Of a stretch of 64,000 nt of DNA, positions 1 through 64,000 are shown in pieces (the stretch's first letter is position 1; each line of letters begins with the position of its first letter). This stretch comes from Candidatus Thorarchaeota archaeon (GTDB lineage Archaea; Asgardarchaeota; Thorarchaeia; Thorarchaeales; Thorarchaeaceae): positions 1 through 64,000 of the forward strand of contig SHMX01000008.1 of assembly GCA_008080745.1 (NCBI GenBank). Reading direction: 5' to 3'. A program made the translations under genes and the position numbers. Under the pieces are notes generated by a model that did not search any database, had not been told where the DNA came from, and was given only the letters and a program-made list of their open reading frames with translations.

Positions 1-62
1 ATTTCTCCTTTACAACAAAGTCAGATGATGGGTATTATCGGTATGAGGATTCGGACATCGAA

Positions 63-500
63 TTACCACTCGTATTCATTTTCCTCTGTTGCATAGACGA
101 ATTCGGTATTTCCATCTGCATCAAAGTCATAACCAACAAGGGTGTTAGGGTCAACTATTCCTACAGGAACACTCATACTTCTTGTAGTTCCCTGATTATG
201 GTCAATGAAAGCTAGTAGATTGGTGTCAGAATTTAGATATGCTATTCCACTGCTATTATCGATACTCCCTGCTTTGCAATAGTAGGAACCTGGCAGTGTG
301 ATGTGGACAAGATTTTCAGAGGCGGGTATAAATGACTCAGGAAGAGCAATATTACTTTCATCTACATTTGCGGTAACAGTACTTGTCTGAGGTAGGAGAA
401 AGAATAGAAATAGGCCAAAGATGAATAGTTTTACCAAATTAGAATTTTTCTGGTTCTTTATAATTATGGATGTGTTTCTTCTTGCTTGATAGTTTGGCAT
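63..500 (-). CDS. Putative secreted or membrane-anchored protein, function unknown
   Basis: The protein is about 145 residues from the ATG chosen here. The frame also stays open upstream to a GTG at 566, and no clear ribosome site separates the two. A basic N-terminus leads into one strongly hydrophobic stretch (KLFIFGLFLFFLLPQ) followed by Ser/Thr and Ala, as expected of a signal peptide or single membrane anchor. The C-terminal part carries DFDADGNTEFVYA, which resembles a calcium-binding DxDxDG loop of FG-GAP/dockerin-like repeats. The chain stops ten residues after that motif, so only one repeat is present. It may be a truncated remnant of a longer repeat protein. No family can be assigned; it is likely exported. 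Confidence 0.5.
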   Translation of the reverse strand: MPNYQARRNTSIIIKNQKNSNLVKLFIFGLFLFFLLPQTSTVTANVDESNIALPESFIPASENLVHITLPGSYYCKAGSIDNSSGIAYLNSDTNLLAFIDHNQGTTRSMSVPVGIVDPNTLVGYDFDADGNTEFVYATEENEYEW

Positions 501-655
501 GCAGAGTTCATTCCACTTATTGCTCAACCAATTGGTGGTTGGCTGTTCCTCGCGGAAACTCACCACTTTTATGATTTATCCAAATGACATCAACTTTTTT
601 CTATGGAATTATTGTACCTCCTCTCTTGTAATCGAGTACTTCTTCTTGGCAGGTT

Positions 656-892
656 TCAGAAGAAATTAGTCATGACGAATATTACCACTATAAAGACTAT
701 GCAAATAATGCCACAACCTTTAGCACCTTCTGTTACTGCGCTTCCTCTCTTTTCTTCAGGAATTTCTTTGTGTTCGTCATATGCTTGAGCCATCTCACAG
801 CCAACCATACATATCCCTATCACAATGACAATTCCCGCGAGAATCAGTGCAAAAATAAATCCGACTCCTTCGAGAAAATCACCAATTTGCAT
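656..892 (-). CDS. Small two-helix membrane protein, unknown function
   Basis: This is a 78-residue protein with two hydrophobic segments, near residues 10-32 (FIFALILAGIVIVIGICMVG) and 60-78 (GIICIVFIVVIFVMTNFF). They are separated by a charged loop containing EIPEEKRGSAV. The start was placed at the ATG at 892 because AGGAGG lies about 6 bases upstream; twelve further residues of open frame precede it. It ends directly after the second helix. It is probably a small integral membrane protein. No recognisable family motif and no obvious partner gene. Confidence 0.6.
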   Translation of the reverse strand: MQIGDFLEGVGFIFALILAGIVIVIGICMVGCEMAQAYDEHKEIPEEKRGSAVTEGAKGCGIICIVFIVVIFVMTNFF

Positions 893-1079
893 TTTTGTTC
901 CTCCTAAAAGATGCGAACCATTTATCATTATGGTTTCTATACTTATTAAAAATTTGTTTTTCTTTTTTTATAATTAATTTTTTAGAGATAGTTGCATAGA
1001 CAAACAGAATCGGAGAGAAATTTAGTTGTCTTTTCAATTTGAAAAAAAACTTAATAATCAAATTTTCTAGACCCGAATT

Positions 1080-1823
1080 ATGTCAGTAACCAAGTCTAAG
1101 CTGTCCTATGCTTTAGTGGTATTTACTTGGTTATTCTTTCTTCTTGGTGCTGCACTTGTTTTTATTCTAATCCTATCTATTCTGTTTATTTCGAATACGA
1201 CCTCCACATTTCTAGGTGGACTACAGGTGATACAACAAGCACCATATCTATTGATATACGTTGAAATAGCGTCCGCTGGACTTTTCCCATTGGTCTATTC
1301 TCTATATAAGAAAGAACCACCTAGAGTGTATGGCATACAGAAGAAGAACTCAGTCCTATCAATAATCATATCCATCAGTTTATTGATGATCCTAGATGTT
1401 GTAGAATCGTTAGTGACAGGAAATCCAATATTCTCTATGGGTGAGAGTTATAATCTTCCTCTTGGATTCGGTGTATTTTATGCTGCTTTAGGGCTTTTTG
1501 CTTATGGTCCCCTTGAGGTATTCTTCATATTTTGGTTAATCGTAAAGACTGATGATTTATTCAAGAAGAAAATATTATTCCGAATCGATTTGGATGCAAA
1601 TAAGTCAATATTCATCACCAAAGGTACTCTCATTTCCTGTATCCTCTTCGGATTGATACATGTGATAACTACCCAATATTTTCCTTCATTCTTCCTGATT
1701 ATGCTTGTATTTCTTCTATTAGGTATCATTTTTACCAACTTAGAGAATTCGATTGGGCCCATGCTTGCGTGGAGTATCTATAATAATCAAGTTCTATCTG
1801 TAGTTACAAGTTGTCTTTTCTAA
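1080..1823 (+). CDS. CPBP-family intramembrane protease-like protein, probably degenerate
   Basis: This 247-residue polytopic membrane protein has roughly 7-8 hydrophobic segments. The C-terminal half resembles the CPBP (Abi) glutamic-type intramembrane protease family: a motif-1-like PLEVFF, a motif-2-like FGLIHV matching FxxxH, and a final helix AWSIYNN where the family usually has HxxxN. Motif 1 normally has two adjacent glutamates and an arginine. Here only one glutamate is seen, and the motif-3 histidine appears to be tryptophan. Catalysis is therefore doubtful (inference). The ATG follows an AT-rich stretch without a Shine-Dalgarno site, suggesting a leaderless transcript. Confidence 0.6.
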   Translation: MSVTKSKLSYALVVFTWLFFLLGAALVFILILSILFISNTTSTFLGGLQVIQQAPYLLIYVEIASAGLFPLVYSLYKKEPPRVYGIQKKNSVLSIIISISLLMILDVVESLVTGNPIFSMGESYNLPLGFGVFYAALGLFAYGPLEVFFIFWLIVKTDDLFKKKILFRIDLDANKSIFITKGTLISCILFGLIHVITTQYFPSFFLIMLVFLLLGIIFTNLENSIGPMLAWSIYNNQVLSVVTSCLF

Positions 1824-1923
1824 AATAGTATCCTCTCATCTGATATCCATATCCTACTCCCAAACATTGAAGTTAGACCAAGTTTGGAAATGGATTATAA
1901 TCGGATATTTAATGGTGCTAATA

Positions 1924-3285
1924 ATGGCTGATCGAATTGCCGTAATCGGATGTGGTGCTGCTGGGGCTACTGCAGCAATGCAGGCACGCAAATTTAACAG
2001 AAAGGCAGAGATAACCCTCTTCAACACTGAACCATATTCTCAGTACTCTCGTTGTGGTCTTCCCTATACGATTTCTGGAAAGGTCGAAGATTTCCAAGAC
2101 CTGATCCTTACAAGTGAAGATAATTGGTCAATGATGAAGATAGACGCAAAGTTGGAAACAACAGTTACTGAGATTGATCATGCATCAAAGAAGTTGAAGT
2201 ATTCTGGTTCTGAAGGAGATGGAGAGTTAGAATATGACGCTCTTATTTTTGCAACTGGTGCAGAGAATGCAGACCCACCTATCAAGGGTCTAGATAAAAA
2301 ACGTGTCTATGGGCTAAGAACAATTGATGATGCAAAATCTTTAGCTGCTGAGGTCGATAAAGCAAAGAAAGTGGTTGTCATCGGGGGTGGATTAGTGGGT
2401 GTAGAAACCGCTGAGGCATTTCATGAGTGTGGTGCTGATGTCACAATAGTTGAGTTTCTACCGCATATTCTTCTGGCTATGCTGGATCCTGACATGGCAA
2501 AGATTGTTGAGGCGCACTGTGAAGAACACGGTCTCAAACTGTTACTCAACACAGCCGCACAAGAGATTACAGGCTCCGATGAAGTCAAAGGTGTTGTCGT
2601 AAAAAATCGAGAGTCCGAGGAGGAATCCGAGATACACGCTGACATAGTTGTAGTTGCAACTGGAGTACGACCGATTACAGACCTGGCTGAATCAATTGGA
2701 TGTGAAATTGGACCTTCCCGGGGAATCGTAACCGACGATAAAATGCTGACGAACATTGAGGATGTATATGCTTGTGGAGACTGTGCTGAAGGTTCTGAAT
2801 TCATCACTAATAATCCCATGACTGGTGGTCTTGGTACCATTGCTGTCCGTCAGGCTCGTGTTGCAGGGATAAATGCTGCTGGTGGTAATGAGACATTTCC
2901 TGGTATTGTTGGTGCAAAAGTAACTAAACTATTTGGAATGGAAATAGCAAGTACAGGTCTGACAGCAGATCTGGCTAAGCGATTCGAAGTACCTATGACA
3001 GTGGGCTCAATAAAGGGCTTAACCAAGCCTCCCTATTACAAAGGTGGCAAGGAGATTAAAGTCAAGACCTACTATCATAAAGAAACTGGAAAACTAGTTG
3101 GGGGTCAAATGGTTTCACTTGAGGATGCAGCAATGCGGATTAATGTCATAACTTTAGGTATTCAACACAATATCGATGCGGCGGAGCTATTCGATTTTGA
3201 GAACTGTTATGCTCCCGCGATTTGTGATACTTGGGATCCAATAGTTTCTTCAGCTCTTGCGGCACGGAGAAGACTCAAGATTTAG
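1924..3285 (+). CDS. CoA-disulfide reductase / NADH oxidase-type flavoprotein
   Basis: This 453-residue protein belongs to the FAD-dependent pyridine nucleotide-disulfide oxidoreductases of the CoA-disulfide reductase, NADH oxidase and polysulfide reductase group. An N-terminal dinucleotide fold (IGCGAAG) binds FAD. SRCGLPY carries the single redox-active cysteine near residue 43. A second fold with VVIGGGLVGVE binds NAD(P)H, and DVYACGDCAE closes the FAD site. The C-terminal dimerisation domain is complete. The ATG giving MADRIAVIG was chosen because the 19 residues upstream are not family-like. It probably reduces CoA disulfide, polysulfide or oxygen in the cytoplasm; the exact substrate cannot be told. 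A terminator hairpin follows. Confidence 0.88.
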   Translation: MADRIAVIGCGAAGATAAMQARKFNRKAEITLFNTEPYSQYSRCGLPYTISGKVEDFQDLILTSEDNWSMMKIDAKLETTVTEIDHASKKLKYSGSEGDGELEYDALIFATGAENADPPIKGLDKKRVYGLRTIDDAKSLAAEVDKAKKVVVIGGGLVGVETAEAFHECGADVTIVEFLPHILLAMLDPDMAKIVEAHCEEHGLKLLLNTAAQEITGSDEVKGVVVKNRESEEESEIHADIVVVATGVRPITDLAESIGCEIGPSRGIVTDDKMLTNIEDVYACGDCAEGSEFITNNPMTGGLGTIAVRQARVAGINAAGGNETFPGIVGAKVTKLFGMEIASTGLTADLAKRFEVPMTVGSIKGLTKPPYYKGGKEIKVKTYYHKETGKLVGGQMVSLEDAAMRINVITLGIQHNIDAAELFDFENCYAPAICDTWDPIVSSALAARRRLKI

Positions 3286-3294
3286 ATTTTATTT

Positions 3295-3312
3295 GGCTAG
3301 CTTTTGCTAGCC
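3295..3312. terminator. Hairpin between convergent genes
   Basis: A perfect 7-bp stem GGCTAGC/GCTAGCC with a TTTT loop lies between the flavoprotein gene (plus) and the macro-like gene (minus), 10 bases after the first stop. The sequence after it on the plus strand is T-rich (TCATTATTTTA). It could serve either direction. Confidence 0.6.
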
Positions 3313-3320
3313 TCATTATT

Positions 3321-3794
3321 TTATGGCAAAATAGGCCAATTATTTAGGGCAAATTCAAACGAGCTGACCTGAGTTGGAGTGCTTGCGATCAAATTTATAG
3401 TATGTATCGGTGATTGTTTTTTCCCATGTGCTAGTACCGCCTTTACTATTTCTTCAGCTATCTCCCAAGAAGGAATTCGTGCCACCTCAAGACCCATTGT
3501 AAATAATCCAATATCTTTGGCATCAACAGAAACTGCCTCAGCTAGAGCATTGTCCACAGCTTCAAAGATGCGTTTTCTTCGGTCCTCATCACTAAGAGCA
3601 ATAGGTGGCCAGTAAATACAGGTCTCTGCAAAGCTCTCCTCCTCAACGGTTATTGAACCTGCCTCTAGTGGAGTTCCTGGGGGTGCCATTCCTAACGAGA
3701 TATTACGGGTTTTTACAACTATATCCATATTTGAGTCATCAACGGGTCCAAGCTGTAATCTGACCGTGATATCTGAAATATCCCACTCTTTCAT
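3321..3794 (-). CDS. Degenerate macro-domain-like protein
   Basis: This 157-residue protein lies 4 bases downstream of the macro-domain gene on the same strand, so the two are probably co-transcribed. Its C-terminal half parallels that neighbour: FTMGLEVARIPSWEIAEEIV aligns with the neighbour's IGSGVGGLTHKQSAEAII, and both end in a hydrophobic strand then SSF.EAL. The ADP-ribose-binding NAAN segment of the canonical macro domain is missing, and the glycine-rich loop is eroded. It is likely a diverged paralogue that no longer binds or hydrolyses ADP-ribose. The start was taken at the ATG after the neighbour's stop; an upstream overlapping start at 3860 is possible. Confidence 0.6.
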   Translation of the reverse strand: MKEWDISDITVRLQLGPVDDSNMDIVVKTRNISLGMAPPGTPLEAGSITVEEESFAETCIYWPPIALSDEDRRKRIFEAVDNALAEAVSVDAKDIGLFTMGLEVARIPSWEIAEEIVKAVLAHGKKQSPIHTINLIASTPTQVSSFEFALNNWPILP

Positions 3795-3798
3795 TGTG

Positions 3799-4329
3799 TC
3801 ACACCAGACTCTGTAACGCTTCAGCGAAACTACTCGTGGCTTTTTCTCCGTATCCCACAAGTATCACTCTTTTTATAGAGGACGATTGCTCCGCATATTC
3901 AATAATTGCCTTGATTATTGCCTCTGCAGATTGCTTATGAGTAAGACCTCCTACTCCTGAGCCAATTGCTGGAAATGCTATTGATTCTAATCTCTTGTCA
4001 GATGCTAATTCTAACGCTCTAACCGCAGAAGAATTCACATACTCCGTTTGAGCAGATTCACCAGGTGGCATACCCGCACAATGAATGACATATCTTGCTG
4101 GAAGTCTTCCCGCAGTGGTTATGACAGCTTGACCTGGAATAATGGGTCCTTTTGCCATAGCCTCTGCCTCAATCTCTGTTCCTCCTTTACTCTTGATTGC
4201 ACCAGCAACACCGGACCCCATCCACAGAGCGGAATTTGCAGCATTAACAATAGCATCCACATCAAATACTGTGATATCTCCCTGCTGTATTTCTATTACG
4301 ATTTCACCAATTTTTTTCTCTAATCCCAA
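3799..4329 (-). CDS. Macro-domain protein (ADP-ribose-binding or hydrolase)
   Basis: This 176-residue protein consists of one macro domain. IVNAANSALWMGSGVAGAI contains the conserved asparagines and the glycine loop that bind ADP-ribose. YVIHCAG and FPAIGSGVGG form the remaining binding loops. Family members hydrolyse O-acetyl-ADP-ribose or remove ADP-ribose from proteins or nucleic acids, or simply bind ADP-ribose. The length matches the archaeal Af1521-type single-domain form. It is divergent from the Nudix gene starting at 4374, another enzyme class that acts on nucleotide diphosphate derivatives. A short shared promoter region separates them. Confidence 0.9.
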   Translation of the reverse strand: MGLEKKIGEIVIEIQQGDITVFDVDAIVNAANSALWMGSGVAGAIKSKGGTEIEAEAMAKGPIIPGQAVITTAGRLPARYVIHCAGMPPGESAQTEYVNSSAVRALELASDKRLESIAFPAIGSGVGGLTHKQSAEAIIKAIIEYAEQSSSIKRVILVGYGEKATSSFAEALQSLV

Positions 4330-4373
4330 GCTTATTCCTCTCTAATTCATTATGTGCACGAATACGTAAAAGA

Positions 4374-4994
4374 TTGTCGTGCCACAATTCTTATCGGGTT
4401 TTGGACTTTTCCTGTTACGGGCGATTTACTCTGTATGGTCTGGATCCTGTAGATTATGAAAATATGGTTGAGAGATATGGAACACCCTATAAGTTAGAAT
4501 TTGCAGCTGATTTTCTAGATTTTGAATGTGCACTCGTTCAACGCAGTGCAGCAAAAGGACGTAATCATGATATCACCTGTTTCATAAGAAAAGGGGATGA
4601 ATTCATCGTTATTCAGAAACATGACTATGCTGGAACTGGTATCTATCGTGCTCCTTCAGGAGGTGCGTATCCTGGTGAGACAATAGAAGAAGCAGCAAAG
4701 CGTGAGATGTATGAAGAAACTGGAACTGAGATAGAACTCGTAGAATTTGTTCTAGATCTTAAACTAGTTGTACGGTGCTCAACGGGCTCTATCCCTTGGC
4801 AATCCCTTGTATTCTTAGCTGATTATATTGAAGGAGAACTCAATCCTATTGATACATATGAAATCGCAGATGTACAAACCATGACTCAGGAACAACTTCT
4901 CAGCGAGGTTAATAGCCTAATGAATTCTTCAGGATGGGGCGGCTTCAAATATCGTTCATTTCTAACGAAGGCCTTCTTTGAGAGATATAAGTAA
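4374..4994 (+). CDS. Nudix hydrolase
   Basis: This protein is about 206 residues. The Nudix box is complete: GGAYPGE followed by seven residues, then REMYEETGTEI, matching GX5EX7REUXEEXGU. It coordinates Mg2+ for hydrolysis of a nucleoside diphosphate linked to another moiety. About 75 residues precede the Nudix fold, including a YGLDPVDYENMVERYG segment whose role is not recognised. The start is uncertain: the TTG at 4374 is the longest choice and an ATG at 4464 would trim 30 residues. The divergent macro-domain gene suggests a shared ADP-ribose or nucleotide-sugar theme (inference). The substrate cannot be read from the sequence. Confidence 0.85.
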   Translation: MSCHNSYRVLDFSCYGRFTLYGLDPVDYENMVERYGTPYKLEFAADFLDFECALVQRSAAKGRNHDITCFIRKGDEFIVIQKHDYAGTGIYRAPSGGAYPGETIEEAAKREMYEETGTEIELVEFVLDLKLVVRCSTGSIPWQSLVFLADYIEGELNPIDTYEIADVQTMTQEQLLSEVNSLMNSSGWGGFKYRSFLTKAFFERYK

Positions 4995-5269
4995 GTACTA
5001 CGCCAACTAGCTTCCATATAATGAGTGAATAACACTAGCTCTCATATGGTGCTTTTGTGCTCCATTCGTAACGAGTGGCGGCAACAAGTCAGCAACACTT
5101 GTTTTGTCAATCCCCGAAAATGTCTCAACAATCCCCCCTCCCATAACACTGCTGACGGCCCCACTCCTATTCCTCTAAGTATTCATTTCATACTTTTGCT
5201 CAATATACCATAAATTGAAACATTGATTTTCATGTTTTACTTAAGGAGAAACAGTTTAACTATCAACAA
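4995..5269. other. Intergenic region without recognised feature
   Basis: About 275 bases between the Nudix gene and the rubrerythrin terminator. It has a C-rich patch around 5116-5165, no convincing coding frame and no tRNA-like motif. I see nothing else here. Confidence 0.4.
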
Positions 5270-5305
5270 TTGAAAAAATGAATACCTTGACCATCGTGGT
5301 CAAGG
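5270..5305 (-). terminator. Rubrerythrin terminator
   Basis: On the minus strand a perfect 9-bp stem CCTTGACCA/TGGTCAAGG with a 3-base loop (5285-5305) is followed by TATTCATTTTTTCAA. It begins about 10 bases after the rubrerythrin stop. Confidence 0.75.
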
Positions 5306-5315
5306 CTAAGGGAAA

Positions 5316-5915
5316 TTAAAAGTTACCAAAATGCATCTTGAAATATGCCTTTGAATGATCGCAAGCAGGGCACTTCTCGGGAGCTGTAGTTCCCTCATGG
5401 ATGTAACCACAATTCTGGCATTCCCATTTGATTTTCTCGTTGCGTTTGAATACCGTACCATTTGCGATATTGTCTGCAAGTTTGAGGAATCTTTCTTCGT
5501 GCCAAGATTCCGCCTTTGAAATCATTCGCCAAGTATGTGCTATATCTGGGAAACCCTCTTTGTCCGCCACTTCAGCAAAGCCAGGATACATGTGTGAATA
5601 TTCGTGATTCTCTCCTGCTGCTGCAGCACGGAGATTTTCTTCTGTAGCTCCTAAGGGTCCTGTGGGAAATTCATATGCAACTTCTAGAGCTGGTGTTGCT
5701 CCTCCAGCTTTAAGGAATTTAAAGAATCTCTTTGCGTGTTCTTTCTCTTGATCTGCTGTTTCGAGAAACACTTTCTCAACTTGAACATACCCTTCCTTCT
5801 TTGCCTCTTTTGCATAGTAGGTATATCTATTCCTTGCTTGTGACTCGCCAGCAAATGAAATAAGGAGGTTCTTTTCAGTTTCAGTTCCTTTCAAATCCAA
5901 TGATTTTTCCTCCAT
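5316..5915 (-). CDS. rbr: Rubrerythrin
   Basis: This 199-residue protein has the classical two-domain layout. An N-terminal ferritin-like four-helix bundle (residues about 1-150) supplies the diiron ligands in FAGESQARNRYTYYA, ADQEKEHA and SWHEERF. A C-terminal rubredoxin-like Fe(SCys)4 domain carries CQNCGY and CPACDH. It reduces hydrogen peroxide to water using electrons passed through rubredoxin or related carriers, which fits the rubredoxin at 32.3 kb and the flavodiiron protein at 6.7 kb. The ATG start gives MEEKSLDL, and an inverted repeat lies just upstream of it. It appears monocistronic, with its own terminator. Confidence 0.95.
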   Translation of the reverse strand: MEEKSLDLKGTETEKNLLISFAGESQARNRYTYYAKEAKKEGYVQVEKVFLETADQEKEHAKRFFKFLKAGGATPALEVAYEFPTGPLGATEENLRAAAAGENHEYSHMYPGFAEVADKEGFPDIAHTWRMISKAESWHEERFLKLADNIANGTVFKRNEKIKWECQNCGYIHEGTTAPEKCPACDHSKAYFKMHFGNF

Positions 5916-5917
5916 TG

Positions 5918-5932
5918 CTCTACAACGTAGAG
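5918..5932. promoter_or_regulatory. Inverted repeat at the rubrerythrin start
   Basis: CTCTAC-AAC-GTAGAG lies 3 bases upstream of the rubrerythrin ATG. It could be an operator or an mRNA hairpin that controls initiation; the function is inferred only from its position. Confidence 0.35.
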
Positions 5933-6024
5933 AACAACTTGCTCCTGAACAGTTTTTTATCCTATTAAGCGTGTGTTTATAACAACGTTTGTTTTAATGA
6001 ATAGTTGATAACCATAAGGGATTA

Positions 6025-6046
6025 TATTATATGCTCACATATAATA
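6025..6046. promoter_or_regulatory. AT-rich palindrome covering a likely TATA box
   Basis: TATTATATG-CTCA-CATATAATA is a perfect 9-bp inverted repeat centred about 35 bases upstream of the 6072 gene. It contains TATA-like sequence on both strands, and may be the promoter, an operator, or both. Confidence 0.4.
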
Positions 6047-6071
6047 ATGAAAGTGTAGTAGGTATGGACTC

Positions 6072-6677
6072 TTGGACGAATCTCTTATAGGTATGATTAG
6101 ATACCTTGTATATCAGCAGTTTTGTTCAGATAGCGAAGATATTCTTTACAGTCGTGATAAGCGCATCAAGATAAAAATACCAGGAATTCGCGAAGTAGCT
6201 GAAACACTTGTCCGGACTTTTTCCGGTAACCTGACTCTATTAGAAACAAATCAATATTATGAGTATCTTGTTGAGATAGATAAGATATTACCGCTTGATA
6301 TTGAGAAGGAGTGGAAAGAATTCAAGCGTGTTACTGATGATTTAGGGGATGAACTAAATGGACCACTAGCTGTGAACTTTTTAGTAGCGCCAATCAGAAG
6401 TCGAATGCAACAACATGAATTTGAGGCATATATGTCAGAAGCGGTGATCAAAGCTAGTGAACAGATTTCAACTCCCCACCCTCAGCTTACTGCAAGAGAT
6501 CGACTCTCTCAATTATATCAGCTCAATGATTCAACAGTTTCAATTCTCTATAACTTAGCTTTCGCCAGACTTCTTGCATCAATTTTTGACTATCATGAAA
6601 TTTATGAACTCATTGATGATATCCTCTCTGCAAAGATGGATATCCTTGTGGAAAAAATAGTAAATGAATCAGAATGA
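6072..6677 (+). CDS. Uncharacterised helical protein
   Basis: This protein is about 201 residues, predicted soluble and largely alpha-helical, with no membrane segment, cysteine motif or nucleotide-binding loop. Stretches such as PGIREVAETLVRTFSGNL and DYHEIYELIDDILSAKMDIL look amphipathic. The first possible start is a TTG at 6072; an ATG at 6093 (MIRYLVYQQF) is equally plausible. It lies alone between rubrerythrin (divergent) and the flavodiiron protein (convergent). I do not recognise a family. Confidence 0.6.
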   Translation: MDESLIGMIRYLVYQQFCSDSEDILYSRDKRIKIKIPGIREVAETLVRTFSGNLTLLETNQYYEYLVEIDKILPLDIEKEWKEFKRVTDDLGDELNGPLAVNFLVAPIRSRMQQHEFEAYMSEAVIKASEQISTPHPQLTARDRLSQLYQLNDSTVSILYNLAFARLLASIFDYHEIYELIDDILSAKMDILVEKIVNESE

Positions 6678-6718
6678 ATGAATCTTTTTTAGAAATCCAT
6701 CCATCCGATTCAGAGATA

Positions 6719-7906
6719 TTAATTCGGCAATTGTCCCATTATCACCTTTGCTAGTTTTTTAATCTGCATCTTGTCTTCATCAGTTGGTCTGGCTTTGACT
6801 TTCAGAACTGGCTCCATAACTTCATATCTGCTATCTTCTAACTGAGCTTTCAGCTTTCTGACTCCTCCACCACCCCAGCCATAGTTACCAAAGAGGAAAA
6901 TAGGTCTCTTAGGGAAACGTTTTCCACATACTTCATTTACAAAATTCCACACTCTTGGGAAAGGATGAGCATCATAAGTTGGAGTTCCTACTACCAATAC
7001 ACCTGCACGAACGGAATCCACAATCACTTGGCTCATCTCGGTGTAAGATAAGTTATGAATGCGCACTTCCAAACCAAGTTCTATCAATTCTTTCTTGAGG
7101 AGTAAGGCAACTCTCTGATTGAATCCATACATGGAACCGTACACAATTGTTACATGTTTATCGAGTTCGTCACTACTCCATTGATCATAGTGATTGATAA
7201 CCCACATTGGGTCCTTTCTATAGATTGGACCATGACTAGGAGCAATCATCTTGATTCCTATTCCCAACTCCTTAACTTTCTTGATTGCTCTTTGAACAAA
7301 TCTGAGATATGATGTGATAATAGCTGAGATGTATCTCCTGCTCTCTTTCTCAATCATTCTCATATCGATTTCATCATCAAAATGCTTTCCATTCAATGCA
7401 CCAAATGAACCGAACGCATCACAGGAAAATACAATTTCATCCTCTACTAGATAGGTAACCATGGTTTCGGGCCAATGGAGAAATGGAGCATGAACAAATT
7501 TGAGTGTCCTCTTACCAATTGACAGTTCTTCCAAATCTTCAACGGTCTTATCTTCCAAATCTACATCATAGAATGATTTCTGCATTGGGGCTGCTTTGGA
7601 TGTGTATATCATTGTCGCATTCTTTGCAATCTCTGCTATGTGCGGAAGGGCTCCGGTGTGGTCTGGCTCCATATGGTTGAGAACGATATAATCGATTTTT
7701 GCAGGGTCGATTATCTCCCGAATATTATCAAGCCATTCTTCAGCCCATGGTTCCTTCACTGTTTCTATCAGGGTGACTTTTTCATCAATAATGAGGTAAC
7801 TGTTGTAAGATACGCCATGAGGCAAAGCCCATAGGTTTTCAAATAATTTCGTATGGTGGTCATCGACTCCCACGTAGTAGACGCCATCTGCTATCTCTCT
7901 ATGCAT
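6719..7906 (-). CDS. fprA: Flavodiiron protein (F420H2 or NADH:O2 oxidoreductase type)
   Basis: This 395-residue protein has an N-terminal metallo-beta-lactamase domain with the diiron ligands in NHMEPDHTG (HxExDH), LHWPETM, FSCDAFG and PSHGPIY. A C-terminal flavodoxin domain starts near residue 250 (IVYGSMYGFNQRVA) and binds FMN. Family members reduce O2 to water, and sometimes NO to N2O, to protect anaerobes. In methanogens the electron donor is coenzyme F420H2, in bacteria rubredoxin. There is no fused rubredoxin domain, so a separate donor is needed. Its position near rubrerythrin is consistent with an oxygen-defence role. Confidence 0.93.
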   Translation of the reverse strand: MHREIADGVYYVGVDDHHTKLFENLWALPHGVSYNSYLIIDEKVTLIETVKEPWAEEWLDNIREIIDPAKIDYIVLNHMEPDHTGALPHIAEIAKNATMIYTSKAAPMQKSFYDVDLEDKTVEDLEELSIGKRTLKFVHAPFLHWPETMVTYLVEDEIVFSCDAFGSFGALNGKHFDDEIDMRMIEKESRRYISAIITSYLRFVQRAIKKVKELGIGIKMIAPSHGPIYRKDPMWVINHYDQWSSDELDKHVTIVYGSMYGFNQRVALLLKKELIELGLEVRIHNLSYTEMSQVIVDSVRAGVLVVGTPTYDAHPFPRVWNFVNEVCGKRFPKRPIFLFGNYGWGGGGVRKLKAQLEDSRYEVMEPVLKVKARPTDEDKMQIKKLAKVIMGQLPN

Positions 7907-7993
7907 AATTTCTTCCGTCCAAAGGCTATATCGTGTGATAGCCGCCGAATACCTACAATATAAGGTCTAGCTTTAGGCAGAGAAAAGTGGACT

Positions 7994-8020
7994 GGAAGAG
8001 AAAACACAGTATTCTCTTCC
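7994..8020 (-). terminator. Hairpin after the amidase gene
   Basis: A 9-bp stem GGAAGAGAA/TTCTCTTCC with a 9-base loop lies 12 bases downstream of the amidase stop and is followed on the minus strand by AGTCCACTTTTCTC. Confidence 0.55.
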
Positions 8021-8031
8021 AAGAAACACTC

Positions 8032-8901
8032 TTACAAATCAGTAATTCGGTCATATGTTTCTGGTCTGCGGTCTCTGAAGAATGGCCAATAATTCCTAAC
8101 TTCTCTACACAGATCCAAATCAATATCAGCTATGATAATTTCATCTTTATCGCGAGACCCCTGAGCCAAGATGTTTCCTTTTGGATCAACCACATAAGAA
8201 CTACCATAGAATGTGCCAAAACCCCATGGCTCATCTCCGACCCGATTGTTCGCTGCAACAAAATATCCATTTGCTACTGCATGAGCGGATTGTTCAAGAG
8301 TCCAGAGATGATCAGAGTGCCCAGAAGTAGTAGCTGACGGATTGAAGACTATCTCGGCACCTTTGAGACCCAAAATTCTTGCTCCTTCTGGAAAGTGTCT
8401 GTCATAACAGGTGTAGACTGCAACTTTGCCATATTTTGTCTGGAATACAGGATATCCAATATTACTAGGTCTAAAGTAGAATTTTTCCCAGTAGCCTTTT
8501 GGTTGGTGTGGAATGTGATTCTTACGGTACTTTCCAAGCAGCTTCCCAGCTTCATCGATTACGACTGTTGTATTATATAGAAAACCCGGTTGCTCTTCTT
8601 CATACATTGGAACAATAAGAATAATCCCATACTTTTTGGCAAGCTTACTCATTCTCTCAGTAAGAGACCCAGGGATTGCTTCTGCATAATCATACCATCT
8701 GGTATCCTGCTCAGCACAAAAATAAGGACCAAAAAACAATTCCTGAAATCCAAGAATATTCACTTTCTCATTTGCTGCTTCAGCAGTAAGCTTTTCATGT
8801 TTTCTAATCATCTTCTCAATGCCTTCATCTATAGCATCCTTAGAAGATACATCACCTTCCCAGCTAGCCTGGGTTACTCCAACACGGACAGGTCTCATCA
8901 T
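8032..8901 (-). CDS. Carbon-nitrogen hydrolase, N-carbamoylputrescine amidase-like
   Basis: This protein of about 289 residues belongs to the nitrilase superfamily. The catalytic Glu-Lys-Cys triad is visible: Glu in LGFQELFFG, Lys in KYRKNHIP and Cys in VYTCYDRHFPEG. The overall pattern (GPYFCAEQD near the first motif; WGFGTFYGSSYVVDP late) is closest to N-carbamoylputrescine amidases and beta-ureidopropionases, which remove a carbamoyl group as CO2 and ammonia. It is divergent from a transcarbamylase whose product could be a carbamoylated amine, so the two may act on related compounds (inference). GAGGT lies 5 bases before the ATG chosen. A TTG one codon upstream is the alternative. Confidence 0.85.
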   Translation of the reverse strand: MMRPVRVGVTQASWEGDVSSKDAIDEGIEKMIRKHEKLTAEAANEKVNILGFQELFFGPYFCAEQDTRWYDYAEAIPGSLTERMSKLAKKYGIILIVPMYEEEQPGFLYNTTVVIDEAGKLLGKYRKNHIPHQPKGYWEKFYFRPSNIGYPVFQTKYGKVAVYTCYDRHFPEGARILGLKGAEIVFNPSATTSGHSDHLWTLEQSAHAVANGYFVAANNRVGDEPWGFGTFYGSSYVVDPKGNILAQGSRDKDEIIIADIDLDLCREVRNYWPFFRDRRPETYDRITDL

Positions 8902-9030
8902 CAATTACCTCTGCAAGTAGATAGGCGTGATAATTCTCTCTGTTATAGTTTTGCAAATCGTCTAAAACCCAAAATAAGAAACTTGTACACAAGTGAAAAG
9001 ACTATAGCGGGGTGTTACGCATTCAATATT

Positions 9031-10065
9031 ATGACACTCTATGGAAGAGACCTATTATGCACACAGGACTGGACTGTGGAAGAGCTAGAAAAAACGCTTA
9101 GGCTTGCCAATGAATTCAAGGATACTCGTTATGACCATCCTTTGAATAACTGTCTTGACCGCAGGACTTTCTTTATGTTCTTTTATAATCCCAGTGTTCG
9201 CACACGCCAATCATTCGAGTGTGCAGCAACAGAGCTTGGTGGACATGCTCAGTTCTTAGAACCGAAAACCATGCGATTGAAATCGGCTAAGACCGCAGGT
9301 GAAACCGTTGCAGATGCCTCCAATGTAATGAGTCGGTATGCATCAGGCATTGGAATTAGAATTCTTGAAACTGCTATTGAGGAATATGGCCAAGGACATG
9401 AACTTCTTGAAGAATATGCTCATCACGCATCTGTTCCTATCATCAGCATGGCTCATGATAAGTATCATCCCTGTCAAGGATTAGCAGATGTGATGGGAAT
9501 GAGAGCCCACATGAGTGATGATCTCAAAGGCAAAAAACTTGTCCAAGTTTGGGCAAAAGGTGCTCTAGTCCGTTCTTGGTGTTCAGTTCAAGAGAGTATC
9601 TTGATTAATTCGCGTCTTAGTATGGATGTGACTCTGGCATACCCACAGGGATACGACTTAGATCCAGATGTATACAAAATGTGTGAAGAAAATGCTGAAC
9701 AATCCGGTGGTAATTTCGAGATTGTGCATGATCTTGAAGAGGCTTACAAAGATGCAGATGTTGTCTACTCTAGAAACTGGATGACCGCTGGTTTTTATGA
9801 AGATGCTCAGAAACACGGGATAGACGCAGCAAAGCAGAAGGAGATCGAATTAGCATCAAAACATGAGGGATGGATAGCAAATGATGAAATGATGTCTCTT
9901 ACTAATGATGCTCTTTTCACTCATTGCGGGCCTGTGGATAGAGGTGCCGAAGTCACAGACAAAATATGTGATGGCCCCCGGTCTATAGTTTACGACGTTG
10001 CAGAGAATAGACTTCATGTTCAGAAGGCAATCATGGCTCTTACCATGGGGACCCATAACATATAA
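9031..10065 (+). CDS. Knotted-type transcarbamylase (acetylornithine carbamoyltransferase-like)
   Basis: This 344-residue protein belongs to the aspartate/ornithine carbamoyltransferase superfamily. NPSVRTRQSFE is the carbamoyl-phosphate loop, YHPCQGLADV the HPxQ motif and THCGPVDRG the HCxP motif. The C-terminal ENRLHVQKAIMA and the SGG..E..HD..EAY..ADVVY region match N-acetyl- or N-succinylornithine carbamoyltransferases and YgeW more closely than plain ArgF. It transfers a carbamoyl group to an amine; the acceptor is uncertain because HCLP has become HCGP. The ATG at 9031 gives normal family length; longer open frame upstream overlaps the divergent amidase gene and is not used. Confidence 0.85.
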   Translation: MTLYGRDLLCTQDWTVEELEKTLRLANEFKDTRYDHPLNNCLDRRTFFMFFYNPSVRTRQSFECAATELGGHAQFLEPKTMRLKSAKTAGETVADASNVMSRYASGIGIRILETAIEEYGQGHELLEEYAHHASVPIISMAHDKYHPCQGLADVMGMRAHMSDDLKGKKLVQVWAKGALVRSWCSVQESILINSRLSMDVTLAYPQGYDLDPDVYKMCEENAEQSGGNFEIVHDLEEAYKDADVVYSRNWMTAGFYEDAQKHGIDAAKQKEIELASKHEGWIANDEMMSLTNDALFTHCGPVDRGAEVTDKICDGPRSIVYDVAENRLHVQKAIMALTMGTHNI

Positions 10066-10147
10066 CCATTCAACTGGGTGGGTTCATTTTAGGTGCCTGC
10101 CCTGAATAGTTTCAAAAAGGGAACAACATTTTCTATGATGGGACGAA

Positions 10148-11014
10148 TTGACTGAACTTGCCAGACAAACTGTTACATCGGAAACTCTGAATGATTGGAT
10201 ATTAGCGTACAATCTAGGCTCAAAGAGTCGATCCACTTCGGGATCTATTAGTGAGATTGAACTAAGATCCTTAATTGAGGCTGGTGTCGTATCTATTGAT
10301 GAATTTCAGATTGCCTATAATGGAGTGAAACCTGCATCAGCTATACGTCTCCGTTTTGATGAAAACAATACTGCACACCTCAGTGATATATCCGTAAGAT
10401 CAGGGCACCGTAAAGCACTCTATCATCTCTTGGATGCTACTCTTTTACAGTGCCGAAACAATGGCATATCTAGAGTATCAACCTGGACCACTGCGTCTGC
10501 ATCGCATACAAGTGATGTTCTTTCCACTTTCGTATTCGACGTTGAATGGATCAATGTACAACTAAAGAGTAATCTAATCGGTGTTAAAAATCCAGAATCT
10601 AACGTTCTTCCTGATGGTTTCTATCTAGAAGAACACACTAGGATGACTGAGTCAGATATTTCCACCTCTGTTCTTGACAAAGAACTGGACTTACTCTATA
10701 GACAATTCAAAGATCCACTTTTCCTGAAATTTCAAATCTATAATGAATGTATCAAAGATCCTGTTGTCACTGCTTTAGCTCAGAGAGGCATGAATTCAAC
10801 GGGATGGCTTAAATTTAGTCCTCTTACAGATCGAATCAATATTGAAGATTATTCAAATATCGTTTCAATGGTGTTGAGTATTTTTTCCCAAGAACGTGTG
10901 TCAGAAGTCAGAACTGAGATTGACGCAGGATCTCCTTTGAAAAAACTATTACAAATTCTAGGACTACGTCCAATCCTAACTTTGTTTAACATGACTTTTA
11001 CTTTAGCCTACTAA
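10148..11014 (+). CDS. Uncharacterised protein, possibly GNAT-like
   Basis: This 288-residue protein starts at a TTG. The middle section (about residues 55-140: strand-rich SAIRLRF, then HLSDISVRSGHRKALYHLLD, then a strand ending in WTTASA) has the rhythm of a GNAT acetyltransferase fold, but the acetyl-CoA pyrophosphate loop R/QxxGxG/A is not clear. The C-terminal third is helical with no recognisable motif. The call is weak. It follows the transcarbamylase by 82 bases in the same direction and might be co-expressed with it. Confidence 0.5.
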   Translation: MTELARQTVTSETLNDWILAYNLGSKSRSTSGSISEIELRSLIEAGVVSIDEFQIAYNGVKPASAIRLRFDENNTAHLSDISVRSGHRKALYHLLDATLLQCRNNGISRVSTWTTASASHTSDVLSTFVFDVEWINVQLKSNLIGVKNPESNVLPDGFYLEEHTRMTESDISTSVLDKELDLLYRQFKDPLFLKFQIYNECIKDPVVTALAQRGMNSTGWLKFSPLTDRINIEDYSNIVSMVLSIFSQERVSEVRTEIDAGSPLKKLLQILGLRPILTLFNMTFTLAY

Positions 11015-11096
11015 TTTTATGTTTAGAAATTGTGTTTTTTTTAATTGGCGCCAGTAAAGTCAGTGCGGATGAAAGCTAGAAAAGATAGATATACTA

Positions 11097-11280
11097 CTAG
11101 ACAAAATACCTTTCTGTGTCTAAAGCCGGGAGGATGGCACAACGCGCCTTGACTAGTCTTGAGGCCATTGTTAGCAGCGTGTAGATTTATACTACCAGGA
11201 TGTGACCAGGCGTTGCTATGACTTGGTAGCAGGAAAACCCAGGTGGGCGCATGAGCGCTCACCCCCTACCAATCTTATTC
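11097..11280 (+). ncRNA. Candidate structured RNA, copy 1
   Basis: The 260-base gap between two convergent genes is not coding and is rich in pairing. TAGACA/TGTCTA closes an early hairpin. CTACCA (11192-11197) can pair with TGGTAG (11224-11229). GGTGGGCGC/GCGCTCACC (11242-11263) forms a 9-bp stem with one G-T pair, enclosed by GGTAG/CTACC. The end is followed by AATCTTATTCTTT. Three blocks, GGCACAA (11136), TGTGACCAG (11201) and AGCAGGAAA (11228), recur in the same order near 13.8 kb. Strand and ends are inferred. I could not match it to RNase P, SRP RNA or a riboswitch class. Confidence 0.45.
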
Positions 11281-12360
11281 TTTGATCTCCTCATATCTGT
11301 GACATCGAACCCAATGTCTTGACTCTACTTCTCTTTGCTGGGGGACTTCTTCTATGCACCTATCTATTGCAAATTCGCATCGTGGGTGAAAGGGACAACC
11401 AGATGGAACATCAGTGAGGTCTGGTGGATCTCCTGGAATACCTCGTAATCGAGGACGCTTACCACCAGCTTTCATTCGCATCATGGCAATAGTGGGAAAC
11501 GAGCTCATGAGACCCATAGTATAAGGATGACCAGGGTGATGAAACATCTGTATTGCGTCTCCCACTTCCATGAGTTTACCGGCATACATCACTGCAACAC
11601 GATCTGCAATTTCTGCAATCACTCCTGCGTCATGACTGATTAGCATAAGTGATACATCGAAATCGTCACGTATCATTCGGAGAACATTAATGATTTGACG
11701 TTGGATTGTCACATCCAAAGCTGAGGTTGGTTCATCAGCAATCACAAGATATGGTCCAGATATTAACGACATAGCAATGAGTATCCTCTGTGCTTCACCA
11801 CCAGAGAAACTGCCAGGGTCTAAAACAAATCTGAATCCAGAGTCTGCTATTCGAACAAGATTGAGATATTCAAGAACCTGCTTCTTTAATTCGATAAGTC
11901 GGACATCTTCGTCATGAATCTCTACAGGTTCCCCGGTTTGAAACCCCACACTATATTGTGGATTTAACGCATGAGTGAGGCCTTGGGGAATCATGGATAT
12001 CTGCTTCCCCCTTATCTCTACTAGCTTCTCATCATCAAGAGTTGTAAGGTCCATTCCTTTGAAAATGATCTTCCCTCGTACTCCTGGTCGGTCACCTTCT
12101 TCTTGCCCCTTCTCGAATTTCTTTCGAAGACCTGGAATATTTGAAGAACCCGCAGCAAATTTTGCAACTCTATTGAATAACCCCATGATTGCGAGAGCTA
12201 ATGATGATTTTCCACAACCACTCTCACCAAGGATTCCCAGACATTCACCCTCTTTGATATCAAAAGAGACCCCATCTACGGCTTTTACGAATCCTTTCTG
12301 AGAAACATAGTATGCCTTGAGATCTTCAACGGATAGGAGTGTCTTCTCTTCAGTCATCAT
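11275..12360 (-). CDS. Oligopeptide-type ABC transporter ATPase (active-site intact)
   Basis: This protein of about 361 residues is DppD/OppD-like. It has Walker A GESGCGKSS, Q-loop ISMIPQGLTHALNP, signature FSGGEAQR, Walker B LVIADEPTSALD and H-loop LLISHD or equivalent (LMLISHDAG). The C-terminal oligopeptide-transporter extension is present, with PSGCPFHPRCEFAIDRC. About 35 extra residues sit between Walker A and the Q-loop, a feature shared with the paralogue at 15.0-16.2 kb. In the family it powers import of peptides or similar solutes. No permease or binding-protein gene is seen in this window, so partners must lie elsewhere. The start is at the ATG pair near 12357-12360; a GTG lies two codons upstream. 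Confidence 0.9.
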   Translation of the reverse strand: MMTEEKTLLSVEDLKAYYVSQKGFVKAVDGVSFDIKEGECLGILGESGCGKSSLALAIMGLFNRVAKFAAGSSNIPGLRKKFEKGQEEGDRPGVRGKIIFKGMDLTTLDDEKLVEIRGKQISMIPQGLTHALNPQYSVGFQTGEPVEIHDEDVRLIELKKQVLEYLNLVRIADSGFRFVLDPGSFSGGEAQRILIAMSLISGPYLVIADEPTSALDVTIQRQIINVLRMIRDDFDVSLMLISHDAGVIAEIADRVAVMYAGKLMEVGDAIQMFHHPGHPYTMGLMSSFPTIAMMRMKAGGKRPRLRGIPGDPPDLTDVPSGCPFHPRCEFAIDRCIEEVPQQREVESRHWVRCHRYEEIKE

Positions 12361-12468
12361 GCTCACACTCGGAAATTATCCAGTACATATTAAGTAGTAC
12401 CTTTAGCGCCTATGGTCTTCCAACAAACGCTTTTTACATTGATTATATGTCCTAATTAGGTGGTTATT

Positions 12469-13590
12469 ATGTCTGTTCCAAAAGTATACTTCTCTGATCG
12501 AAAAACCTCTGCACACTACAATATGCTCGATAAATTAGAACACGTGTTCCAAGAATTAGGTCTCTCGGAACATATTCAAGAAGGTGATAAGGTCATGATT
12601 AAGACTCACATGGGTCTCTACGGAAATACGAATTACATTCGTCCAGCTTATGTAAGAAAGCTTGTTGAGCTTGTTAAACAGGCTGGTGGATTTCCTTTTG
12701 TAGCAGATACCTGTAGTCTTGGGTATGGCACTTCTCGTCCCTATGGTGGAAGAACTACTGCTCAAGATTATTACACCAGAGCTGAATTAAACGGATTTTC
12801 ACAAGCCACTGTAGGTGCCCCTATAATTTTGGCAGATGGATATTGGGGGTCTGATTTTCTAGATGTGTCTATTTCTGGAGATTTCATAACCTCTGTACCT
12901 GTTCCCTCTGCAGTATTTGACTGCGATAAAGTCATAATTCTCAGTCATTCCAAGTTTCACCATATAGGGATTGCAAGTGCTCTGAAGAACATGGGTGTAG
13001 GATTAGTGGCTAAGAAAGGCAAGACCGCTGTTCATTCTCCAAATGGCCTTGAGATTTATCCAGAGAAGTGCTTAGGCTCTGAGTGTTCTGAGTGTCTATC
13101 TGTCTGTCCTGTCCGTTGTATCACAGTTGCGAACACGGTAACGATAGATATTGATCGATGTATCCAATGTGGTCATTGTTCTGCTATCTGTACAAGTAAT
13201 GTAGAAGCTGGAGCTCTAAAAGTTACATGGGCTGGAGTTAACATGGCTGAAAAAATTGTGGAAAATACATTGGGTGTGATGGAATCCATCGGTCGTGACA
13301 GATTCTATTTTATCAATCTCGCTATGGATATATCCGATATGTGTGATTGTGTCTGTTACGCAGCTCCTCTTCTCATGCATGATTTAGGCATATTTGGGTC
13401 TAGAGATCCGGTTGCAATCGATGCAGCTACTGCTGATGCTATGAAGAAAGCAATGCCAAATAAGGCAAATCCAAATTCAGAACGTATTGCAACTCTTGTC
13501 GACAAATCGTCTGTATTCTTTGAACATAGTGAAAAAATCGGACTTGGTTCTAAGAAATTCGATTTGGTTTTCCTCTCGAGATCTGAATAA
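12469..13590 (+). CDS. DUF362-family protein with two 4Fe-4S clusters
   Basis: This 373-residue protein has a DUF362 domain (MIKTHMGLYGN..YIRP at residues 40-60; VIILSHSKFHHIG near 160). A bacterial-ferredoxin insertion at about 195-245 holds CSECLSVCP and CIQCGHCSAIC, giving two 4Fe-4S clusters. The C-terminal part is DUF362-like again (GSRDPVAIDAA). The family is thought to handle electron transfer, but the reaction is unknown. AGGTGG lies 6 bases before the ATG at 12469, which decides the start over the GTG at 12460. It is divergent from the ABC ATPase at 11275-12360. Confidence 0.85.
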   Translation: MSVPKVYFSDRKTSAHYNMLDKLEHVFQELGLSEHIQEGDKVMIKTHMGLYGNTNYIRPAYVRKLVELVKQAGGFPFVADTCSLGYGTSRPYGGRTTAQDYYTRAELNGFSQATVGAPIILADGYWGSDFLDVSISGDFITSVPVPSAVFDCDKVIILSHSKFHHIGIASALKNMGVGLVAKKGKTAVHSPNGLEIYPEKCLGSECSECLSVCPVRCITVANTVTIDIDRCIQCGHCSAICTSNVEAGALKVTWAGVNMAEKIVENTLGVMESIGRDRFYFINLAMDISDMCDCVCYAAPLLMHDLGIFGSRDPVAIDAATADAMKKAMPNKANPNSERIATLVDKSSVFFEHSEKIGLGSKKFDLVFLSRSE

Positions 13591-13599
13591 TTGATAATT

Positions 13600-13960
13600 T
13601 GCATGAGATGATATGCACAGGGGTATGCAACAGCTGATCAAAACGTGGATAAGCTTGGACATATATCAATTGACTCTTTGATATATTGACCTGTATACGG
13701 TAGCACCGGCAGCTCGGCCACCGGGAGTGTGTGCAGATACCATCAGAAGGGAGGGTCATTAGGAATCATGTCTAAGATATAGTATGCCGCCGTGAGTTGC
13801 ACGGAGGCACAAAACGCCTGTGAAGAGGAAGTAAGACATCACCAGTCCTCTGTGACCAGTGATGCAGCCTCAATGAAGCAGGAAACAGACAGCAGATGAG
13901 GACTCCTGTCCACCTTTGTCCAAGTTCTGTGCAACGGTTATTCCGCTCCATTAAGTATTA
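13600..13960 (+). ncRNA. Candidate structured RNA, copy 2
   Basis: The 409-base gap before the next gene is non-coding and folds well by eye. GCACAG (13615)/CTGTGC and TTGGACA/TGTCCAA could join the two ends. ATATATCAA/TTGATATAT, GCC-G-CCGTG/CACGG-A-GGC and CATCAC/GTGATG are local hairpins. AGTCCTC (13843) can pair with GAGGACT (13898). GGCACAA (13806), TGTGACCAG (13851) and AGCAGGAAA (13877) recur from copy 1 in the same order. The 3' part AGATGAGGACTCCTGTCC faintly recalls the 3' P4 strand of RNase P RNA, but no GAGGAAAGTC-like partner is present, so I do not make that call. Ends and strand are approximate. Confidence 0.5.
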
Positions 13961-13999
13961 AGGTGCTTTTGCACCAATATCTTTTTGGAGACCATTTGC

Positions 14000-15052
14000 A
14001 TGCCACCAGTGGAACCGGGACCAATACGTGACTTTATACTAGCATTAGATGCAGGTGCTATCTTCTATAGTATCCTCTATATGTCCATATTACTTCACCG
14101 TTGGTATCGGGATCGACTAAAGAAGGAACAGGACATTCGCTTTACTTGGAGTCTTTTCTTCCTGGGATTATTAGGGAACCTACTCGCCTTCTCGTTTACT
14201 CGCCTAACAGAATTATCTACTTTTGTGGAGATGTTATTGATTCGTGGGGGGTACATTTCGTTAATTTTGGCAGGAACTTCATTCTTTGCTGTTTTGGAAA
14301 GAGTCGCTGATTTTCAGAGCAAGAATCTATTTAGTAAGGTATTTGCAGCTTCGTGTTCACTCGCTCTAATTATCCCATTAGATTATGTTGGTGTCTTAGC
14401 CTTCTTGATGTCCACCATTGCACTAGGTGGGTTTGTTCATTATCTGTATCTATCAATCAAACGGAGTACTGGTCTTGTTCGACGCATTCTTATACGTATC
14501 ATATTCGGAATTATTGTAGGTTTTTTGGCATATCTGATTAGAGTAGAGCCTTTGATACTGCTCATGGGGAATATACTTCATATTCTCTCAGGTATTCTTC
14601 TTGCATTGAGTCTAATTCTTGTTGGAGAGGCTATACTCGACTCACCAGCACTGGATGAGCTTGATTGGCAGCAGCATATACTAGAACTCTATGTGACCCA
14701 TAATAGTGGTTCAATGTTGTATTCTCATTCTTTTACGGAAACAGATGAAACTAGAAGTGCTCTGACGGCTGCTAGTATATCTGGGGCTCAATCATTGTTC
14801 CAAGAGATTACTTCTACTGAATCAGGTTTTGACACACTTTCTCTTGGCGATAAACACCTATTGTTTGCCCATCGTGAGAATTTCACAGCTGTCCTCCTTA
14901 CTCAACGTCCCTATGGTGTCTTACTGGATAAGTTGAATGAATTTGCCGATGATTTTCAACTAGTATATGGTCCTGCTATAGACAACTTTCGAAGCAGAGT
15001 AACTGAGTTCAATTCCGCTTATGATCTTGTAGAGATGGTATTCTTATCATAA
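14000..15052 (+). CDS. Seven-helix membrane protein with C-terminal roadblock/longin-like domain
   Basis: This 350-residue protein has about seven membrane helices in residues 10-215 (for example FYSILYMSILLHRW, ILHILSGILLALSLILVGEAIL). A soluble domain follows at about 225-350. That domain alternates strands and helices in the pattern of the roadblock/longin-like modules that regulate small GTPases: YVTHNSGSMLYSHSF, then helix SGAQSLFQEIT, then strands LSLGDKHLLFAH and FTAVLLTQ, then a long helix. The domain call is by pattern only. GGAG 10 bases before the ATG at 14000 sets the start over a TTG at 13985. Its 3' end overlaps the convergent ABC ATPase by 6 bases. Confidence 0.65.
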   Translation: MPPVEPGPIRDFILALDAGAIFYSILYMSILLHRWYRDRLKKEQDIRFTWSLFFLGLLGNLLAFSFTRLTELSTFVEMLLIRGGYISLILAGTSFFAVLERVADFQSKNLFSKVFAASCSLALIIPLDYVGVLAFLMSTIALGGFVHYLYLSIKRSTGLVRRILIRIIFGIIVGFLAYLIRVEPLILLMGNILHILSGILLALSLILVGEAILDSPALDELDWQQHILELYVTHNSGSMLYSHSFTETDETRSALTAASISGAQSLFQEITSTESGFDTLSLGDKHLLFAHRENFTAVLLTQRPYGVLLDKLNEFADDFQLVYGPAIDNFRSRVTEFNSAYDLVEMVFLS

Positions 15053-16174
15053 TTCGAACTCGGGTAACACCTCGAATCTATGACATCTAACCCAGTGCTC
15101 TTCTTCAACTTCTCTATATTCTGGTAATTCTTCTCTACATCGATCTATGGCATATTCACATCTTGGATGGAAGGGGCAACCAGATGGCAAATCAACCATG
15201 TCTGGTACTTTCCCTGGAATACCTCTAATTTTCAACCCTTTTTCACGAATTTTTCGGATTAGATGCATTGGAGGATTACTCATGATGAAGGCACGAGTAA
15301 ATGGATGACCTGGCCGTTTCATAATTGTAAGGGTTTTTCCAAATTCCATCATGTATCCCGCAGACATCACTCCTACCTTATCAGTAGTCTGTGCTATTAA
15401 TCCCTGATCATTACTGATTAGTAATAGAGAGATATCGAGTTTATCTCGTACAATTTGAATTGCATCCATTACTCTTTGTTGTACCCCAACATCAACTGCA
15501 GTAGTTGGTTCGTCAGCAATCATCAAAACAGGATTCATAATAAGTGCCATAGCAATGAGAATTCGTTGATCCTCCCCCATACTAAAATCGGAGGGTTTCA
15601 TTTTTCTTCTTATGTCCACATCTGCAATTTCAACAAGATCCAGAACAGTCAATACCCTGCGGATAACCTCACGTTCCCAGAGAATGTTGTCTTCATCATG
15701 GGCCCAGAGTGCCTCGGCTGTCTGTAGGTCTATCTCAGTGTATGGGTTCATGGAACTTCGACTTGCTTGAGGTACATAGGTAATCTCGTTTCCTCTAATC
15801 TTTCTATATTCCTTCTCATCCAATGCCAAGAGGTCTTGCCCCTTAAACCATATGTGACCTTCAACTCCAGGGAGCTCCTCACCAATTTCTTCGGAAGTCA
15901 AACCTTTTTTCATAGCTTTTTCTTTTAATGTCCATAGACGTTTCATCTCTTCATTTCCTCTTGCAGCAACAAACATCTTCGCCTGTTTATTGAATACCCC
16001 CATGATAGCTAGAGCAATAGAGGACTTGCCCGCACCAGACTCACCAAAAATTCCAACTGATTCGCCTTTATTGATTGAAAAGGAAACATCATTAACAGCT
16101 TTCAGAAGGCCTCGTGGAGTTGCATAAAAAGCTTTGAGACCCTCTATCCGGATTATCTCTTCGCCATCTGTCAT
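15047..16174 (-). CDS. Oligopeptide-type ABC ATPase with altered signature and H-loop
   Basis: This 375-residue protein is a paralogue of the ATPase at 11.3-12.4 kb, with the same insertion after Walker A and the same C-terminal PSGCPFHPRCEYAIDRC. Walker A (GESGAGKSS), Q-loop (VPQASRSSMNP) and Walker B (LMIADEPTTAVD) are intact. The signature reads FSMGEDQR instead of SGG-type, and the switch histidine is asparagine (LLLISNDQG). In heterodimeric ABC proteins such changes mark a degenerate ATP site. It probably pairs with the intact paralogue, although the two genes lie 2.7 kb apart (inference). No permease is seen nearby. Confidence 0.88.
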   Translation of the reverse strand: MTDGEEIIRIEGLKAFYATPRGLLKAVNDVSFSINKGESVGIFGESGAGKSSIALAIMGVFNKQAKMFVAARGNEEMKRLWTLKEKAMKKGLTSEEIGEELPGVEGHIWFKGQDLLALDEKEYRKIRGNEITYVPQASRSSMNPYTEIDLQTAEALWAHDEDNILWEREVIRRVLTVLDLVEIADVDIRRKMKPSDFSMGEDQRILIAMALIMNPVLMIADEPTTAVDVGVQQRVMDAIQIVRDKLDISLLLISNDQGLIAQTTDKVGVMSAGYMMEFGKTLTIMKRPGHPFTRAFIMSNPPMHLIRKIREKGLKIRGIPGKVPDMVDLPSGCPFHPRCEYAIDRCREELPEYREVEEEHWVRCHRFEVLPEFEL

Positions 16175-16223
16175 ACTAAATTTATGATATTTATATCAAA
16201 AATACTCTCCGAACGAAGCATTT

Positions 16224-17741
16224 TCATTGATTAGCAGAAAAATACTGGAAAGATAATCGAAAAATATTGCATTCTTTTTCCCTAAGATATTCTATATCAC
16301 CATTATAGAGTTTGACTAGCTTCTTAACAATATACAAACCAGCACCCAATCCTTGATTCTTTTGAGTTTCTTCTTCGTGTAGTGCATCAATAGTGTTTTC
16401 TTCTAACATAGGACCTTTATCTATGAATTCTATCATGCACGTATCTGATTCGTTTTTCACACGAATTTCAATAATGGGACTTTCTTTCTCACAATATTTC
16501 ACCGCATTCTCTAATAGATTTACAAATAAGAGAATTATAAGATCATCAGCTTCAACCTGAATCGGATTCTCTAATCCGGATATCTTGATATCAAAATCAT
16601 GTTTTCTAAGGGTCACTTCAATTATATCCATAGCCTTTCTGATGGATATATCCAAATCGATTGGTGTTAGAATTACTTCGTCGGTTAATCCCACATCGGC
16701 TAATTGGCGAATTCTTTGGATTACCCTTGATACGTTTTCCGATATGGTATGAAATTGCTTATAGCTCTCAATTTCGTTCGGATTCTCGCTATCCATGTAT
16801 AGATCAATATACATCTGGAGAGATTGGAGCAGATTTCCGACTTCATGTGAATAAATGTAAACATAGAAATCACTCTCATCTTTTGCTAACCGCAATTCAT
16901 TGGTTCTATCTAAGACTTGGTCACTTAGAGAACTATGAAGGTTCTTTGAAAAATCAAATATCATTGAATATGCCATTATCATCATAGCCATGATTACTAT
17001 TATTAAAATGAGCAGATTTGATACCTGGTATGTACTGGTTCTATAATGGAGTGGAACTCCCGATATTAGAACAAGACTCAACACAAAAGGTATAGTCCTC
17101 TGCATGAGATATTTTCCTTTTTTGTACTTAATTCCGAAATAGATAATGGCCAATATACTAATCATAAAATAAATTATGACTATCCAGAATCCTATCAAGG
17201 TCAAACCTGTAGATATCTCTTGGATTGGTATAGGTTCGGTAGGACTTGTTACTAAAAACAAACTGATGATGGGGCAGGTAATTATTGATAGTACTATATA
17301 CATTTTCTTTCTTTGGTCGTCTTGAGCGTATCTATTTGCAATTTCCCCAATCATAAATCCCCCACTTGGAACTAATCCTAACACTATTGTCAAATTTTGG
17401 CTTCTAGCTGAACTGATGAAAAGAAATTCTGAGCTTGGCATTCCAGGATATGAAAATGCAAAAACGAACATGATAAAGAAGATATTATAGCAGATTAACC
17501 CAGCTACTAAATTCCAAAATACTTTGTCTTGTTGATACATCATCCAGCTCATCACAGCAATGAATCCACAAAGACTTCCCAGTATTCCAGATAAAAGACT
17601 TAGATACGCAACAAATACATTTGGTTCCAAAACAACGTGAAAACGAGGGTAGAGTGGTAAGAAGAAGGCTAGAATGGAGCCTCCGATAATCGTCCATATG
17701 GCGATTCCCCTTACACTTACATTTTCTTTCTCACTTGACAT
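16224..17741 (-). CDS. Membrane-bound sensor histidine kinase
   Basis: This protein of about 505 residues has an N-terminal region of roughly eight membrane helices (about residues 10-265) without a recognised ligand domain. A short linker and an archaeal-type HisKA segment with SHEVGNLLQ follow; the histidine is the likely phosphorylation site. The HATPase domain has N-box FVNLLENAVKY, a G1 box altered to DKGPM, and G2 box GLGAGLYIVKKL. No response regulator is adjacent. The ATG at 17741 was chosen; 23 further residues of open frame lie upstream. Confidence 0.85.
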   Translation of the reverse strand: MSSEKENVSVRGIAIWTIIGGSILAFFLPLYPRFHVVLEPNVFVAYLSLLSGILGSLCGFIAVMSWMMYQQDKVFWNLVAGLICYNIFFIMFVFAFSYPGMPSSEFLFISSARSQNLTIVLGLVPSGGFMIGEIANRYAQDDQRKKMYIVLSIITCPIISLFLVTSPTEPIPIQEISTGLTLIGFWIVIIYFMISILAIIYFGIKYKKGKYLMQRTIPFVLSLVLISGVPLHYRTSTYQVSNLLILIIVIMAMMIMAYSMIFDFSKNLHSSLSDQVLDRTNELRLAKDESDFYVYIYSHEVGNLLQSLQMYIDLYMDSENPNEIESYKQFHTISENVSRVIQRIRQLADVGLTDEVILTPIDLDISIRKAMDIIEVTLRKHDFDIKISGLENPIQVEADDLIILLFVNLLENAVKYCEKESPIIEIRVKNESDTCMIEFIDKGPMLEENTIDALHEEETQKNQGLGAGLYIVKKLVKLYNGDIEYLREKECNIFRLSFQYFSANQ

Positions 17742-17899
17742 TTTGAAATTTTCCAGATGGTATTTTTTGATTACAATTTGAAATGGGATTTGAATATTTG
17801 AAAACTCCAATTTAAGTCATATTAGAATGTGACGGTATTGTGTGGAATTTTTCGCGCCGACAACAATCATTAATACTCTCCTTCTAACGAAACTGCATC

Positions 17900-19117
17900 A
17901 TGATACGTCAATGGATTTCTAGTAGAAGAGATATCTTGGCGATATACATATCCTTTGGATTTCAATCCACTGCCACCGCCATATCTTGGCAATTCATTAC
18001 GTATTTTGTTAAACACGATCTACAAGTTAGCAGTTTTCTTCTTATGACGCTGGTTTGGTCGGCTCCTGCAGTTGTTACGATGGTAGCATCAAATCTCTGG
18101 GGATCTGTTTCTGATAAGAAAGGCCGAAGAAAGCCTTTCATGATTATGGGTTTTGTTGGATATGCGGCTACCTATTTGATGTATTCATTCATTCAAGATT
18201 GGTTGCAATTCCTATTTGTATCCTTAGTGGGTTCATTTTTCTATGCTGCAGCACTGCCCATTGGTCAGGCATACCTTACGACTGATACAAAAAGCAAAGG
18301 TGAACGTCTTGGAAGTTTCCTTATGGCCCAGAGTGCTGGCTGGTTTATTGGGGCTTTGGGAAGTGGATACACTTACGACTTCCTTGGGATGTTCATGCTA
18401 TATAGAATTGCAGGATTCCTTTCAATCGGGGCAGTACTTCTCTGTATCATTTTTGTTCGTGATATTCATGTAACGCCCAGTATTGAAGTGGATGAACCCG
18501 ACAAACTGACCATTCTAAAAAAACCCGGTATGAAACGTTTAGTGGGTTCTATCACCCTTTCCAGTATTGGGATAAATTCTCTGACCTTCGTACTCGCAAT
18601 TCTAATCGTCGATGAACTCAAAGGTAATCCTGCACATGTTGGGTTGGCAAATTCATTAGCTACCTTCTTTGCAGTACTGATTGCAAGTCGAATTGGACGG
18701 GCTGTTGATCAGAAAGGACCTATCAATATTCTCCTAGTTGGTTATTCATTGTACATGATTATTGCATTTATTTTTGCTACAACAACAGACCCAATGATAG
18801 CTACTTTGTCGCAAGCTATACCTGTGTATCCATTTGTATCTACAGCTGCATATTCAATGGCAGCCATGATATCAGGAAAATCAGAAAGAGGAAGAGCGAT
18901 GGGTGTAATTGTAGGTGGTCAGAATGCTGGAAATGCCATCGGACCAATTATAGGAGGACTATTTGCTGAATATATTTTTGGCAGAGTTCAACCAATTGCT
19001 TGGATATACCTTCTGTTGAACTTTATCGCATTATTACTAGCTCTGAGCCTCATTACAATAAGCAAGGAGCTCCATGAAAATGAAAAAGCTGATGAAGCAG
19101 TTGAGATGGGGCTCTAG
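17900..19117 (+). CDS. Major facilitator superfamily transporter
   Basis: This 405-residue protein has about 12 membrane helices and the MFS motif-A-like loop GSVSDKKGRRKPF between helices 2 and 3. The second half has a related loop (GRAVDQKGP). The profile resembles multidrug or sugar efflux members; the substrate cannot be inferred. It has its own upstream region, divergent from the histidine kinase. The stop codon overlaps a hairpin shared with the convergent amidohydrolase gene. Confidence 0.85.
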   Translation: MIRQWISSRRDILAIYISFGFQSTATAISWQFITYFVKHDLQVSSFLLMTLVWSAPAVVTMVASNLWGSVSDKKGRRKPFMIMGFVGYAATYLMYSFIQDWLQFLFVSLVGSFFYAAALPIGQAYLTTDTKSKGERLGSFLMAQSAGWFIGALGSGYTYDFLGMFMLYRIAGFLSIGAVLLCIIFVRDIHVTPSIEVDEPDKLTILKKPGMKRLVGSITLSSIGINSLTFVLAILIVDELKGNPAHVGLANSLATFFAVLIASRIGRAVDQKGPINILLVGYSLYMIIAFIFATTTDPMIATLSQAIPVYPFVSTAAYSMAAMISGKSERGRAMGVIVGGQNAGNAIGPIIGGLFAEYIFGRVQPIAWIYLLLNFIALLLALSLITISKELHENEKADEAVEMGL

Positions 19118-19130
19118 TTCCCCAGAGCCC
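19109..19130. terminator. Hairpin between convergent genes
   Basis: GGGCTCT/AGAGCCC, a 7-bp stem with an 8-base loop, spans the stop codon of the MFS gene and ends 8 bases before the stop of the amidohydrolase. There is no T-run on either side, so termination is uncertain. Confidence 0.4.
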
Positions 19131-19138
19131 AAAGTCGT

Positions 19139-20332
19139 CTATTTCTCAAGTTCGATTTCAATACCATCAATGAAGACTTGTTCAACCTTGCTATAGAAAT
19201 CAAATGGATGTCCTGACCAGACCACAATGTCTGCATCCTTTCCCTTCTCAAGAGAGCCAATCCTTTTCTCCAGTCCAAGAATCTCTGCAGGGTTCATAGT
19301 GATACACTTCAATGCATCCTCTCGACTCATTCCATGCTTAATAGCATACATTGGCAGTAGTGGAAAGAAGTTCATTGGAGTTATAGAGTCTGTCTGGAGA
19401 GCAACCTTTACACCAGCTTTGTTCAAGATTACAGGTGTATCAAAACCCTTCTCTATTGTTTCAGGTTTTGTAGTCCAGTGGATAGTGGGTCCTATTACTG
19501 CAGGATACCCTTTTTCACCAAGAAAATCTGCTATTTTATGACCTTCTGTGCAATGTATCAATACCACATTGATGCCAAATTCTTCAGCAATTCTAACCAC
19601 GGTCGATATATCATCAGCTCGATGAGCATGAGCATGAAGAGGAATTTCTCTTTTGAGAACCTGCGCAACAACTTCCATTCCCATGTTCGTCTTGGGTCTC
19701 TGTGGTGAGGGCTCCCCTTCTTCTTTCGCTTTTCGAGCTTTTGCTCCATAAGCTCTCCATTCTTCAAGATAGTCCTGTGCTTCTATCAGTGTTTTCCTCA
19801 ATATAGAGGCTACACCCATTCTAGTCGAGGGAGTCTTCTTCTCTGTTCCATAAACTCGCTTTGGATTCTCTCCAAAGGCAACCTTGAGTCCAGTAGGTTC
19901 TAGAACTACCATTTGGTCAACAACCGCAGACCCATTGGGTTTGAATGCAAAGGCCAATCCACCGATTACGTTTGCTGAACCGGGTCCTGTATTTACACAG
20001 GTGACACCACCTTTTACAACTTCTTTCAATGAGGGTTCAGCAGGATTGAAACTATCTACTCCTCGTAGTTCTGGCGTTACTGGATTTGTAGCTTCATTTC
20101 CATCCATACCCGCATTTCCGATACTTCCATCAAACAATCCCTGATGAGCATGAGCATCAACGAATCCGGGGAGAACATATTTGCCCTCCACATCAATTGT
20201 TTCTGCGTTAGATGGAATCTTTATCCCTTTTCCTATGTCATGGATTTTCTTCTCATCAAAGACGATGGTGCCCTCTTTGATTAATCCAAGGACCGGACAT
20301 AATATTGTAGCATTAGTGATTGCTTTCAACAT
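19139..20332 (-). CDS. Amidohydrolase-superfamily metal-dependent hydrolase
   Basis: This 397-residue protein has the N-terminal beta-sandwich, then the metal-binding GFVDAHAHQG (HxH), further ligands in HAHAHRADD and IHCTEGH, and the late aspartate in QTDSITP. The C-terminal GKDADIVVWSG is typical of imidazolonepropionase- and prolidase-like amidohydrolases. It hydrolyses C-N bonds in a cyclic amide or peptide-like substrate, which cannot be named from the sequence. GAGG lies just before the ATG (TTTGAGGTAGTATG). It stands alone. Confidence 0.88.
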   Translation of the reverse strand: MLKAITNATILCPVLGLIKEGTIVFDEKKIHDIGKGIKIPSNAETIDVEGKYVLPGFVDAHAHQGLFDGSIGNAGMDGNEATNPVTPELRGVDSFNPAEPSLKEVVKGGVTCVNTGPGSANVIGGLAFAFKPNGSAVVDQMVVLEPTGLKVAFGENPKRVYGTEKKTPSTRMGVASILRKTLIEAQDYLEEWRAYGAKARKAKEEGEPSPQRPKTNMGMEVVAQVLKREIPLHAHAHRADDISTVVRIAEEFGINVVLIHCTEGHKIADFLGEKGYPAVIGPTIHWTTKPETIEKGFDTPVILNKAGVKVALQTDSITPMNFFPLLPMYAIKHGMSREDALKCITMNPAEILGLEKRIGSLEKGKDADIVVWSGHPFDFYSKVEQVFIDGIEIELEK

Positions 20333-20387
20333 ACTACCTCAAAGATAGGATTACGTTGCCAACCTAAATGTTTTCGGAAAGGTTTCA

Positions 20388-21041
20388 TCACACAGTATTG
20401 GAGCTATTTTTGAAGAGAACTAGACTTCTTTGAGCTAATCTGGATGTCTGATCGATAGCCTCCATTATTGTCAAATCTATCGCTTCAGCTTGAGTGAGAA
20501 TCCTAGCGCCCCTATCAACACTATAGAGTTTCCTGAGAAATTTAAGATGTGCGTGCTCCGAATCATGTTGGACTTTCATGACATCCTTAAGTGCATCTGA
20601 TGCAGAACAGGATTCAGTTGGATCAACAATATTCTCAACTAACTGGAAGGCATGATCCAGAGATTCTAGCAGATTGTTAAGATGTTCATTTATCCAGTCT
20701 TCTAACATTACAAGTCCCAACCGATGTCCTAGCTTGTTTAATAACCGGATAATTAAATCGTAACTCGAAATGAATAGCTGCAATTCACGAGGATTAAGTC
20801 CATCTGTCTTATTGGTTATTACTCTTTGATGAAGTACAATCGAATGATAGTCGTTTCTCTCATCAAATTGCGCTAACATTTTATCGACTTCAGGAGCAAC
20901 AGGCCCGGATTCTATAGCCACTACCCATTGAATTTGTTCTCTTATGCTCGCAAGAACTTTTGAAATCAAAAGAGTGATATCCTCTTCTAGATCCAAATCT
21001 TCGTTTCGGGACAAGTTGTATCTTTCTCCGTAGTCATTCAC
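20388..21041 (-). CDS. Uncharacterised helical protein
   Basis: This 217-residue protein is predicted soluble and nearly all alpha-helical, with acidic patches at the N-terminus (DLDLEEDI). No membrane segment, cysteine pair or nucleotide-binding motif is visible. A HDSEHAHLKFLRKLY stretch contains several histidines but forms no known metal motif. I do not recognise a family. It lies between GAPDH and the amidohydrolase on the same strand but has its own upstream AT-rich region. Confidence 0.6.
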   Translation of the reverse strand: MNDYGERYNLSRNEDLDLEEDITLLISKVLASIREQIQWVVAIESGPVAPEVDKMLAQFDERNDYHSIVLHQRVITNKTDGLNPRELQLFISSYDLIIRLLNKLGHRLGLVMLEDWINEHLNNLLESLDHAFQLVENIVDPTESCSASDALKDVMKVQHDSEHAHLKFLRKLYSVDRGARILTQAEAIDLTIMEAIDQTSRLAQRSLVLFKNSSNTV

Positions 21042-21119
21042 TCACAATATATATGAGTTGTAATATAATTTTGATTATTGCAGATTCTTATCCCATTCAA
21101 AAGGAAAAGAAAAAGGAAA

Positions 21120-21137
21120 AAGCCCCCCAAGGGGCTT
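21120..21137 (-). terminator. GAPDH terminator
   Basis: On the minus strand AAGCCCC/GGGGCTT (7-bp stem, 4-base loop) lies 8 bases after the GAPDH stop and is followed by a long T-rich stretch (TTTTTCCTTTTTCTTTTCC). Confidence 0.8.
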
Positions 21138-21144
21138 AAATTTT

Positions 21145-22146
21145 CTACAGTTTCTTTGCAACTAGAGCGGTTAGGTCTGCAAGCCGATAAGAGTATCCAG
21201 CTTCATTGTCATACCAGCCCAGAACTTTCACCATATCGTCCTGGATATTTGTAACAAGCGAGTCATAGATACAGGAGTGTGGATTTCCAATATAGTCAGA
21301 TGAAACAAGAGGTTCATCCGCATATTGTAGATATCCCTTCATCTCCCCATCAGCGGCCTTCTTGAAAGCTTCATTAATCTCATCTACGCTAGCTTTCCTC
21401 TCTAGATTCGCTACCAGATCCACAACACTGACATCCATCACTGGAACTCTAATTGCCATTCCATCCAACTTACCAATCATTGCTGGATAGACTAGCCCAA
21501 TTGCCTTTGCAGCACCTGTAGTTGTTGGAATAATGTTCCAGCAAGCCGCACGAGCTCTTCTTAGATCTCCGTGTTGTAGGTCTAATATTCTCTGGTCATT
21601 AGTAACTGCGTGGATTGTAGTCATAAGCCCTTTCTGAATACCAAATGATTTGTCTAGTACCTTTACAAGTGGAGCTAGACAATTTGTGGTGCAGGAGGCG
21701 TTAGAGATAATGTGATGTTTTTCGGGGTCATATTCGTCTTCATTGACTCCAAGAACAACAGTAAACATATCCCCTTTTCCAGGAGCACTAACGAGTACCT
21801 TCCGAGCTCCTGCAGCAATATGCTTTGAAGCATCTTCTGGTTTTCTAAAGAGTCCTGTTGATTCAATAATAATGTCTACATCCATTTCCTTCCAAGGAAG
21901 CTTTGCAGGATCTCTTTCTTGAAGAACCTTGATTTTATCATCGTTTACTTTCATGTATTCTCCTTCGACCTTAACAGTGCCATCAAACTTACCCATAATT
22001 GTATCATACTTTAGCAAATGAGCAAGAGTTTCTGCATCGGTCAAGTCATTGATTGCTATGATTTCAAAATCTTTCATATCATGAGCAGCGCGTAGATATG
22101 TACGCCCTATTCTTCCAAATCCATTGATTGCCACTTTAACAGTCAT
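21145..22146 (-). CDS. gap: Glyceraldehyde-3-phosphate dehydrogenase, class I (bacterial type)
   Basis: This 333-residue protein has a NAD-binding fold with INGFGRIGR, the NAD-preferring INDLTDAETLAHLLKYD, the catalytic SNASCTTNCLAP (Cys nucleophile), the partner histidine in TTIHAVTNDQ, and the C-terminal WYDNEAGYSYR. It oxidises glyceraldehyde-3-phosphate to 1,3-bisphosphoglycerate with NAD+ and phosphate. Most archaea use the unrelated-looking class II enzyme, so the class I form suggests ancient transfer or an Asgard-type complement. The ATG follows AGGTG. A strong terminator follows the gene. Confidence 0.95.
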   Translation of the reverse strand: MTVKVAINGFGRIGRTYLRAAHDMKDFEIIAINDLTDAETLAHLLKYDTIMGKFDGTVKVEGEYMKVNDDKIKVLQERDPAKLPWKEMDVDIIIESTGLFRKPEDASKHIAAGARKVLVSAPGKGDMFTVVLGVNEDEYDPEKHHIISNASCTTNCLAPLVKVLDKSFGIQKGLMTTIHAVTNDQRILDLQHGDLRRARAACWNIIPTTTGAAKAIGLVYPAMIGKLDGMAIRVPVMDVSVVDLVANLERKASVDEINEAFKKAADGEMKGYLQYADEPLVSSDYIGNPHSCIYDSLVTNIQDDMVKVLGWYDNEAGYSYRLADLTALVAKKL

Positions 22147-22424
22147 GAGTTGCACCTGCGAGAATAATTCCCTGATTTAATTTCGCATGATGCTATGCTA
22201 TATTTCTTGTGTATCATGTTTCTACATAATTTTTTCTTGCCAATTGGTGTGATAAAACATCTTCATAACACCTTACTCCGACTAAATAAGCTGGAGTAAG
22301 CAATAGTTCAATTTTAGCTACTAAAATGAATGAATCCATAAGGTTCATAGAAATCTCATATGCAACAAATGAGGGAACGGAGGTGATTTTAGGAACGTAT
22401 GTTTTGTATATTTTGTGTTTGATA

Positions 22425-23765
22425 ATGGAATCAGTAATGAACTATCTTGATGATCATCTTAATACTGCAATAGAGGATGTAATCCGACTCTGTCGATATG
22501 CAACAGTCGCTGCAAAAGAACAAGACATTGTAGAAACAGCGGATGTTGTGAAAGGAATGCTAGACGAATTGGGTCTTGAAACCACTCTTCATGAAACAAG
22601 TGGTGCCCCCGTCATAACTGCATGGATGGATAACGGAGCAGATCGAACACTTCTATTTTATGATCACTATGATGTTCAACCTGCTGAACCCTTTGATCTC
22701 TGGGATAGTCCTCCCTTTGAGCCTGAAATTCGTGATGGACGTATTTATGGGCGAGGAACTTGTGACAACAAGGGTGATTTTGTGTCACGAGTCTGGGCAG
22801 TTAAGGCATTTCTAAAGACCAATACTGATATCCCTGTAAACATCAAATTTATTGTTGAGGGGGAAGAAGAGATTGGCTCACCTAATCTTCATGAATTCAT
22901 CGAAAAGAATAAGGAATTTGTAAAAGCCGATGCTGGCATCTGGGAGTTTGGAGCATCTGATGCTAATGGTATTCAGGAGGCCTGGCTGGGATTGAAGGGT
23001 CTTCTTTACGTTCAGTTAGAAGTTGAGAAGTTGTCTCATGATGCTCATTCTTCATATGCCTGTATTTTACCATCTGCTCCCTATCGATTAGTCGACGCTT
23101 TGATGTCACTAAGACGACCTGATGGTAATATTTCAATTGATGGATTCTATGAGGATGTTCAGCCACTCTCCGAAAAGGATGAAGAAGCCATCTCAAAGAT
23201 TGATCTCAGTGAAGAAAAAATAAAGGATTTCTATGGGATTTTCGAGTTTGTCAATGGTTTATCTGGCTCTCAATTGAAGCAGGCATTCTACAATGCTCCC
23301 ACCTGTAATATCTGTGGAATCACTACCGGTTATCAGGAAGAAGGTTCTAAGACAGTCCTGCCTGCAAAAGCATCTGCAAAGATTGACTTTCGTCTTGTAG
23401 TAAATCAAGATCCTGATGATCTAATTAGAAAACTAAGGGCGCACCTTGACGAATTTGGATTCAAGGATGTCGAGATTGCTTGGTCCGAAGGATATCCGGC
23501 AGCAAGAACCCCTGTTGATCATCCTTTTGTTGAGGTCGTGCAGAAAGCGAATCGGGAAATCTATGGTCATGATATCACTATTCATCCAACCAATCCTGGC
23601 TCTGGTCCTCTATATCTATTCGATGAATATGTACCTATGGTATCTATTGGTGTTGCAGACTTTTATTCGAGAGCCCACGCACCAAATGAAAGTATCTTGG
23701 TAGAGAACTTCCATCTTGGAATGAAAAGAATGGCAGCTATCATGAATGAAATGAAGGACTGGTAA
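22425..23765 (+). CDS. M20-family metallopeptidase
   Basis: This protein of about 446 residues has the M20 dizinc motifs: YDHYDVQPAEP (first histidine and catalytic Asp), GRGTCDNKG (bridging Asp) and VEGEEEIGS (general-base Glu and ligand Glu). A lid/dimerisation domain occupies about residues 185-350. The late NPGSGPLY also fits. It hydrolyses dipeptides or N-acylated amino acids. The start is placed at the ATG at 22425 because residues upstream lack family resemblance; an ATG at 22437 is also possible. Confidence 0.9.
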   Translation: MESVMNYLDDHLNTAIEDVIRLCRYATVAAKEQDIVETADVVKGMLDELGLETTLHETSGAPVITAWMDNGADRTLLFYDHYDVQPAEPFDLWDSPPFEPEIRDGRIYGRGTCDNKGDFVSRVWAVKAFLKTNTDIPVNIKFIVEGEEEIGSPNLHEFIEKNKEFVKADAGIWEFGASDANGIQEAWLGLKGLLYVQLEVEKLSHDAHSSYACILPSAPYRLVDALMSLRRPDGNISIDGFYEDVQPLSEKDEEAISKIDLSEEKIKDFYGIFEFVNGLSGSQLKQAFYNAPTCNICGITTGYQEEGSKTVLPAKASAKIDFRLVVNQDPDDLIRKLRAHLDEFGFKDVEIAWSEGYPAARTPVDHPFVEVVQKANREIYGHDITIHPTNPGSGPLYLFDEYVPMVSIGVADFYSRAHAPNESILVENFHLGMKRMAAIMNEMKDW

Positions 23766-23783
23766 TAAGAGAATATTACGGAT

Positions 23784-24122
23784 TTACCAGACCATGGGCA
23801 CAAAGCCCCGGTTAATGTAGTCTGCAATGATTGTACCAACATACTCCACACGAACACCGATCTTCGATGTCATCTCCGAGAGGTCATCACGGTCTGATAT
23901 GTATTTGCAGGCTACCGGTTCCACCATCGTTACCATTGAATCCACCTCAGATGCAATCTCGGCATCGTCAACTAATACCCGTTGAGCTGGTCCAAAGAAT
24001 ACTACTCTAACCTTTCCCATCCACTCGTATTTGTGAGTGTTACGGGCATACATCAGGGCAGTTAGAATTTTCTCTCTATCTGACGATGATATTATCACAA
24101 GTAGGTCTTTCTTATCCGTCAT
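23784..24122 (-). CDS. DsrE/DsrF-like small protein
   Basis: This 112-residue protein has a DsrE/TusD-like pattern: an N-terminal strand DLLVIISSSD, a helix with ALMYARNTH, a second strand VRVVFFGPAQRVLVDD, a later single cysteine in VACKYISDR, and a C-terminal GTIIADYINRGF. Family members form small homo- or hetero-oligomers that move sulfur via a conserved cysteine. Its role here is unknown. The start is the ATG giving MTDKKDL; no ribosome site is seen, so it may be leaderless. It converges on the peptidase gene. Confidence 0.65.
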   Translation of the reverse strand: MTDKKDLLVIISSSDREKILTALMYARNTHKYEWMGKVRVVFFGPAQRVLVDDAEIASEVDSMVTMVEPVACKYISDRDDLSEMTSKIGVRVEYVGTIIADYINRGFVPMVW

Positions 24123-24175
24123 TAGAATCAAGGTAAAAATGAGCTTCTTCTCTTAAATGTGTGGATGAAAAAGAA

Positions 24176-24197
24176 ATAGGGGAGTAGTCTCCCCTAT
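24176..24197 (-). terminator. Terminator of the DUF4139 operon
   Basis: A perfect 9-bp stem ATAGGGGAG/CTCCCCTAT with a TAGT loop, followed on the minus strand by TTTCTTTTTC. It begins 8 bases after the stop of the second DUF4139 gene. Confidence 0.8.
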
Positions 24198-24205
24198 GTC
24201 AGATT

Positions 24206-25813
24206 TTATGGCAATGGTGGACGAATAATAATGTCCTTTTCCCACTCAACTATGTATTCGTACTCGATTGTCTTTTCTTTCTCAGGATCAACATTGATTT
24301 CCCACTCAAGAACACCAAGTTCGAACTTCTTGTAAGGTATTGTTGGTGGAGGGGCCTCAACATTGATTTTCTCGGAATTGCTATGGGGAATTCTATCCAC
24401 AATCTTAATTTCGATTGGCTGTTTAGCGAAACTCTTGACTTCTATCTTATACTTATACTGACGCTTATTCTTACCCCTAGTGAAGCCAGCCTTTTCAGTT
24501 TCTTTGTCAACTAGAGTCTTTTCGGCCTTTATATCATATGCAATTCGTGTTCCAAGTCTGAATTTCTCACGTGGTGATTTCATATCAATTGTAGTTTCAC
24601 CCAGAAAATCGCCTTGGTTATACACCTTTACTTTACCCGGTAAGAGTACTGCATCTGAATTGGTAATTTCATCTTGTGCAACAACTTCTGTCATAGCATA
24701 AGCGTTCCAGAAATGCAATCTTCTTGACTCGAACTCTTCTTCTGTTAAAGTGACAGGGTGGGTCTCATTATCAAAAATGATAGTGATTTTACCTGGTACT
24801 TCATACATAACAGTGCCACTAAGGCTTTCCTTGACAGAAGCAGTCCGTTCTTCCATCGGTACGAAATCCATTTCTTTATCCATATCTCTAGCAAATACCA
24901 TCTCTTCTTCGGTTTCCATCATGTCATCCATTCTGGCGGCTCCCCCGCCTGCTGCACCCCCAGGTCCACCGAAACTTCCAATGAACCCACTGATATCTGC
25001 TTTCACTGTGTCAACGTAGTAGGGGCTTGGTTTGACTGCTGCGACAGGTTTTGCCGATGCTGTTGAAACTGTTAGAGATACATCTTTCCAATCCTCATGC
25101 GAGGAGTTTCTGATGAGTGCAATTCGCTTTACATGAGCAGAGTTTTCTCCAATATCAATATCATAGGTTGGATTCCATCCCGCAGTATGAAGCTGATAGG
25201 AAACATCAAGGATTAGTTCAGTATCTTCTTTGACATCTACTAAGACTTTTACTTCTCGATATACTTTGACGCCGGATAGGTTTTGAGCATCATTCAACTT
25301 TGAGTGAAGGACTTGGAGTTGGTCATCTAATTCTTTTAGCTCCTCAGTGAGCTCTCTGATTCTTTTCTTGGTTTCACTAAGAAGTTTGACACTTGTTTCA
25401 TCCATCTTGGTGAGATTTTCAATTTTGCCCTCTCCTACAGCATACCATTTGCCAAACTCGCTGGCAAATTGCTTTGATATCGTAATAAGACGATCTTGGC
25501 GAGAGCGTTGATAATTCAGGTCATCTGTCACCTGTTCCTTCTTCATTTCTAGTTTCTCGATCTCTTCTTTGAGTTGTTCTATTTTTTCTTCATCTTGGGA
25601 TTTGACATACTCTTTCTTGACATCAATTCCCTTGAGAACTGCTTTTCCCTTTCCTTTGACTCTAAAGCTATCTTCATGTGCATTTTGTGTTATGCCACCA
25701 ACAAGGAGGGTGTGTTCACCTGGTTTAAGCTTCATACTACCTGATCTGGTAATTCTTGCTCCATCTCTGAATACTGTTACTTTTGAAACGTCTGTATTGA
25801 ATTCTTTAATCAT
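24206..25813 (-). CDS. DUF4140/DUF4139 (MuiA-like) protein, second of a tandem pair
   Basis: This protein of about 535 residues has an N-terminal DUF4140-type beta domain (VTVFRDGARITRSG) and a coiled coil at about residues 70-175 (QLKEEIEKLEMKKEQV and following). A DUF4139-type beta-sandwich follows, opening with YQLHTAGWNPTYDID. A glycine/alanine-rich loop (GGPGGAAGGGAAR) and an acidic stretch interrupt the domain. The tail ends in PPLP, as in its neighbour. It has no signal peptide. The family includes the mucoidy inhibitor A group, but the biochemical function is unknown. AGGAGG overlaps the upstream stop (TAGGAGG) and supports a start at 25813. Confidence 0.82.
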   Translation of the reverse strand: MIKEFNTDVSKVTVFRDGARITRSGSMKLKPGEHTLLVGGITQNAHEDSFRVKGKGKAVLKGIDVKKEYVKSQDEEKIEQLKEEIEKLEMKKEQVTDDLNYQRSRQDRLITISKQFASEFGKWYAVGEGKIENLTKMDETSVKLLSETKKRIRELTEELKELDDQLQVLHSKLNDAQNLSGVKVYREVKVLVDVKEDTELILDVSYQLHTAGWNPTYDIDIGENSAHVKRIALIRNSSHEDWKDVSLTVSTASAKPVAAVKPSPYYVDTVKADISGFIGSFGGPGGAAGGGAARMDDMMETEEEMVFARDMDKEMDFVPMEERTASVKESLSGTVMYEVPGKITIIFDNETHPVTLTEEEFESRRLHFWNAYAMTEVVAQDEITNSDAVLLPGKVKVYNQGDFLGETTIDMKSPREKFRLGTRIAYDIKAEKTLVDKETEKAGFTRGKNKRQYKYKIEVKSFAKQPIEIKIVDRIPHSNSEKINVEAPPPTIPYKKFELGVLEWEINVDPEKEKTIEYEYIVEWEKDIIIRPPLP

Positions 25814-25824
25814 TCTCATTCCTC

Positions 25825-27399
25825 CTATGGCAGTGGTGGTGTGATTACAACATCCTTTTCCCACTCAACCTCATATGAATATTCAATTTCTCGTTTTTCA
25901 CCTGATTCTATCTCGATCTCCCATTTCATAACACCGAGATCTTTACTCTCAACAGAAAGCTTGTCCCAATCTATTTTGACCTCAATTGCGGGGTTCAGAC
26001 TGTGTGGAATTCTATCTCGAATCTCAATAGTTATCTGTTGCTTGGAGAAGTTTTCGATTTCTAATCGGTATTTGTATCCTCTTCTGAGCTTACCTCTTGT
26101 GATTCCTGCTTTTTCCATGTCCTTATCTACCATCTTCTTAGTAGCCTTGACATCATAAGCTGTACGTGTACCAATTTTGAATTCCTCACGTGGAGAAATT
26201 AGATTAATGGAGGTTTCACCAATATAATCTCCATCAGCATAGACCTTCACTTTTCCTGGCAAGATAACATTGTCTCCATTTGTGACCTCATCTTGTGCAA
26301 CAACCTCCGCCATACCATCAGTGTACCAATAGTGAAGTGAGCGCGACTCTAGCTTTTCTTCCGTTAATGTTACTGGGTGTCTCTCCTCGTCATACGGAAT
26401 TGTAACAGGTTTGGGAAGTTCGTAATAGGTTATTCCCGATGCTCCTTCACTGCTTTCCGCGAACTCCTCTTCCATTGGTTCTGGTTCCGGAGCTGGAGCT
26501 GGGGGTGGGGCACTTGGCATAGATGCAACTGCCTTCATCTTTCTACCTCCGCCCCCCCTCTCTCTAGCTATTTTAGGTGCATGACGTGGTTTAGGTGGAT
26601 GATATACTGATATGATATATGGAGAGGCCTCTATAGCTTCAACAGGTCTCGCAGTAGCGGTTGATACTACAAGATTTACTTTTTCCCAATCTTCACGAGT
26701 TCGGTTTCTAATCATTGCTATTCGTCGTAAGTTGGCTTCTCCCGGAAGTAGATCCACATCGTAATTTGGAGTCCAACCGGTGCCATTACACTGATAGGTA
26801 GTTTCAAGAACCACATCTCCCTTCTCTACCATTTCAAGGGATACTTCAACCTCGTAATAGACTTCAGTTCTACGGTCAGATTCAATAGATCCAATATTCC
26901 CTCTAATTATTGTAATTTGTTCTTGAATATCCTTGAGCTTCTCTCTCAGTTCTCTGATCTTTTTGGTTGTTTCTTTGTTTATTTCTAAACTAGTACTGTC
27001 TAATTCAGTCAATTGAGAGATATCCGCTTCATTTGCCGCATAGACCATTCCAAAATGCTCTGAAAATTCTTTTACCATTTGGTCCATATTTGTCAGTCTA
27101 GCTGTATGAATCTCAAGCTCATCAGAAACTGTTTCATATTCCTTCTGTAAGTCATCGAGTTTCTTTTTTAGCTTTTCAACCTCTTCTTTGGGTTTGAATA
27201 TTCTCTCTTTGCGACTAACATCAATACTTGCGAGTGAAGCTGGGCCGCTCCCTTTCACTCTAAAACTGTCCTCTTGAGCTAAATCGGTAATGTTTGATAT
27301 GACCACTTTCTGTGGTCCTTTCTCAAGAGTTGCTTTGCCGGTTCGTATAACTCGAGCACCATCGCGAAAAACCGTTACTTGAGTTATCGTTGTTTGCAT
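25825..27399 (-). CDS. DUF4140/DUF4139 (MuiA-like) protein, first of a tandem pair
   Basis: This protein of about 524 residues is collinear with its downstream neighbour: VTVFRDGARVIRTG, an extended coiled coil at about residues 60-165, YQCNGTGWTPNYDVD, and matching blocks such as HPVTLTEEKLESRSLHYW and AEVVAQDEVTNGD. A Pro/Ala/Glu-rich low-complexity insert (APPPAPAPEPEPMEEEF) replaces the neighbour's glycine-rich loop. The tail again ends in PPLP. The pair looks like a tandem duplication and could form a heteromer through the coiled coils (inference). The ATG at 27399 is used; the frame extends 12 residues upstream. Confidence 0.82.
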   Translation of the reverse strand: MQTTITQVTVFRDGARVIRTGKATLEKGPQKVVISNITDLAQEDSFRVKGSGPASLASIDVSRKERIFKPKEEVEKLKKKLDDLQKEYETVSDELEIHTARLTNMDQMVKEFSEHFGMVYAANEADISQLTELDSTSLEINKETTKKIRELREKLKDIQEQITIIRGNIGSIESDRRTEVYYEVEVSLEMVEKGDVVLETTYQCNGTGWTPNYDVDLLPGEANLRRIAMIRNRTREDWEKVNLVVSTATARPVEAIEASPYIISVYHPPKPRHAPKIARERGGGGRKMKAVASMPSAPPPAPAPEPEPMEEEFAESSEGASGITYYELPKPVTIPYDEERHPVTLTEEKLESRSLHYWYTDGMAEVVAQDEVTNGDNVILPGKVKVYADGDYIGETSINLISPREEFKIGTRTAYDVKATKKMVDKDMEKAGITRGKLRRGYKYRLEIENFSKQQITIEIRDRIPHSLNPAIEVKIDWDKLSVESKDLGVMKWEIEIESGEKREIEYSYEVEWEKDVVITPPLP

Positions 27400-27487
27400 T
27401 TCCAATTTGGCAATCTCCCGATGTGAATCAAACACGAACCCATTTATTCTTTGAGTGTTTTGTTTTTAGCCATAATTTTCAGTAATT

Positions 27488-28783
27488 TCATTGATTTTCA
27501 ATTATGGGAAGCTTAATTTGGAACGTGCACCCACTGTTTTTCTCTCCCTCTTTCAATTGTATTGTTCCATTATGCGACTCGATTATTTTCTTACAGAGAT
27601 AAAGGCCTAAACCATGATGGTCCCCATTGGTAGTTATCCCCTTTTGGAACAACTCTGCTACAATTGAATCATCTATACCCGGTCCATTGTCACATATTTC
27701 TATTGTAACATATTCATCATTGTGTTTGAGATAAACGTCCACTTCAGGTTCTGGTCCACAATATTGCGAACAATTTCTTAGGAGATTTTCAAATACGTTG
27801 GGTAATAACCTACTGATGTATACTTCGACATCAGAAAAAGAATCTAGCATTTGAACATTAACCTTCATTGGACTATAGGCAATCTCCGCTCTTGTAGCTA
27901 TACTCTCTATCAAGTCAACAATGTCATTCTCTATCTCATCCTCTACCAATCGGAAAATCTGAATCAGACTTCTCATTCGATTGGAAGCAGCTATGGCTGA
28001 TTGAAGGTTTGCATATTCCTTTGTTTCCTGCTCACAGTAATTCTGGGCAAGTTCCATACGTCCAATTATTGTTTGTAAATCATTAGAAAGATCATGTGTG
28101 AGTAATGAGGTGTAGACTTCTTGTTCTGCTTTTTGCTCTGCAAGCTCCTCATTTGCCTCTTTGAGTTGATCAATACTATATCTTTGACTCCATGTTGTGA
28201 AGATAAGTAGAAATGCTATTACATAGGATATTCCAATTCCTTCAATAGCAATTCCCAAACTAATTCCAGGATGCAACTCAATAGCCGTTATCAATCCAAT
28301 TGCGTTTGTACTAATGATTACAAATTCTTCTTTTAATTTGAGTAGTTGACTTCCCAATAATGCAGTTAGGACAGGCCAAGAAAAGGTATGAAGTAACGCG
28401 GTCGTTTCATTCCAAGTCTGGTTAATAATGAGCATTAAATAGGGAATCGAAAAGGCAATACCAAGCCCAATAATTCCTGCTAATCTATTGTGTTCACTTC
28501 TACTAAGAAGATAAAGTCCAGCTAAAACGAAGGTTAATCCTGAATATATTGGAAATCCCTGTGTAGACTCACTTGTAATCTGTAAAATTGGAAATAATGT
28601 CGTAGCTATCAGGAGCGCCGTTGATACAAATCGAGCTCTGATTCTTTCAGCACCATCTGTAATTGATGGATGGGGTCTAGTAATCGCAAAAGGCAGATCA
28701 CGAATCTTAGTCATCCACCCACCTAATACTTCCTCATTCAATTCATCCACGACCAAGTGGTGACGGGATATAGAATATTTCAC
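27488..28783 (-). CDS. Membrane-bound sensor histidine kinase
   Basis: This 431-residue protein starts at GTG. About six hydrophobic segments span residues 45-205, followed by a short coiled linker (EANEELAEQKAEQE). The phospho-acceptor region has LLTHDLSNDLQTIIG, the archaeal HisKA pattern. The ATPase domain has ENLLRNCSQYCG, DNGPGI and GLGLYLCKKII. The sensory part is only the membrane region. It lies just downstream of the DUF4139 pair on the same strand but is read from its own upstream region. No response regulator is nearby. Confidence 0.87.
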   Translation of the reverse strand: MKYSISRHHLVVDELNEEVLGGWMTKIRDLPFAITRPHPSITDGAERIRARFVSTALLIATTLFPILQITSESTQGFPIYSGLTFVLAGLYLLSRSEHNRLAGIIGLGIAFSIPYLMLIINQTWNETTALLHTFSWPVLTALLGSQLLKLKEEFVIISTNAIGLITAIELHPGISLGIAIEGIGISYVIAFLLIFTTWSQRYSIDQLKEANEELAEQKAEQEVYTSLLTHDLSNDLQTIIGRMELAQNYCEQETKEYANLQSAIAASNRMRSLIQIFRLVEDEIENDIVDLIESIATRAEIAYSPMKVNVQMLDSFSDVEVYISRLLPNVFENLLRNCSQYCGPEPEVDVYLKHNDEYVTIEICDNGPGIDDSIVAELFQKGITTNGDHHGLGLYLCKKIIESHNGTIQLKEGEKNSGCTFQIKLPIIENQ

Positions 28784-29023
28784 ATATACGCCTAAAAATC
28801 CATTGCAATATCAAATTCAAGGGGAAAATCTATCTTTTTTACGAGTTCATTGAATGAGGATAGGAACCATTGATATAGCTACAAATAATTTCACTCCTCT
28901 TGGGAATAAATAGTAATTTCATTTGTCTCACTTTTTAGCAAATAATAAATCCAAGTCTTCATTAGTTTCAAATACACATTTACTCAATTGTAATCTAAGA
29001 ATTCTCAACGATTGTGTTTGGTT

Positions 29024-31615
29024 ATGGTGGATGTTGGAATTATACGAATGGGTTTCAGAAATGCATTCAGAAGAAAGCGAATTACTATATTCACATTGGT
29101 TTCTATAATGATATCAGTTGGTTTGGTATATACCGCACTCTCCGCTAGCAGCAATCTCCAAGCAAATGCAAATCATTTCATACAGGAGTCATTCTCTCCC
29201 ATTGATCTAACAGTGGAAGGTAGCTATAATTCACCCGTTTCCCAAACCATGATGAGGGATATCCAAGGTTATCTAGAAGTTCAAAGAGCTATTCCGAGAA
29301 TAGAAGAGTGGGCATCAAACGAAAGCTTTGGAGGTGACGTCATCGTGTACATAGTTGCTATAGATATGGAACTTGAGCAACATATTGGTAGTCTGAACGC
29401 AACTAATGGCATTGTTGATCTATCTTCTGGTTGCTTCCTGACTCATGAGGCTGAAGAATTACTAAATCAATCCGTGGGTGATATTTTACAGCTACATACC
29501 ACTTCTGGTTTCTTCTTCCCAAAAGTTACTGGTGTTGGTTTTGCTTTTGATAAAGGTGTAATTGGTCCCGTTGTTTTCATATCTTTACAAACCGCATGGG
29601 AGTTATACCCCTATAAATATCCCAATAATGGTACAAACAAATTACTCATTGAACTTCACGACGTTTTCTTAACTGAAGCAGTATCAGGGCGTATCACCTT
29701 TACTTATGGTAGTGATTATCACATTACTAATCTCAAAGCATATCCCTTAAAGATTGCTAATAGCTTTCTAACCCAGACCCGTGCAATTCTATTTGGTCTT
29801 GTCCTCGCTTCGATTTTTATTGCTGGATTTCGAGTATTCTCCTCTTTTGCATCTATTTTTCAGAAACGAATGCATGAAACAGGAATTATGATGGCTTTTG
29901 GAGCTGATAATAGGACTATTCTAATCGCCTTATTCTCTGAAATTGGTCTGGTTGGGTTTATTGGGTCTATCCTCGGATGCACCTTTGGCGTTGGATTTGG
30001 AGCTTTTACATTGAATATGATCTCTCAAATGCAGACCATAATTTTTTCTGGTCCCTCAACAAGTCTCTTTTCTTTGGGATTTGTTGTCGACACCTATAGT
30101 GTCATGATCTCTATCATTCTTGGAATTGGTCTGACTCTTTTTGCTGGTTATTTTCCTGCGTTATCGACAACTAGACAATCAGTTTCAAAAAGTCTCTCTG
30201 GTGGAAATCCTTTTAGTAAATTAATCACTGATAATAAGCCCAAAAAAGAACTGAGGTTGGCCCATCTAATAATCACCATCGTGAGTTCGTTTATCATAGG
30301 ATTTGTTATCCTACAACTCTTATCAGATATTTTTCACTTGGGAATCGTTTCAGAAGATTCTATAAGATTGGCAGCAATACCTGGGTTTCTGGTTCTATTT
30401 GCTCTCCTCTCCCCGCGTATCTCAAATTCTAGTGGGATTCTCAAGATGTTAACCAAACGAAGCAAAGTTGTTATTCGATATTTATCCTCCAGAAATTCAC
30501 GACGCAATACGTTATCTTCTCTTGTGATTTTTAATCTTTTTTGCGCTGTTACTGTATTATTCATTGCATCTACGAATGTTGGTTTCATGGTCACGGAATC
30601 GTGGAAACAAAATATTGGATATCAAGCAACATCAGCTAATCTAGTGGCATATATGGATCCTCCAGTTGAAATGGATTTTCTAGATGCCGTTCAATCTTAC
30701 TCTGAAGTAAGAACAGCCGTACCTATGAATCAGGATTTATATCATTTTACAAGTCAAGCATCTAGTCTTACAGGGCTTTTGTTAGCAACAGAACCTACGG
30801 GTTTTGAACAGTTAGCATCATTAGCTATCCTTGAGTCTGTAAACGAATCTGCAGGTCTTGATATTCTACACATTTCAATGTCATGTGTTATTTCGGATGA
30901 TACCGCTCTTGAATTAGATGTTACTCTGGGCGATACAATTCGAACTCACAATAATTATACCCTCTCAGTAGTTGGTATTTGTTCGTCCTCCATCGCAATA
31001 TTTGTTGTATCAGTAATCAATCCATTGTTTGCTATTGTGGGGACTGAAACTTGGTCCACTATACAAGAGGAAGATTTCAAAATCGGAAGTCTCCTCATAG
31101 AATCTACCAATCCCTCAAATACATTAGACACTCTTTCTGATATTTCTGGAGTACATCCTGTTTTAGTGTCGAATATTCTCGCTGATTACGAAACTGCGTT
31201 GTTCACTGTAGAACAGATGATTAATTCCTCTCTGATTGCACTTCTTGCTGTGACTTTTGCCAGCGCTCTACTTAGCTCTTGGTCTCTAGCTGCTTCTCGA
31301 AGAAGAGAGATTGGGATGCTATCCGCCTTTGGGATGACACGTGAGGAGATTGCAAAAACTCTGACGGCTGAAAGCACTGTGGCATTTGTAGGTGGGGTAT
31401 TGGCAGGATGTGTAGCTGGTTATTTAGTCCAATTATCAATCTCCCGTATCATAATTAGAATCACTGGTGACCTTTTCATTCTCATATCACCTCTTGTCAT
31501 TTTTCTCATAATTTTCTCACTCATTGTGTCAATTCTTGGTTCATACCTCACAGTGGCAAGAGTGACAAGAGAGAATGTGGTATCTTTACTCAGGGAAGAA
31601 AGTAGAACTGACTGA
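29024..31615 (+). CDS. FtsX-type ABC transporter permease (MacB/LolCE-like)
   Basis: This protein of about 863 residues has an N-terminal helix (TIFTLVSIMISVGLVYTALSA), a large extracytoplasmic domain, a three-helix FtsX domain near residues 250-370, and further helices near 410-490. A second extracytoplasmic domain and a final FtsX domain follow (SALLSSWSLAASRRREIGML near residue 740 to the end). Duplicated FtsX domains with MacB-like outer domains act with a separate LolD/MacB-type ATPase in lipoprotein or peptide export or mechanotransmission. No such ATPase is adjacent. The ATG at 29024 is chosen; a TTG four codons upstream is possible. Confidence 0.85.
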   Translation: MVDVGIIRMGFRNAFRRKRITIFTLVSIMISVGLVYTALSASSNLQANANHFIQESFSPIDLTVEGSYNSPVSQTMMRDIQGYLEVQRAIPRIEEWASNESFGGDVIVYIVAIDMELEQHIGSLNATNGIVDLSSGCFLTHEAEELLNQSVGDILQLHTTSGFFFPKVTGVGFAFDKGVIGPVVFISLQTAWELYPYKYPNNGTNKLLIELHDVFLTEAVSGRITFTYGSDYHITNLKAYPLKIANSFLTQTRAILFGLVLASIFIAGFRVFSSFASIFQKRMHETGIMMAFGADNRTILIALFSEIGLVGFIGSILGCTFGVGFGAFTLNMISQMQTIIFSGPSTSLFSLGFVVDTYSVMISIILGIGLTLFAGYFPALSTTRQSVSKSLSGGNPFSKLITDNKPKKELRLAHLIITIVSSFIIGFVILQLLSDIFHLGIVSEDSIRLAAIPGFLVLFALLSPRISNSSGILKMLTKRSKVVIRYLSSRNSRRNTLSSLVIFNLFCAVTVLFIASTNVGFMVTESWKQNIGYQATSANLVAYMDPPVEMDFLDAVQSYSEVRTAVPMNQDLYHFTSQASSLTGLLLATEPTGFEQLASLAILESVNESAGLDILHISMSCVISDDTALELDVTLGDTIRTHNNYTLSVVGICSSSIAIFVVSVINPLFAIVGTETWSTIQEEDFKIGSLLIESTNPSNTLDTLSDISGVHPVLVSNILADYETALFTVEQMINSSLIALLAVTFASALLSSWSLAASRRREIGMLSAFGMTREEIAKTLTAESTVAFVGGVLAGCVAGYLVQLSISRIIIRITGDLFILISPLVIFLIIFSLIVSILGSYLTVARVTRENVVSLLREESRTD

Positions 31616-31674
31616 TTGTTTCCTCAGCTTCGTAATTACTGTAATCGATTGATTATGGATAAAATTCGGGAAGA

Positions 31675-31703
31675 ATCCTTCTTCTTTTGAAAGAAGAATG
31701 GAT
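31675..31703. terminator. Hairpin between the FtsX gene and the microprotein operon
   Basis: ATCC-TTCTTCTTT pairs with AAAGAAGAA-T-GGAT, a 13-bp stem with one bulged base and a two-base loop, lying between convergent genes. It probably ends transcription of one or both. Confidence 0.6.
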
Positions 31704-31728
31704 TTGAAAATTTAAGAAAACTGAGTGC

Positions 31729-31833
31729 TCAGGTTGCTTCCAACGCGAGCACTTCACTGAAAGTGAGTTCACCACTCTTGCTAGAGTCCTGGTGTGTGGG
31801 AGTCGATTGCTTATCTTGAACGCTGGAGTTCAT
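31729..31833 (-). CDS. Microprotein C of a three-gene operon (acidic)
   Basis: This 34-residue protein begins MNSSVQDKQ and ends SEVLALEAT. It has five acidic and two basic residues, unlike its two basic upstream neighbours. Its ATG lies five bases after the stop of microprotein B. AGGAG sits 9 bases upstream, inside the last codons of B, and the stretch GATCTCAATG repeats the previous junction almost exactly. An ATG at 31842 that overlaps B's stop would add three residues but would abut the ribosome site. Function unknown; no family recognised. Confidence 0.6.
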   Translation of the reverse strand: MNSSVQDKQSTPTHQDSSKSGELTFSEVLALEAT

Positions 31834-31838
31834 TGAGA

Positions 31839-31922
31839 TCATCTCCTGAAGTAAGCGTGGGTGATAGCCTTGGTCGAGGGGGACTTGGTGTCCTTGATGA
31901 TCTTGGTCTTGGATACTGCCAT
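31839..31922 (-). CDS. Microprotein B of a three-gene operon (basic)
   Basis: This 27-residue, lysine-rich protein (about six net positive charges) begins MAVSKTKIIKDTK and ends STKAITHAYFRR. The ending matches microprotein A (STKALSYAYTYWR). All lysine codons are AAG and most others end in C (ACC, ATC, TCC), a bias seen in highly expressed genes and unlike most neighbours. GGAGG lies 8 bases before its ATG, inside A's last codons and stop. It is too small for any known enzyme fold; possible roles such as nucleic-acid or ribosome binding are guesses from charge alone. Confidence 0.65.
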   Translation of the reverse strand: MAVSKTKIIKDTKSPSTKAITHAYFRR

Positions 31923-31927
31923 TGAGA

Positions 31928-32032
31928 TTACCTCCAGTATGTGTAAGCATAGGACAGAGCCTTGGTGCTCTGAGTCTTACGGGTGTTGTTCTTCTTCTCG
32001 GATTCAGTTCGGGAGTTCTTTGCAAACGCCAT
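31928..32032 (-). CDS. Microprotein A of a three-gene operon (basic)
   Basis: This 34-residue, strongly basic protein begins MAFAKNSRTESEKK and ends STKALSYAYTYWR. It has eight Lys/Arg and two Glu. It is the first cistron and has no ribosome site. A TATA box about 31 bases upstream of the ATG implies a nearly leaderless transcript, a common archaeal arrangement for first genes. Codon choice is biased to AAG and C-ending codons. Homology with microprotein B is concentrated in the last 13 residues. No family recognised. Confidence 0.65.
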   Translation of the reverse strand: MAFAKNSRTESEKKNNTRKTQSTKALSYAYTYWR

Positions 32033-32062
32033 GATTGTTCACAACATATACTACTCCAAGTT

Positions 32063-32071
32063 AGTATATAA
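32063..32071 (-). promoter_or_regulatory. TATA box of the microprotein operon
   Basis: TTATATACT on the minus strand lies 31 bases before the microprotein A ATG, which would put transcription start about 10 bases ahead of the codon. A second weaker TATA-like stretch (GTATATG) lies closer to the ATG. Confidence 0.55.
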
Positions 32072-32101
32072 TGGAAAGCCACGATTATAGGACACACAAT
32101 G

Positions 32102-32120
32102 TAGTCACAAATTGTGACTA
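32102..32120. promoter_or_regulatory. Perfect palindrome upstream of the microprotein operon
   Basis: TAGTCACAA-A-TTGTGACTA is a 9+9 inverted repeat about 31 bases upstream of the TATA box. Its size and symmetry suit a dimeric transcription factor. The half-site TAGTCACAAAT recurs at 37123-37133, ahead of the first small GTPase gene. Confidence 0.5.
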
Positions 32121-32259
32121 TCTGCCCTATCATAACAATTACCTATCGGGGATAAACATTCTAATCTAGAAAAGTGATTAAGCTGATACTATTACACAAA
32201 ATAAACTAAACATAAAATCAGTTATTTGGTCTATTGTGCTAATGGAAAGAAAAAGGTAG

Positions 32260-32279
32260 GGACTGACCCTTGCCAGTCC
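32260..32279 (-). terminator. Rubredoxin terminator
   Basis: GGACTG/CAGTCC, starting within the rubredoxin stop codon, is followed on the minus strand by CCTTTTTCTTTCC. Confidence 0.65.
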
Positions 32280-32437
32280 TATAGTTTCTCGAAATCCTCT
32301 TTTCCAGCCCCGCACATTGGACATACCCAATCGTCTGGTATGTCTTCAAATTTTGTACCAGGGTCGACACCATTCTCAGGATCTCCCTTGTCTTCGTCAT
32401 AAACCCAACCACATACAAGACATTCCCATTTAGCCAT
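32279..32437 (-). CDS. Rubredoxin
   Basis: This 52-residue protein has the two Fe(SCys)4 loops CLVCGW and CPMCGAGK and the conserved aromatic core ([19 protein letters not shown]). It is a one-electron carrier, the usual donor to rubrerythrin and many flavodiiron proteins, both of which are encoded in this window. The start was set at the ATG giving [10 protein letters not shown], with GGAG 7 bases upstream and exact family length. The open frame upstream is not rubredoxin-like. It is monocistronic. Confidence 0.95.
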
Positions 32438-32567
32438 ATGTTTGTCTCCAATTGACTTATTCTGGTCCTGAATCGGACCTGTATTCTTTTCAAATCGCAT
32501 TTTCAGATAAAAGGCTTGTCTTAGAGTGAAAAAGAATGGAAAATCAAAATCTAAAAAAGAAGAAAAG

Positions 32568-32591
32568 GACTCACAGCAAAAGCTGCAAGTC
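32568..32591 (-). terminator. Terminator of the surface protein gene
   Basis: GACT-ca-CAGC/GCTG-ca-AGTC with an AAAA loop (written on the plus strand), followed on the minus strand by CCTTTTCTTCTTTTTTAG. It lies 10 bases after the stop. Confidence 0.7.
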
Positions 32592-32600
32592 TAAGTTATT

Positions 32601-35024
32601 CTATGGTCTTCTACGAACGAGTAGGATTGCAACACCGATAACTGCTACTCCTCCGACACCAGCTGCAACATAGAGGGTGGGTATACCCAAAATGGATTCA
32701 GGCCAGAAACCTCCAGTGACCAACACTTGGTAACCTGGAGCGGACATAGCATAGCGAGCAGTTCCATCCCAACTCTCAGGGGTGGAGGCGTCAAAACTGT
32801 CTAGTGTCGTATTGAAGTAGACACAGATTGCAGGTATATCGGTATAGAGACCAGCATCGCTGGCAGGTACTGTGAAGGTTATTTCCCAGGTTGATCCTGC
32901 TGTTAAAGAGTCACGTGTCCAATAGAAATCACGGTCTCCGTCGAGTCCTGAGCTCATGCCATCAAGTACTTTGACATCATAGGCTGTTGCATCACCATAG
33001 TTGTGAACTGTTATGGTATAATCGAGAGTGCCACCTACTGGAACTTCCCGTGTGGTTGGACTCTTTGTTACAACTAAGTAGGGACCATCGAAATTAACTG
33101 CACTTGGATCAGCATCAAAGGTCATACTGAATGTATCAGTGTTGATATCTTCGAATACTGGAGTTGGGCTAGTGAACATGTCAACATTGATTGCACCAGC
33201 AAATCCAATTCCTGCCATTAGTGATGTACCAAGATCTGCCATGAGATAAGGTGTGATGTGCTCTTGGAGGTTGGTAGCATTAAGCATGTCTTGAACTGCA
33301 GCCTTAATAGCTGGAATGTCATCATTTGCCATCGCAGTCCATAGAGCTCCGAGCGTAAGCTCCCAATGCTCCTCTACAAAGGTTGCTATTGCCTCTTTAG
33401 ACTGGAATTCTGATGGTAAGTCTACAGCAGCAAAATCGCTTAGGAATGACTCTACACCATCAATGAATGTATTAAGATATCCCTCAAGTGCTACAGGGTC
33501 TGCGTAATAGTCGTTATCTAAGATGTTCAAAAGATTGTACGCATCGAAATAATCTATGAATGCCTTCACTATCGCTGCATATGGATTTTCTGAATACAGA
33601 CTATCATCAATTCTTGAAATCAAAGCATCTGAATTCAGTCCAGCCTGATTCATTATTTGAGCTATAAGGTCCATATTCAACTCTACTAATGCTGTTTCAG
33701 GAAGCTCTGAAAAGTCCAGATTCAAAATTGTCTGTCTTAAATCGGGCATGGGAACTACAGAGTTCCAGAGCTGCTCAATTATACTGTCAAACATTTTCGA
33801 ATCGATGCTTCCAATAGAATCATGAGCTTCCAGAGCTAATTGAGTGGGCATATAAGTTAAGACCGCTTGAATAACCTCAGCGAGAGTACTGTTCTCAGGA
33901 AGTGTTTTCCCTGGCAGAGTAATCTCAGTTGGAATTTCAAAGCTCTCATCTATGGTTGTCCATCCTGCTGGTAATCCATTGAAAGTCAAATGTGCTGGTG
34001 CTGCTCCAACTAACACCGATATTGATTCTGCTGTATCATCTTGATACATCTTATTCTGTAGATTTTCTGTAAATCCAACGTGATCCAATAGACTGTATTC
34101 TTCGTCACCTGAGACCGCCTCAACTTGTCCAGGAACATTCTGTGAGGCCTGAGCACCGACTACAAGGTTCATCTCACATTCATAGCTTGGATGACTTGCA
34201 TGGGGCCTATAATAGGGGTAACCAACATAACCTAGTAATGAAACAAGTGAACCTGGGGTATATTGTGATGGTCGATAAATTGCTGGAAATATGACCTCCG
34301 TGGTTGCTGTCAAGAGGTCTGTCCATTCAGATGCCCCGATGACATCCATAAATCCACCAAGTGTTGCGAGTCTTGACCTCATTGTGTTGAGAGCAGTAAC
34401 TCCTCCATCCGGACTTAAGATTGTCACATATGTCAATTCATAACCATAGTAATTGACCCATTCTGAACCTGTATATTCAGTATCAACTATTGTTTTCATG
34501 ATCTCCAATCTTTGTAGATCAATACTGAACGCTGATTCATAAAGGATAACGATATCTTCAGCGATGTCGATTGCTTCAGTGCTAGATACATTCTCATAAT
34601 ATTGGTCATCGAGCTCTGGAACAATCACTACAGGAGTGACTGTAAGTTGTAATACCGCCATTGCAGCGCCCATTGCACCATTTGGAAATGGTGTGGTTCC
34701 TCCTAAGTTAAATGTGATTCGTGATACATAGCCTTCTTCACTAGCCAATTGACTGTCAATTGCAGATTCGATAGCGTCTGTATGTGAATAGTCATAATAG
34801 GATGCATTTTGAACAGCACCCACTATGTCGTAGACTCCTCCCCATGCATCAACCATGGATCCTGCTACCTCAATAGTCTGTATATTAGGGTCCGTCGTGG
34901 CTGGCGAATGATTTGGAGTAACGACCATTTGTGGTGTGCTTATGAAGTTACCCGCAAATACTGGCATTACTAATGTAATAGCCATAAATACAGCTAACAA
35001 TAAGTTACTTTTTCGATAATTCAT
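32601..35024 (-). CDS. Large cell-surface protein with C-terminal membrane anchor
   Basis: This 807-residue protein has a signal peptide (about 25 residues; NLLLAVFMAITLVMPVFAG). The extracellular region is poor in cysteine and rich in Asp/Thr/Ala. Near residues 655-740 it carries a DUF11/CARDB-like beta-sandwich (TREVPVGGTLDYTITVHNYG; DVKVLDG). A single C-terminal helix (LYVAAGVGGVAVIGVAILLV) ends in RRRP, the usual archaeal stop-transfer tail. It may be an S-layer or envelope component. The strong terminator suggests its own transcription unit. The middle domain (about 100-640) is not recognised. Confidence 0.8.
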   Translation of the reverse strand: MNYRKSNLLLAVFMAITLVMPVFAGNFISTPQMVVTPNHSPATTDPNIQTIEVAGSMVDAWGGVYDIVGAVQNASYYDYSHTDAIESAIDSQLASEEGYVSRITFNLGGTTPFPNGAMGAAMAVLQLTVTPVVIVPELDDQYYENVSSTEAIDIAEDIVILYESAFSIDLQRLEIMKTIVDTEYTGSEWVNYYGYELTYVTILSPDGGVTALNTMRSRLATLGGFMDVIGASEWTDLLTATTEVIFPAIYRPSQYTPGSLVSLLGYVGYPYYRPHASHPSYECEMNLVVGAQASQNVPGQVEAVSGDEEYSLLDHVGFTENLQNKMYQDDTAESISVLVGAAPAHLTFNGLPAGWTTIDESFEIPTEITLPGKTLPENSTLAEVIQAVLTYMPTQLALEAHDSIGSIDSKMFDSIIEQLWNSVVPMPDLRQTILNLDFSELPETALVELNMDLIAQIMNQAGLNSDALISRIDDSLYSENPYAAIVKAFIDYFDAYNLLNILDNDYYADPVALEGYLNTFIDGVESFLSDFAAVDLPSEFQSKEAIATFVEEHWELTLGALWTAMANDDIPAIKAAVQDMLNATNLQEHITPYLMADLGTSLMAGIGFAGAINVDMFTSPTPVFEDINTDTFSMTFDADPSAVNFDGPYLVVTKSPTTREVPVGGTLDYTITVHNYGDATAYDVKVLDGMSSGLDGDRDFYWTRDSLTAGSTWEITFTVPASDAGLYTDIPAICVYFNTTLDSFDASTPESWDGTARYAMSAPGYQVLVTGGFWPESILGIPTLYVAAGVGGVAVIGVAILLVRRRP

Positions 35025-35176
35025 TAAGTATTCTCCTCGAATTTGAAATATGTAGGATAAGACTGATAGGTGGTGCGTCCCCTACATCAGTATCCATTAC
35101 TCGCGATGGTTTATGAACTTTTGCAGAAACCAGCCAATGACTAAATAGGTAATCGGATGTTAATAATAGAATTGAA

Positions 35177-35203
35177 AGAGCTGACAGTGATTCTGCCAGC
35201 TCT
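35177..35203 (-). terminator. Terminator of the acidic-tail membrane protein gene
   Basis: AGAGCTG/CAGCTCT with an inner CAG/CTG pairing, followed on the minus strand by TTTCAATTCTATTATT. It lies 9 bases after the stop. Confidence 0.65.
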
Positions 35204-35211
35204 AGATTTAT

Positions 35212-36522
35212 CTACATAGATTCTTCTGATTGATCAGGCTCTTCTTCAGTTTCTGAATATTCTTCTGATTCTATAGGGGTTTCTTCGGATACCTTTTCGG
35301 TTTCAGAACTATCTGGCTCCATTTCAGTTTCTGGCTCATCCGAAGGCTTCTCCGGTTCTGATTCTTCGGGCTTGTGTTTTTCCTCTTCTTCAACTGGTTC
35401 GTGAACTGGTTTTTCTTCAGCTTTTACATCCGCGACTTTACCAATTCTTCGGAGATAGAATAGCTCCATAATAAGGGCAATCAAGGGGAAGATTAGTAGT
35501 TTGACCAAATCACTGATGGATTCAGCAAAGGCCTGTGCTGCTGGGTCCACAAGTATTGGGAACATTAAGTCTGCAAAGTAATATCCTATTGCCATGAAGA
35601 AGGTAATTCCAGCTGCGGTTTCTCCAGATATCTTGATTCTAGTATCAAGATTTTCGCGACTTGCGAGTGTCCTTCCAACAGAACTCATAGTATAAATTAC
35701 AAAGAAAATGGATATTGCAACTCCTACAAAATCCCAAGGTGTACCAGCGGGTTTGCCCGCATTGTATATGAAATATGCAGAATATAACGAAATAAACAAG
35801 CCCACCAACGCTACGTTATCAAGAGTGGTCTTATTCCGATGTCGTGCCATAATGAGGCCGTTTACGAAATTGAATCCTGAAGCTGCTAATGCACCCAAGA
35901 CGAGTAATCCTAGTAGTAATGCATTACCTGGAATCAAGAAATTAAGTAATTCTGGGTTTATGAAAACGACCGTGAATATGAGCGACCCAATTATTACAAA
36001 ATAACAGAAGAGATTACTCACACCAACAATCAACTTCATCCATCTTGACGTTGCTTGTGTATCCGCCATATCCGCATACTTCAATGCATTTCTTGTTGAT
36101 AGATATGCTTGGAATGCAATCCAACCAAAGAATGCAACTCCAAATATTATTCCGAGAAATATCGGTAATGCGAATAAAATGAACATTATCAAGATAATAC
36201 TACTAATAATTATCCATGGGATTAGATATAGTAGTGATTTCTTGTATGACTCTTCACTTGCAACATATTTTTGCATTCCCAAAGAGGATACAAGAGCTGT
36301 GAGCATAAAGAATACAGGCCATATTCCACCACCTAAAGCGGTTACAAATATGACTGCACCTTGTAGTGCTGGACTTACATCTAGTACTATCCTTCCTATT
36401 ACTGTTAAACCTGAGATTGCTATCAGAGCTATGATAAATACAATCGTCAGCCACTTCAGACGTTTTGACCTCAAAAACAACTTGAGGCCTTCAATGAATC
36501 CTGATATCACTGGTATTTCCAT
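35212..36522 (-). CDS. Polytopic membrane protein with acidic cytoplasmic tail
   Basis: This protein of about 436 residues has ten or more hydrophobic segments over residues 15-370. A tail of about 70 residues follows, dominated by Glu, Ser and Pro (EKPSDEPETEMEPDSSE and similar). The tail is low-complexity and very negatively charged, and may bind basic partners or metal ions (inference). GGAG 9 bases before the ATG (GGAGACGAATGTAATGG) sets the start. No transporter family motif was recognised. It sits between the surface protein and the thioredoxin-like protein on the same strand. Confidence 0.75.
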   Translation of the reverse strand: MEIPVISGFIEGLKLFLRSKRLKWLTIVFIIALIAISGLTVIGRIVLDVSPALQGAVIFVTALGGGIWPVFFMLTALVSSLGMQKYVASEESYKKSLLYLIPWIIISSIILIMFILFALPIFLGIIFGVAFFGWIAFQAYLSTRNALKYADMADTQATSRWMKLIVGVSNLFCYFVIIGSLIFTVVFINPELLNFLIPGNALLLGLLVLGALAASGFNFVNGLIMARHRNKTTLDNVALVGLFISLYSAYFIYNAGKPAGTPWDFVGVAISIFFVIYTMSSVGRTLASRENLDTRIKISGETAAGITFFMAIGYYFADLMFPILVDPAAQAFAESISDLVKLLIFPLIALIMELFYLRRIGKVADVKAEEKPVHEPVEEEEKHKPEESEPEKPSDEPETEMEPDSSETEKVSEETPIESEEYSETEEEPDQSEESM

Positions 36523-36571
36523 TACATTCGTCTCCTTGTACAAATAATCCATCAATGCAATATGTATACAG

Positions 36572-37039
36572 CTATTTAGTCTTGATGTGATAGAGTATTT
36601 CTTCCTCTATGGTTGATTTAATTGATGGTTTTTCAATAATCGTGCCAATACGTTTTCCATCTTTCCCAAAGATTTCTATCCAGGGGATCGCTTTTACCTT
36701 CCACTTCTCCATCTCAGGAGGGGATGGTGGAATTGCCCATTGAACATCTGGATCGAGAGGTACTGTCTTTACTTTGCCAAAAGACCTAATTTCTAAGCCA
36801 ATCTCTTCCTCTAGCTTAAGCAGGACTGGAATCGCATTTACGCAGTCTTTGCACCAAGCTGCACTTATCACAACTATACTAATATCTGGGGCATATTCTC
36901 TGAGTTCTTTAGCTGCATCTTGGTTCAATTGGTAGTCATTGTAAACAGAAAGAAATTTTTCTCTATCCTTCTCTTTCATTCCTTCGATGTATTTCCTCAC
37001 ACTCTGAGTTCTAGAACGAATATCCTCAAGATTTACCAT
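36572..37039 (-). CDS. Thioredoxin-like protein
   Basis: This protein of about 155 residues has a helical N-terminus of about 50 residues. A thioredoxin fold follows with the redox motif AAWCKDCVNAIPVL (CxxC) and the cis-proline segment AIPWIEIFG. WCKDC rather than WCGPC suggests a specialised disulfide or alkyl-hydroperoxide-related role. No signal peptide is present. The start is uncertain: ATGs at 37039, 37048 and 37084 are all in frame. The shortest leaves room for the divergent GTPase promoter. Confidence 0.8.
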   Translation of the reverse strand: MVNLEDIRSRTQSVRKYIEGMKEKDREKFLSVYNDYQLNQDAAKELREYAPDISIVVISAAWCKDCVNAIPVLLKLEEEIGLEIRSFGKVKTVPLDPDVQWAIPPSPPEMEKWKVKAIPWIEIFGKDGKRIGTIIEKPSIKSTIEEEILYHIKTK

Positions 37040-37153
37040 TTCAATCATTTCAAAATGTAATATTTCTGATAAAACCCTTCCCATGGTGCTTTCCTTTACC
37101 GTATGAAAAATCCTCATATGTATAGTCACAAATCAAATGTTACAGTGAATGAC

Positions 37154-37702
37154 ATGTCTGTTGATATATTCAAATCAATGCTAGTCGGCGCACCAAATGT
37201 TGGTAAGAGTTCAATTCTGCGACGATACAAGTTCGACGAATTCTCAGAGTCCTATACTGCCACCATTGGCGTAGATATGTCTGCTTCAACATTTGATTTT
37301 CCAACTGGAAAAGTTGTCCTAACTCTCATTGATATTGGTGGCCAACCTGCCTTTACTGATGTACAGAATGCTTTCTTTGCAGGTACTCACCACATTATTT
37401 TCATTTATGATGTAACTAAAGAATCAACCTTTAAACGGATACCTGATTTATACGAGCTTCTTTCAAAGAAGATATACGGTGGAGAGGCTGGATTCGTTAG
37501 TGGTTCTCTAGTGGCTAACAAAATCGATCTAGGAAAAAAAAGAATAGTTACACGAGAAGATGGGATTCTCACGTCAAATATTCTCAGTTTGAAATATTTT
37601 GAAGTGAGTGCAAAAACAGGTGAAGGAGTAAGTGAAGTATTCACTCACGCTGCTTCAGAATGTAGCCATACAGAACAGCCCGCGATAAAGGGGTATTTAT
37701 GA
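37154..37702 (+). CDS. Ras/Rab-like small GTPase 1
   Basis: This 182-residue protein has a complete G domain: P-loop GAPNVGKSS, switch I threonine in YTATIGVDMS, G3 DIGGQPAF with the catalytic glutamine, G4 ANKIDL and G5 VSAKTGEG. No C-terminal prenylation cysteine or lipid site is seen (it ends AIKGYL). Such small GTPases are typical of Asgard archaea and act as GTP-dependent switches. The start at 37154 gives MSVDIFKSMLVG; the frame extends 17 residues upstream. A second GTPase follows 90 bases later in the same direction. Confidence 0.9.
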   Translation: MSVDIFKSMLVGAPNVGKSSILRRYKFDEFSESYTATIGVDMSASTFDFPTGKVVLTLIDIGGQPAFTDVQNAFFAGTHHIIFIYDVTKESTFKRIPDLYELLSKKIYGGEAGFVSGSLVANKIDLGKKRIVTREDGILTSNILSLKYFEVSAKTGEGVSEVFTHAASECSHTEQPAIKGYL

Positions 37703-37791
37703 TGGGTCATTTCTTATTTTGATATAGGATAGAATATATTATATGCAAACATGTTATGATTTGATTGGGGCCTACAGACGGGTGCAGCACA

Positions 37792-38364
37792 GTGACTCGT
37801 GTTTATAGAACATTAATTATTGGCCCACGGAATGTGGGTAAAACATCATTGGTAAAGCGGTATCTTTACGATAGCTTTGACGAATCGTATACTGCAACAG
37901 TGGGGGTTGATATGAGTGTATACGATCTTGAATTTCCAGATGGCCGGGTTGTGGTAACAGTTCTCGATTTGGCTGGGGCACAGACCTTTCAATCTTTGAA
38001 GAATCGGTTCTATTGGGATACGCATCATGTGATAGCTGTATATGATGTTGCTGATCGCAAGACTTTCGAAACAATACCCGATTGGTATAATTCTATCTCC
38101 GAGGGACTCTGTATTCCTGGGTCTTTAGCACTCTCCGGTTGTTTAGTTGCAAACAAAATTGATACGGATAAAGAAATCGAAATAGATCCGATAGAAGCAC
38201 AACTCTTAGCTAGTCTACTAAACTGGGAATATTATGAAACTAGTGCAAAGACCGGAAGGAATGTAAGCGAATTATTCGTCCACGCTGCAATTTCATGCCG
38301 AACAAATCCCCTGCGTCAGAGTCATCTTGATAATCTACAGCTCCTTTCTGATTTTTCTCCCTGA
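37792..38364 (+). CDS. Ras/Rab-like small GTPase 2, unusual catalytic residues
   Basis: This 190-residue protein has P-loop GPRNVGKTS, switch I YTATVGVDMS, G3 DLAGAQTF, G4 ANKIDT and G5 TSAKTGRN. Where Ras has Gln61 (DTAGQE), this protein has Ala, with Gln one place later. The Ras Gly12 position is Arg. Both changes slow GTP hydrolysis in Ras, so this form may stay GTP-bound or need an unusual activator (inference). The GTG at 37792 has GGGTG 7 bases upstream; a TTG at 37765 is the alternative. AATATATTATATG about 50 bases upstream could be its own promoter. Confidence 0.88.
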   Translation: MTRVYRTLIIGPRNVGKTSLVKRYLYDSFDESYTATVGVDMSVYDLEFPDGRVVVTVLDLAGAQTFQSLKNRFYWDTHHVIAVYDVADRKTFETIPDWYNSISEGLCIPGSLALSGCLVANKIDTDKEIEIDPIEAQLLASLLNWEYYETSAKTGRNVSELFVHAAISCRTNPLRQSHLDNLQLLSDFSP

Positions 38365-38467
38365 TTTTTGTACCTCTATTATGGATTCTCTAGAATGAGC
38401 CATTAATCCAGTCTGACATGTGTACTACTTACTAACTGACAAATACAATATCCTGTGATTGATTTCT

Positions 38468-39100
38468 TTAATGTTCGAGCTTCTCGATAATAGATGCATA
38501 CTGTTCAGCGGTAAGCGCTCTTTTCAACAGCTCATTATCGTATCCTTCTTTTTTCAATATCTTGAGTATTTCAGAAACCCGTTCCTCAATACTTCTAAAC
38601 ATATTAGTTGAAAGCTGAATCTCCAGGGGAATGACTCCAAGTTGATAACCGTGAAAATCGATTTTTTTAATATGAGGATACATATCAGGGCCGTTCTCCC
38701 ATATACAGCTCTTTTCTCTAGTCCTTCTTAGTGATTCCTCAGAAACTAAATGTGCTATTTCGAATTTCATGCCATCAATCATCCATCTTGCCATGTACCA
38801 TTGTTCTTTACCATCTTCTGATATAATGGTGAACACAGGTTTGTCAACTGTCGAGAGCCAGTCATCAACGGAATCACTGGGAGTCTTTTGAACAGCATAC
38901 TCACTCATCAATTCTGCAAAGAATGAAACACCCTCGGCATCCTTTACTAGAATATCTACATCATTAGGCTGAATATCACAACCTTGCAGATATGTAGACA
39001 TGGATCCGCAGACGAGATATTCGAAATTTCTCTCTTGAGATTGACTATACGTTTTATCGAGAAATAATTTTAGGATGTTTTCAAGTTTATTTACATTCAT
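38468..39100 (-). CDS. Nucleotidyltransferase-fold protein (MNT-like)
   Basis: This 210-residue protein has VCGSMSTYLQG followed by NDVDILVKD, matching the GS...DxD signature of pol-beta-type nucleotidyltransferases. A third acidic strand may lie in FEIAHLV. A helical C-terminus (RVSEILKILKKEGYDNEL) follows. Single small members can modify tRNA, proteins or toxins, but the substrate is unknown here. The ATG at 39100 was chosen because the 31 upstream residues are hydrophobic and unlike the family. No HEPN partner gene is adjacent. Confidence 0.7.
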   Translation of the reverse strand: MNVNKLENILKLFLDKTYSQSQERNFEYLVCGSMSTYLQGCDIQPNDVDILVKDAEGVSFFAELMSEYAVQKTPSDSVDDWLSTVDKPVFTIISEDGKEQWYMARWMIDGMKFEIAHLVSEESLRRTREKSCIWENGPDMYPHIKKIDFHGYQLGVIPLEIQLSTNMFRSIEERVSEILKILKKEGYDNELLKRALTAEQYASIIEKLEH

Positions 39101-39176
39101 TTTTATTCCCAGCAGTTGGATATTGAAACCACTCAAAAAGTTATCACTCTGGTGTTGTGAGAAAAAGAAGAGAAAA

Positions 39177-39195
39177 GAGTGGAAAGAATCCACTC
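39177..39195 (-). terminator. TldD/TldE operon terminator
   Basis: GAGTGGA/TCCACTC, a 7-bp stem with an AAGAA loop, followed on the minus strand by TTTTCTCTTCTTTTTCTC. It lies 6 bases after the TldE stop. Confidence 0.75.
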
Positions 39196-39200
39196 AAAAT

Positions 39201-40580
39201 TTACTGGGTGGCTGCAGTTATCCTAACATCTGAAACCTTAATGGATGGGATAAATGTAGGCACATATACTTCCCACCAATAGATTTGCTTTCTATCCTTT
39301 CCCATAGCTGAGATGTTCTTAAACATTCGAAGCATGTTATCACTAATTCTAATGTTCTTTATTGGCTTCATCTCTCCATTTTCTATGAAAAATGTAGCAT
39401 CTCTGGGTATTGTGGAAAACTCGCCAGTTTGATAGTTCTGCCATCGAGTATACCAATTAGATGTAACATAGATGGTTGGCTTGTCGCTCTCCAAGAGTTC
39501 TTCAAGGGTATAATCACCCTCATTGAATACAATATTGGATGAGTCGGGCAATAGCATTCTTAGACCTTGACCTAGGCCAACGAATTCTGAACTACCCGTT
39601 GTTTCTGTTTCATACATCCTTGCTGTAGATGTGTTGTGTGTGAAATGCTTGAAAATACCATTATCTATGATATCGATATTCTGAGTTGGAGTTCCCTCCA
39701 CGTCAAAACCTCTGCTTGCCATTCCTTCAGGCATATGAGGATTGTCGGAAGCAGTTACGAAATCAGGTCCAACTTGCTGTCCGATTTTATCACCCAAAGG
39801 AGACATTCCTATCAAGACGAGAAATGGATTGGCCGCTCCTGGTAGATATCCAATTACATTAGCAGCTACAGTGGGGTTCATAACTAAATCATAGGTTCCA
39901 GGCGCTCCCTGTATTGCTCCATTAGCCCTCTTTGACAATTCACCCGCTTCTCGACCAGCTTCAATCATTGCTTCTTCTGCCTTACTTGGTATCGTTCCAC
40001 AAGTAATTCCTTGTCCAGAGTAATCTAATTCATCTTGAAATGCTCGGACATTTAGGTCATAGTTGGTCTTCTTAGATAGTCCTTCAAACCCAGAGCTTGT
40101 TCTGAGAAATTGTAATTCTTTCCCAAATAGCAATGCACCAGCAACTCGTTTAGCTCCTTCTTGTAGAGCTTTATCTATTGCAGCGTTTACCATTCCAGGT
40201 GCAATCTCATGATAATCATCAATTTTGTCATCATAGATCTTCTTGGGTTCTGTATATTTCTTCACTTCTGTTTCAATACCTGCATAGAACTGAGATTCAG
40301 GCATGAGCTTGGCAAATGCTATACTATCTGCCACTAGTGATCGTACATCGTCTTCATTAGATATAGCTCTTTGACTGAAACCTGTCTTTTCGCCATCGAC
40401 CACAACAAAAAGTTCCATAGTCTGAGTTTCCCAACGTTTGAGAATATCTATCGCACTCTGAGAAAAGCGGATTTGTGAACGTGATGACATATTTGACCTT
40501 GCGATAGCTGCATCCGTTTTATCTTTAGTAAGACTGATAGCTAAATCAGCATATCTCTTTAATTCATCCTGTTTACTCAT
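39201..40580 (-). CDS. tldE: TldE/PmbA-family protein
   Basis: This 459-residue protein is the non-catalytic partner of TldD, lacking an HExxxH motif. The family fold is supported by GAPGTYDLVMNPTVAANVIG and the C-terminal EVYVPTFIPSIKVSDVRI. With TldD it forms a heterodimeric or higher-order protease that degrades unfolded or modified peptides and matures some ribosomal peptides. Its ATG overlaps the TldD stop by one base (TAATG), indicating translational coupling. Confidence 0.9.
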   Translation of the reverse strand: MSKQDELKRYADLAISLTKDKTDAAIARSNMSSRSQIRFSQSAIDILKRWETQTMELFVVVDGEKTGFSQRAISNEDDVRSLVADSIAFAKLMPESQFYAGIETEVKKYTEPKKIYDDKIDDYHEIAPGMVNAAIDKALQEGAKRVAGALLFGKELQFLRTSSGFEGLSKKTNYDLNVRAFQDELDYSGQGITCGTIPSKAEEAMIEAGREAGELSKRANGAIQGAPGTYDLVMNPTVAANVIGYLPGAANPFLVLIGMSPLGDKIGQQVGPDFVTASDNPHMPEGMASRGFDVEGTPTQNIDIIDNGIFKHFTHNTSTARMYETETTGSSEFVGLGQGLRMLLPDSSNIVFNEGDYTLEELLESDKPTIYVTSNWYTRWQNYQTGEFSTIPRDATFFIENGEMKPIKNIRISDNMLRMFKNISAMGKDRKQIYWWEVYVPTFIPSIKVSDVRITAATQ

Positions 40581-42007
40581 TAGCCAACACCTCCAAGGCG
40601 AATATGTCTAAATCTTATTTCTGGCCCTCCTGCATTAATGGGAACACCTTGTCCAGGATCACTTTTACCGCAGGTTCCGCCCATAAGAAGATTGAACCTC
40701 TTGGAAAGTGCATCAGCTGATGTGAGTAAACCAACACTAGTTGTTTCAAGAACTGGTCTGCGCACCATCGTTTCTGTCAGTTCGCCATCCTTGATTAGAT
40801 ATGCTTCAACACCAGTATATTTGCTCTGGTAACGTCGGTCATCGATATTCCATTCACTAAAGCTTCTCATGAATACTCCCAATTTTACATCCTCAACAAG
40901 TTCTTCAAAGGAATGATCACCTGGTTCAAAGAAGGTGTTTGCCATTCTAATTATCGGTTCTCTACTAAAGGCAGATGCTCGAGCTGAGCCGTTAGATTCC
41001 ATTCCAAATCTTACACCAAACTCTCTATTCAGAAGTGGTTCATGAATTATTCCTTCTTTGATAAGATGACGTTTTCTCGCTTTCACTCCCTCATCATCAT
41101 ACATATAGAACCCAGCACTATTTGGTATAGTTGGGTCCTCTGATACAGTAATCACATCAGATGCAACTCGTGACTTTCCAATTTCTAAGTCTCTCCAGAA
41201 ACTTTCACCTGCTTGAGCTCCCTCTCGTCCCTTAATTCGGTCACCTTCACTTGGGTGACCAACATTTTCATGTGCGATGATTCCTGCTACTTCAGGTCCT
41301 ACAATCATATCAATTGGGTGTTCAAGAAGTTCCGGCAGTTTCTTTGCCTCACTAGCCGCTCGGATGAGTCTCTTTATTTCATCCTCTAATATTTCCAGCA
41401 ATTTTGCCTCTTTGATTCGTTCCCATCCACCTACTTCATTCGCGGTATACATTTTCTGCTCGCTAATTCCCTCTCGAGCTGCAGTCATGATAGCGAAAAT
41501 ATTGATTCGAGAATAATTGCTAGTAATATCCGTACCCTCGCTAGTCATGATATATTTTCGTTGTGTTATTGGAGCTATCATGAACGTGAAGCTTGCCAAA
41601 TCAGACATAATTTCAGTCATATCAGCTGCTAATTCCATAATGGTATCAGTTGAAACATCAATCAGTGGTTCTTTGACTTTAACTTCCCATTTTGCTTTCG
41701 TAGATATTGGCTCTCCCATGTCAATGGGTTCTTTCCTTTTAGCGGTCTTAGCCATTTTGAAAGCAGTCTGAATAGTATCTTCAGCGATTTCCTTATTCAT
41801 TCGGTCAAAAGAAGCAAAACCAAGATTTCCCTCAACGAGAACCCGTACTCCAATTCCTTCAGAGGGTTCCACGCCTCCTGAAACAGGCTGCCCATTTCGG
41901 TAGGCAAAACCTCGGCTTAGTTCTTGGATACACCGGGCCTCTACATATTTACAGCCGAGCTCGCGTCCGTAATCTACACAATACTCAACTAGATCCTTTG
42001 CGTCCAT
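40580..42007 (-). CDS. tldD: TldD-family metalloprotease
   Basis: This protein of about 475 residues has the zinc site IAHENVGHPSEGD (HExxxH) near residue 245 and the family blocks GIGVRVLVEGNLGFASFD and MGGTCGKSDPGQ. It is the catalytic subunit of the TldD/TldE protease. The ATG giving MDAKDLVEYC was used; eight further in-frame residues lie upstream. The gene is first in a two-gene operon with tldE. Confidence 0.93.
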   Translation of the reverse strand: MDAKDLVEYCVDYGRELGCKYVEARCIQELSRGFAYRNGQPVSGGVEPSEGIGVRVLVEGNLGFASFDRMNKEIAEDTIQTAFKMAKTAKRKEPIDMGEPISTKAKWEVKVKEPLIDVSTDTIMELAADMTEIMSDLASFTFMIAPITQRKYIMTSEGTDITSNYSRINIFAIMTAAREGISEQKMYTANEVGGWERIKEAKLLEILEDEIKRLIRAASEAKKLPELLEHPIDMIVGPEVAGIIAHENVGHPSEGDRIKGREGAQAGESFWRDLEIGKSRVASDVITVSEDPTIPNSAGFYMYDDEGVKARKRHLIKEGIIHEPLLNREFGVRFGMESNGSARASAFSREPIIRMANTFFEPGDHSFEELVEDVKLGVFMRSFSEWNIDDRRYQSKYTGVEAYLIKDGELTETMVRRPVLETTSVGLLTSADALSKRFNLLMGGTCGKSDPGQGVPINAGGPEIRFRHIRLGGVG

Positions 42008-42134
42008 ATTGAACACCGTTATAAATTCCATTCGACATCCTCTGTTAAAAGATTACCACTATCTCTGAAACGACAGCTAGAAGTCTTAAAATACCTGTAA
42101 CTTCTCTATTTCTTATTGTGGATTTGGTGATTGG

Positions 42135-43475
42135 ATGTCTATCATAGAAGAAACGACTAGTGACAAATGGAGAGCCATTTTCTTTTTCATCCTTCTTGAT
42201 ATCTTGCAGATTCTCTTTGTTTCTCTCTTGGTTATGGACGAGTCGGCTCTGTATGTCGTTGTATTTGATTTATCTAGATTTGACCCAGTTAATTCTCTCA
42301 TTCTATTTCTTGGAATATCTTTCATTCAATTCGTATTGATCTATGGAACCGCCGCTGGAGTGGTGAAAAACCCCAAAATGATTCAAATTTTTCCTGAGCA
42401 GGAAAAAGAGATTAAGCCTTGGAAGTATAGATATTCTCCTCAAGAACTTGTCAAGTGGACTCGAGATATTGCAAAAAAGAGCCATATCTCAATCAAGAGG
42501 ATAATGCTCATGCAATCCCCCCTTCCCAATGCATTCACATTTAGTTTACCAGGTTTTGGTTCAACAGTTGTCATTCATAGCAATATAACAGACCTACTTG
42601 ATCGTGATGAGGTTCAATCAGTTATTGCACATGAACTTGGACATTTGAAGAATCGGGATACCATAATTTCCATTGTTTCTAGAACCCCGGGATTCTATGT
42701 GTTTGTCATCTATCTCTATATTTACTTCCGAATAGGATTGGGATTACTCAATTCTTTAGCTGTGGATTTTGATGTCATCACTGCTGGAGCTCGTGCACTT
42801 GTATTGGTAGGTTTCATTATTCTGACTCTGGTCCTTATTACTATCTCAAGGCTATTTGTCCAGAAGAGCTCTCGTAAAGCAGAACTACTATGCGATTATT
42901 ACTCGTCACAAGTTGTCGGACCTCAGATTACTATCAACTCCTTGATCCGTCTTGGACAACGGGTTGAGGCTGTAACTGCATTGGTGGATGAGATAAAGTG
43001 GTTAGCTCAGATGGATCCTGAGAAAATTAATCCTATGACAGATGAGGAACTGGCACATATTATCAGTAGCTATCCTCTTGATGGGATAGATGAAGATAAT
43101 GCTCGTACAAAAGCACCTGAGCTCTTTCTATCAACCCGGTTACGTAGAATGAGAGAGGTCTATGGAGTGGAATTAAGTGATGAAACTATCCACGATGCGG
43201 TCGATCCTGCAGTTACCCAACTTCTTGAGAAAAGAAGTGAGATGACTCAGGAAGAAGAAGAGGAAGAAGAGGTCACTGTTGACTGGCGAAAAGCTGATGT
43301 TGATGAAGATAAGCGGTTGTCTGAAGAAGAGATATCTGATTTGATTCAACTACTGAAGGAGAATCCTCAGAAGATGTTATTTGACAATGAAGTTGGGGCA
43401 AATATATTGATGCTCGATCATCCAAACTTTCGACAGAGAATTCTATTCGTTGCTGAAGCGTGCAAGATTGAATAG
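42135..43475 (+). CDS. M48-family membrane metalloprotease (HtpX-like)
   Basis: This 446-residue protein has two N-terminal membrane helices (about residues 15-75). The zinc motif VIAHELGHLKNRD (HExxH) sits near residue 168. Two more helices are near 185-245, and the third ligand lies in SRKAELLCDYYSS (ExxxD). The C-terminal region is acidic (EEEEEEE run near residue 375). HtpX-type enzymes degrade damaged membrane proteins with the active site on the cytoplasmic face. It is divergent from tldD, so two quality-control proteases share an upstream region. Confidence 0.88.
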   Translation: MSIIEETTSDKWRAIFFFILLDILQILFVSLLVMDESALYVVVFDLSRFDPVNSLILFLGISFIQFVLIYGTAAGVVKNPKMIQIFPEQEKEIKPWKYRYSPQELVKWTRDIAKKSHISIKRIMLMQSPLPNAFTFSLPGFGSTVVIHSNITDLLDRDEVQSVIAHELGHLKNRDTIISIVSRTPGFYVFVIYLYIYFRIGLGLLNSLAVDFDVITAGARALVLVGFIILTLVLITISRLFVQKSSRKAELLCDYYSSQVVGPQITINSLIRLGQRVEAVTALVDEIKWLAQMDPEKINPMTDEELAHIISSYPLDGIDEDNARTKAPELFLSTRLRRMREVYGVELSDETIHDAVDPAVTQLLEKRSEMTQEEEEEEEVTVDWRKADVDEDKRLSEEEISDLIQLLKENPQKMLFDNEVGANILMLDHPNFRQRILFVAEACKIE

Positions 43476-43479
43476 TTCC

Positions 43480-44946
43480 CTACTCCTCTTGGGGATTTAG
43501 ACATACTTCGTCATCAACAGGTTTACCACCTTCTTCAGCAGGGCTTAATCCTCTAAAAGCAGAGATTATCAAACCAATCACAATAAGGATGCTGAATGTG
43601 AATATGACTGATTGGACTGCTTGTTCGTAAGCTACTCCATAGACTAATGATGGATTCTGGATTAGAATGTAAGAGAAAAACCAACCGAAAGCTGCTGTAA
43701 CTGAAGCTATTCCAACTGAAAATCCTGTCGTTCTTGATATGTTAGTAAGAGCACTAATCACTCCCATGTACTGCTTCGGAGCAGAGGTCATTATGAAGTT
43801 ACCATTTGCCACCGTGAATAACGACATTCCAAATGACATAAGACTTACAGATATTATCATCAGAGGTATATTTCCTAGAGTTATTCCAAGAGATAAAAGA
43901 CCTATCATCTCTACTACAAGACCGAAGACAGTCTGATACTTTGCTTTCACTCTTTCTGAAACCCAACCTGAAATCGGTCCAGCAAAAGAAATTACTAAAG
44001 GATATGAAACCAAAAAGAGACCTGTGGCTGACTGTGTAAATCCTAAAGCTTCCTGAAGGTAATATGGTATCAAATAGCTAACTGGCACCATGGCCATGTA
44101 TGAGAATATTGCAGAAAAGATACTTGTTGATATTCTACGGTCCGATAGCACCTTTGTTGGGATAATCGGTGAACAGAAAACACGCTCCCTGTAAATGAAA
44201 CCCAAGAGAGCAACAATCATAATTGCAAAATAAGCCAGTGTCATAACAATGGAGGTTTCTGTAGCTACAGAAACGTAGTAAACCACTGTGAAAAGGAATA
44301 CAAAGAACAGTGCTGCCCCAACAGTATCAAAAGAGGTTTCCAATACTTTTTCGGTTTCTGGGATTATCGCCTTGACAATGAAAAATCCTACTAACCCAAT
44401 GGGTATGTTGATAAGAAATATTGATTGCCAACCAAAGAATTCTGTAAGCACTCCTCCGAGTACTGGTCCAAGACCTAAAGCACCTGCTAATACAATGGAA
44501 TTCAAACCAATAGCTCGACCTCGGTTCTTTGGAGTTGTATAATATGTTACCAATGCAAGTCCATTTGCTGTCATCATGCTTGCACCGATAGCCTGCAAGA
44601 TTCTTGACATCACGAGTAGTATCAATGTTGATGATAAAGCACACATCAGCGATCCTGTTATGAAAATCAGCATTCCCACTTGGAATACTATTGTCTTTCC
44701 AAACCGATCGCCGAGTTTCCCCATTAGGGGCATAGCCGAGGTAATTATGAGCAGGTATGCTAAAACAATCCATTGGATTTCTGACATTCCTACTCCCAAA
44801 CTATTTTGGATGGTAACGAGTGAAACGTTTATGATTGAAGAATCCAGAGCAGATAAGAAAACACCAAAACTTGTAGCTGCCACAATCCTATACGGACCAA
44901 TTTTTGGTTTCTGTGAAACTTGGGATGACCCCGTTTCCTGTTCCAT
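43480..44946 (-). CDS. MFS drug-efflux transporter, 14-helix type
   Basis: This protein of about 488 residues matches the DHA2 (EmrB/QacA) family: FLSALDSSIINVSLVTI in helix 1, the motif-A loop GKLGDRFGKT, and motif C-like GPVLGGVLTEFFGW. About 14 helices are visible. It exports drugs or metabolites by proton exchange. The ATG at 44946 is used. The gene converges with the M48 protease, the stops being only a few bases apart. Confidence 0.88.
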   Translation of the reverse strand: MEQETGSSQVSQKPKIGPYRIVAATSFGVFLSALDSSIINVSLVTIQNSLGVGMSEIQWIVLAYLLIITSAMPLMGKLGDRFGKTIVFQVGMLIFITGSLMCALSSTLILLVMSRILQAIGASMMTANGLALVTYYTTPKNRGRAIGLNSIVLAGALGLGPVLGGVLTEFFGWQSIFLINIPIGLVGFFIVKAIIPETEKVLETSFDTVGAALFFVFLFTVVYYVSVATETSIVMTLAYFAIMIVALLGFIYRERVFCSPIIPTKVLSDRRISTSIFSAIFSYMAMVPVSYLIPYYLQEALGFTQSATGLFLVSYPLVISFAGPISGWVSERVKAKYQTVFGLVVEMIGLLSLGITLGNIPLMIISVSLMSFGMSLFTVANGNFIMTSAPKQYMGVISALTNISRTTGFSVGIASVTAAFGWFFSYILIQNPSLVYGVAYEQAVQSVIFTFSILIVIGLIISAFRGLSPAEEGGKPVDDEVCLNPQEE

Positions 44947-45079
44947 ATTGAATCCACTCTTGAAAATCAACCATTAAAAATCAAGTTAAGAGGTTATGGA
45001 TATAACTTACTCTCCATATTGGAAATCAGAACTGCATGTGACCCAATGATTTTTCAACATTAGTTTTTTCTACTGAACT

Positions 45080-45898
45080 ATGTCTGATCCAGTTTCAATT
45101 CAGTCACAGCTAAGACGTGAAATCGATTATAGTATAGAAATCTGGAAAACTATCCTTCTAGATGAAATTGGTGAAGATATCGAATACGTTTACTCCAAAG
45201 GATCATGTATAAAGAATTGGGATTCTCCTATTGATTATGTCCCATTTGTAAGTGATGTTGATATTCATGCATATCTAGTAACAGATGAGAAGGCAAGAGA
45301 TGTTGAGTCTGATCTAGGTCTTGCTTTCAAAGTTTCCTCTAGATACAAGAGAGAATTTTCCGAGGCACACCCAGATGCTCTTCATCTGCCAAGAATTCAA
45401 TTTCTGGTTTTGAATGAATTTTCAAAAAGCCACCTTTATTGTCCTCCAAAACCTTCACAGGTTAGAACTATCATAGGCACCGTGCCTAAGAAACGTTTAC
45501 CACTTCCTGAAGATATTCGAAAAGTAGATCGAACCAATCTTCAATCAGAACGAAAATTTCTTGAGACCTTACCTATGGGTATCATCGACAGGGTCGACTT
45601 GGAATTATGGACAATGCTTAGAAGATTCAGTTTTCGTGTTTCTCCAGCACCAGTCAGAGTAATCACCCAATCACATCGGGATCCTGTTGAAGTCTGGAAT
45701 TGGAACCGTACTAAAATTTCAGAATACCTCAAAGAACATGGGATGCAGCTAATTGCAGAAGAATATACAAAATTCTATGAACTTGGATGGAAATTATTCA
45801 GGGCCAATTTTGAAGGAATTGAGCTCTATCATGAGATTTTTTCCACAGGTACAAGACTACTCTCTTCTTGTATAGCATGTGTCGAAGATGTCCAATAA
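45080..45898 (+). CDS. Nucleotidyltransferase-fold protein
   Basis: This 272-residue protein has VYSKGSCIKNWDSP followed by VSDVDIHAYL, a GS...DxD pattern of pol-beta-type nucleotidyltransferases. The remainder (about residues 100-272) is helical and includes RRFSFRVSPAPVRVI. No kinase- or antibiotic-specific motif was found, so the substrate is unknown. It converges on the first of three histidine kinase genes, 7 bases apart. Confidence 0.65.
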   Translation: MSDPVSIQSQLRREIDYSIEIWKTILLDEIGEDIEYVYSKGSCIKNWDSPIDYVPFVSDVDIHAYLVTDEKARDVESDLGLAFKVSSRYKREFSEAHPDALHLPRIQFLVLNEFSKSHLYCPPKPSQVRTIIGTVPKKRLPLPEDIRKVDRTNLQSERKFLETLPMGIIDRVDLELWTMLRRFSFRVSPAPVRVITQSHRDPVEVWNWNRTKISEYLKEHGMQLIAEEYTKFYELGWKLFRANFEGIELYHEIFSTGTRLLSSCIACVEDVQ

Positions 45899-45905
45899 AT
45901 GATAA

Positions 45906-47894
45906 TTAGAACAATAGTGGAAGTTTTATCCTAAATACTGCTCCTTCACTTGAATCATTGAGATGAATTTTCCCACCACATGCCCAAATTATTTGTCGGG
46001 TTAAGTAGAGACCGAGACCTCCTCCACTAGTAGATGTTCCTCTACTAAACAAACGGGGACGTATCTCCTCTGGAATTCCTGGTCCATTATCACTTATTGT
46101 TATGATTACATAATCCCCTTCTCGGGACACACCAATTGTCACTTCAGGTTTTTCACCACAATACTGCGCACTATTTCTTAGAATATTTTCAAAAGCCATT
46201 GGGAGTAATGATCCTCCGGCCACTCGAAGATGTTCATTCTTCTCCTTTACTTCTATTTTGACTTTCAAACCACGATGTGCCTTTTCCGCCTGTGATGTTA
46301 CACCTTGAATAAGTTTGATAATATTCGATTGAACCTCCTTATCCATTCTATCAAATGATTTCACGAGTTGAGTCATTCTTTCAGCAGCGGCTAGCGCTGA
46401 TTCTATCATTTCATTAGCTGTTCCAGAAATATCAGATGAAAACATTTGGATAGCTTCAATATAGCCTAATACTACTTGTAAATCGTTGCCGACGTCGTGA
46501 CGAAGAAGACTTGCATACAATTCTGATTCTCTTCTTCTCTGTTCAGCTAAATCCTCCATGCGCTTCCTTTCAGTGACATCGATACAAACAGCAATGGTAC
46601 CATTTACTTTACCGTCAGCATCCTTAGCAGGGACAGCAGATATCCTGAAAATCCGAATTTCTTCATCTTTTCGAATCATCTCCATTTCATAAGTGGAGAT
46701 TTTTTTCTTCCTTCGTCTTAGGGTTTCAGTAATCAGTAATGGTAACTCTTTGGAAGGTACAAGGTCAGTAATTTTTTTCTTTACTAATTCCTCTGGGTCA
46801 TATTGTAACATCTTACAAATCGTTCTATTTGCAAAGATAATCGATTCATCCAATCCCACCACCATTAACCCTTCTGGTATGGTTTCAAGAAGGAATCTAT
46901 ATTCCTTTTCTCTTCTTTGAATTCTCTCTTCTGTGAGTTTTTTGGATGTGACATCAATGAAGGTTGCTTGAATTGCGGTTTCTCCTTCATATTCGATTCT
47001 TCTAGCAAACATCTCAAGATATCTATAAGTTCCGTCTTTGTGCAAAGCTCTTACCAAATAGTAGGGTGAAACATTTTCTCCTTGTAGACTCCTTCGAAAT
47101 CTCCCAAAGAAATCTTCTCTTTGTTCAGGGTCTACAAGTCCAATGATTTCTTCTGGAGAAAGCCCAAGTAACTCTTCGTTTGAAAAACCAAGTGATTTTG
47201 ATATTGATGGATTGGCAAAGATGAAAGCTGGTTCAGGGCCCTTTATTACCACTATCCCTTGTGATGATTGAAGTACCAGATTTCGATATCGTTCTTCAGA
47301 TTTCTTTAGAGCTATTTCACTCAGTTTTCTTTCGAAGGCCTCCATAAATGGAACAGTCAAGTTTTGAATATCTTCAACATCATGACCATCAAACTCTCTC
47401 TTATCATCAGCAAATGCAAAGAAACCGAAGAGTTTTCCTGAGCGCTTCAACGGTATTCCAATAAAATGCGTGAGAATCAGTGGTGCGGCTGAGGATATCT
47501 TCTTTGGAGTTATTTCAGCTAATTTATCATAAATGATTGAAACACTTTCATTACGAACTGGTTTAATGGGTGTGGTGACTTGGTAGATCATTGGCTGGGA
47601 GGTTTTTTCTAGAAATGAATCTGGGAATTTTTGTGATGATTGGGCCAAAATACGGATTTTTTTCTTCTCTTGAAACTGTGCTAATATGCCATGTTCACAT
47701 TCTAATACGTTTATAATTACCGAGAGACCTAGTGATGCTACTTCGTCTAGGCTTTCACAATTGTTGGTTTCAATCAGAATATGATTTATCGCATCCAGAA
47801 GCTCATTTCTTCGCTGAAGCTGGCTGGTAGTGTCAGAGGGAAAATTCTTTTGATGATTTTCCTTTGTATCATTATTTCTAGTAGGATCTGACAT
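45906..47894 (-). CDS. Soluble sensor histidine kinase, GAF-PAS-PAS
   Basis: This 662-residue protein has a GAF-like domain at about residues 25-195 (DEVASLGLSVIINVLECEHG), two PAS domains (about 200-320 and 330-445), the phospho-acceptor LLRHDVGNDLQVVLGYI, and an ATPase domain with ENILRNSAQYCG, DNGPGIP and GGLGLYLTRQII. There is no membrane segment, so it should sense an intracellular signal. It lies third of three consecutive kinases on the minus strand; gaps of about 100 bases leave co-transcription open. No receiver-domain gene is in the window. Confidence 0.9.
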   Translation of the reverse strand: MSDPTRNNDTKENHQKNFPSDTTSQLQRRNELLDAINHILIETNNCESLDEVASLGLSVIINVLECEHGILAQFQEKKKIRILAQSSQKFPDSFLEKTSQPMIYQVTTPIKPVRNESVSIIYDKLAEITPKKISSAAPLILTHFIGIPLKRSGKLFGFFAFADDKREFDGHDVEDIQNLTVPFMEAFERKLSEIALKKSEERYRNLVLQSSQGIVVIKGPEPAFIFANPSISKSLGFSNEELLGLSPEEIIGLVDPEQREDFFGRFRRSLQGENVSPYYLVRALHKDGTYRYLEMFARRIEYEGETAIQATFIDVTSKKLTEERIQRREKEYRFLLETIPEGLMVVGLDESIIFANRTICKMLQYDPEELVKKKITDLVPSKELPLLITETLRRRKKKISTYEMEMIRKDEEIRIFRISAVPAKDADGKVNGTIAVCIDVTERKRMEDLAEQRRRESELYASLLRHDVGNDLQVVLGYIEAIQMFSSDISGTANEMIESALAAAERMTQLVKSFDRMDKEVQSNIIKLIQGVTSQAEKAHRGLKVKIEVKEKNEHLRVAGGSLLPMAFENILRNSAQYCGEKPEVTIGVSREGDYVIITISDNGPGIPEEIRPRLFSRGTSTSGGGLGLYLTRQIIWACGGKIHLNDSSEGAVFRIKLPLLF

Positions 47895-48014
47895 ATGCTA
47901 GGTCCCCAGCTGATAGCGTGATTATTTCCAATTAGTTTCGTAATAGTACAAGTGTCCCAGCTGTACTATTCCTTTCCTTACAAAACTCGCTTTTCAATGA
48001 TTACCCGATGAATA

Positions 48015-49832
48015 TCAAACAGATATAGGTATCATAATTCTAAATGTCGCACCAAGACCTTCTTGTGGTGGGAGCAATTCAATAGTTCCACCTAATGCAT
48101 GGATAATATTTCGGGATAAAAAGAGACCGAGACCTCCTCCACTGGTGGATGCACCTCTCTGAAAAAGTCTATCTTTAATCTCTCGGGGAACTCCTGGACC
48201 ATTATCACTGACAATTATGCAGACATAGTCCCCCTTCTTATTTACTGTAACTGTGACGATAGGCTCATCTCCAGCATGGGCAACAGCATTTCGATAGAGA
48301 TTTTCAAATACCGCTGGGAGCAATCTGCTTCCTGGAACCATTAGACCTTTCACTTGATCGTCAATGTGTACATTAATCTTCAAATCTACTTCTGCTTCTT
48401 CCGCTTTAGCTGAAACCTCTCTAACCAGTTTCGCAATGTTCCTTTCAATCGAATCTCTTTTTCTACTAAATGCCTTGAGAAGATCTGACATTCTCTCACA
48501 TACAGCTCGAGCGGAGCTTAGCATCTCGTTTAGCTCGCTTGTATCCCCAACTGTAATCATCTCTATCATATCTATGTAACCTTGGATTAACTGCAAATCG
48601 TTACCAACATCATGTCTAAGAAGACTGGAGTATATTTCCAGTTCTTTCCGAGTCTGTTCTTTCATCTCTTGATTTTTCTTTCGTTCAATGTATAATCCCA
48701 AATCAAGAGCAACTGCGTCTAACAGATCCTTTTCTTGATCGAGGAAGGGGTCTGACTCGCTTTTTGGCAATCTTAATTCCCTAGGGTATATCACTTCGAT
48801 TTTCCCGTGTTCTTCATTAAATATCTCAATGTTTTTAGAGAGAAAATATTCTTCTGATCCTAATGATTGGATTTCTACATGGTATCCTTCAATAATGATT
48901 CGCACATTTGCAAGGTGAGGATATTGAAGTGCCCCCTGAACCAGATTTACAACTTGAAACAGGACATCTTCTAGTGGTTTATCAGTATCAGATAATTCGT
49001 TCGTAACAGACCTGAGGCAGACAATTTCTCTTGTAGTTCTCTCGAGTTCTTCTTTATCTCTTTTCCGGCCGAGATATCCACCAAGTGCTCTAGCTAGTGA
49101 ATCTAACAGGTCTCTCTCTTGCTTTCTAAAGGGACCTTCGAACTCTTCAGGAAATTCTTCAAGTAAACATACTCGAATCTCTCCCACTTTTTGATTCATG
49201 ATGTATACATCTGCTATCTGACACCATTCTGTTTCTTCGAAGTTTTCAGTCTGAGCAGTAACACCTTCACAGGTAACTTTTGACGCAGTACTGTCTGGAT
49301 ATTGGTATGCTGATGGAATGAGATGCGCAAGTGAATACAAAACTTCTTCTACCATTCTATTGGCGTCTGTAAGTAATTTCGAGCTCGAATATAGACATAC
49401 CAATTCTCTGATACTTTGTCGAAGATTACTGGTAGTTCGCTCAAGAATTTCCAAATACTGCTCTCTTTCAGTTATATCAATGACTATTGCAATCGCATGG
49501 GTATCCGAGTCATCTGTGACTCTTGGGATTGAACTAACCCGTACCCATTTCTTCTCTTGGTTCTTGGTTCTGATACTTAATTCGATGCAGGATGAGGTAC
49601 CCACAAAAAGTCCTTGTATTTTTTCTTGAACTAATTGTTGATCGTCCTCATCAATAATATCATGTAGTGATTTTCGTACAAGAGAAGGAATTGGTTCTCC
49701 AAGAATTGTAGCAAATGATTTGTTTGCATAGAGAATCTTAGCGTCTTCATCAATTATTACAACCGCCTCTGGAAGCATATCAAGTGCGTTCTGGAGATTG
49801 TTTTCACTTTTCTCTACTTGCGGATTATCCAT
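48015..49832 (-). CDS. Soluble sensor histidine kinase, PAS plus duplicated GAF-like domain
   Basis: This protein of about 605 residues has an N-terminal PAS domain (about 10-125). Two copies of a GAF-like domain follow, marked by HLIPSAYQYPDST and NLVQGALQYPHLANVRI, each with a preceding ERTT.E/R.L.CL.S helix. HisKA is LLRHDVGNDLQLIQGYIDMI; the ATPase motifs are ENLYRNAVAHAGDEP, DNGPGVP and GGLGLFLSRNII. It is soluble. AAGGAG lies about 14 bases before the ATG; a TTG at 49856 is the longer option. Confidence 0.9.
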   Translation of the reverse strand: MDNPQVEKSENNLQNALDMLPEAVVIIDEDAKILYANKSFATILGEPIPSLVRKSLHDIIDEDDQQLVQEKIQGLFVGTSSCIELSIRTKNQEKKWVRVSSIPRVTDDSDTHAIAIVIDITEREQYLEILERTTSNLRQSIRELVCLYSSSKLLTDANRMVEEVLYSLAHLIPSAYQYPDSTASKVTCEGVTAQTENFEETEWCQIADVYIMNQKVGEIRVCLLEEFPEEFEGPFRKQERDLLDSLARALGGYLGRKRDKEELERTTREIVCLRSVTNELSDTDKPLEDVLFQVVNLVQGALQYPHLANVRIIIEGYHVEIQSLGSEEYFLSKNIEIFNEEHGKIEVIYPRELRLPKSESDPFLDQEKDLLDAVALDLGLYIERKKNQEMKEQTRKELEIYSSLLRHDVGNDLQLIQGYIDMIEMITVGDTSELNEMLSSARAVCERMSDLLKAFSRKRDSIERNIAKLVREVSAKAEEAEVDLKINVHIDDQVKGLMVPGSRLLPAVFENLYRNAVAHAGDEPIVTVTVNKKGDYVCIIVSDNGPGVPREIKDRLFQRGASTSGGGLGLFLSRNIIHALGGTIELLPPQEGLGATFRIMIPISV

Positions 49833-49954
49833 TGAGGTCGGTTTTTCTCCTTCCAAGTTTCAATCCCCTTAGTAGATTAATTATTTCTATTTCTCGTTTG
49901 GTCACTAAGAGTCTACGGGATTTAAAGCAGATAAACCAATCCGCTACGGGCATT

Positions 49955-51379
49955 TCAAATGGGTAAAATAATTTTGAACACAGCACCTTCTGACTTCTGA
50001 AGCTCAATAGTTCCATTGAGACTTTCGATAATTTGTTTTGTGAGGTAGAGGCCTAGACCACCACCTCTGGTAGATACACCCTTATTGAACAGCTTCTTTC
50101 TGATACTTGGATCTACCCCGGGACCGTCATCAGAAACAATGATTTGAAGAGTTTTATCCACTTTTGTACAATGTACTTTCACTGTAGGGGTTTCTCCCGC
50201 ATGCATAGCTGCATTTCTGAACAGATTGACAAAAGCCACTGGTAATAATCTGGATGATGGAGCTTTGATTCCTCTCACCGCTTCATCACAGATCACTTCA
50301 ATTTTGAGGTTGGCATTTGCTTTCTCAGATTGTTCTGCGATAGATTCGAGAAGTAGACATATTTTCTCATCATACATGTCTTTCATTGGTGTAAATGTCT
50401 GAAGCAAGTTAGCCATCTGTTTTCCTATTGCTAGAGATTGAAGAAGTCTTTCTTGTGATATATTGTCTTCTTCAGGCAGTGAGTCTAGAGTTAGTTCTAC
50501 ATAACCCAATACTATCTGTAAATCCGAAGTGAGATCATGGCGCATTATAGATGTGTATAGTTCCAGCTCTCTTTCATATTGTTTTTGAACATCTTCATGA
50601 TGTTTTCTTTCAGATATATCCCGTAAAAACGACATGAATAATACTTGTTCTGGAGTGTGAAGATGACCAAGAGATATCTCTACAGGTATCCTCTTTCCTT
50701 CTTTAGTAAAGATAGTTCTCTCAAAAACATCTGATTCAAAGCCCTCTTTTTGCTGATAAACAGGATGTCTAGGATGGGTTCGTTCTTCTGGAGCAACTAG
50801 GTTCCTACTGTTCATACCAAGAAGCTCATTCCGGGAATAACCAAATAAGTCACAAGCTGCTTGATTTGCTTGAATGATGATTTCATCTGAGGTTTCAATA
50901 GTTATTGCTTCTTGTGCTCCCTCAAAAAGGAGTTTGTATCTCTTTTGACTGACTTCAAGAGCTTTTTTAGCGGTTTTTTCATCCGTGATATCATCTACAA
51001 TACCTACAGTTCCAGTAATCTCGCCTTCGGAATTCCTCCAGGGTGCTGCGGATACTCTCAGAATTCTGCATTCTCCATTCTTACGGGTCATAGACAATTC
51101 ATATACTGACGGATTGCCCTCTATCCTCTGACTGGTTTGACTCTCAATCTCTTGAGTATATTCTGTGTCGATAAAATCAAAAATACTGTTACCAATCAAT
51201 TCCTCTATTTCATACCCCATCACATTTGCCATATGCTCGTTAACAAAAATAAACTCCTCTTGGAGATTGACAATTGCTATACCTCGTGGTAGAGATGTTA
51301 CTGCCTGCCATACTGACTTAAGGTCGGCATTCAAGAGTTTTCTTAACTCGTCAACTGATATTTCCGGTTTATGTTTCAT
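49955..51379 (-). CDS. Soluble sensor histidine kinase, PAS-PAS
   Basis: This protein of about 474 residues has PAS 1 at about 25-140 (IAIVNLQEEFIFVNEHMANV), PAS 2 at about 150-270 (ITIETSDEIIIQANQAACDL), phospho-acceptor SIMRHDLTSDLQIVLGYV, N-box VNLFRNAAMHAGETP, DDGPGVDP and GGLGLYLTKQII. It has no membrane helix. The ATG at 51379 with GGAG 10 bases upstream is preferred to a GTG at 51421. It is first of the three kinases in transcription order. Confidence 0.9.
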   Translation of the reverse strand: MKHKPEISVDELRKLLNADLKSVWQAVTSLPRGIAIVNLQEEFIFVNEHMANVMGYEIEELIGNSIFDFIDTEYTQEIESQTSQRIEGNPSVYELSMTRKNGECRILRVSAAPWRNSEGEITGTVGIVDDITDEKTAKKALEVSQKRYKLLFEGAQEAITIETSDEIIIQANQAACDLFGYSRNELLGMNSRNLVAPEERTHPRHPVYQQKEGFESDVFERTIFTKEGKRIPVEISLGHLHTPEQVLFMSFLRDISERKHHEDVQKQYERELELYTSIMRHDLTSDLQIVLGYVELTLDSLPEEDNISQERLLQSLAIGKQMANLLQTFTPMKDMYDEKICLLLESIAEQSEKANANLKIEVICDEAVRGIKAPSSRLLPVAFVNLFRNAAMHAGETPTVKVHCTKVDKTLQIIVSDDGPGVDPSIRKKLFNKGVSTRGGGLGLYLTKQIIESLNGTIELQKSEGAVFKIILPI

Positions 51380-51585
51380 ACTGGCCAATCTCCAGATATA
51401 GGAGCATAGCCTTCCCACCACATGATTGAACTCCCTTGTCTATGTTTCTTAGATTATTAGTTATCAATGTTGTCGAAGTTTTTCGTTGTGGGCTGGTATC
51501 ATTTCACCTTATTTCCTATATCAAGGTGTTTGTGTTCAATATTGTGCTCTTTCCCTACTCCTTTTATTTAGGTTATTTGAAAGAA

Positions 51586-52938
51586 ATGCCCATGAGAACT
51601 CTCAAAAAAATGGGTTATAGTGTTGGTAGTATTACTGCTACTCTTCCACAATATATGATTCAGACGTACATCTTCATCCATTACTTAACTCGTCTTCATA
51701 TGAATGAGTTCTGGCTTGCTGGCGCTTTATCCATTTGGGCCGTATGGAATGCTGTAAATGATCCCATTTTCGGATATCTATCTGACAAAACTAGAACACG
51801 GTTTGGTAAAAGAGTACCTTGGATTGCTATATTCGCAGTACCTTTAGCTTTGACCACTTATCTTGTATTTGCTCCTCCAGGTGATGCTTTTTCGTTGGGC
51901 AATCTTTCTCTCTTTGTCTGGTTGACAGTCACAATTATTCTCTACGACACTTGTTATACTATTGTAGTTCTTAATTGGACATCTCTATTTCCGGAGATGT
52001 TCACAAGCAATGAAGAGAGGTCTCAAGTTTCAGTTATTCGTCAGATCTTCTCTATCTTTGGTCTCATCGCAGGAACAGTAATCCCTGCAATTCTTGCTTC
52101 TACTATTGGATGGGGTACAGTAGCATTGGCTATTGGTCTTGTAGCAGCAATCTTTGCATTCCTCTCTCTTTCTGGTGTTGAAGAACGGGAAGAGTTCGCA
52201 AAAGAAGAACCACTACCAGTTATTCAATCAATGAAGCACACTTTTTCGAATAGATCGTTTCTAATATTTGTGCTATACAATTTCTTTGTGCAGTATGTTA
52301 TTGCAGTTGTAATGGGTGCTTTACCCTTCTTTGCTAAGTATGTTCTCTATGTTGACCTCTCATTGATATTTCTGACAGCATTCATCTCTGCAATTCTTTT
52401 CTTTGCCATCTGGAACAAAATGATTGTGGAAAAAGGACCTCGAACAACAGCCATTCTAACCATGTTCTGGGTCGGGGTTTCGCTAATAGGTATCATCTAT
52501 GTTAACGACCTCGTAACAGCACTGATTGTGATTGCCATAGCAGGAATGGGTGTTGGAGGATTTATGATCTTACCAGACATTCTCATCTCGTTTGCAATAG
52601 ACCATGATGAAATACAGACAGGTGTTAGACGTGAGGGGGCATATTTTGGTTTCAATGCTTTTGTCATGAGGTTCGCAATTGTGGCCCAGGCATGGACCTA
52701 CTCGCTTTTACTGTATGCATCAGGTTTTGATGAAACTCTACCTGTTCAGCCTGATAGTGCTATCTTTGCCCTGAGAATGCTTCTCTCTGTTATTCCCCTA
52801 ATTGCTGCTATAGTCGGTGCAATAATTATCTCTCAGTATCCATATCATGGAGAGAATCTCGAACGAATCCAACGAGAAATTGCACTTCTTCATATTGAGA
52901 AAAAGGGAAAACTTGAAGGCGACAAAACGACTTCGTAG
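51586..52938 (+). CDS. GPH-family cation symporter (MelB-like)
   Basis: This 450-residue protein has about 12 membrane helices. The early DPIFGYLSDKTRTRFGKRVP matches the glycoside-pentoside-hexuronide:cation symporter signature, and the mid-chain DTCYTIVVLNWTSLFPEM fits that family too. It probably imports a sugar, glycoside or related solute with Na+ or H+. The ATG at 51586 (MPMRTLKKMG) gives family length; the long upstream open frame overlaps the kinase promoter region and is rejected. TTTTATTTAGG about 30 bases upstream is a possible TATA box. Confidence 0.87.
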   Translation: MPMRTLKKMGYSVGSITATLPQYMIQTYIFIHYLTRLHMNEFWLAGALSIWAVWNAVNDPIFGYLSDKTRTRFGKRVPWIAIFAVPLALTTYLVFAPPGDAFSLGNLSLFVWLTVTIILYDTCYTIVVLNWTSLFPEMFTSNEERSQVSVIRQIFSIFGLIAGTVIPAILASTIGWGTVALAIGLVAAIFAFLSLSGVEEREEFAKEEPLPVIQSMKHTFSNRSFLIFVLYNFFVQYVIAVVMGALPFFAKYVLYVDLSLIFLTAFISAILFFAIWNKMIVEKGPRTTAILTMFWVGVSLIGIIYVNDLVTALIVIAIAGMGVGGFMILPDILISFAIDHDEIQTGVRREGAYFGFNAFVMRFAIVAQAWTYSLLLYASGFDETLPVQPDSAIFALRMLLSVIPLIAAIVGAIIISQYPYHGENLERIQREIALLHIEKKGKLEGDKTTS

Positions 52939-52951
52939 TGGTTGTGATGCT

Positions 52952-53674
52952 GTGAAATCAACCCGGACAACAAAGATACGTAAATACTCAGACGAATCAG
53001 TTCATGAAGAACGTGACATAATCGTTAACGAACAAATTGTGGAAATTCGTACTTCTGAAAGGCAGCTGGGAGTATTAAGAACTAGTCCTGGTCTTGAAGA
53101 ATATCTTGCACTTGGATTTATTCTATCTATGGGTCATTGGCCCTTATCCAATCATTATCCCGAAGTTATTCGTCAAGACGATTATGTTCTAGTAATTCTA
53201 GATGAGGCCAGTATAGAAGATCATATTCGGGATATTGACGATATCTTTCCCCTTGAAAGTGACCTTATTCTAACAATAGATGACATTCAGGAACAACTAG
53301 ACTACATTCTTGAAAAACAGACAATCTATCAGAAGACTAGTGGTACATTCTCAGCACTATTGGTTGACACCATTGAGTACAAGAAATACTTCGCGGAAGA
53401 CATCAATCAATATGCAGCCATTGACAAGGTGATTGGAATGGGTCTTGCAAACGGGATACAATTTCCTGCAAGTTATCTTCTTATTACAGGTCCTATGCCA
53501 CGTGATATCGTAGAGCGTTGTATATGGGTTGAAATTCCATTGTTAGGGTCAAGTTCTGTTGCGAGTGACAAAGGCATTCAGGCTGCTGAAACCTTCAATA
53601 TCACTCTTCTTGGTTCAATTCAATCTGGTTCATTTTCAATGTATAATCAGGGAGCAGTGCGAATAGGGGAATAA
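52952..53674 (+). CDS. FdhD-family protein lacking active-site cysteines
   Basis: This protein of about 240 residues is collinear with FdhD, the sulfurtransferase that matures molybdenum/tungsten formate dehydrogenases. RTSPGLEEYLALGFILS matches the N-terminal family block, EDINQYAAIDKVIG the EDxGRHNAxDKxxG block, and LLGSIQSGSFSMYN the last strand. The CGxCG loop that carries sulfur is absent, and the TGGxHAA histidine region reads TSGTFSAL. It is therefore probably not a sulfurtransferase. The start is uncertain: GTG at 52952, or an ATG at 52847 inside the transporter gene. It directly follows the GPH transporter. No formate dehydrogenase gene is near. Confidence 0.75.
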   Translation: MKSTRTTKIRKYSDESVHEERDIIVNEQIVEIRTSERQLGVLRTSPGLEEYLALGFILSMGHWPLSNHYPEVIRQDDYVLVILDEASIEDHIRDIDDIFPLESDLILTIDDIQEQLDYILEKQTIYQKTSGTFSALLVDTIEYKKYFAEDINQYAAIDKVIGMGLANGIQFPASYLLITGPMPRDIVERCIWVEIPLLGSSSVASDKGIQAAETFNITLLGSIQSGSFSMYNQGAVRIGE

Positions 53675-53688
53675 ATCTCTAAGAGAGC

Positions 53689-54876
53689 TTATTCTCCCTC
53701 AGTTTCTTCATTAGGATATTTCTCGTCAACAAAATCTGGTTCCCCTCCCTCAGGGAGAACACCTTTACCAACTAAAGCTGAATGGAGTACAGGTGATGTG
53801 AGAAATATTTTTGGAATTATCATTTTCTTTGCATCAAAGTCTAGCGCAACTCTGATTTTGAAGAGACTATTCTTTTGTCTATCAAAGAGGTATTTTGCAT
53901 CAGCAAGTAAGACCACTTGAGAGTTCGAGTAACTCTCATTTTCCAGACTCACAAGTCTTGTTCCAATTTCTGGTCCCAATAACCAGAGCTTCCAGCTCCT
54001 CCGTCCTCGCTTGAAAAGGAGAAGTAAATCCTTCACAATTTTAGCTGATACCATTTCTTTTGCTGTGTCTGGAAAGTCAAGGCCCTGTGGAAGAGTCGAT
54101 CTTTCTATATATGGGCGAAGGACTGCTATTGGATTTTCCTCATTTTCTTCATCACCATAGATTACATCAACAAAAGGATCCCACGTAAGTTTCAATCCTG
54201 CATCAGTTTCATACCATAATCCTGTTTTCCGTGGATATCTGATGAGATTTCGAACATTTCTAGTGTTAGTTTCTCTCATCTCGAATAGTATTTCATCATC
54301 ATCAGGTCTATGAAAACGAGCTATGTATTCGTAATCTCCTGCAGATAATGATATCTTGGTATGAATGTAACCTTCTTCTTTTGAAGCGATGTCCTCCAGT
54401 ATTCGAGTCACAGTAGTTTCGATGTCTTTGGAACTTGGTATGTCCTTCATGCTGATTTTAGATTGTGCTGAATCACTCCAAATTTTAACCCATAAGATTG
54501 GGTATGTTTTTGTTCCATTGGAGAAACCATACTCGATTTTTCCCCATGGTGTCCATATACCGTCATTCTCATCTGGAGCTTGTAACCAGATGTATTCCTT
54601 CTCATCATAATTTGCAAGCATTAGATTGATTCTATCTTCTCCCAGCATTTCAGATGCCATTTCACTCAAGACATCATATCTGATAGAACCCCAAAACCAT
54701 CCGAATCGAAGATCTTTCCAACCCGTTAGACGAAAAAGTCCTGCGTGACAGTGACCTTTTTCATTAGTCTGGATCACCAACCAGTTTTCGGAATCCCCAG
54801 TTTCTTCGTCAATGGAGGTAACTAGTTGTCCATATCGAATATTTGATAGCTTCTTAGGCTTCTTGGTTTCTCCCAT
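53689..54876 (-). CDS. Uncharacterised protein
   Basis: This 395-residue protein is predicted soluble, with mixed strands and helices, rich in Trp and charged residues (GWKDLRFGWFWGSIRYDVL; LWLLGPEIGTRLVS). The C-terminus is acidic (YPNEETEGE). No signal peptide, membrane helix or known catalytic motif was seen. It lies 12 bases downstream of the beta-helix surface protein on the same strand and is likely co-transcribed with it, but I cannot assign a role. Confidence 0.65.
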   Translation of the reverse strand: MGETKKPKKLSNIRYGQLVTSIDEETGDSENWLVIQTNEKGHCHAGLFRLTGWKDLRFGWFWGSIRYDVLSEMASEMLGEDRINLMLANYDEKEYIWLQAPDENDGIWTPWGKIEYGFSNGTKTYPILWVKIWSDSAQSKISMKDIPSSKDIETTVTRILEDIASKEEGYIHTKISLSAGDYEYIARFHRPDDDEILFEMRETNTRNVRNLIRYPRKTGLWYETDAGLKLTWDPFVDVIYGDEENEENPIAVLRPYIERSTLPQGLDFPDTAKEMVSAKIVKDLLLLFKRGRRSWKLWLLGPEIGTRLVSLENESYSNSQVVLLADAKYLFDRQKNSLFKIRVALDFDAKKMIIPKIFLTSPVLHSALVGKGVLPEGGEPDFVDEKYPNEETEGE

Positions 54877-54888
54877 TGAAATACACCA

Positions 54889-57800
54889 TTATCTTCTTCG
54901 CCTAATCAAGATAACCACTGTAATGAGGAAAAGAATGCCACCAATTGTTATCAATAATAATTGATATTCTGTTAGATTCCAGGGTAACCATCCCGGAGCT
55001 GTGGTTGTGGTGGTTGAACCTCCTTCAGGGACTACACGCACAATCACTGTATCCGAGGTGAATCTACCGGCTTGGTCGTATACGATTATGGTAAAATTAT
55101 ACACCCCATAGCCAAGTCCTGTAAGATCATACTCGATATCGCCACTAGTCCAAACCGAATAGTGGACTTGTGTACCATTTTGAAGAATAATGTAGTGACT
55201 ACCACTAACATCTGAAGGGTTCCAGATTATGATTTCGGAGACTGCTCCATAGATGATAGTCATATCTGGAGGATGATTGATAACTGGAGGGGCGCCTTCT
55301 ACTATTTCAATAGTGACCGAATCGGATTTCTGGTTACCTGCTCCGTCACTAACTACAAGCTCGAAGACATATACTCCAACCTCAAGTTGACCTAAATCAA
55401 ATCCTAGATTTTCATGAATTATTAATCCAGCTTCTATCTCTGAGTTGTTCCTTTCCAGAGAATATTGATATGAGAAGTCATCATTAATTGTCCAAATTAA
55501 TGTTGTATTGCCTATACCTTCTTCTTGGAGCACATTCATGGGGCTAGTAATTAGAGGAGCTAATTCATCCACAAGTATTTCTGGATTATTATCAAAAACA
55601 TCATTGGATTGATCCAACTCGTAGACACTTTCGCCATCATAATTACTCCAATAGTTTCCATCCCAGTTAATCGAAGTGAAAGTGTCAATCGCATTTCCTT
55701 GAGCGTTCCAACCTATTGAGTTATTATTCACAATAGAAGTGCCCGATATGATAATCATCTCAATCCCGATGCGATTGGAATAGATTCTATTATTGGTTAT
55801 TGTACAGTTCTTAGTTCCGTAAACCATGACTCCCTCGTCATTTCCAAAGAATCGTGAGTTTGTGATAGTTATATCACTTGATTGTTCAACAAAGAAACCT
55901 CGTTGATTTCCAGCAAAGACTGAATCCCTCATTGTACAATTATTGCAGAAAGCAAATTCATTAGACCCAGAATAAACACCTGTAAGGTTATAGACTTCAA
56001 TATTAGAGGAATTTACAAGTATCAATTCTCCCAGGTATGATCCATCAATTTGGACATTTGAAATGTTACAGTAATATCCCAAAGTTTTACCATTTACACT
56101 ATTATTTTCGATATTGTGAATATAATCCTCAATTAAGAGGCCTGTAATTGTAAGACCTGAGTTTATGAATTCATTCTCTATAACAGAACAATTCTCAGAT
56201 GAGAACAAAATAAGAGGGGAATTATCGAAGTAACAATGAGTGAGATTAAATCTGGATATGTCATCAAACATCGTATTTCTGCACTGATACACACTGCTTT
56301 CAGATACCGTGCAGTTTGTGGATTTTGAAAACAACCATCCAAGACTACAGTTATCAATAACAGTATCTGTGAGGAGAATGTCGTTTGAGAATCCAATTTG
56401 GATAGGGGTGAAGCAGTTATAGTGACTCCCCCCTGAAACCGTAGTTTCATTACAGTTACCTAGAATAATCTGGCTGAATTGACTACTGTCAATTGATAAA
56501 TTGGTTTCATTTAGGAAGAGTCCAATTAATTTTCCATTCAAATAACAGTCTTCAATGACCACAAACCAGTCTTCCAGATTTCTTCCTGCAAAGAATATAC
56601 CGTCGTTCGTAAAGGAATTATTTCTTATTTCTACCTCATTTCGCGTTAATACTTTGAGTCCTGATTCTCGTTGATTATGAAATTCATTGTCTTCTATGGT
56701 AAGATTTGACAGTTCCGATATTTCGAGTCCAATCTTGTTGCTGGAAAACACATTGGATGTGATGTTAGTGAAACCAGATTCCGAAATCTCAACACCATCT
56801 TCTTCGTTATTCTGGAATGTGTTGCAGCTTATCGATGAATAGCTAACATTAAAGAAATCAAATCCTTCTTTCTCGTTATCTTTTATTGTGTTTTCAAGAA
56901 AAGTAGAATTAGATACCCGTACAGCATAAACACCTGTATTTTCAAGGCTATCAATTGTATTTCCAATAAATGTCACATTTAACGCATCTGCAATCTGTAG
57001 ACAATTTAAAGAACCGTTGAAGGTGCAATTGGAAACCGTGATGTTTATGGAATCCTGAACCATAAGAGGGTCAAATCTTGGCTCAAAATCGCATCTTTCA
57101 ATAACAGAGTTATTACAGAAAGCAAGCTGTGGTCCGATTGGGCTAGCTGAAACAAAGTTCGATAAAGTCACATTGCTGCAATTTGCAAATATCAGCTGGC
57201 CGTAGTTATCTGTGTTAACCGAGATGTCACTAGCATTCCAGAAATATCCAATGTCTTTTCCATCTACTTTTACGTCTGTGATATTGATCTCCCAGGCTTT
57301 TGCTACCGCTCCCTCCAAATGCAGTCCGGTCTGATTGAATCTGAGATTTTCAAGTGAAATGTCTTCTGATGTCCCTATTGTCAACCCTGGTGATTCTTTT
57401 GAGCTGAAAGAATTATTCAGCAATGAACAGCCATTTGATTCGTATAAAGCTATTCCGGGATAGAATGAATTATTTTGCAGTCCACAATAATTTGAATGTT
57501 CTATCAGACTCTCTCCATCATCCATGAATGTATTATTCTCAAGAGTAGAGCTCCATGAGTATGACATGGATATTCCCCATAAGTTACTGAGAAAGGTATT
57601 ATTGGCAATGACAGTAGTTGACCAATATATGTCAAGTGAACTCCAGAAATCCCTGAATGTGTTATTGACTATCTTGCCACCATCCGCCTGGTCAAGTACC
57701 ACACCAAAGCCACTGTCTGATACGTTCGATTGAAAGTAGCAATCACGGATGATAAAAGAAACTGCTGTATTTTCAATATTTATGCAATAGTTGTCATTAG

Positions 57801-58059
57801 TTATGTTATAACCACTTATAACATACGGATTTGAAACTGACCCATTACCAATCCAACCTTCGGCAGAAGCGGTATCATTAAAATTATTATCAGAAGTTAT
57901 GTGGATTGGATCATGCTCTATGTAGCTCAGTATTCTACTGGAATCCATAGAGTCTGCTATTTGAGATTCTCCTGATATCTCGTTAATAATCGATGGTTGA
58001 ACTAGAAACGAAATAATAAGAAGTAAACTCACTAGAGTGACGATTTCTCTCCGAGGCAT
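54889..58059 (-). CDS. Right-handed beta-helix cell-surface protein
   Basis: This 1056-residue protein has a signal peptide (about 20-25 residues). Residues about 60-800 consist of NosD-like parallel beta-helix (PbH1) repeats rich in NNxF, NCxF and NxI turns and N-glycosylation sites. Three larger repeat units at about 240-325, 485-560 and 633-715 share a DG/NGK..GY...N...I pattern. Two Ig-like domains follow at about 835-915 and 920-1005. Next come a Thr-rich linker (GGSTTTTTAPG), a single C-terminal helix and RRRR. It probably projects from the membrane as an adhesin or carbohydrate-binding or -cleaving envelope protein (inference). Confidence 0.87.
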   Translation of the reverse strand: MPRREIVTLVSLLLIISFLVQPSIINEISGESQIADSMDSSRILSYIEHDPIHITSDNNFNDTASAEGWIGNGSVSNPYVISGYNITNDNYCINIENTAVSFIIRDCYFQSNVSDSGFGVVLDQADGGKIVNNTFRDFWSSLDIYWSTTVIANNTFLSNLWGISMSYSWSSTLENNTFMDDGESLIEHSNYCGLQNNSFYPGIALYESNGCSLLNNSFSSKESPGLTIGTSEDISLENLRFNQTGLHLEGAVAKAWEINITDVKVDGKDIGYFWNASDISVNTDNYGQLIFANCSNVTLSNFVSASPIGPQLAFCNNSVIERCDFEPRFDPLMVQDSINITVSNCTFNGSLNCLQIADALNVTFIGNTIDSLENTGVYAVRVSNSTFLENTIKDNEKEGFDFFNVSYSSISCNTFQNNEEDGVEISESGFTNITSNVFSSNKIGLEISELSNLTIEDNEFHNQRESGLKVLTRNEVEIRNNSFTNDGIFFAGRNLEDWFVVIEDCYLNGKLIGLFLNETNLSIDSSQFSQIILGNCNETTVSGGSHYNCFTPIQIGFSNDILLTDTVIDNCSLGWLFSKSTNCTVSESSVYQCRNTMFDDISRFNLTHCYFDNSPLILFSSENCSVIENEFINSGLTITGLLIEDYIHNIENNSVNGKTLGYYCNISNVQIDGSYLGELILVNSSNIEVYNLTGVYSGSNEFAFCNNCTMRDSVFAGNQRGFFVEQSSDITITNSRFFGNDEGVMVYGTKNCTITNNRIYSNRIGIEMIIISGTSIVNNNSIGWNAQGNAIDTFTSINWDGNYWSNYDGESVYELDQSNDVFDNNPEILVDELAPLITSPMNVLQEEGIGNTTLIWTINDDFSYQYSLERNNSEIEAGLIIHENLGFDLGQLEVGVYVFELVVSDGAGNQKSDSVTIEIVEGAPPVINHPPDMTIIYGAVSEIIIWNPSDVSGSHYIILQNGTQVHYSVWTSGDIEYDLTGLGYGVYNFTIIVYDQAGRFTSDTVIVRVVPEGGSTTTTTAPGWLPWNLTEYQLLLITIGGILFLITVVILIRRRR

Positions 58060-58155
58060 CTAAAACCACAAAGCAATGAAGCTCTGAACTCTCTTATATT
58101 TTTTCAAAATTCATTGAATATATTTGAGTATCAGCTGAATCCCTTGTTGTTTTTT

Positions 58156-59034
58156 TTAGAACTGCGATAGGGCACCCCGTTGTCGAACTAAACGTTCTGT
58201 GGCTCTGAATAACAGAGTACCGACAATAACGAAGATAACATCCAGAATGATTAGAGCTATAACCGCAGTGATGACTCCCTCGTAAGCAAGCCCATACATA
58301 AGGAAACCTCTGAACCCCTCAACGGTCCATGTAAGCGGAGAAGCAACAGAAACATACTGAAGAATTGGTGGAAGTACTGCAATAGGATACGTCATGGGTG
58401 CAACCAACATTAGAATGCTGGAGAGGAATTCTACAATCATCCAACCTTGCTTTGCTGTTAATACTATGCACACGACTGCAAAGATTACTCCTTGCATTGC
58501 AATGATCGAGAGGCCTATTATTGCAAGTGCAGGCAGAATTCCCCAGACATTTAGACTCACTCCAAAGATTAATACTGATGCCCCTAGCTGAAGAATGACT
58601 CCAAGCCCACCATGTTGAAGATTATGGAGTGTCGAACCCCAGACAAGGGTCTCACGATTCATAGGTGTGGTCATAAGGGTCTCAAGGGTTCCTACATTTT
58701 GTTCTCGCCGTAGAGCAAAACCAGACCCCCAGAGAAGACTGAGAGCCAGACCTGTGAAAGCAGTACCAATTGCAATGTACGATAGCCAGTCGGAGATGCC
58801 TGTTAGATCTTGTAAATGAATAGATTCACTAGAACCCGTTAGGGCAGTACCAGCAATCAGGTAGGGAATAAACCAGATGAAGGGCATAATGATGAACCAG
58901 AGTACGCTGAGAGGATAACTCAACTCTACTTTCCACTGCTTAATTGCTATGGCACTAGCAGCCCGTAACTCGGCCCTGAATCCTTTCCGACTCCACATTT
59001 TCTGGAAAATTTCTGATTGCCCTTCCTCGGTCAT
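58156..59034 (-). CDS. ABC-2-type transporter permease, second subunit
   Basis: This 292-residue protein has about six membrane helices in the ABC-2 pattern, including RREQNVGTLETLMTTPMNRE in the cytoplasmic loop and PMTYPIAVLPPILQYVSVASPLTW before the last helices. GGGAGG 8 bases before the ATG and a 1-base gap after the preceding stop show it is the third gene of a three-gene operon with the permease and ATPase upstream. The complex exports a drug, lipid or polymer; the substrate is unknown. Confidence 0.88.
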   Translation of the reverse strand: MTEEGQSEIFQKMWSRKGFRAELRAASAIAIKQWKVELSYPLSVLWFIIMPFIWFIPYLIAGTALTGSSESIHLQDLTGISDWLSYIAIGTAFTGLALSLLWGSGFALRREQNVGTLETLMTTPMNRETLVWGSTLHNLQHGGLGVILQLGASVLIFGVSLNVWGILPALAIIGLSIIAMQGVIFAVVCIVLTAKQGWMIVEFLSSILMLVAPMTYPIAVLPPILQYVSVASPLTWTVEGFRGFLMYGLAYEGVITAVIALIILDVIFVIVGTLLFRATERLVRQRGALSQF

Positions 59035-59035
59035 T

Positions 59036-59938
59036 TTAGAACCCTCCCATATGTCCTCTTTCCTTTGTCCATTTTTCTGCCCATTTGAACGAGAGCATCC
59101 CGAGACCCCAAAAAATCAACGCGAGAAATCCCAGAGCTCCAATTGATTGAACAAATGCAGGAAGACTCATAGTTCCATTGATCGCAATCTCTCTCACTGT
59201 AATGATTCCTATTGTCGTAGGAATAACATACGCAATAGCCTGAACTGACTTGGGTAATGCCTGAACTGGATATTGAATTGGTGACAACATGTATGTTGAC
59301 TCTGCTATAAGCTGTGTTAGGACACTTGGGTCTTTGAATACAAGAATCAAACCTGCCACCATGAAACCAAATCCATAGAGTGCAAAGACCATAATGAGCA
59401 ATATCAAAACAGTTGGGAATATTGCCGTAATTGCATATTCTACACCGAACAGAAACATAGCAAATATCAACATGATGATCGCCTGCAATGTGCCCTGAAT
59501 CGAATCAGAGAATGCAGCACCTAATAGGATACTAATTCTTGGAACAGGAGCTGTGAAGAGTGGTTCAAGTGTGCCACTAAATTGCTCCCAGCGGAAATTG
59601 TTTCCTATCCCCCATATCGAGTTGTCCAAGTACATGAATACAAACCAGCCAATGACTGAGAATTGCACAAAGTCATCAAAACCTGATATATTGGTGAAGT
59701 GAGTACTGGTGCTAGGTCCAGCGATAGCAGTTGCCATCAGAATGAATGGAGCAAACCAGAGAATGGGTAAAACACCCCAGACTAGAAAGTTAGCTGGATA
59801 CCGAATTGCTATTTTGAGATTCTTTGTGGCAAATACCCTTGCCGCAGACCAGTCCATTATTCGTGGTTTGAAATCAGTGAGATATGCCATATCAGATTCC
59901 ACTGATTTGGTGGATGGCTCCTGTATGGTTTCGGTCAA
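59036..59938 (-). CDS. ABC-2-type transporter permease, first subunit
   Basis: This 300-residue protein has about six membrane helices and the ABC-2 loop WEQFSGTLEPLFTAPVPR, plus MLSPIQYPVQALPKSVQ, paralogous to the next gene. It starts with TTG overlapping the ATPase stop by four bases (TTGA), so translation is coupled. Two different permeases suggest a heterodimeric membrane channel. Confidence 0.88.
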   Translation of the reverse strand: MTETIQEPSTKSVESDMAYLTDFKPRIMDWSAARVFATKNLKIAIRYPANFLVWGVLPILWFAPFILMATAIAGPSTSTHFTNISGFDDFVQFSVIGWFVFMYLDNSIWGIGNNFRWEQFSGTLEPLFTAPVPRISILLGAAFSDSIQGTLQAIIMLIFAMFLFGVEYAITAIFPTVLILLIMVFALYGFGFMVAGLILVFKDPSVLTQLIAESTYMLSPIQYPVQALPKSVQAIAYVIPTTIGIITVREIAINGTMSLPAFVQSIGALGFLALIFWGLGMLSFKWAEKWTKERGHMGGF

Positions 59939-60927
59939 TCAGCAATCCTCCTTCCAGTAAGTTGCAAGAACACATCATCCAAAGTCGGCTCCTTGACTTC
60001 AAAGTGCTCCACTTTAAGACCTGACTTGTCACGGAGAAAAGAAAGCAATCTGTATGCGAGATCATATCCATCCTTCGCAGTCACAACAATCTCTGAATGT
60101 CCGTTCTTTGAGGTCATACTTGCAGACATGACATCCTCAATCTGTTTTATTTGCTCAATATCTGGTAAGCCTACAATCTTCATATGTAGACTGTCGTAAT
60201 CACGTACTCCTTCTTTCAATTCATGAGGTGTACCAAAACTTTTGATTTCTCCCTTGTTTATGAGTGCAATCTTATCACATAGCATATCTGCTTCATGCAT
60301 ATAGTGTGTAGTAAGCAAGATTGTCTTGTTCTTCAATTCTTGTTTCACATACTCTCTCAAGTCCGTCGCAAAAGTAGGGTCTAGCCCTTGTGTGGGCTCA
60401 TCTAAAAGTAACACTGGTGGGTCATGAATCAACGACCGTGCAAAAACAATTTTCATTCGCATACCATGTGATAAATTCTCAGCCTTCTCATCAGCCTTAT
60501 CCGTGAGACCCATTCTGCCCAGCAGTTCGTCAGCCCTTTCCTTTGCTTCATTATGTGGCATACGATATAATTTTGCAAAGAAAATCAAATTCTCTCGAGC
60601 TGACAATTTCCAGTATATGGATCTCTCATTACCCTGACATACTCCCATCGCTGCTCTCGCATAGGCAGATTGTTGAAGCACATCATAGCCCATTACCCTT
60701 GCAGTACCAGCTGTAGGTAGAACAAGAGTTGCAATCGTCTTGATGAGGGTGGTCTTTCCTGCTCCATTGGGACCAAGAAGTCCATATACCTGTCCTTTTG
60801 GAATATCTAATGAAACGTTCTTCAGTGCTTCTACCTTCTTCTTTTCAACCGGAAATACAATAGCCCTTCTCTTCACTGAGATGTACGTCTTTGTTAGGTT
60901 TTCAATCTCAACAGTATAATCTGTCAA
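59935..60927 (-). CDS. ABC-2 exporter ATPase (DrrA/CcmA-like)
   Basis: This 330-residue protein has Walker A GPNGAGKTT, Q-loop VCQGNERS, signature NLSHGMRMK (variant of LSGGQ), Walker B LLLDEPTQGLD and H-loop LLTTHY. A C-terminal domain of about 90 residues is typical of drug-export ATPases (VKEPTLDDVFLQLTG). The TTG at 60927 has GGGAGG 6 bases upstream, a better start than the TTG at 60942. It is first gene of the export operon. Confidence 0.9.
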   Translation of the reverse strand: MTDYTVEIENLTKTYISVKRRAIVFPVEKKKVEALKNVSLDIPKGQVYGLLGPNGAGKTTLIKTIATLVLPTAGTARVMGYDVLQQSAYARAAMGVCQGNERSIYWKLSARENLIFFAKLYRMPHNEAKERADELLGRMGLTDKADEKAENLSHGMRMKIVFARSLIHDPPVLLLDEPTQGLDPTFATDLREYVKQELKNKTILLTTHYMHEADMLCDKIALINKGEIKSFGTPHELKEGVRDYDSLHMKIVGLPDIEQIKQIEDVMSASMTSKNGHSEIVVTAKDGYDLAYRLLSFLRDKSGLKVEHFEVKEPTLDDVFLQLTGRRIAD

Positions 60928-61211
60928 TGTTATCCTCCCCAAAATAGAGGGAATTTATGTTCAACAACGCATGAAACCCATTGTACTATGAATATCTTTG
61001 ACTCAGGGTCTCCGAGTGGAAAAGGTTCGGTCTATTGTCTGATGAACATAAAAGCACCAAAATGAGGCTGTCCTTTTCTAGTTATTAATTTTATCAGGTA
61101 TGCAAACATTGGCGTGAATTGTTGTATTAGAATCTAGCAGAGTTCACCAACTAGTGATACAGAAATTGCTCTTCCGATAACATATTTAATTCAGCTCTCA
61201 ACCGACCTGTT

Positions 61212-62111
61212 ATGCAGATTCATCCTGATGTCCTATTTGGAGCTGTTATGGGACTAATTAGTGCCGCGCTCTATGCTGGGTCAGTAGTTGTATATAGATC
61301 CCAAGCAGAAGAGATGTCGGCGATTCAGGTATCTGCAACAAAGATGTGGACCGCTCTCCCTCTCATGGCATTTTTGGTAATAATCGGATTAGCACCCGAC
61401 CTTCCAACTCTTACACAACCTATCATGCTAATCCTGGCCCTTTCTATCGTTCTTGGGGCGGTAATAGGAGATACTGTATATCTAGTAAGTCAGGAACGAA
61501 TAGGTGTTTCCTATGCATTTCCAATAGCTATGTCATTTCCTATTACTACTTATTTTCTAACCGTCATCTTCTTGGGCGAACCGCTTTTGTTCTCTAGACT
61601 GTTGGGCGTAGTGATTACCGTATTGGGCGTAATCGTCATTTCACGTGAACAAGAATTCTCTGAGGATGAAACCAAGCCCCGATTGGATTTATTTGGCATT
61701 CTTCTAGCAGTCATTACTTCTCTTCTCTATGCAGTTGGTACCACGATTTTACAAGTTGGTGTAGCTGATGTAGATCCTATATCTGCTAACTTCGTGCGGG
61801 TACTTGCTGGTTCTATCGCGTTCGTTCCTCTGGTGGGTTATGGACTCCATAATGACTCAAAACGTCCTAGCAAAAGAAACGTCAAAATCGTGATTATCGC
61901 TGCTTTCTTTGGAATGGCAATTGGTTCAATTTTATTTGTTACCGCAGTAAAATTTGCGGGAGCAGCTGTCATGGCTGTCATGAGTTCTACCGCTCCTTTA
62001 TTTGCTGTACCATTCTCAGTCTTTTATCTCAAGGAGCGATTGACTCGTCTTGCAGGATTGGGAATTATTGCTACAGTGGTTGGAATAGTCCTAGTTGTAA
62101 TGGCATTCTGA
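61212..62111 (+). CDS. DMT-family transporter (two EamA domains)
   Basis: This 299-residue protein has ten membrane helices in two EamA repeats. The second repeat begins near residue 150 (LDLFGILLAVITSLLYAVGT) and mirrors the first (VLFGAVMGLISAALYAG). Characteristic short loops such as FLGEPLLFSRLLGVVITVLG and YLKERLTRLAGLGIIATVVG confirm the family. It exports amino acids, nucleotide sugars or other small metabolites; the substrate is unknown. It has its own upstream region, divergent from the export operon. Confidence 0.9.
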   Translation: MQIHPDVLFGAVMGLISAALYAGSVVVYRSQAEEMSAIQVSATKMWTALPLMAFLVIIGLAPDLPTLTQPIMLILALSIVLGAVIGDTVYLVSQERIGVSYAFPIAMSFPITTYFLTVIFLGEPLLFSRLLGVVITVLGVIVISREQEFSEDETKPRLDLFGILLAVITSLLYAVGTTILQVGVADVDPISANFVRVLAGSIAFVPLVGYGLHNDSKRPSKRNVKIVIIAAFFGMAIGSILFVTAVKFAGAAVMAVMSSTAPLFAVPFSVFYLKERLTRLAGLGIIATVVGIVLVVMAF

Positions 62112-62219
62112 TACGATTAGTTTTCACTCTATATCAGATAATAATCCGAAAGATTCACATAGAAAAGTCTATCATATGAAACCAAGGAAAGTACTCTTTC
62201 TTAATAATGAGGGTGAAAT

Positions 62220-62420
62220 ATGATTAACGAAGATGTAATCGAACTACCATCTAATATGTTATTGGAGCAATTGAAAGTTAGAGTTAAAGAATGGCTTAGA
62301 GGATCCGTCGGAAACAAGTACTCTTTTCACCTACTTAATGAATATCATGTAAGGCTAAGCCGATTTGCCAGGTACATACCTGGCATATCTTTTTTATTGC
62401 TATTCGGATTGGAGAAATAA
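62220..62420 (+). CDS. Possible small protein, low confidence
   Basis: A 66-residue frame starts at an ATG with GAGGGTG about 5 bases upstream. The first 45 residues are charged and helical (LEQLKVRVKEWLRGSVG). However, a perfect hairpin with a T-run lies inside the frame at 62366-62395, so the message may end before the stop. The C-terminal residues could then be irrelevant, or the frame may be chance. Confidence 0.25.
   Translation: MINEDVIELPSNMLLEQLKVRVKEWLRGSVGNKYSFHLLNEYHVRLSRFARYIPGISFLLLFGLEK
62366..62395 (+). terminator. Strong intrinsic terminator-like hairpin
   Basis: TGCCAGGT/ACCTGGCA, a perfect 8-bp stem with an ACAT loop, followed by TATCTTTTTT on the plus strand. It lies 255 bases downstream of the DMT transporter gene and could end that transcript or a small RNA. 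Confidence 0.65.
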
Positions 62421-62575
62421 TTGTTATCATCAAGAATCTGATATCTTAGCCAATCTAATTCCGCTCACTCTTTTACTAAGTTACTAAAACCTCTGATCAT
62501 CTACTGTGCATTATTGCTTTACTAACTATAAGGAATCAAAATGCCGTATTGTTATTTTCTTTGTTTTCTCTTAAC

Positions 62576-63502
62576 CTACTTTGCATAATCCAGAGTGACA
62601 CGAGTTTCTTGCATATCTCCGCTTCGATAAAACTTTACAATAATCTCGTCCCCCACTTTGCTCTTGAATATAGCCGCTCTAAGATCCTGCATTCCTTTAA
62701 TTTCCATATCATCTATACTTACTATTACATCTCCGGCATTTAGTCCCGCCTCGCGTGAGGGACCCTCTGGCACTTCGAGAATAAAAGAACCCCGATCAAC
62801 AGGTAATCCATAATGTGTAGCAATCCCCTTATTCAAAGTAGCACCCATTATTCCCATCCAGGGCGTTTTCAATGAACCAGCATCCATCAACTCGTTGAAC
62901 ACATCTTGTATTCTCTCTGATGCTATTGCAAAACCAATTCCCTGAGACCATTGTATCATAGCAGTGGGTATTCCAATAAGTTCTCCCTCAATATTGACAA
63001 GGGCTCCACCACTATTTCCTGGATTGATTTGAGCGGATGTTTGAATCAAACCTTCAAGGAATGTCTTTTTACTTGAAATAGTTCTTTCAAGAGCGCTGAC
63101 TACTCCAAAAGTGATTGTTGCACCTAAACCGAGTGGATGACCAATAGCAATTGCAAATTGTCCTACCTTTAGAGGCTTATACTTAGCGACCTCGACAGGT
63201 ACTAGATCTTTTGCATCTATTTTAAGAAATGCCAAGTCTTGAACCACTGATTCTCCAACCACTTCCGACTGAAATGTTCTGCCATCGTTTAGTGTTACTT
63301 GAACCTCTTTTCCCTCTTCAATAACGTGTGCATTTGTAACAATGTATCCACTGTCTGTTAGAATGACTCCAGAACCCCTGCCCTCAACAGGAAAAGCATC
63401 TGATAGTTGTGTTTCCACCAATTTTTCGATTGTAACACTTACAATACTTGGAACTACCTTTTCAACAACCTCAACTATCTTCATTTCTAGCTGTTCAAGC
63501 AT
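62576..63502 (-). CDS. HtrA-like serine protease with PDZ domain
   Basis: This 308-residue protein has a trypsin-like domain with the catalytic histidine in VTNAHVIEEG, aspartate in DLAFLKID and serine in NPGNSGGALVN. A PDZ domain spans about residues 215-305 (GPSREAGLNAGDVIVSIDDM). No signal peptide or membrane anchor is seen, so it may work in the cytoplasm, as a protease or chaperone for damaged proteins. The ATG at 63502 (MLEQLEMK) is used; a TTG lies seven codons upstream. Confidence 0.9.
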   Translation of the reverse strand: MLEQLEMKIVEVVEKVVPSIVSVTIEKLVETQLSDAFPVEGRGSGVILTDSGYIVTNAHVIEEGKEVQVTLNDGRTFQSEVVGESVVQDLAFLKIDAKDLVPVEVAKYKPLKVGQFAIAIGHPLGLGATITFGVVSALERTISSKKTFLEGLIQTSAQINPGNSGGALVNIEGELIGIPTAMIQWSQGIGFAIASERIQDVFNELMDAGSLKTPWMGIMGATLNKGIATHYGLPVDRGSFILEVPEGPSREAGLNAGDVIVSIDDMEIKGMQDLRAAIFKSKVGDEIIVKFYRSGDMQETRVTLDYAK

Positions 63503-63776
63503 TTTATCAACCCACTTAAACAAATGTTAATACGAATTCTGACTATATTACTTGTTGGGTGTGTTATCGTTCTTATTATGTTGGATAAGCATGTACATCG
63601 AGGTATTTTACCTCCATGATTTGAAATGGAATTGAGATCCTAGTCAGTGATTCTATATTTGTTGACCAGATTTTCCTTCTGTATCAGTCTATATCATCTC
63701 AGATCAGGTTCTGTCCAAGCTTGTCCAACTTACAATCAACGGTTATCAATTCAGGATTATGCTATATGTTCATATC

Positions 63777-64000
63777 TCAATTAGATATCTCGATAATCGG
63801 AAAACGAAGTATGAACTTTGCCCCTTTTTCTGGTTCACCTGAAACTCTATCACTAACCTCGATTTTACCCTCGTATTTTTCGATTATTTGTACACTTTGA
63901 TGTAATCCTATTCCACCATATCGTCTTGCCATATCAAAAAGTTCGTCTTTTCTCGATTCTGGAATTCCTGGTCCATTATCTGCTACAGAAATGACATATT
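63777..64000 (-). CDS. Histidine kinase, C-terminal fragment (cut by window end)
   Basis: The last 74 or so residues of a kinase ATPase domain are visible on the minus strand: DNGPGIP (G1 box), a helix, GGIGLHQSVQIIEKY (G2 box with His in place of the usual hydrophobic residue), and a final strand KFILRFPIIEI. The sensory and phospho-acceptor parts lie beyond the window. It is the sixth histidine kinase in the window. Confidence 0.8.
   Translation of the reverse strand, partial: YVISVADNGPGIPESRKDELFDMARRYGGIGLHQSVQIIEKYEGKIEVSDRVSGEPEKGAKFILRFPIIEISN

Follow-up and report, generated by a model that had tools for sequence, protein, structure and literature searches.

The window, by which we mean the whole stretch of 64,000 nucleotides that was analyzed, contains on its minus strand one transcription unit of ~400 bp (32120-31723). 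The unit comprises an operator, a TATA box, genes for three microproteins (A, B and C) and a terminator-like hairpin. Microproteins A (MAFAKNSRTESEKKNNTRKTQSTKALSYAYTYWR; 31928..32032, minus strand) and C (MNSSVQDKQSTPTHQDSSKSGELTFSEVLALEAT; 31729..31833, minus strand) each have 34 residues, and microprotein B (MAVSKTKIIKDTKSPSTKAITHAYFRR; 31839..31922, minus strand) has 27. An earlier reading of this DNA made from the letters alone (the sequence-only reading) had described three minus-strand frames of these sizes with five-base junctions, and its lengths, coordinates and spacing were exact. The A-B and B-C junctions are each the five bases TCTCA, and the ribosome-binding sequences of B (CTGGAGGTAA) and C (AGGAGATGA) are located inside the last codons of A and B, respectively; the junctions are nearly alike, as had been noted. 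The net charges of A (+6), B (+6) and C (-3) agree with the description of A and B as lysine-rich and of C as acidic, and would suit the proposal in that reading of basic binders with an acidic partner. The ending reported as common to A and B was found in the family-wide form ST.A(I/L)..AY..R. Note that the terminal R(R) coincides with the Shine-Dalgarno sequence of the gene that follows, and its conservation may therefore partly reflect this overlap. An AlphaFold2 model of A consisted of a single helix (residues 5-33), with a mean pLDDT of 66 that is too weak to rely on.

The codon usage of the three genes differed from that of the surrounding genes. All 12 lysine codons of A, B and C were AAG compared with 43% across the window's 36 long ORFs; GC3 was 0.68 in A, 0.81 in B and 0.56 in C compared with 0.27-0.41 in the same ORFs. 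The use of AAG for every lysine of B and the preference for C-ending codons, both pointed out in the sequence-only reading, are thus part of an extreme bias that probably resembles that of very highly expressed genes, which supports the earlier suggestion of high expression.

The A, B and C frames recurred across the genera of the family (Candidatus Thorarchaeota according to named records), where they encode proteins of 24-40 aa. The recurring patterns were MALATNxR...STxALxYAYxTxVR for A, MALAK...STxAITxAYFRR for B and ...LTxxEVLALEAT for C, in which the C-terminal (E/D)VLALEAT is conserved; C was absent from many A-B operons. A profile of B matched 45 of the 47 family genomes and none of 181 other Asgard genomes (E <= 0.01). 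In the genome of the window (G000) and a congener (G001), the dN/dS values, which were calculated by the Nei-Gojobori method on pooled pairs that are not independent, were as follows: 0.16 within G000, 0.27 within G001 and 0.41 between them for A; 0.00, 0.12 and 0.12 for B; and 0.28, 0.67 (few changes) and 0.27 for C. There were no amino-acid changes in B among the five copies of the window's genome. When the copies were aligned, the indels within A were six bases long, the sole odd-length indel fell after the A stop codon and before the start of B, and the stop codons varied among TAA, TAG and TGA, a pattern of coding selection. Codon-position bias, in-frame indels and cross-species conservation, the marks of genuine small ORFs, were therefore all found. 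These comparisons demonstrate that A, B and C are conserved protein-coding frames under purifying selection. The sequence-only reading had allowed that the frames might have arisen by chance if relatives lacked them or if substitutions had no codon-position bias; however, the protein-level conservation in relatives does not favour that explanation, and recurrence of the frames at four other places in the genome together with the selection on them is far beyond chance.

Upstream of A, we found the perfect palindrome that had been described, with nine bases on each side of a single central base (TAGTCACAA-T-TTGTGACTA; the operator, TAGTCACAATTTGTGACTA, is at 32102..32120, minus strand). The family consensus was GTCACA-N3-TGTGAC, in which the arms were nearly constant and the three central bases varied across the loci compared. 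The TATA box TTATATA (32065..32071, minus strand; offset +47 from the palindrome start) lies about 32 bases upstream of the first ATG, measured from its end, in agreement with the promoter that had been proposed. Two half-sites, GTGTC (offset 23) and GTGGC (offset 36), lie 13 bp apart (32078..32095, minus strand), the second of which is just upstream of the TATA box. The consensus occurred in 41 of the 47 family genomes with up to seven sites per genome, compared with about 10 sites in total for the reversed-pattern control in the 47 genomes. A TATA-like box was detected beside 121 of 134 unique palindromes, at offsets from the palindrome start of 33 (n=19), 46/47 (n=91), 59 (n=4) and a few others, and extra GTGAC-like half-sites started at 23, 36 and, in long promoters, 49. 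Because the offsets of the half-sites and of the TATA box step by 13, the promoter is built of 13-base modules, with the last beside the TATA box. The palindrome behaves as a predicted operator: the conserved arms, the enrichment over the control and the fixed promoter spacing all support the earlier proposal of a regulated gene set.

A scan of 84,980 prokaryote species genomes found the fixed-spacing promoter pattern in 85 stretches, and there was no match in viral contigs. The 85 stretches belonged to Thorarchaeota-titled records except for a 'Lokiarchaeota' bin, RBin_111, and one further archaeon. The pattern is specific to the Thorarchaeota form of the promoter and is therefore uninformative on the operator alone in other groups. 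'Candidatus Lokiarchaeota archaeon RBin_111' (WJMJ01 contigs, G001; loci L180, L188, L218, L220 and L230) carries the Thorarchaeota promoter and is placed in the family of the window, and its label therefore looks wrong. A further observation concerned L063, L072, L094, L095, L096, L164 and L174, in which repeated inverse half-sites (TGGTCAC...TGGTCA...GTGACC) are present downstream of the first A gene. These are apparently a second, inverted operator ladder within the operon.

The operator was not confined to A-B-C units. Of seven perfect operator sites in G000, five precede A-B-C units, one precedes a locus that encodes a peptide and an MFS protein (C4) and one precedes a bactofilin-like gene (C3). 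The bactofilin-like protein (~415 residues; TATA box at +33) matched PF04519 above the cut-off, with E values of 1e-10 and 1.5e-7. The same operator, again with the TATA box at +33, precedes the gene for a membrane protein of ~390 residues with repeated WLxFFA segments, and a nitroreductase-like gene was found behind it in one case. Thus, A-B-C and the bactofilin-like gene share both the operator and the promoter geometry, and the shared operator is the sole link between them. At a further conserved locus (locus II), the same operator is followed by genes for A-like peptides and, downstream of them, by an MFS transporter gene. In L011 (4944-5400; G000 C4:63.9 kb) and L043, the operator and the TATA box are followed by small frames that are quite different (MKPVIKK...SPRRENLYYEYRWGV and MNRRYQMNLGFELSENMIKVW...) and then by an MFS gene.

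The arrangement at locus II bears on whether A, B and C are secreted or membrane-active peptides for communication or antagonism, with the MFS protein serving for export or self-protection. The tandem arrangement of short, basic and sequence-diverse peptides would suit such a function, as would the order at this locus, where A-like peptides, behind the same operator, precede an MFS gene. We nevertheless consider this improbable, given that no hydrophobic signal sequence was visible in A, B or C by inspection, that most operons have no exporter nearby, and that B is unchanged among five copies whereas weapon peptides tend to diversify.

The operator was also present in other Asgard families, namely in all nine genomes of f24, 13 of 23 genomes of f17 and six of eight genomes of f9, and was found in none of the f2 genomes listed. 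It is therefore common to four Asgard families including that of the window. A bactofilin-like protein of the same kind was encoded behind the operator in f24 and f9, MFS proteins in f9 and, of a different type, in f17, and the same repeat-containing membrane protein in f17. Further, lysine-rich microproteins of 27-35 residues with net charges of +4 to +8 were found behind the operator in f24, often as tandem pairs, and in f17 (L341, L342, L347, L348 and L350 of f24; L335, L338 and L340 of f17). Their sequences differ from those of A, B and C. Since the operator precedes other genes in other families, its use is wider than A-B-C, and microproteins recur behind it.

We searched for the regulator among the neighbours of the operator and by matches in G000 and G001, and it was not found there. 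An HTH-like protein (c35) encoded beside some operators was rejected as it is single-copy and also occurs in Asgard families without the operator. In f9, a gene at L353 (from 2330) encodes an ArsR-type HTH fused to a GyrI-like ligand-binding domain and is divergent from an operator followed by an MFS gene. This protein is a candidate regulator in f9; however, as the regulator of the A-B-C units it was set aside, because G000 and G001 contained no full match to it (1e-10). The divergent neighbour c13 (PF14196), whose distance from the operator is 25-92 bp at seven loci representing three contexts (L063, L072, L092, L094, L095, L056 and L065), is an ATC-hydrolase family enzyme and was likewise dismissed.

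The downstream end of the unit is formed by a terminator-like hairpin (31724..31753, minus strand) that overlaps the end and the stop codon of C, with a predicted stem followed by a T-rich stretch. The hairpin has up to 15 pairs (GAAGTGCTC...GAGCACTTC) and then T-runs. When 40 distinct sequences were compared, 83% of hairpin cells were paired, in contrast to 26-44% when the partner strand was slid. In the same set, 24 hairpin cells had double changes compared with 8.4 in shuffles, a number that none of 500 shuffles reached, and the covariation score was 0.208 compared with 0.144. Transcription termination is the simplest role that can be proposed for the hairpin. In the genus g5, LEAT is kept while the hairpin shifts to GGAGGC...GCCTCC, suggesting that the end of the C peptide is conserved independently as well. 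We rejected a leader peptide or attenuator as an explanation of A-B-C because the unit possesses its own covarying terminator-like hairpin and the next gene varies from copy to copy; the locus II variant is the only form that precedes an MFS gene.

The window's genome (3.16 Mb in 19 contigs; 98% complete, 4.8% contamination) held five copies of the unit that were 89-97% identical. The four copies outside the window, located at C1:660 kb, C2:312 kb, C2:573 kb and C12:4.3 kb, were 91-94% identical to the window copy. Note that G000 and its relatives are assemblies largely from metagenomes and that these copy numbers are minimum values, as assemblies are broken by repeats. Alignment of the five copies showed that homology begins at the palindrome and ends just past ...GAGCACTC, directly beyond the hairpin, and that the flanks are unrelated; the whole dispersed unit in the window (31720..32120, minus strand) thus has sharp edges. 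A sixth A-B-C operon of G000 at C2:49.7 kb (L270, C2:49.5-50.0 kb) has diverged and carries another palindrome, GGTTTG-N5-CAAACC, ahead of its TATA box. This palindrome or a near match to it also precedes the TATA box of diverged A-B(-C) operons at L277, L280, L281, L285 and L289. Near matches also lie ahead of the peptide-MFS locus on C4, and two of them form a pair at C5:55.5 kb.

Four loci were occupied by the unit in both G000 and G001: one after a PolX-like gene, one beside the RNase P RNA gene, one after c55 and the C1 locus. In a tree, the copies at these loci clustered by genome and not by locus. Identity was 89-97% within G000 and 88-98% within G001 compared with 81-84% between the genomes, and the alignable flanks of the loci were 66-82% identical. 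Paralogues within a genome are thus closer to each other than to the same-locus orthologues of the other species, and the copies evidently undergo concerted evolution, via gene conversion or an equivalent process. The sequence-only reading had regarded A and B as recently duplicated. This part did not hold, because both forms occur throughout the family; what happened recently is that the whole operon was copied and homogenised in each individual genome. Neither the multiple copies nor the empty site, the covarying 3' hairpin and the wider regulon had been noticed in that reading. The maintenance of several near-identical copies per genome is most simply explained by a requirement for a high dose.

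The window copy is located between a rubredoxin gene and an FtsX-type gene. These two genes are adjacent in the sister species G001, in which the unit is missing and the site is empty. At the conserved Tsr3-rnpB-Cbf5 locus, both G000 and G001 carry the unit, and the 28 other rnpB loci that were examined lack it; contig ends cut some of these loci short. The insertion at this locus is not clean, because another small gene is also present there in G000. Comparison of the loci demonstrates that the occupied sites differ between lineages. Gain is the simpler reading, although the unit may instead have been lost at the rubredoxin site.

Such a distribution could also result from a non-autonomous transposable element derived from IS200/IS605, with hairpin ends and no target duplication, that carries the microproteins as passengers. 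The unit is discrete and dispersed and is bounded by a palindrome on one side and a hairpin on the other; one site is empty, no target duplication was seen at the copies, the copy at the RNase P RNA locus is genus-specific, and several copies run up to contig ends, in the manner of repeats. However, the same loci are occupied across species and genera, and the frames are under purifying selection. Further, the palindrome is not specific to an element, as it precedes bactofilin-like, membrane-protein and MFS genes with a fixed TATA offset, the T-runs after the 3' hairpin are terminator-like, and the diverged A-B-C operons use another operator. A mobile element is thus already disfavoured, and we regard it as a poor prospect.

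Some copies lie close to stable RNA genes. ARAGORN run without introns found no tRNA near the copies, but when introns were allowed and Rfam was used, tRNA-Leu(CAA), tRNA-Ser and RNase P RNA genes were found convergent to some of them. At L009 (4769-5102), L039 (4696-5029), L085, L086, L088, L093 and others, the copy ends just before the 3' end of the convergent gene, which encodes RNase P RNA, an intron-containing tRNA-Leu(CAA) or tRNA-Ser(GCT). Integration targeted to tRNA genes was rejected as a rule because the RNA-adjacent copies are mostly fixed orthologous loci.

An operon that combines small basic and acidic proteins under one regulated promoter might encode something akin to a toxin-antitoxin system, in which the basic proteins would be the toxins and the acidic one the antitoxin. 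This is very improbable: the pairing is not strict, because C is missing from many A-B operons, the proteins are unrelated to known families in Pfam and NCBIfam, and near-identical operons kept in concert are not typical of such systems.

A stronger alternative is that A and B are basic peptides associated with nucleic acids or ribosomes that are made in bulk to tune chromatin or ribosomes, with C acting as an acidic chaperone or anti-binder and the shared operator reporting only the global state of growth or stress. The net charge of +6 and the codon bias, which is like that of very highly expressed genes, are consistent with this, and homogenised multiple copies have been reported for archaeal histone (PMC6053082). 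Against it, A, B and C had no similarity to nucleic-acid-binding families in Pfam, NCBIfam or PHROGs, and a PDB profile search with A returned noise only, its sole match being the N-terminus of ribosomal protein uS11 (E 0.64). Further, the other genes behind the operator encode scaffold-like and membrane proteins. We therefore hold a role at nucleic acids or ribosomes to be possible but rather doubtful.

Since the products of the other genes behind the operator are membrane and scaffold-like proteins, a role at the cell surface or at a scaffold is the most likely single reading. The explanation that we prefer, namely that the unit is a selected, complete transcription unit for three microproteins with a role linked to the envelope or a scaffold, is evenly poised when taken as a whole. 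Activity of the microproteins at the envelope or at a bactofilin-like scaffold is our best guess, to which we give a weight of nearly one half. A dimeric DNA-binding protein would control all of the genes behind the operator. Once this regulator permitted transcription, coupled translation would yield all three microproteins at the same time and in abundance. A and B, as short basic helices, may then associate with an acidic partner, either at or close to the membrane or on the bactofilin-like scaffold, and C, which is acidic and has its own conserved C-terminal segment, may tune or buffer A and B. We suggest more tentatively that several Asgard lineages share an old operator-controlled envelope response that unites a bactofilin-like scaffold, membrane proteins and abundant multi-copy basic microproteins, in which the microproteins would turn over between lineages while the operator and the large genes stay. 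If this is true, the response would represent a previously unknown system of Asgard cell structure.

A, B and C had no match in Pfam, NCBIfam or PHROGs, consistent with the earlier remark that no described family fits, and two microproteins of the other families had no match in NCBIfam or PHROGs. In open-access papers, we found no description of the A, B and C proteins or of the operator. We know of no kind of system into which a microprotein operon that evolves in concert and carries an operator and a terminator of its own would fit. As real, multi-copy genes that share an operator with scaffold-like and transporter genes, A, B and C seem to form a new class of small proteins under regulation, whose novelty lies in the protein set and the regulon rather than in the biochemistry. 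Eukaryotes have no closer known relatives than the Asgard archaea, in which most lineage-specific genes lack an explanation. The genes described here are too small for annotation pipelines, yet they are multi-copy, homogenised, strongly codon-biased and tied by an operator to bactofilin-like and membrane-protein genes. They suggest that a dose-controlled component of the cell may consist of proteins of 27-40 residues, and they offer a concrete regulon, whose operator sequence is given exactly and which is testable in Asgard cultures or enrichments.

Of the known systems, bactofilins (PF04519), which are polymer-forming cytoskeletal proteins, are connected to A-B-C by the bactofilin-like gene behind the same operator, both in this genome and elsewhere among the Asgard families. 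A, B and C are themselves not bactofilins, as they have 24-40 aa and no beta-helix pattern. Non-autonomous elements of the IS200/IS605 type are palindrome-ended. The A-B-C unit resembles them in being discrete, in having palindromic structures at its ends and in that target duplication was not seen, but differs in its orthologous positions, in the selection on its frames and in its palindrome, which is a promoter element of unrelated genes too. One survey found 26 prokaryotic genes under long-lasting concerted evolution, including tuf, mtrA and archaeal histone (PMC6053082). As in those genes, dispersed copies of A-B-C are more alike within a genome than orthologues are between genomes; in contrast to them, the homogenised unit is a ~400-bp transcription unit for three microproteins with an operator and a terminator, and its occupied sites differ between lineages. 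Very small archaeal proteins that are basic or regulated are also known from the brz-brb operon of Halobacterium, which encodes the small basic protein Brb (PMC3184054), and from the zinc-finger micro-proteins of Haloferax (PMC10716476). Unlike these, A, B and C have no zinc-binding cysteines and no relative outside the family according to the profile search, and they are encoded in multiple copies, with A and B as tandem paralogues accompanied by the acidic C.
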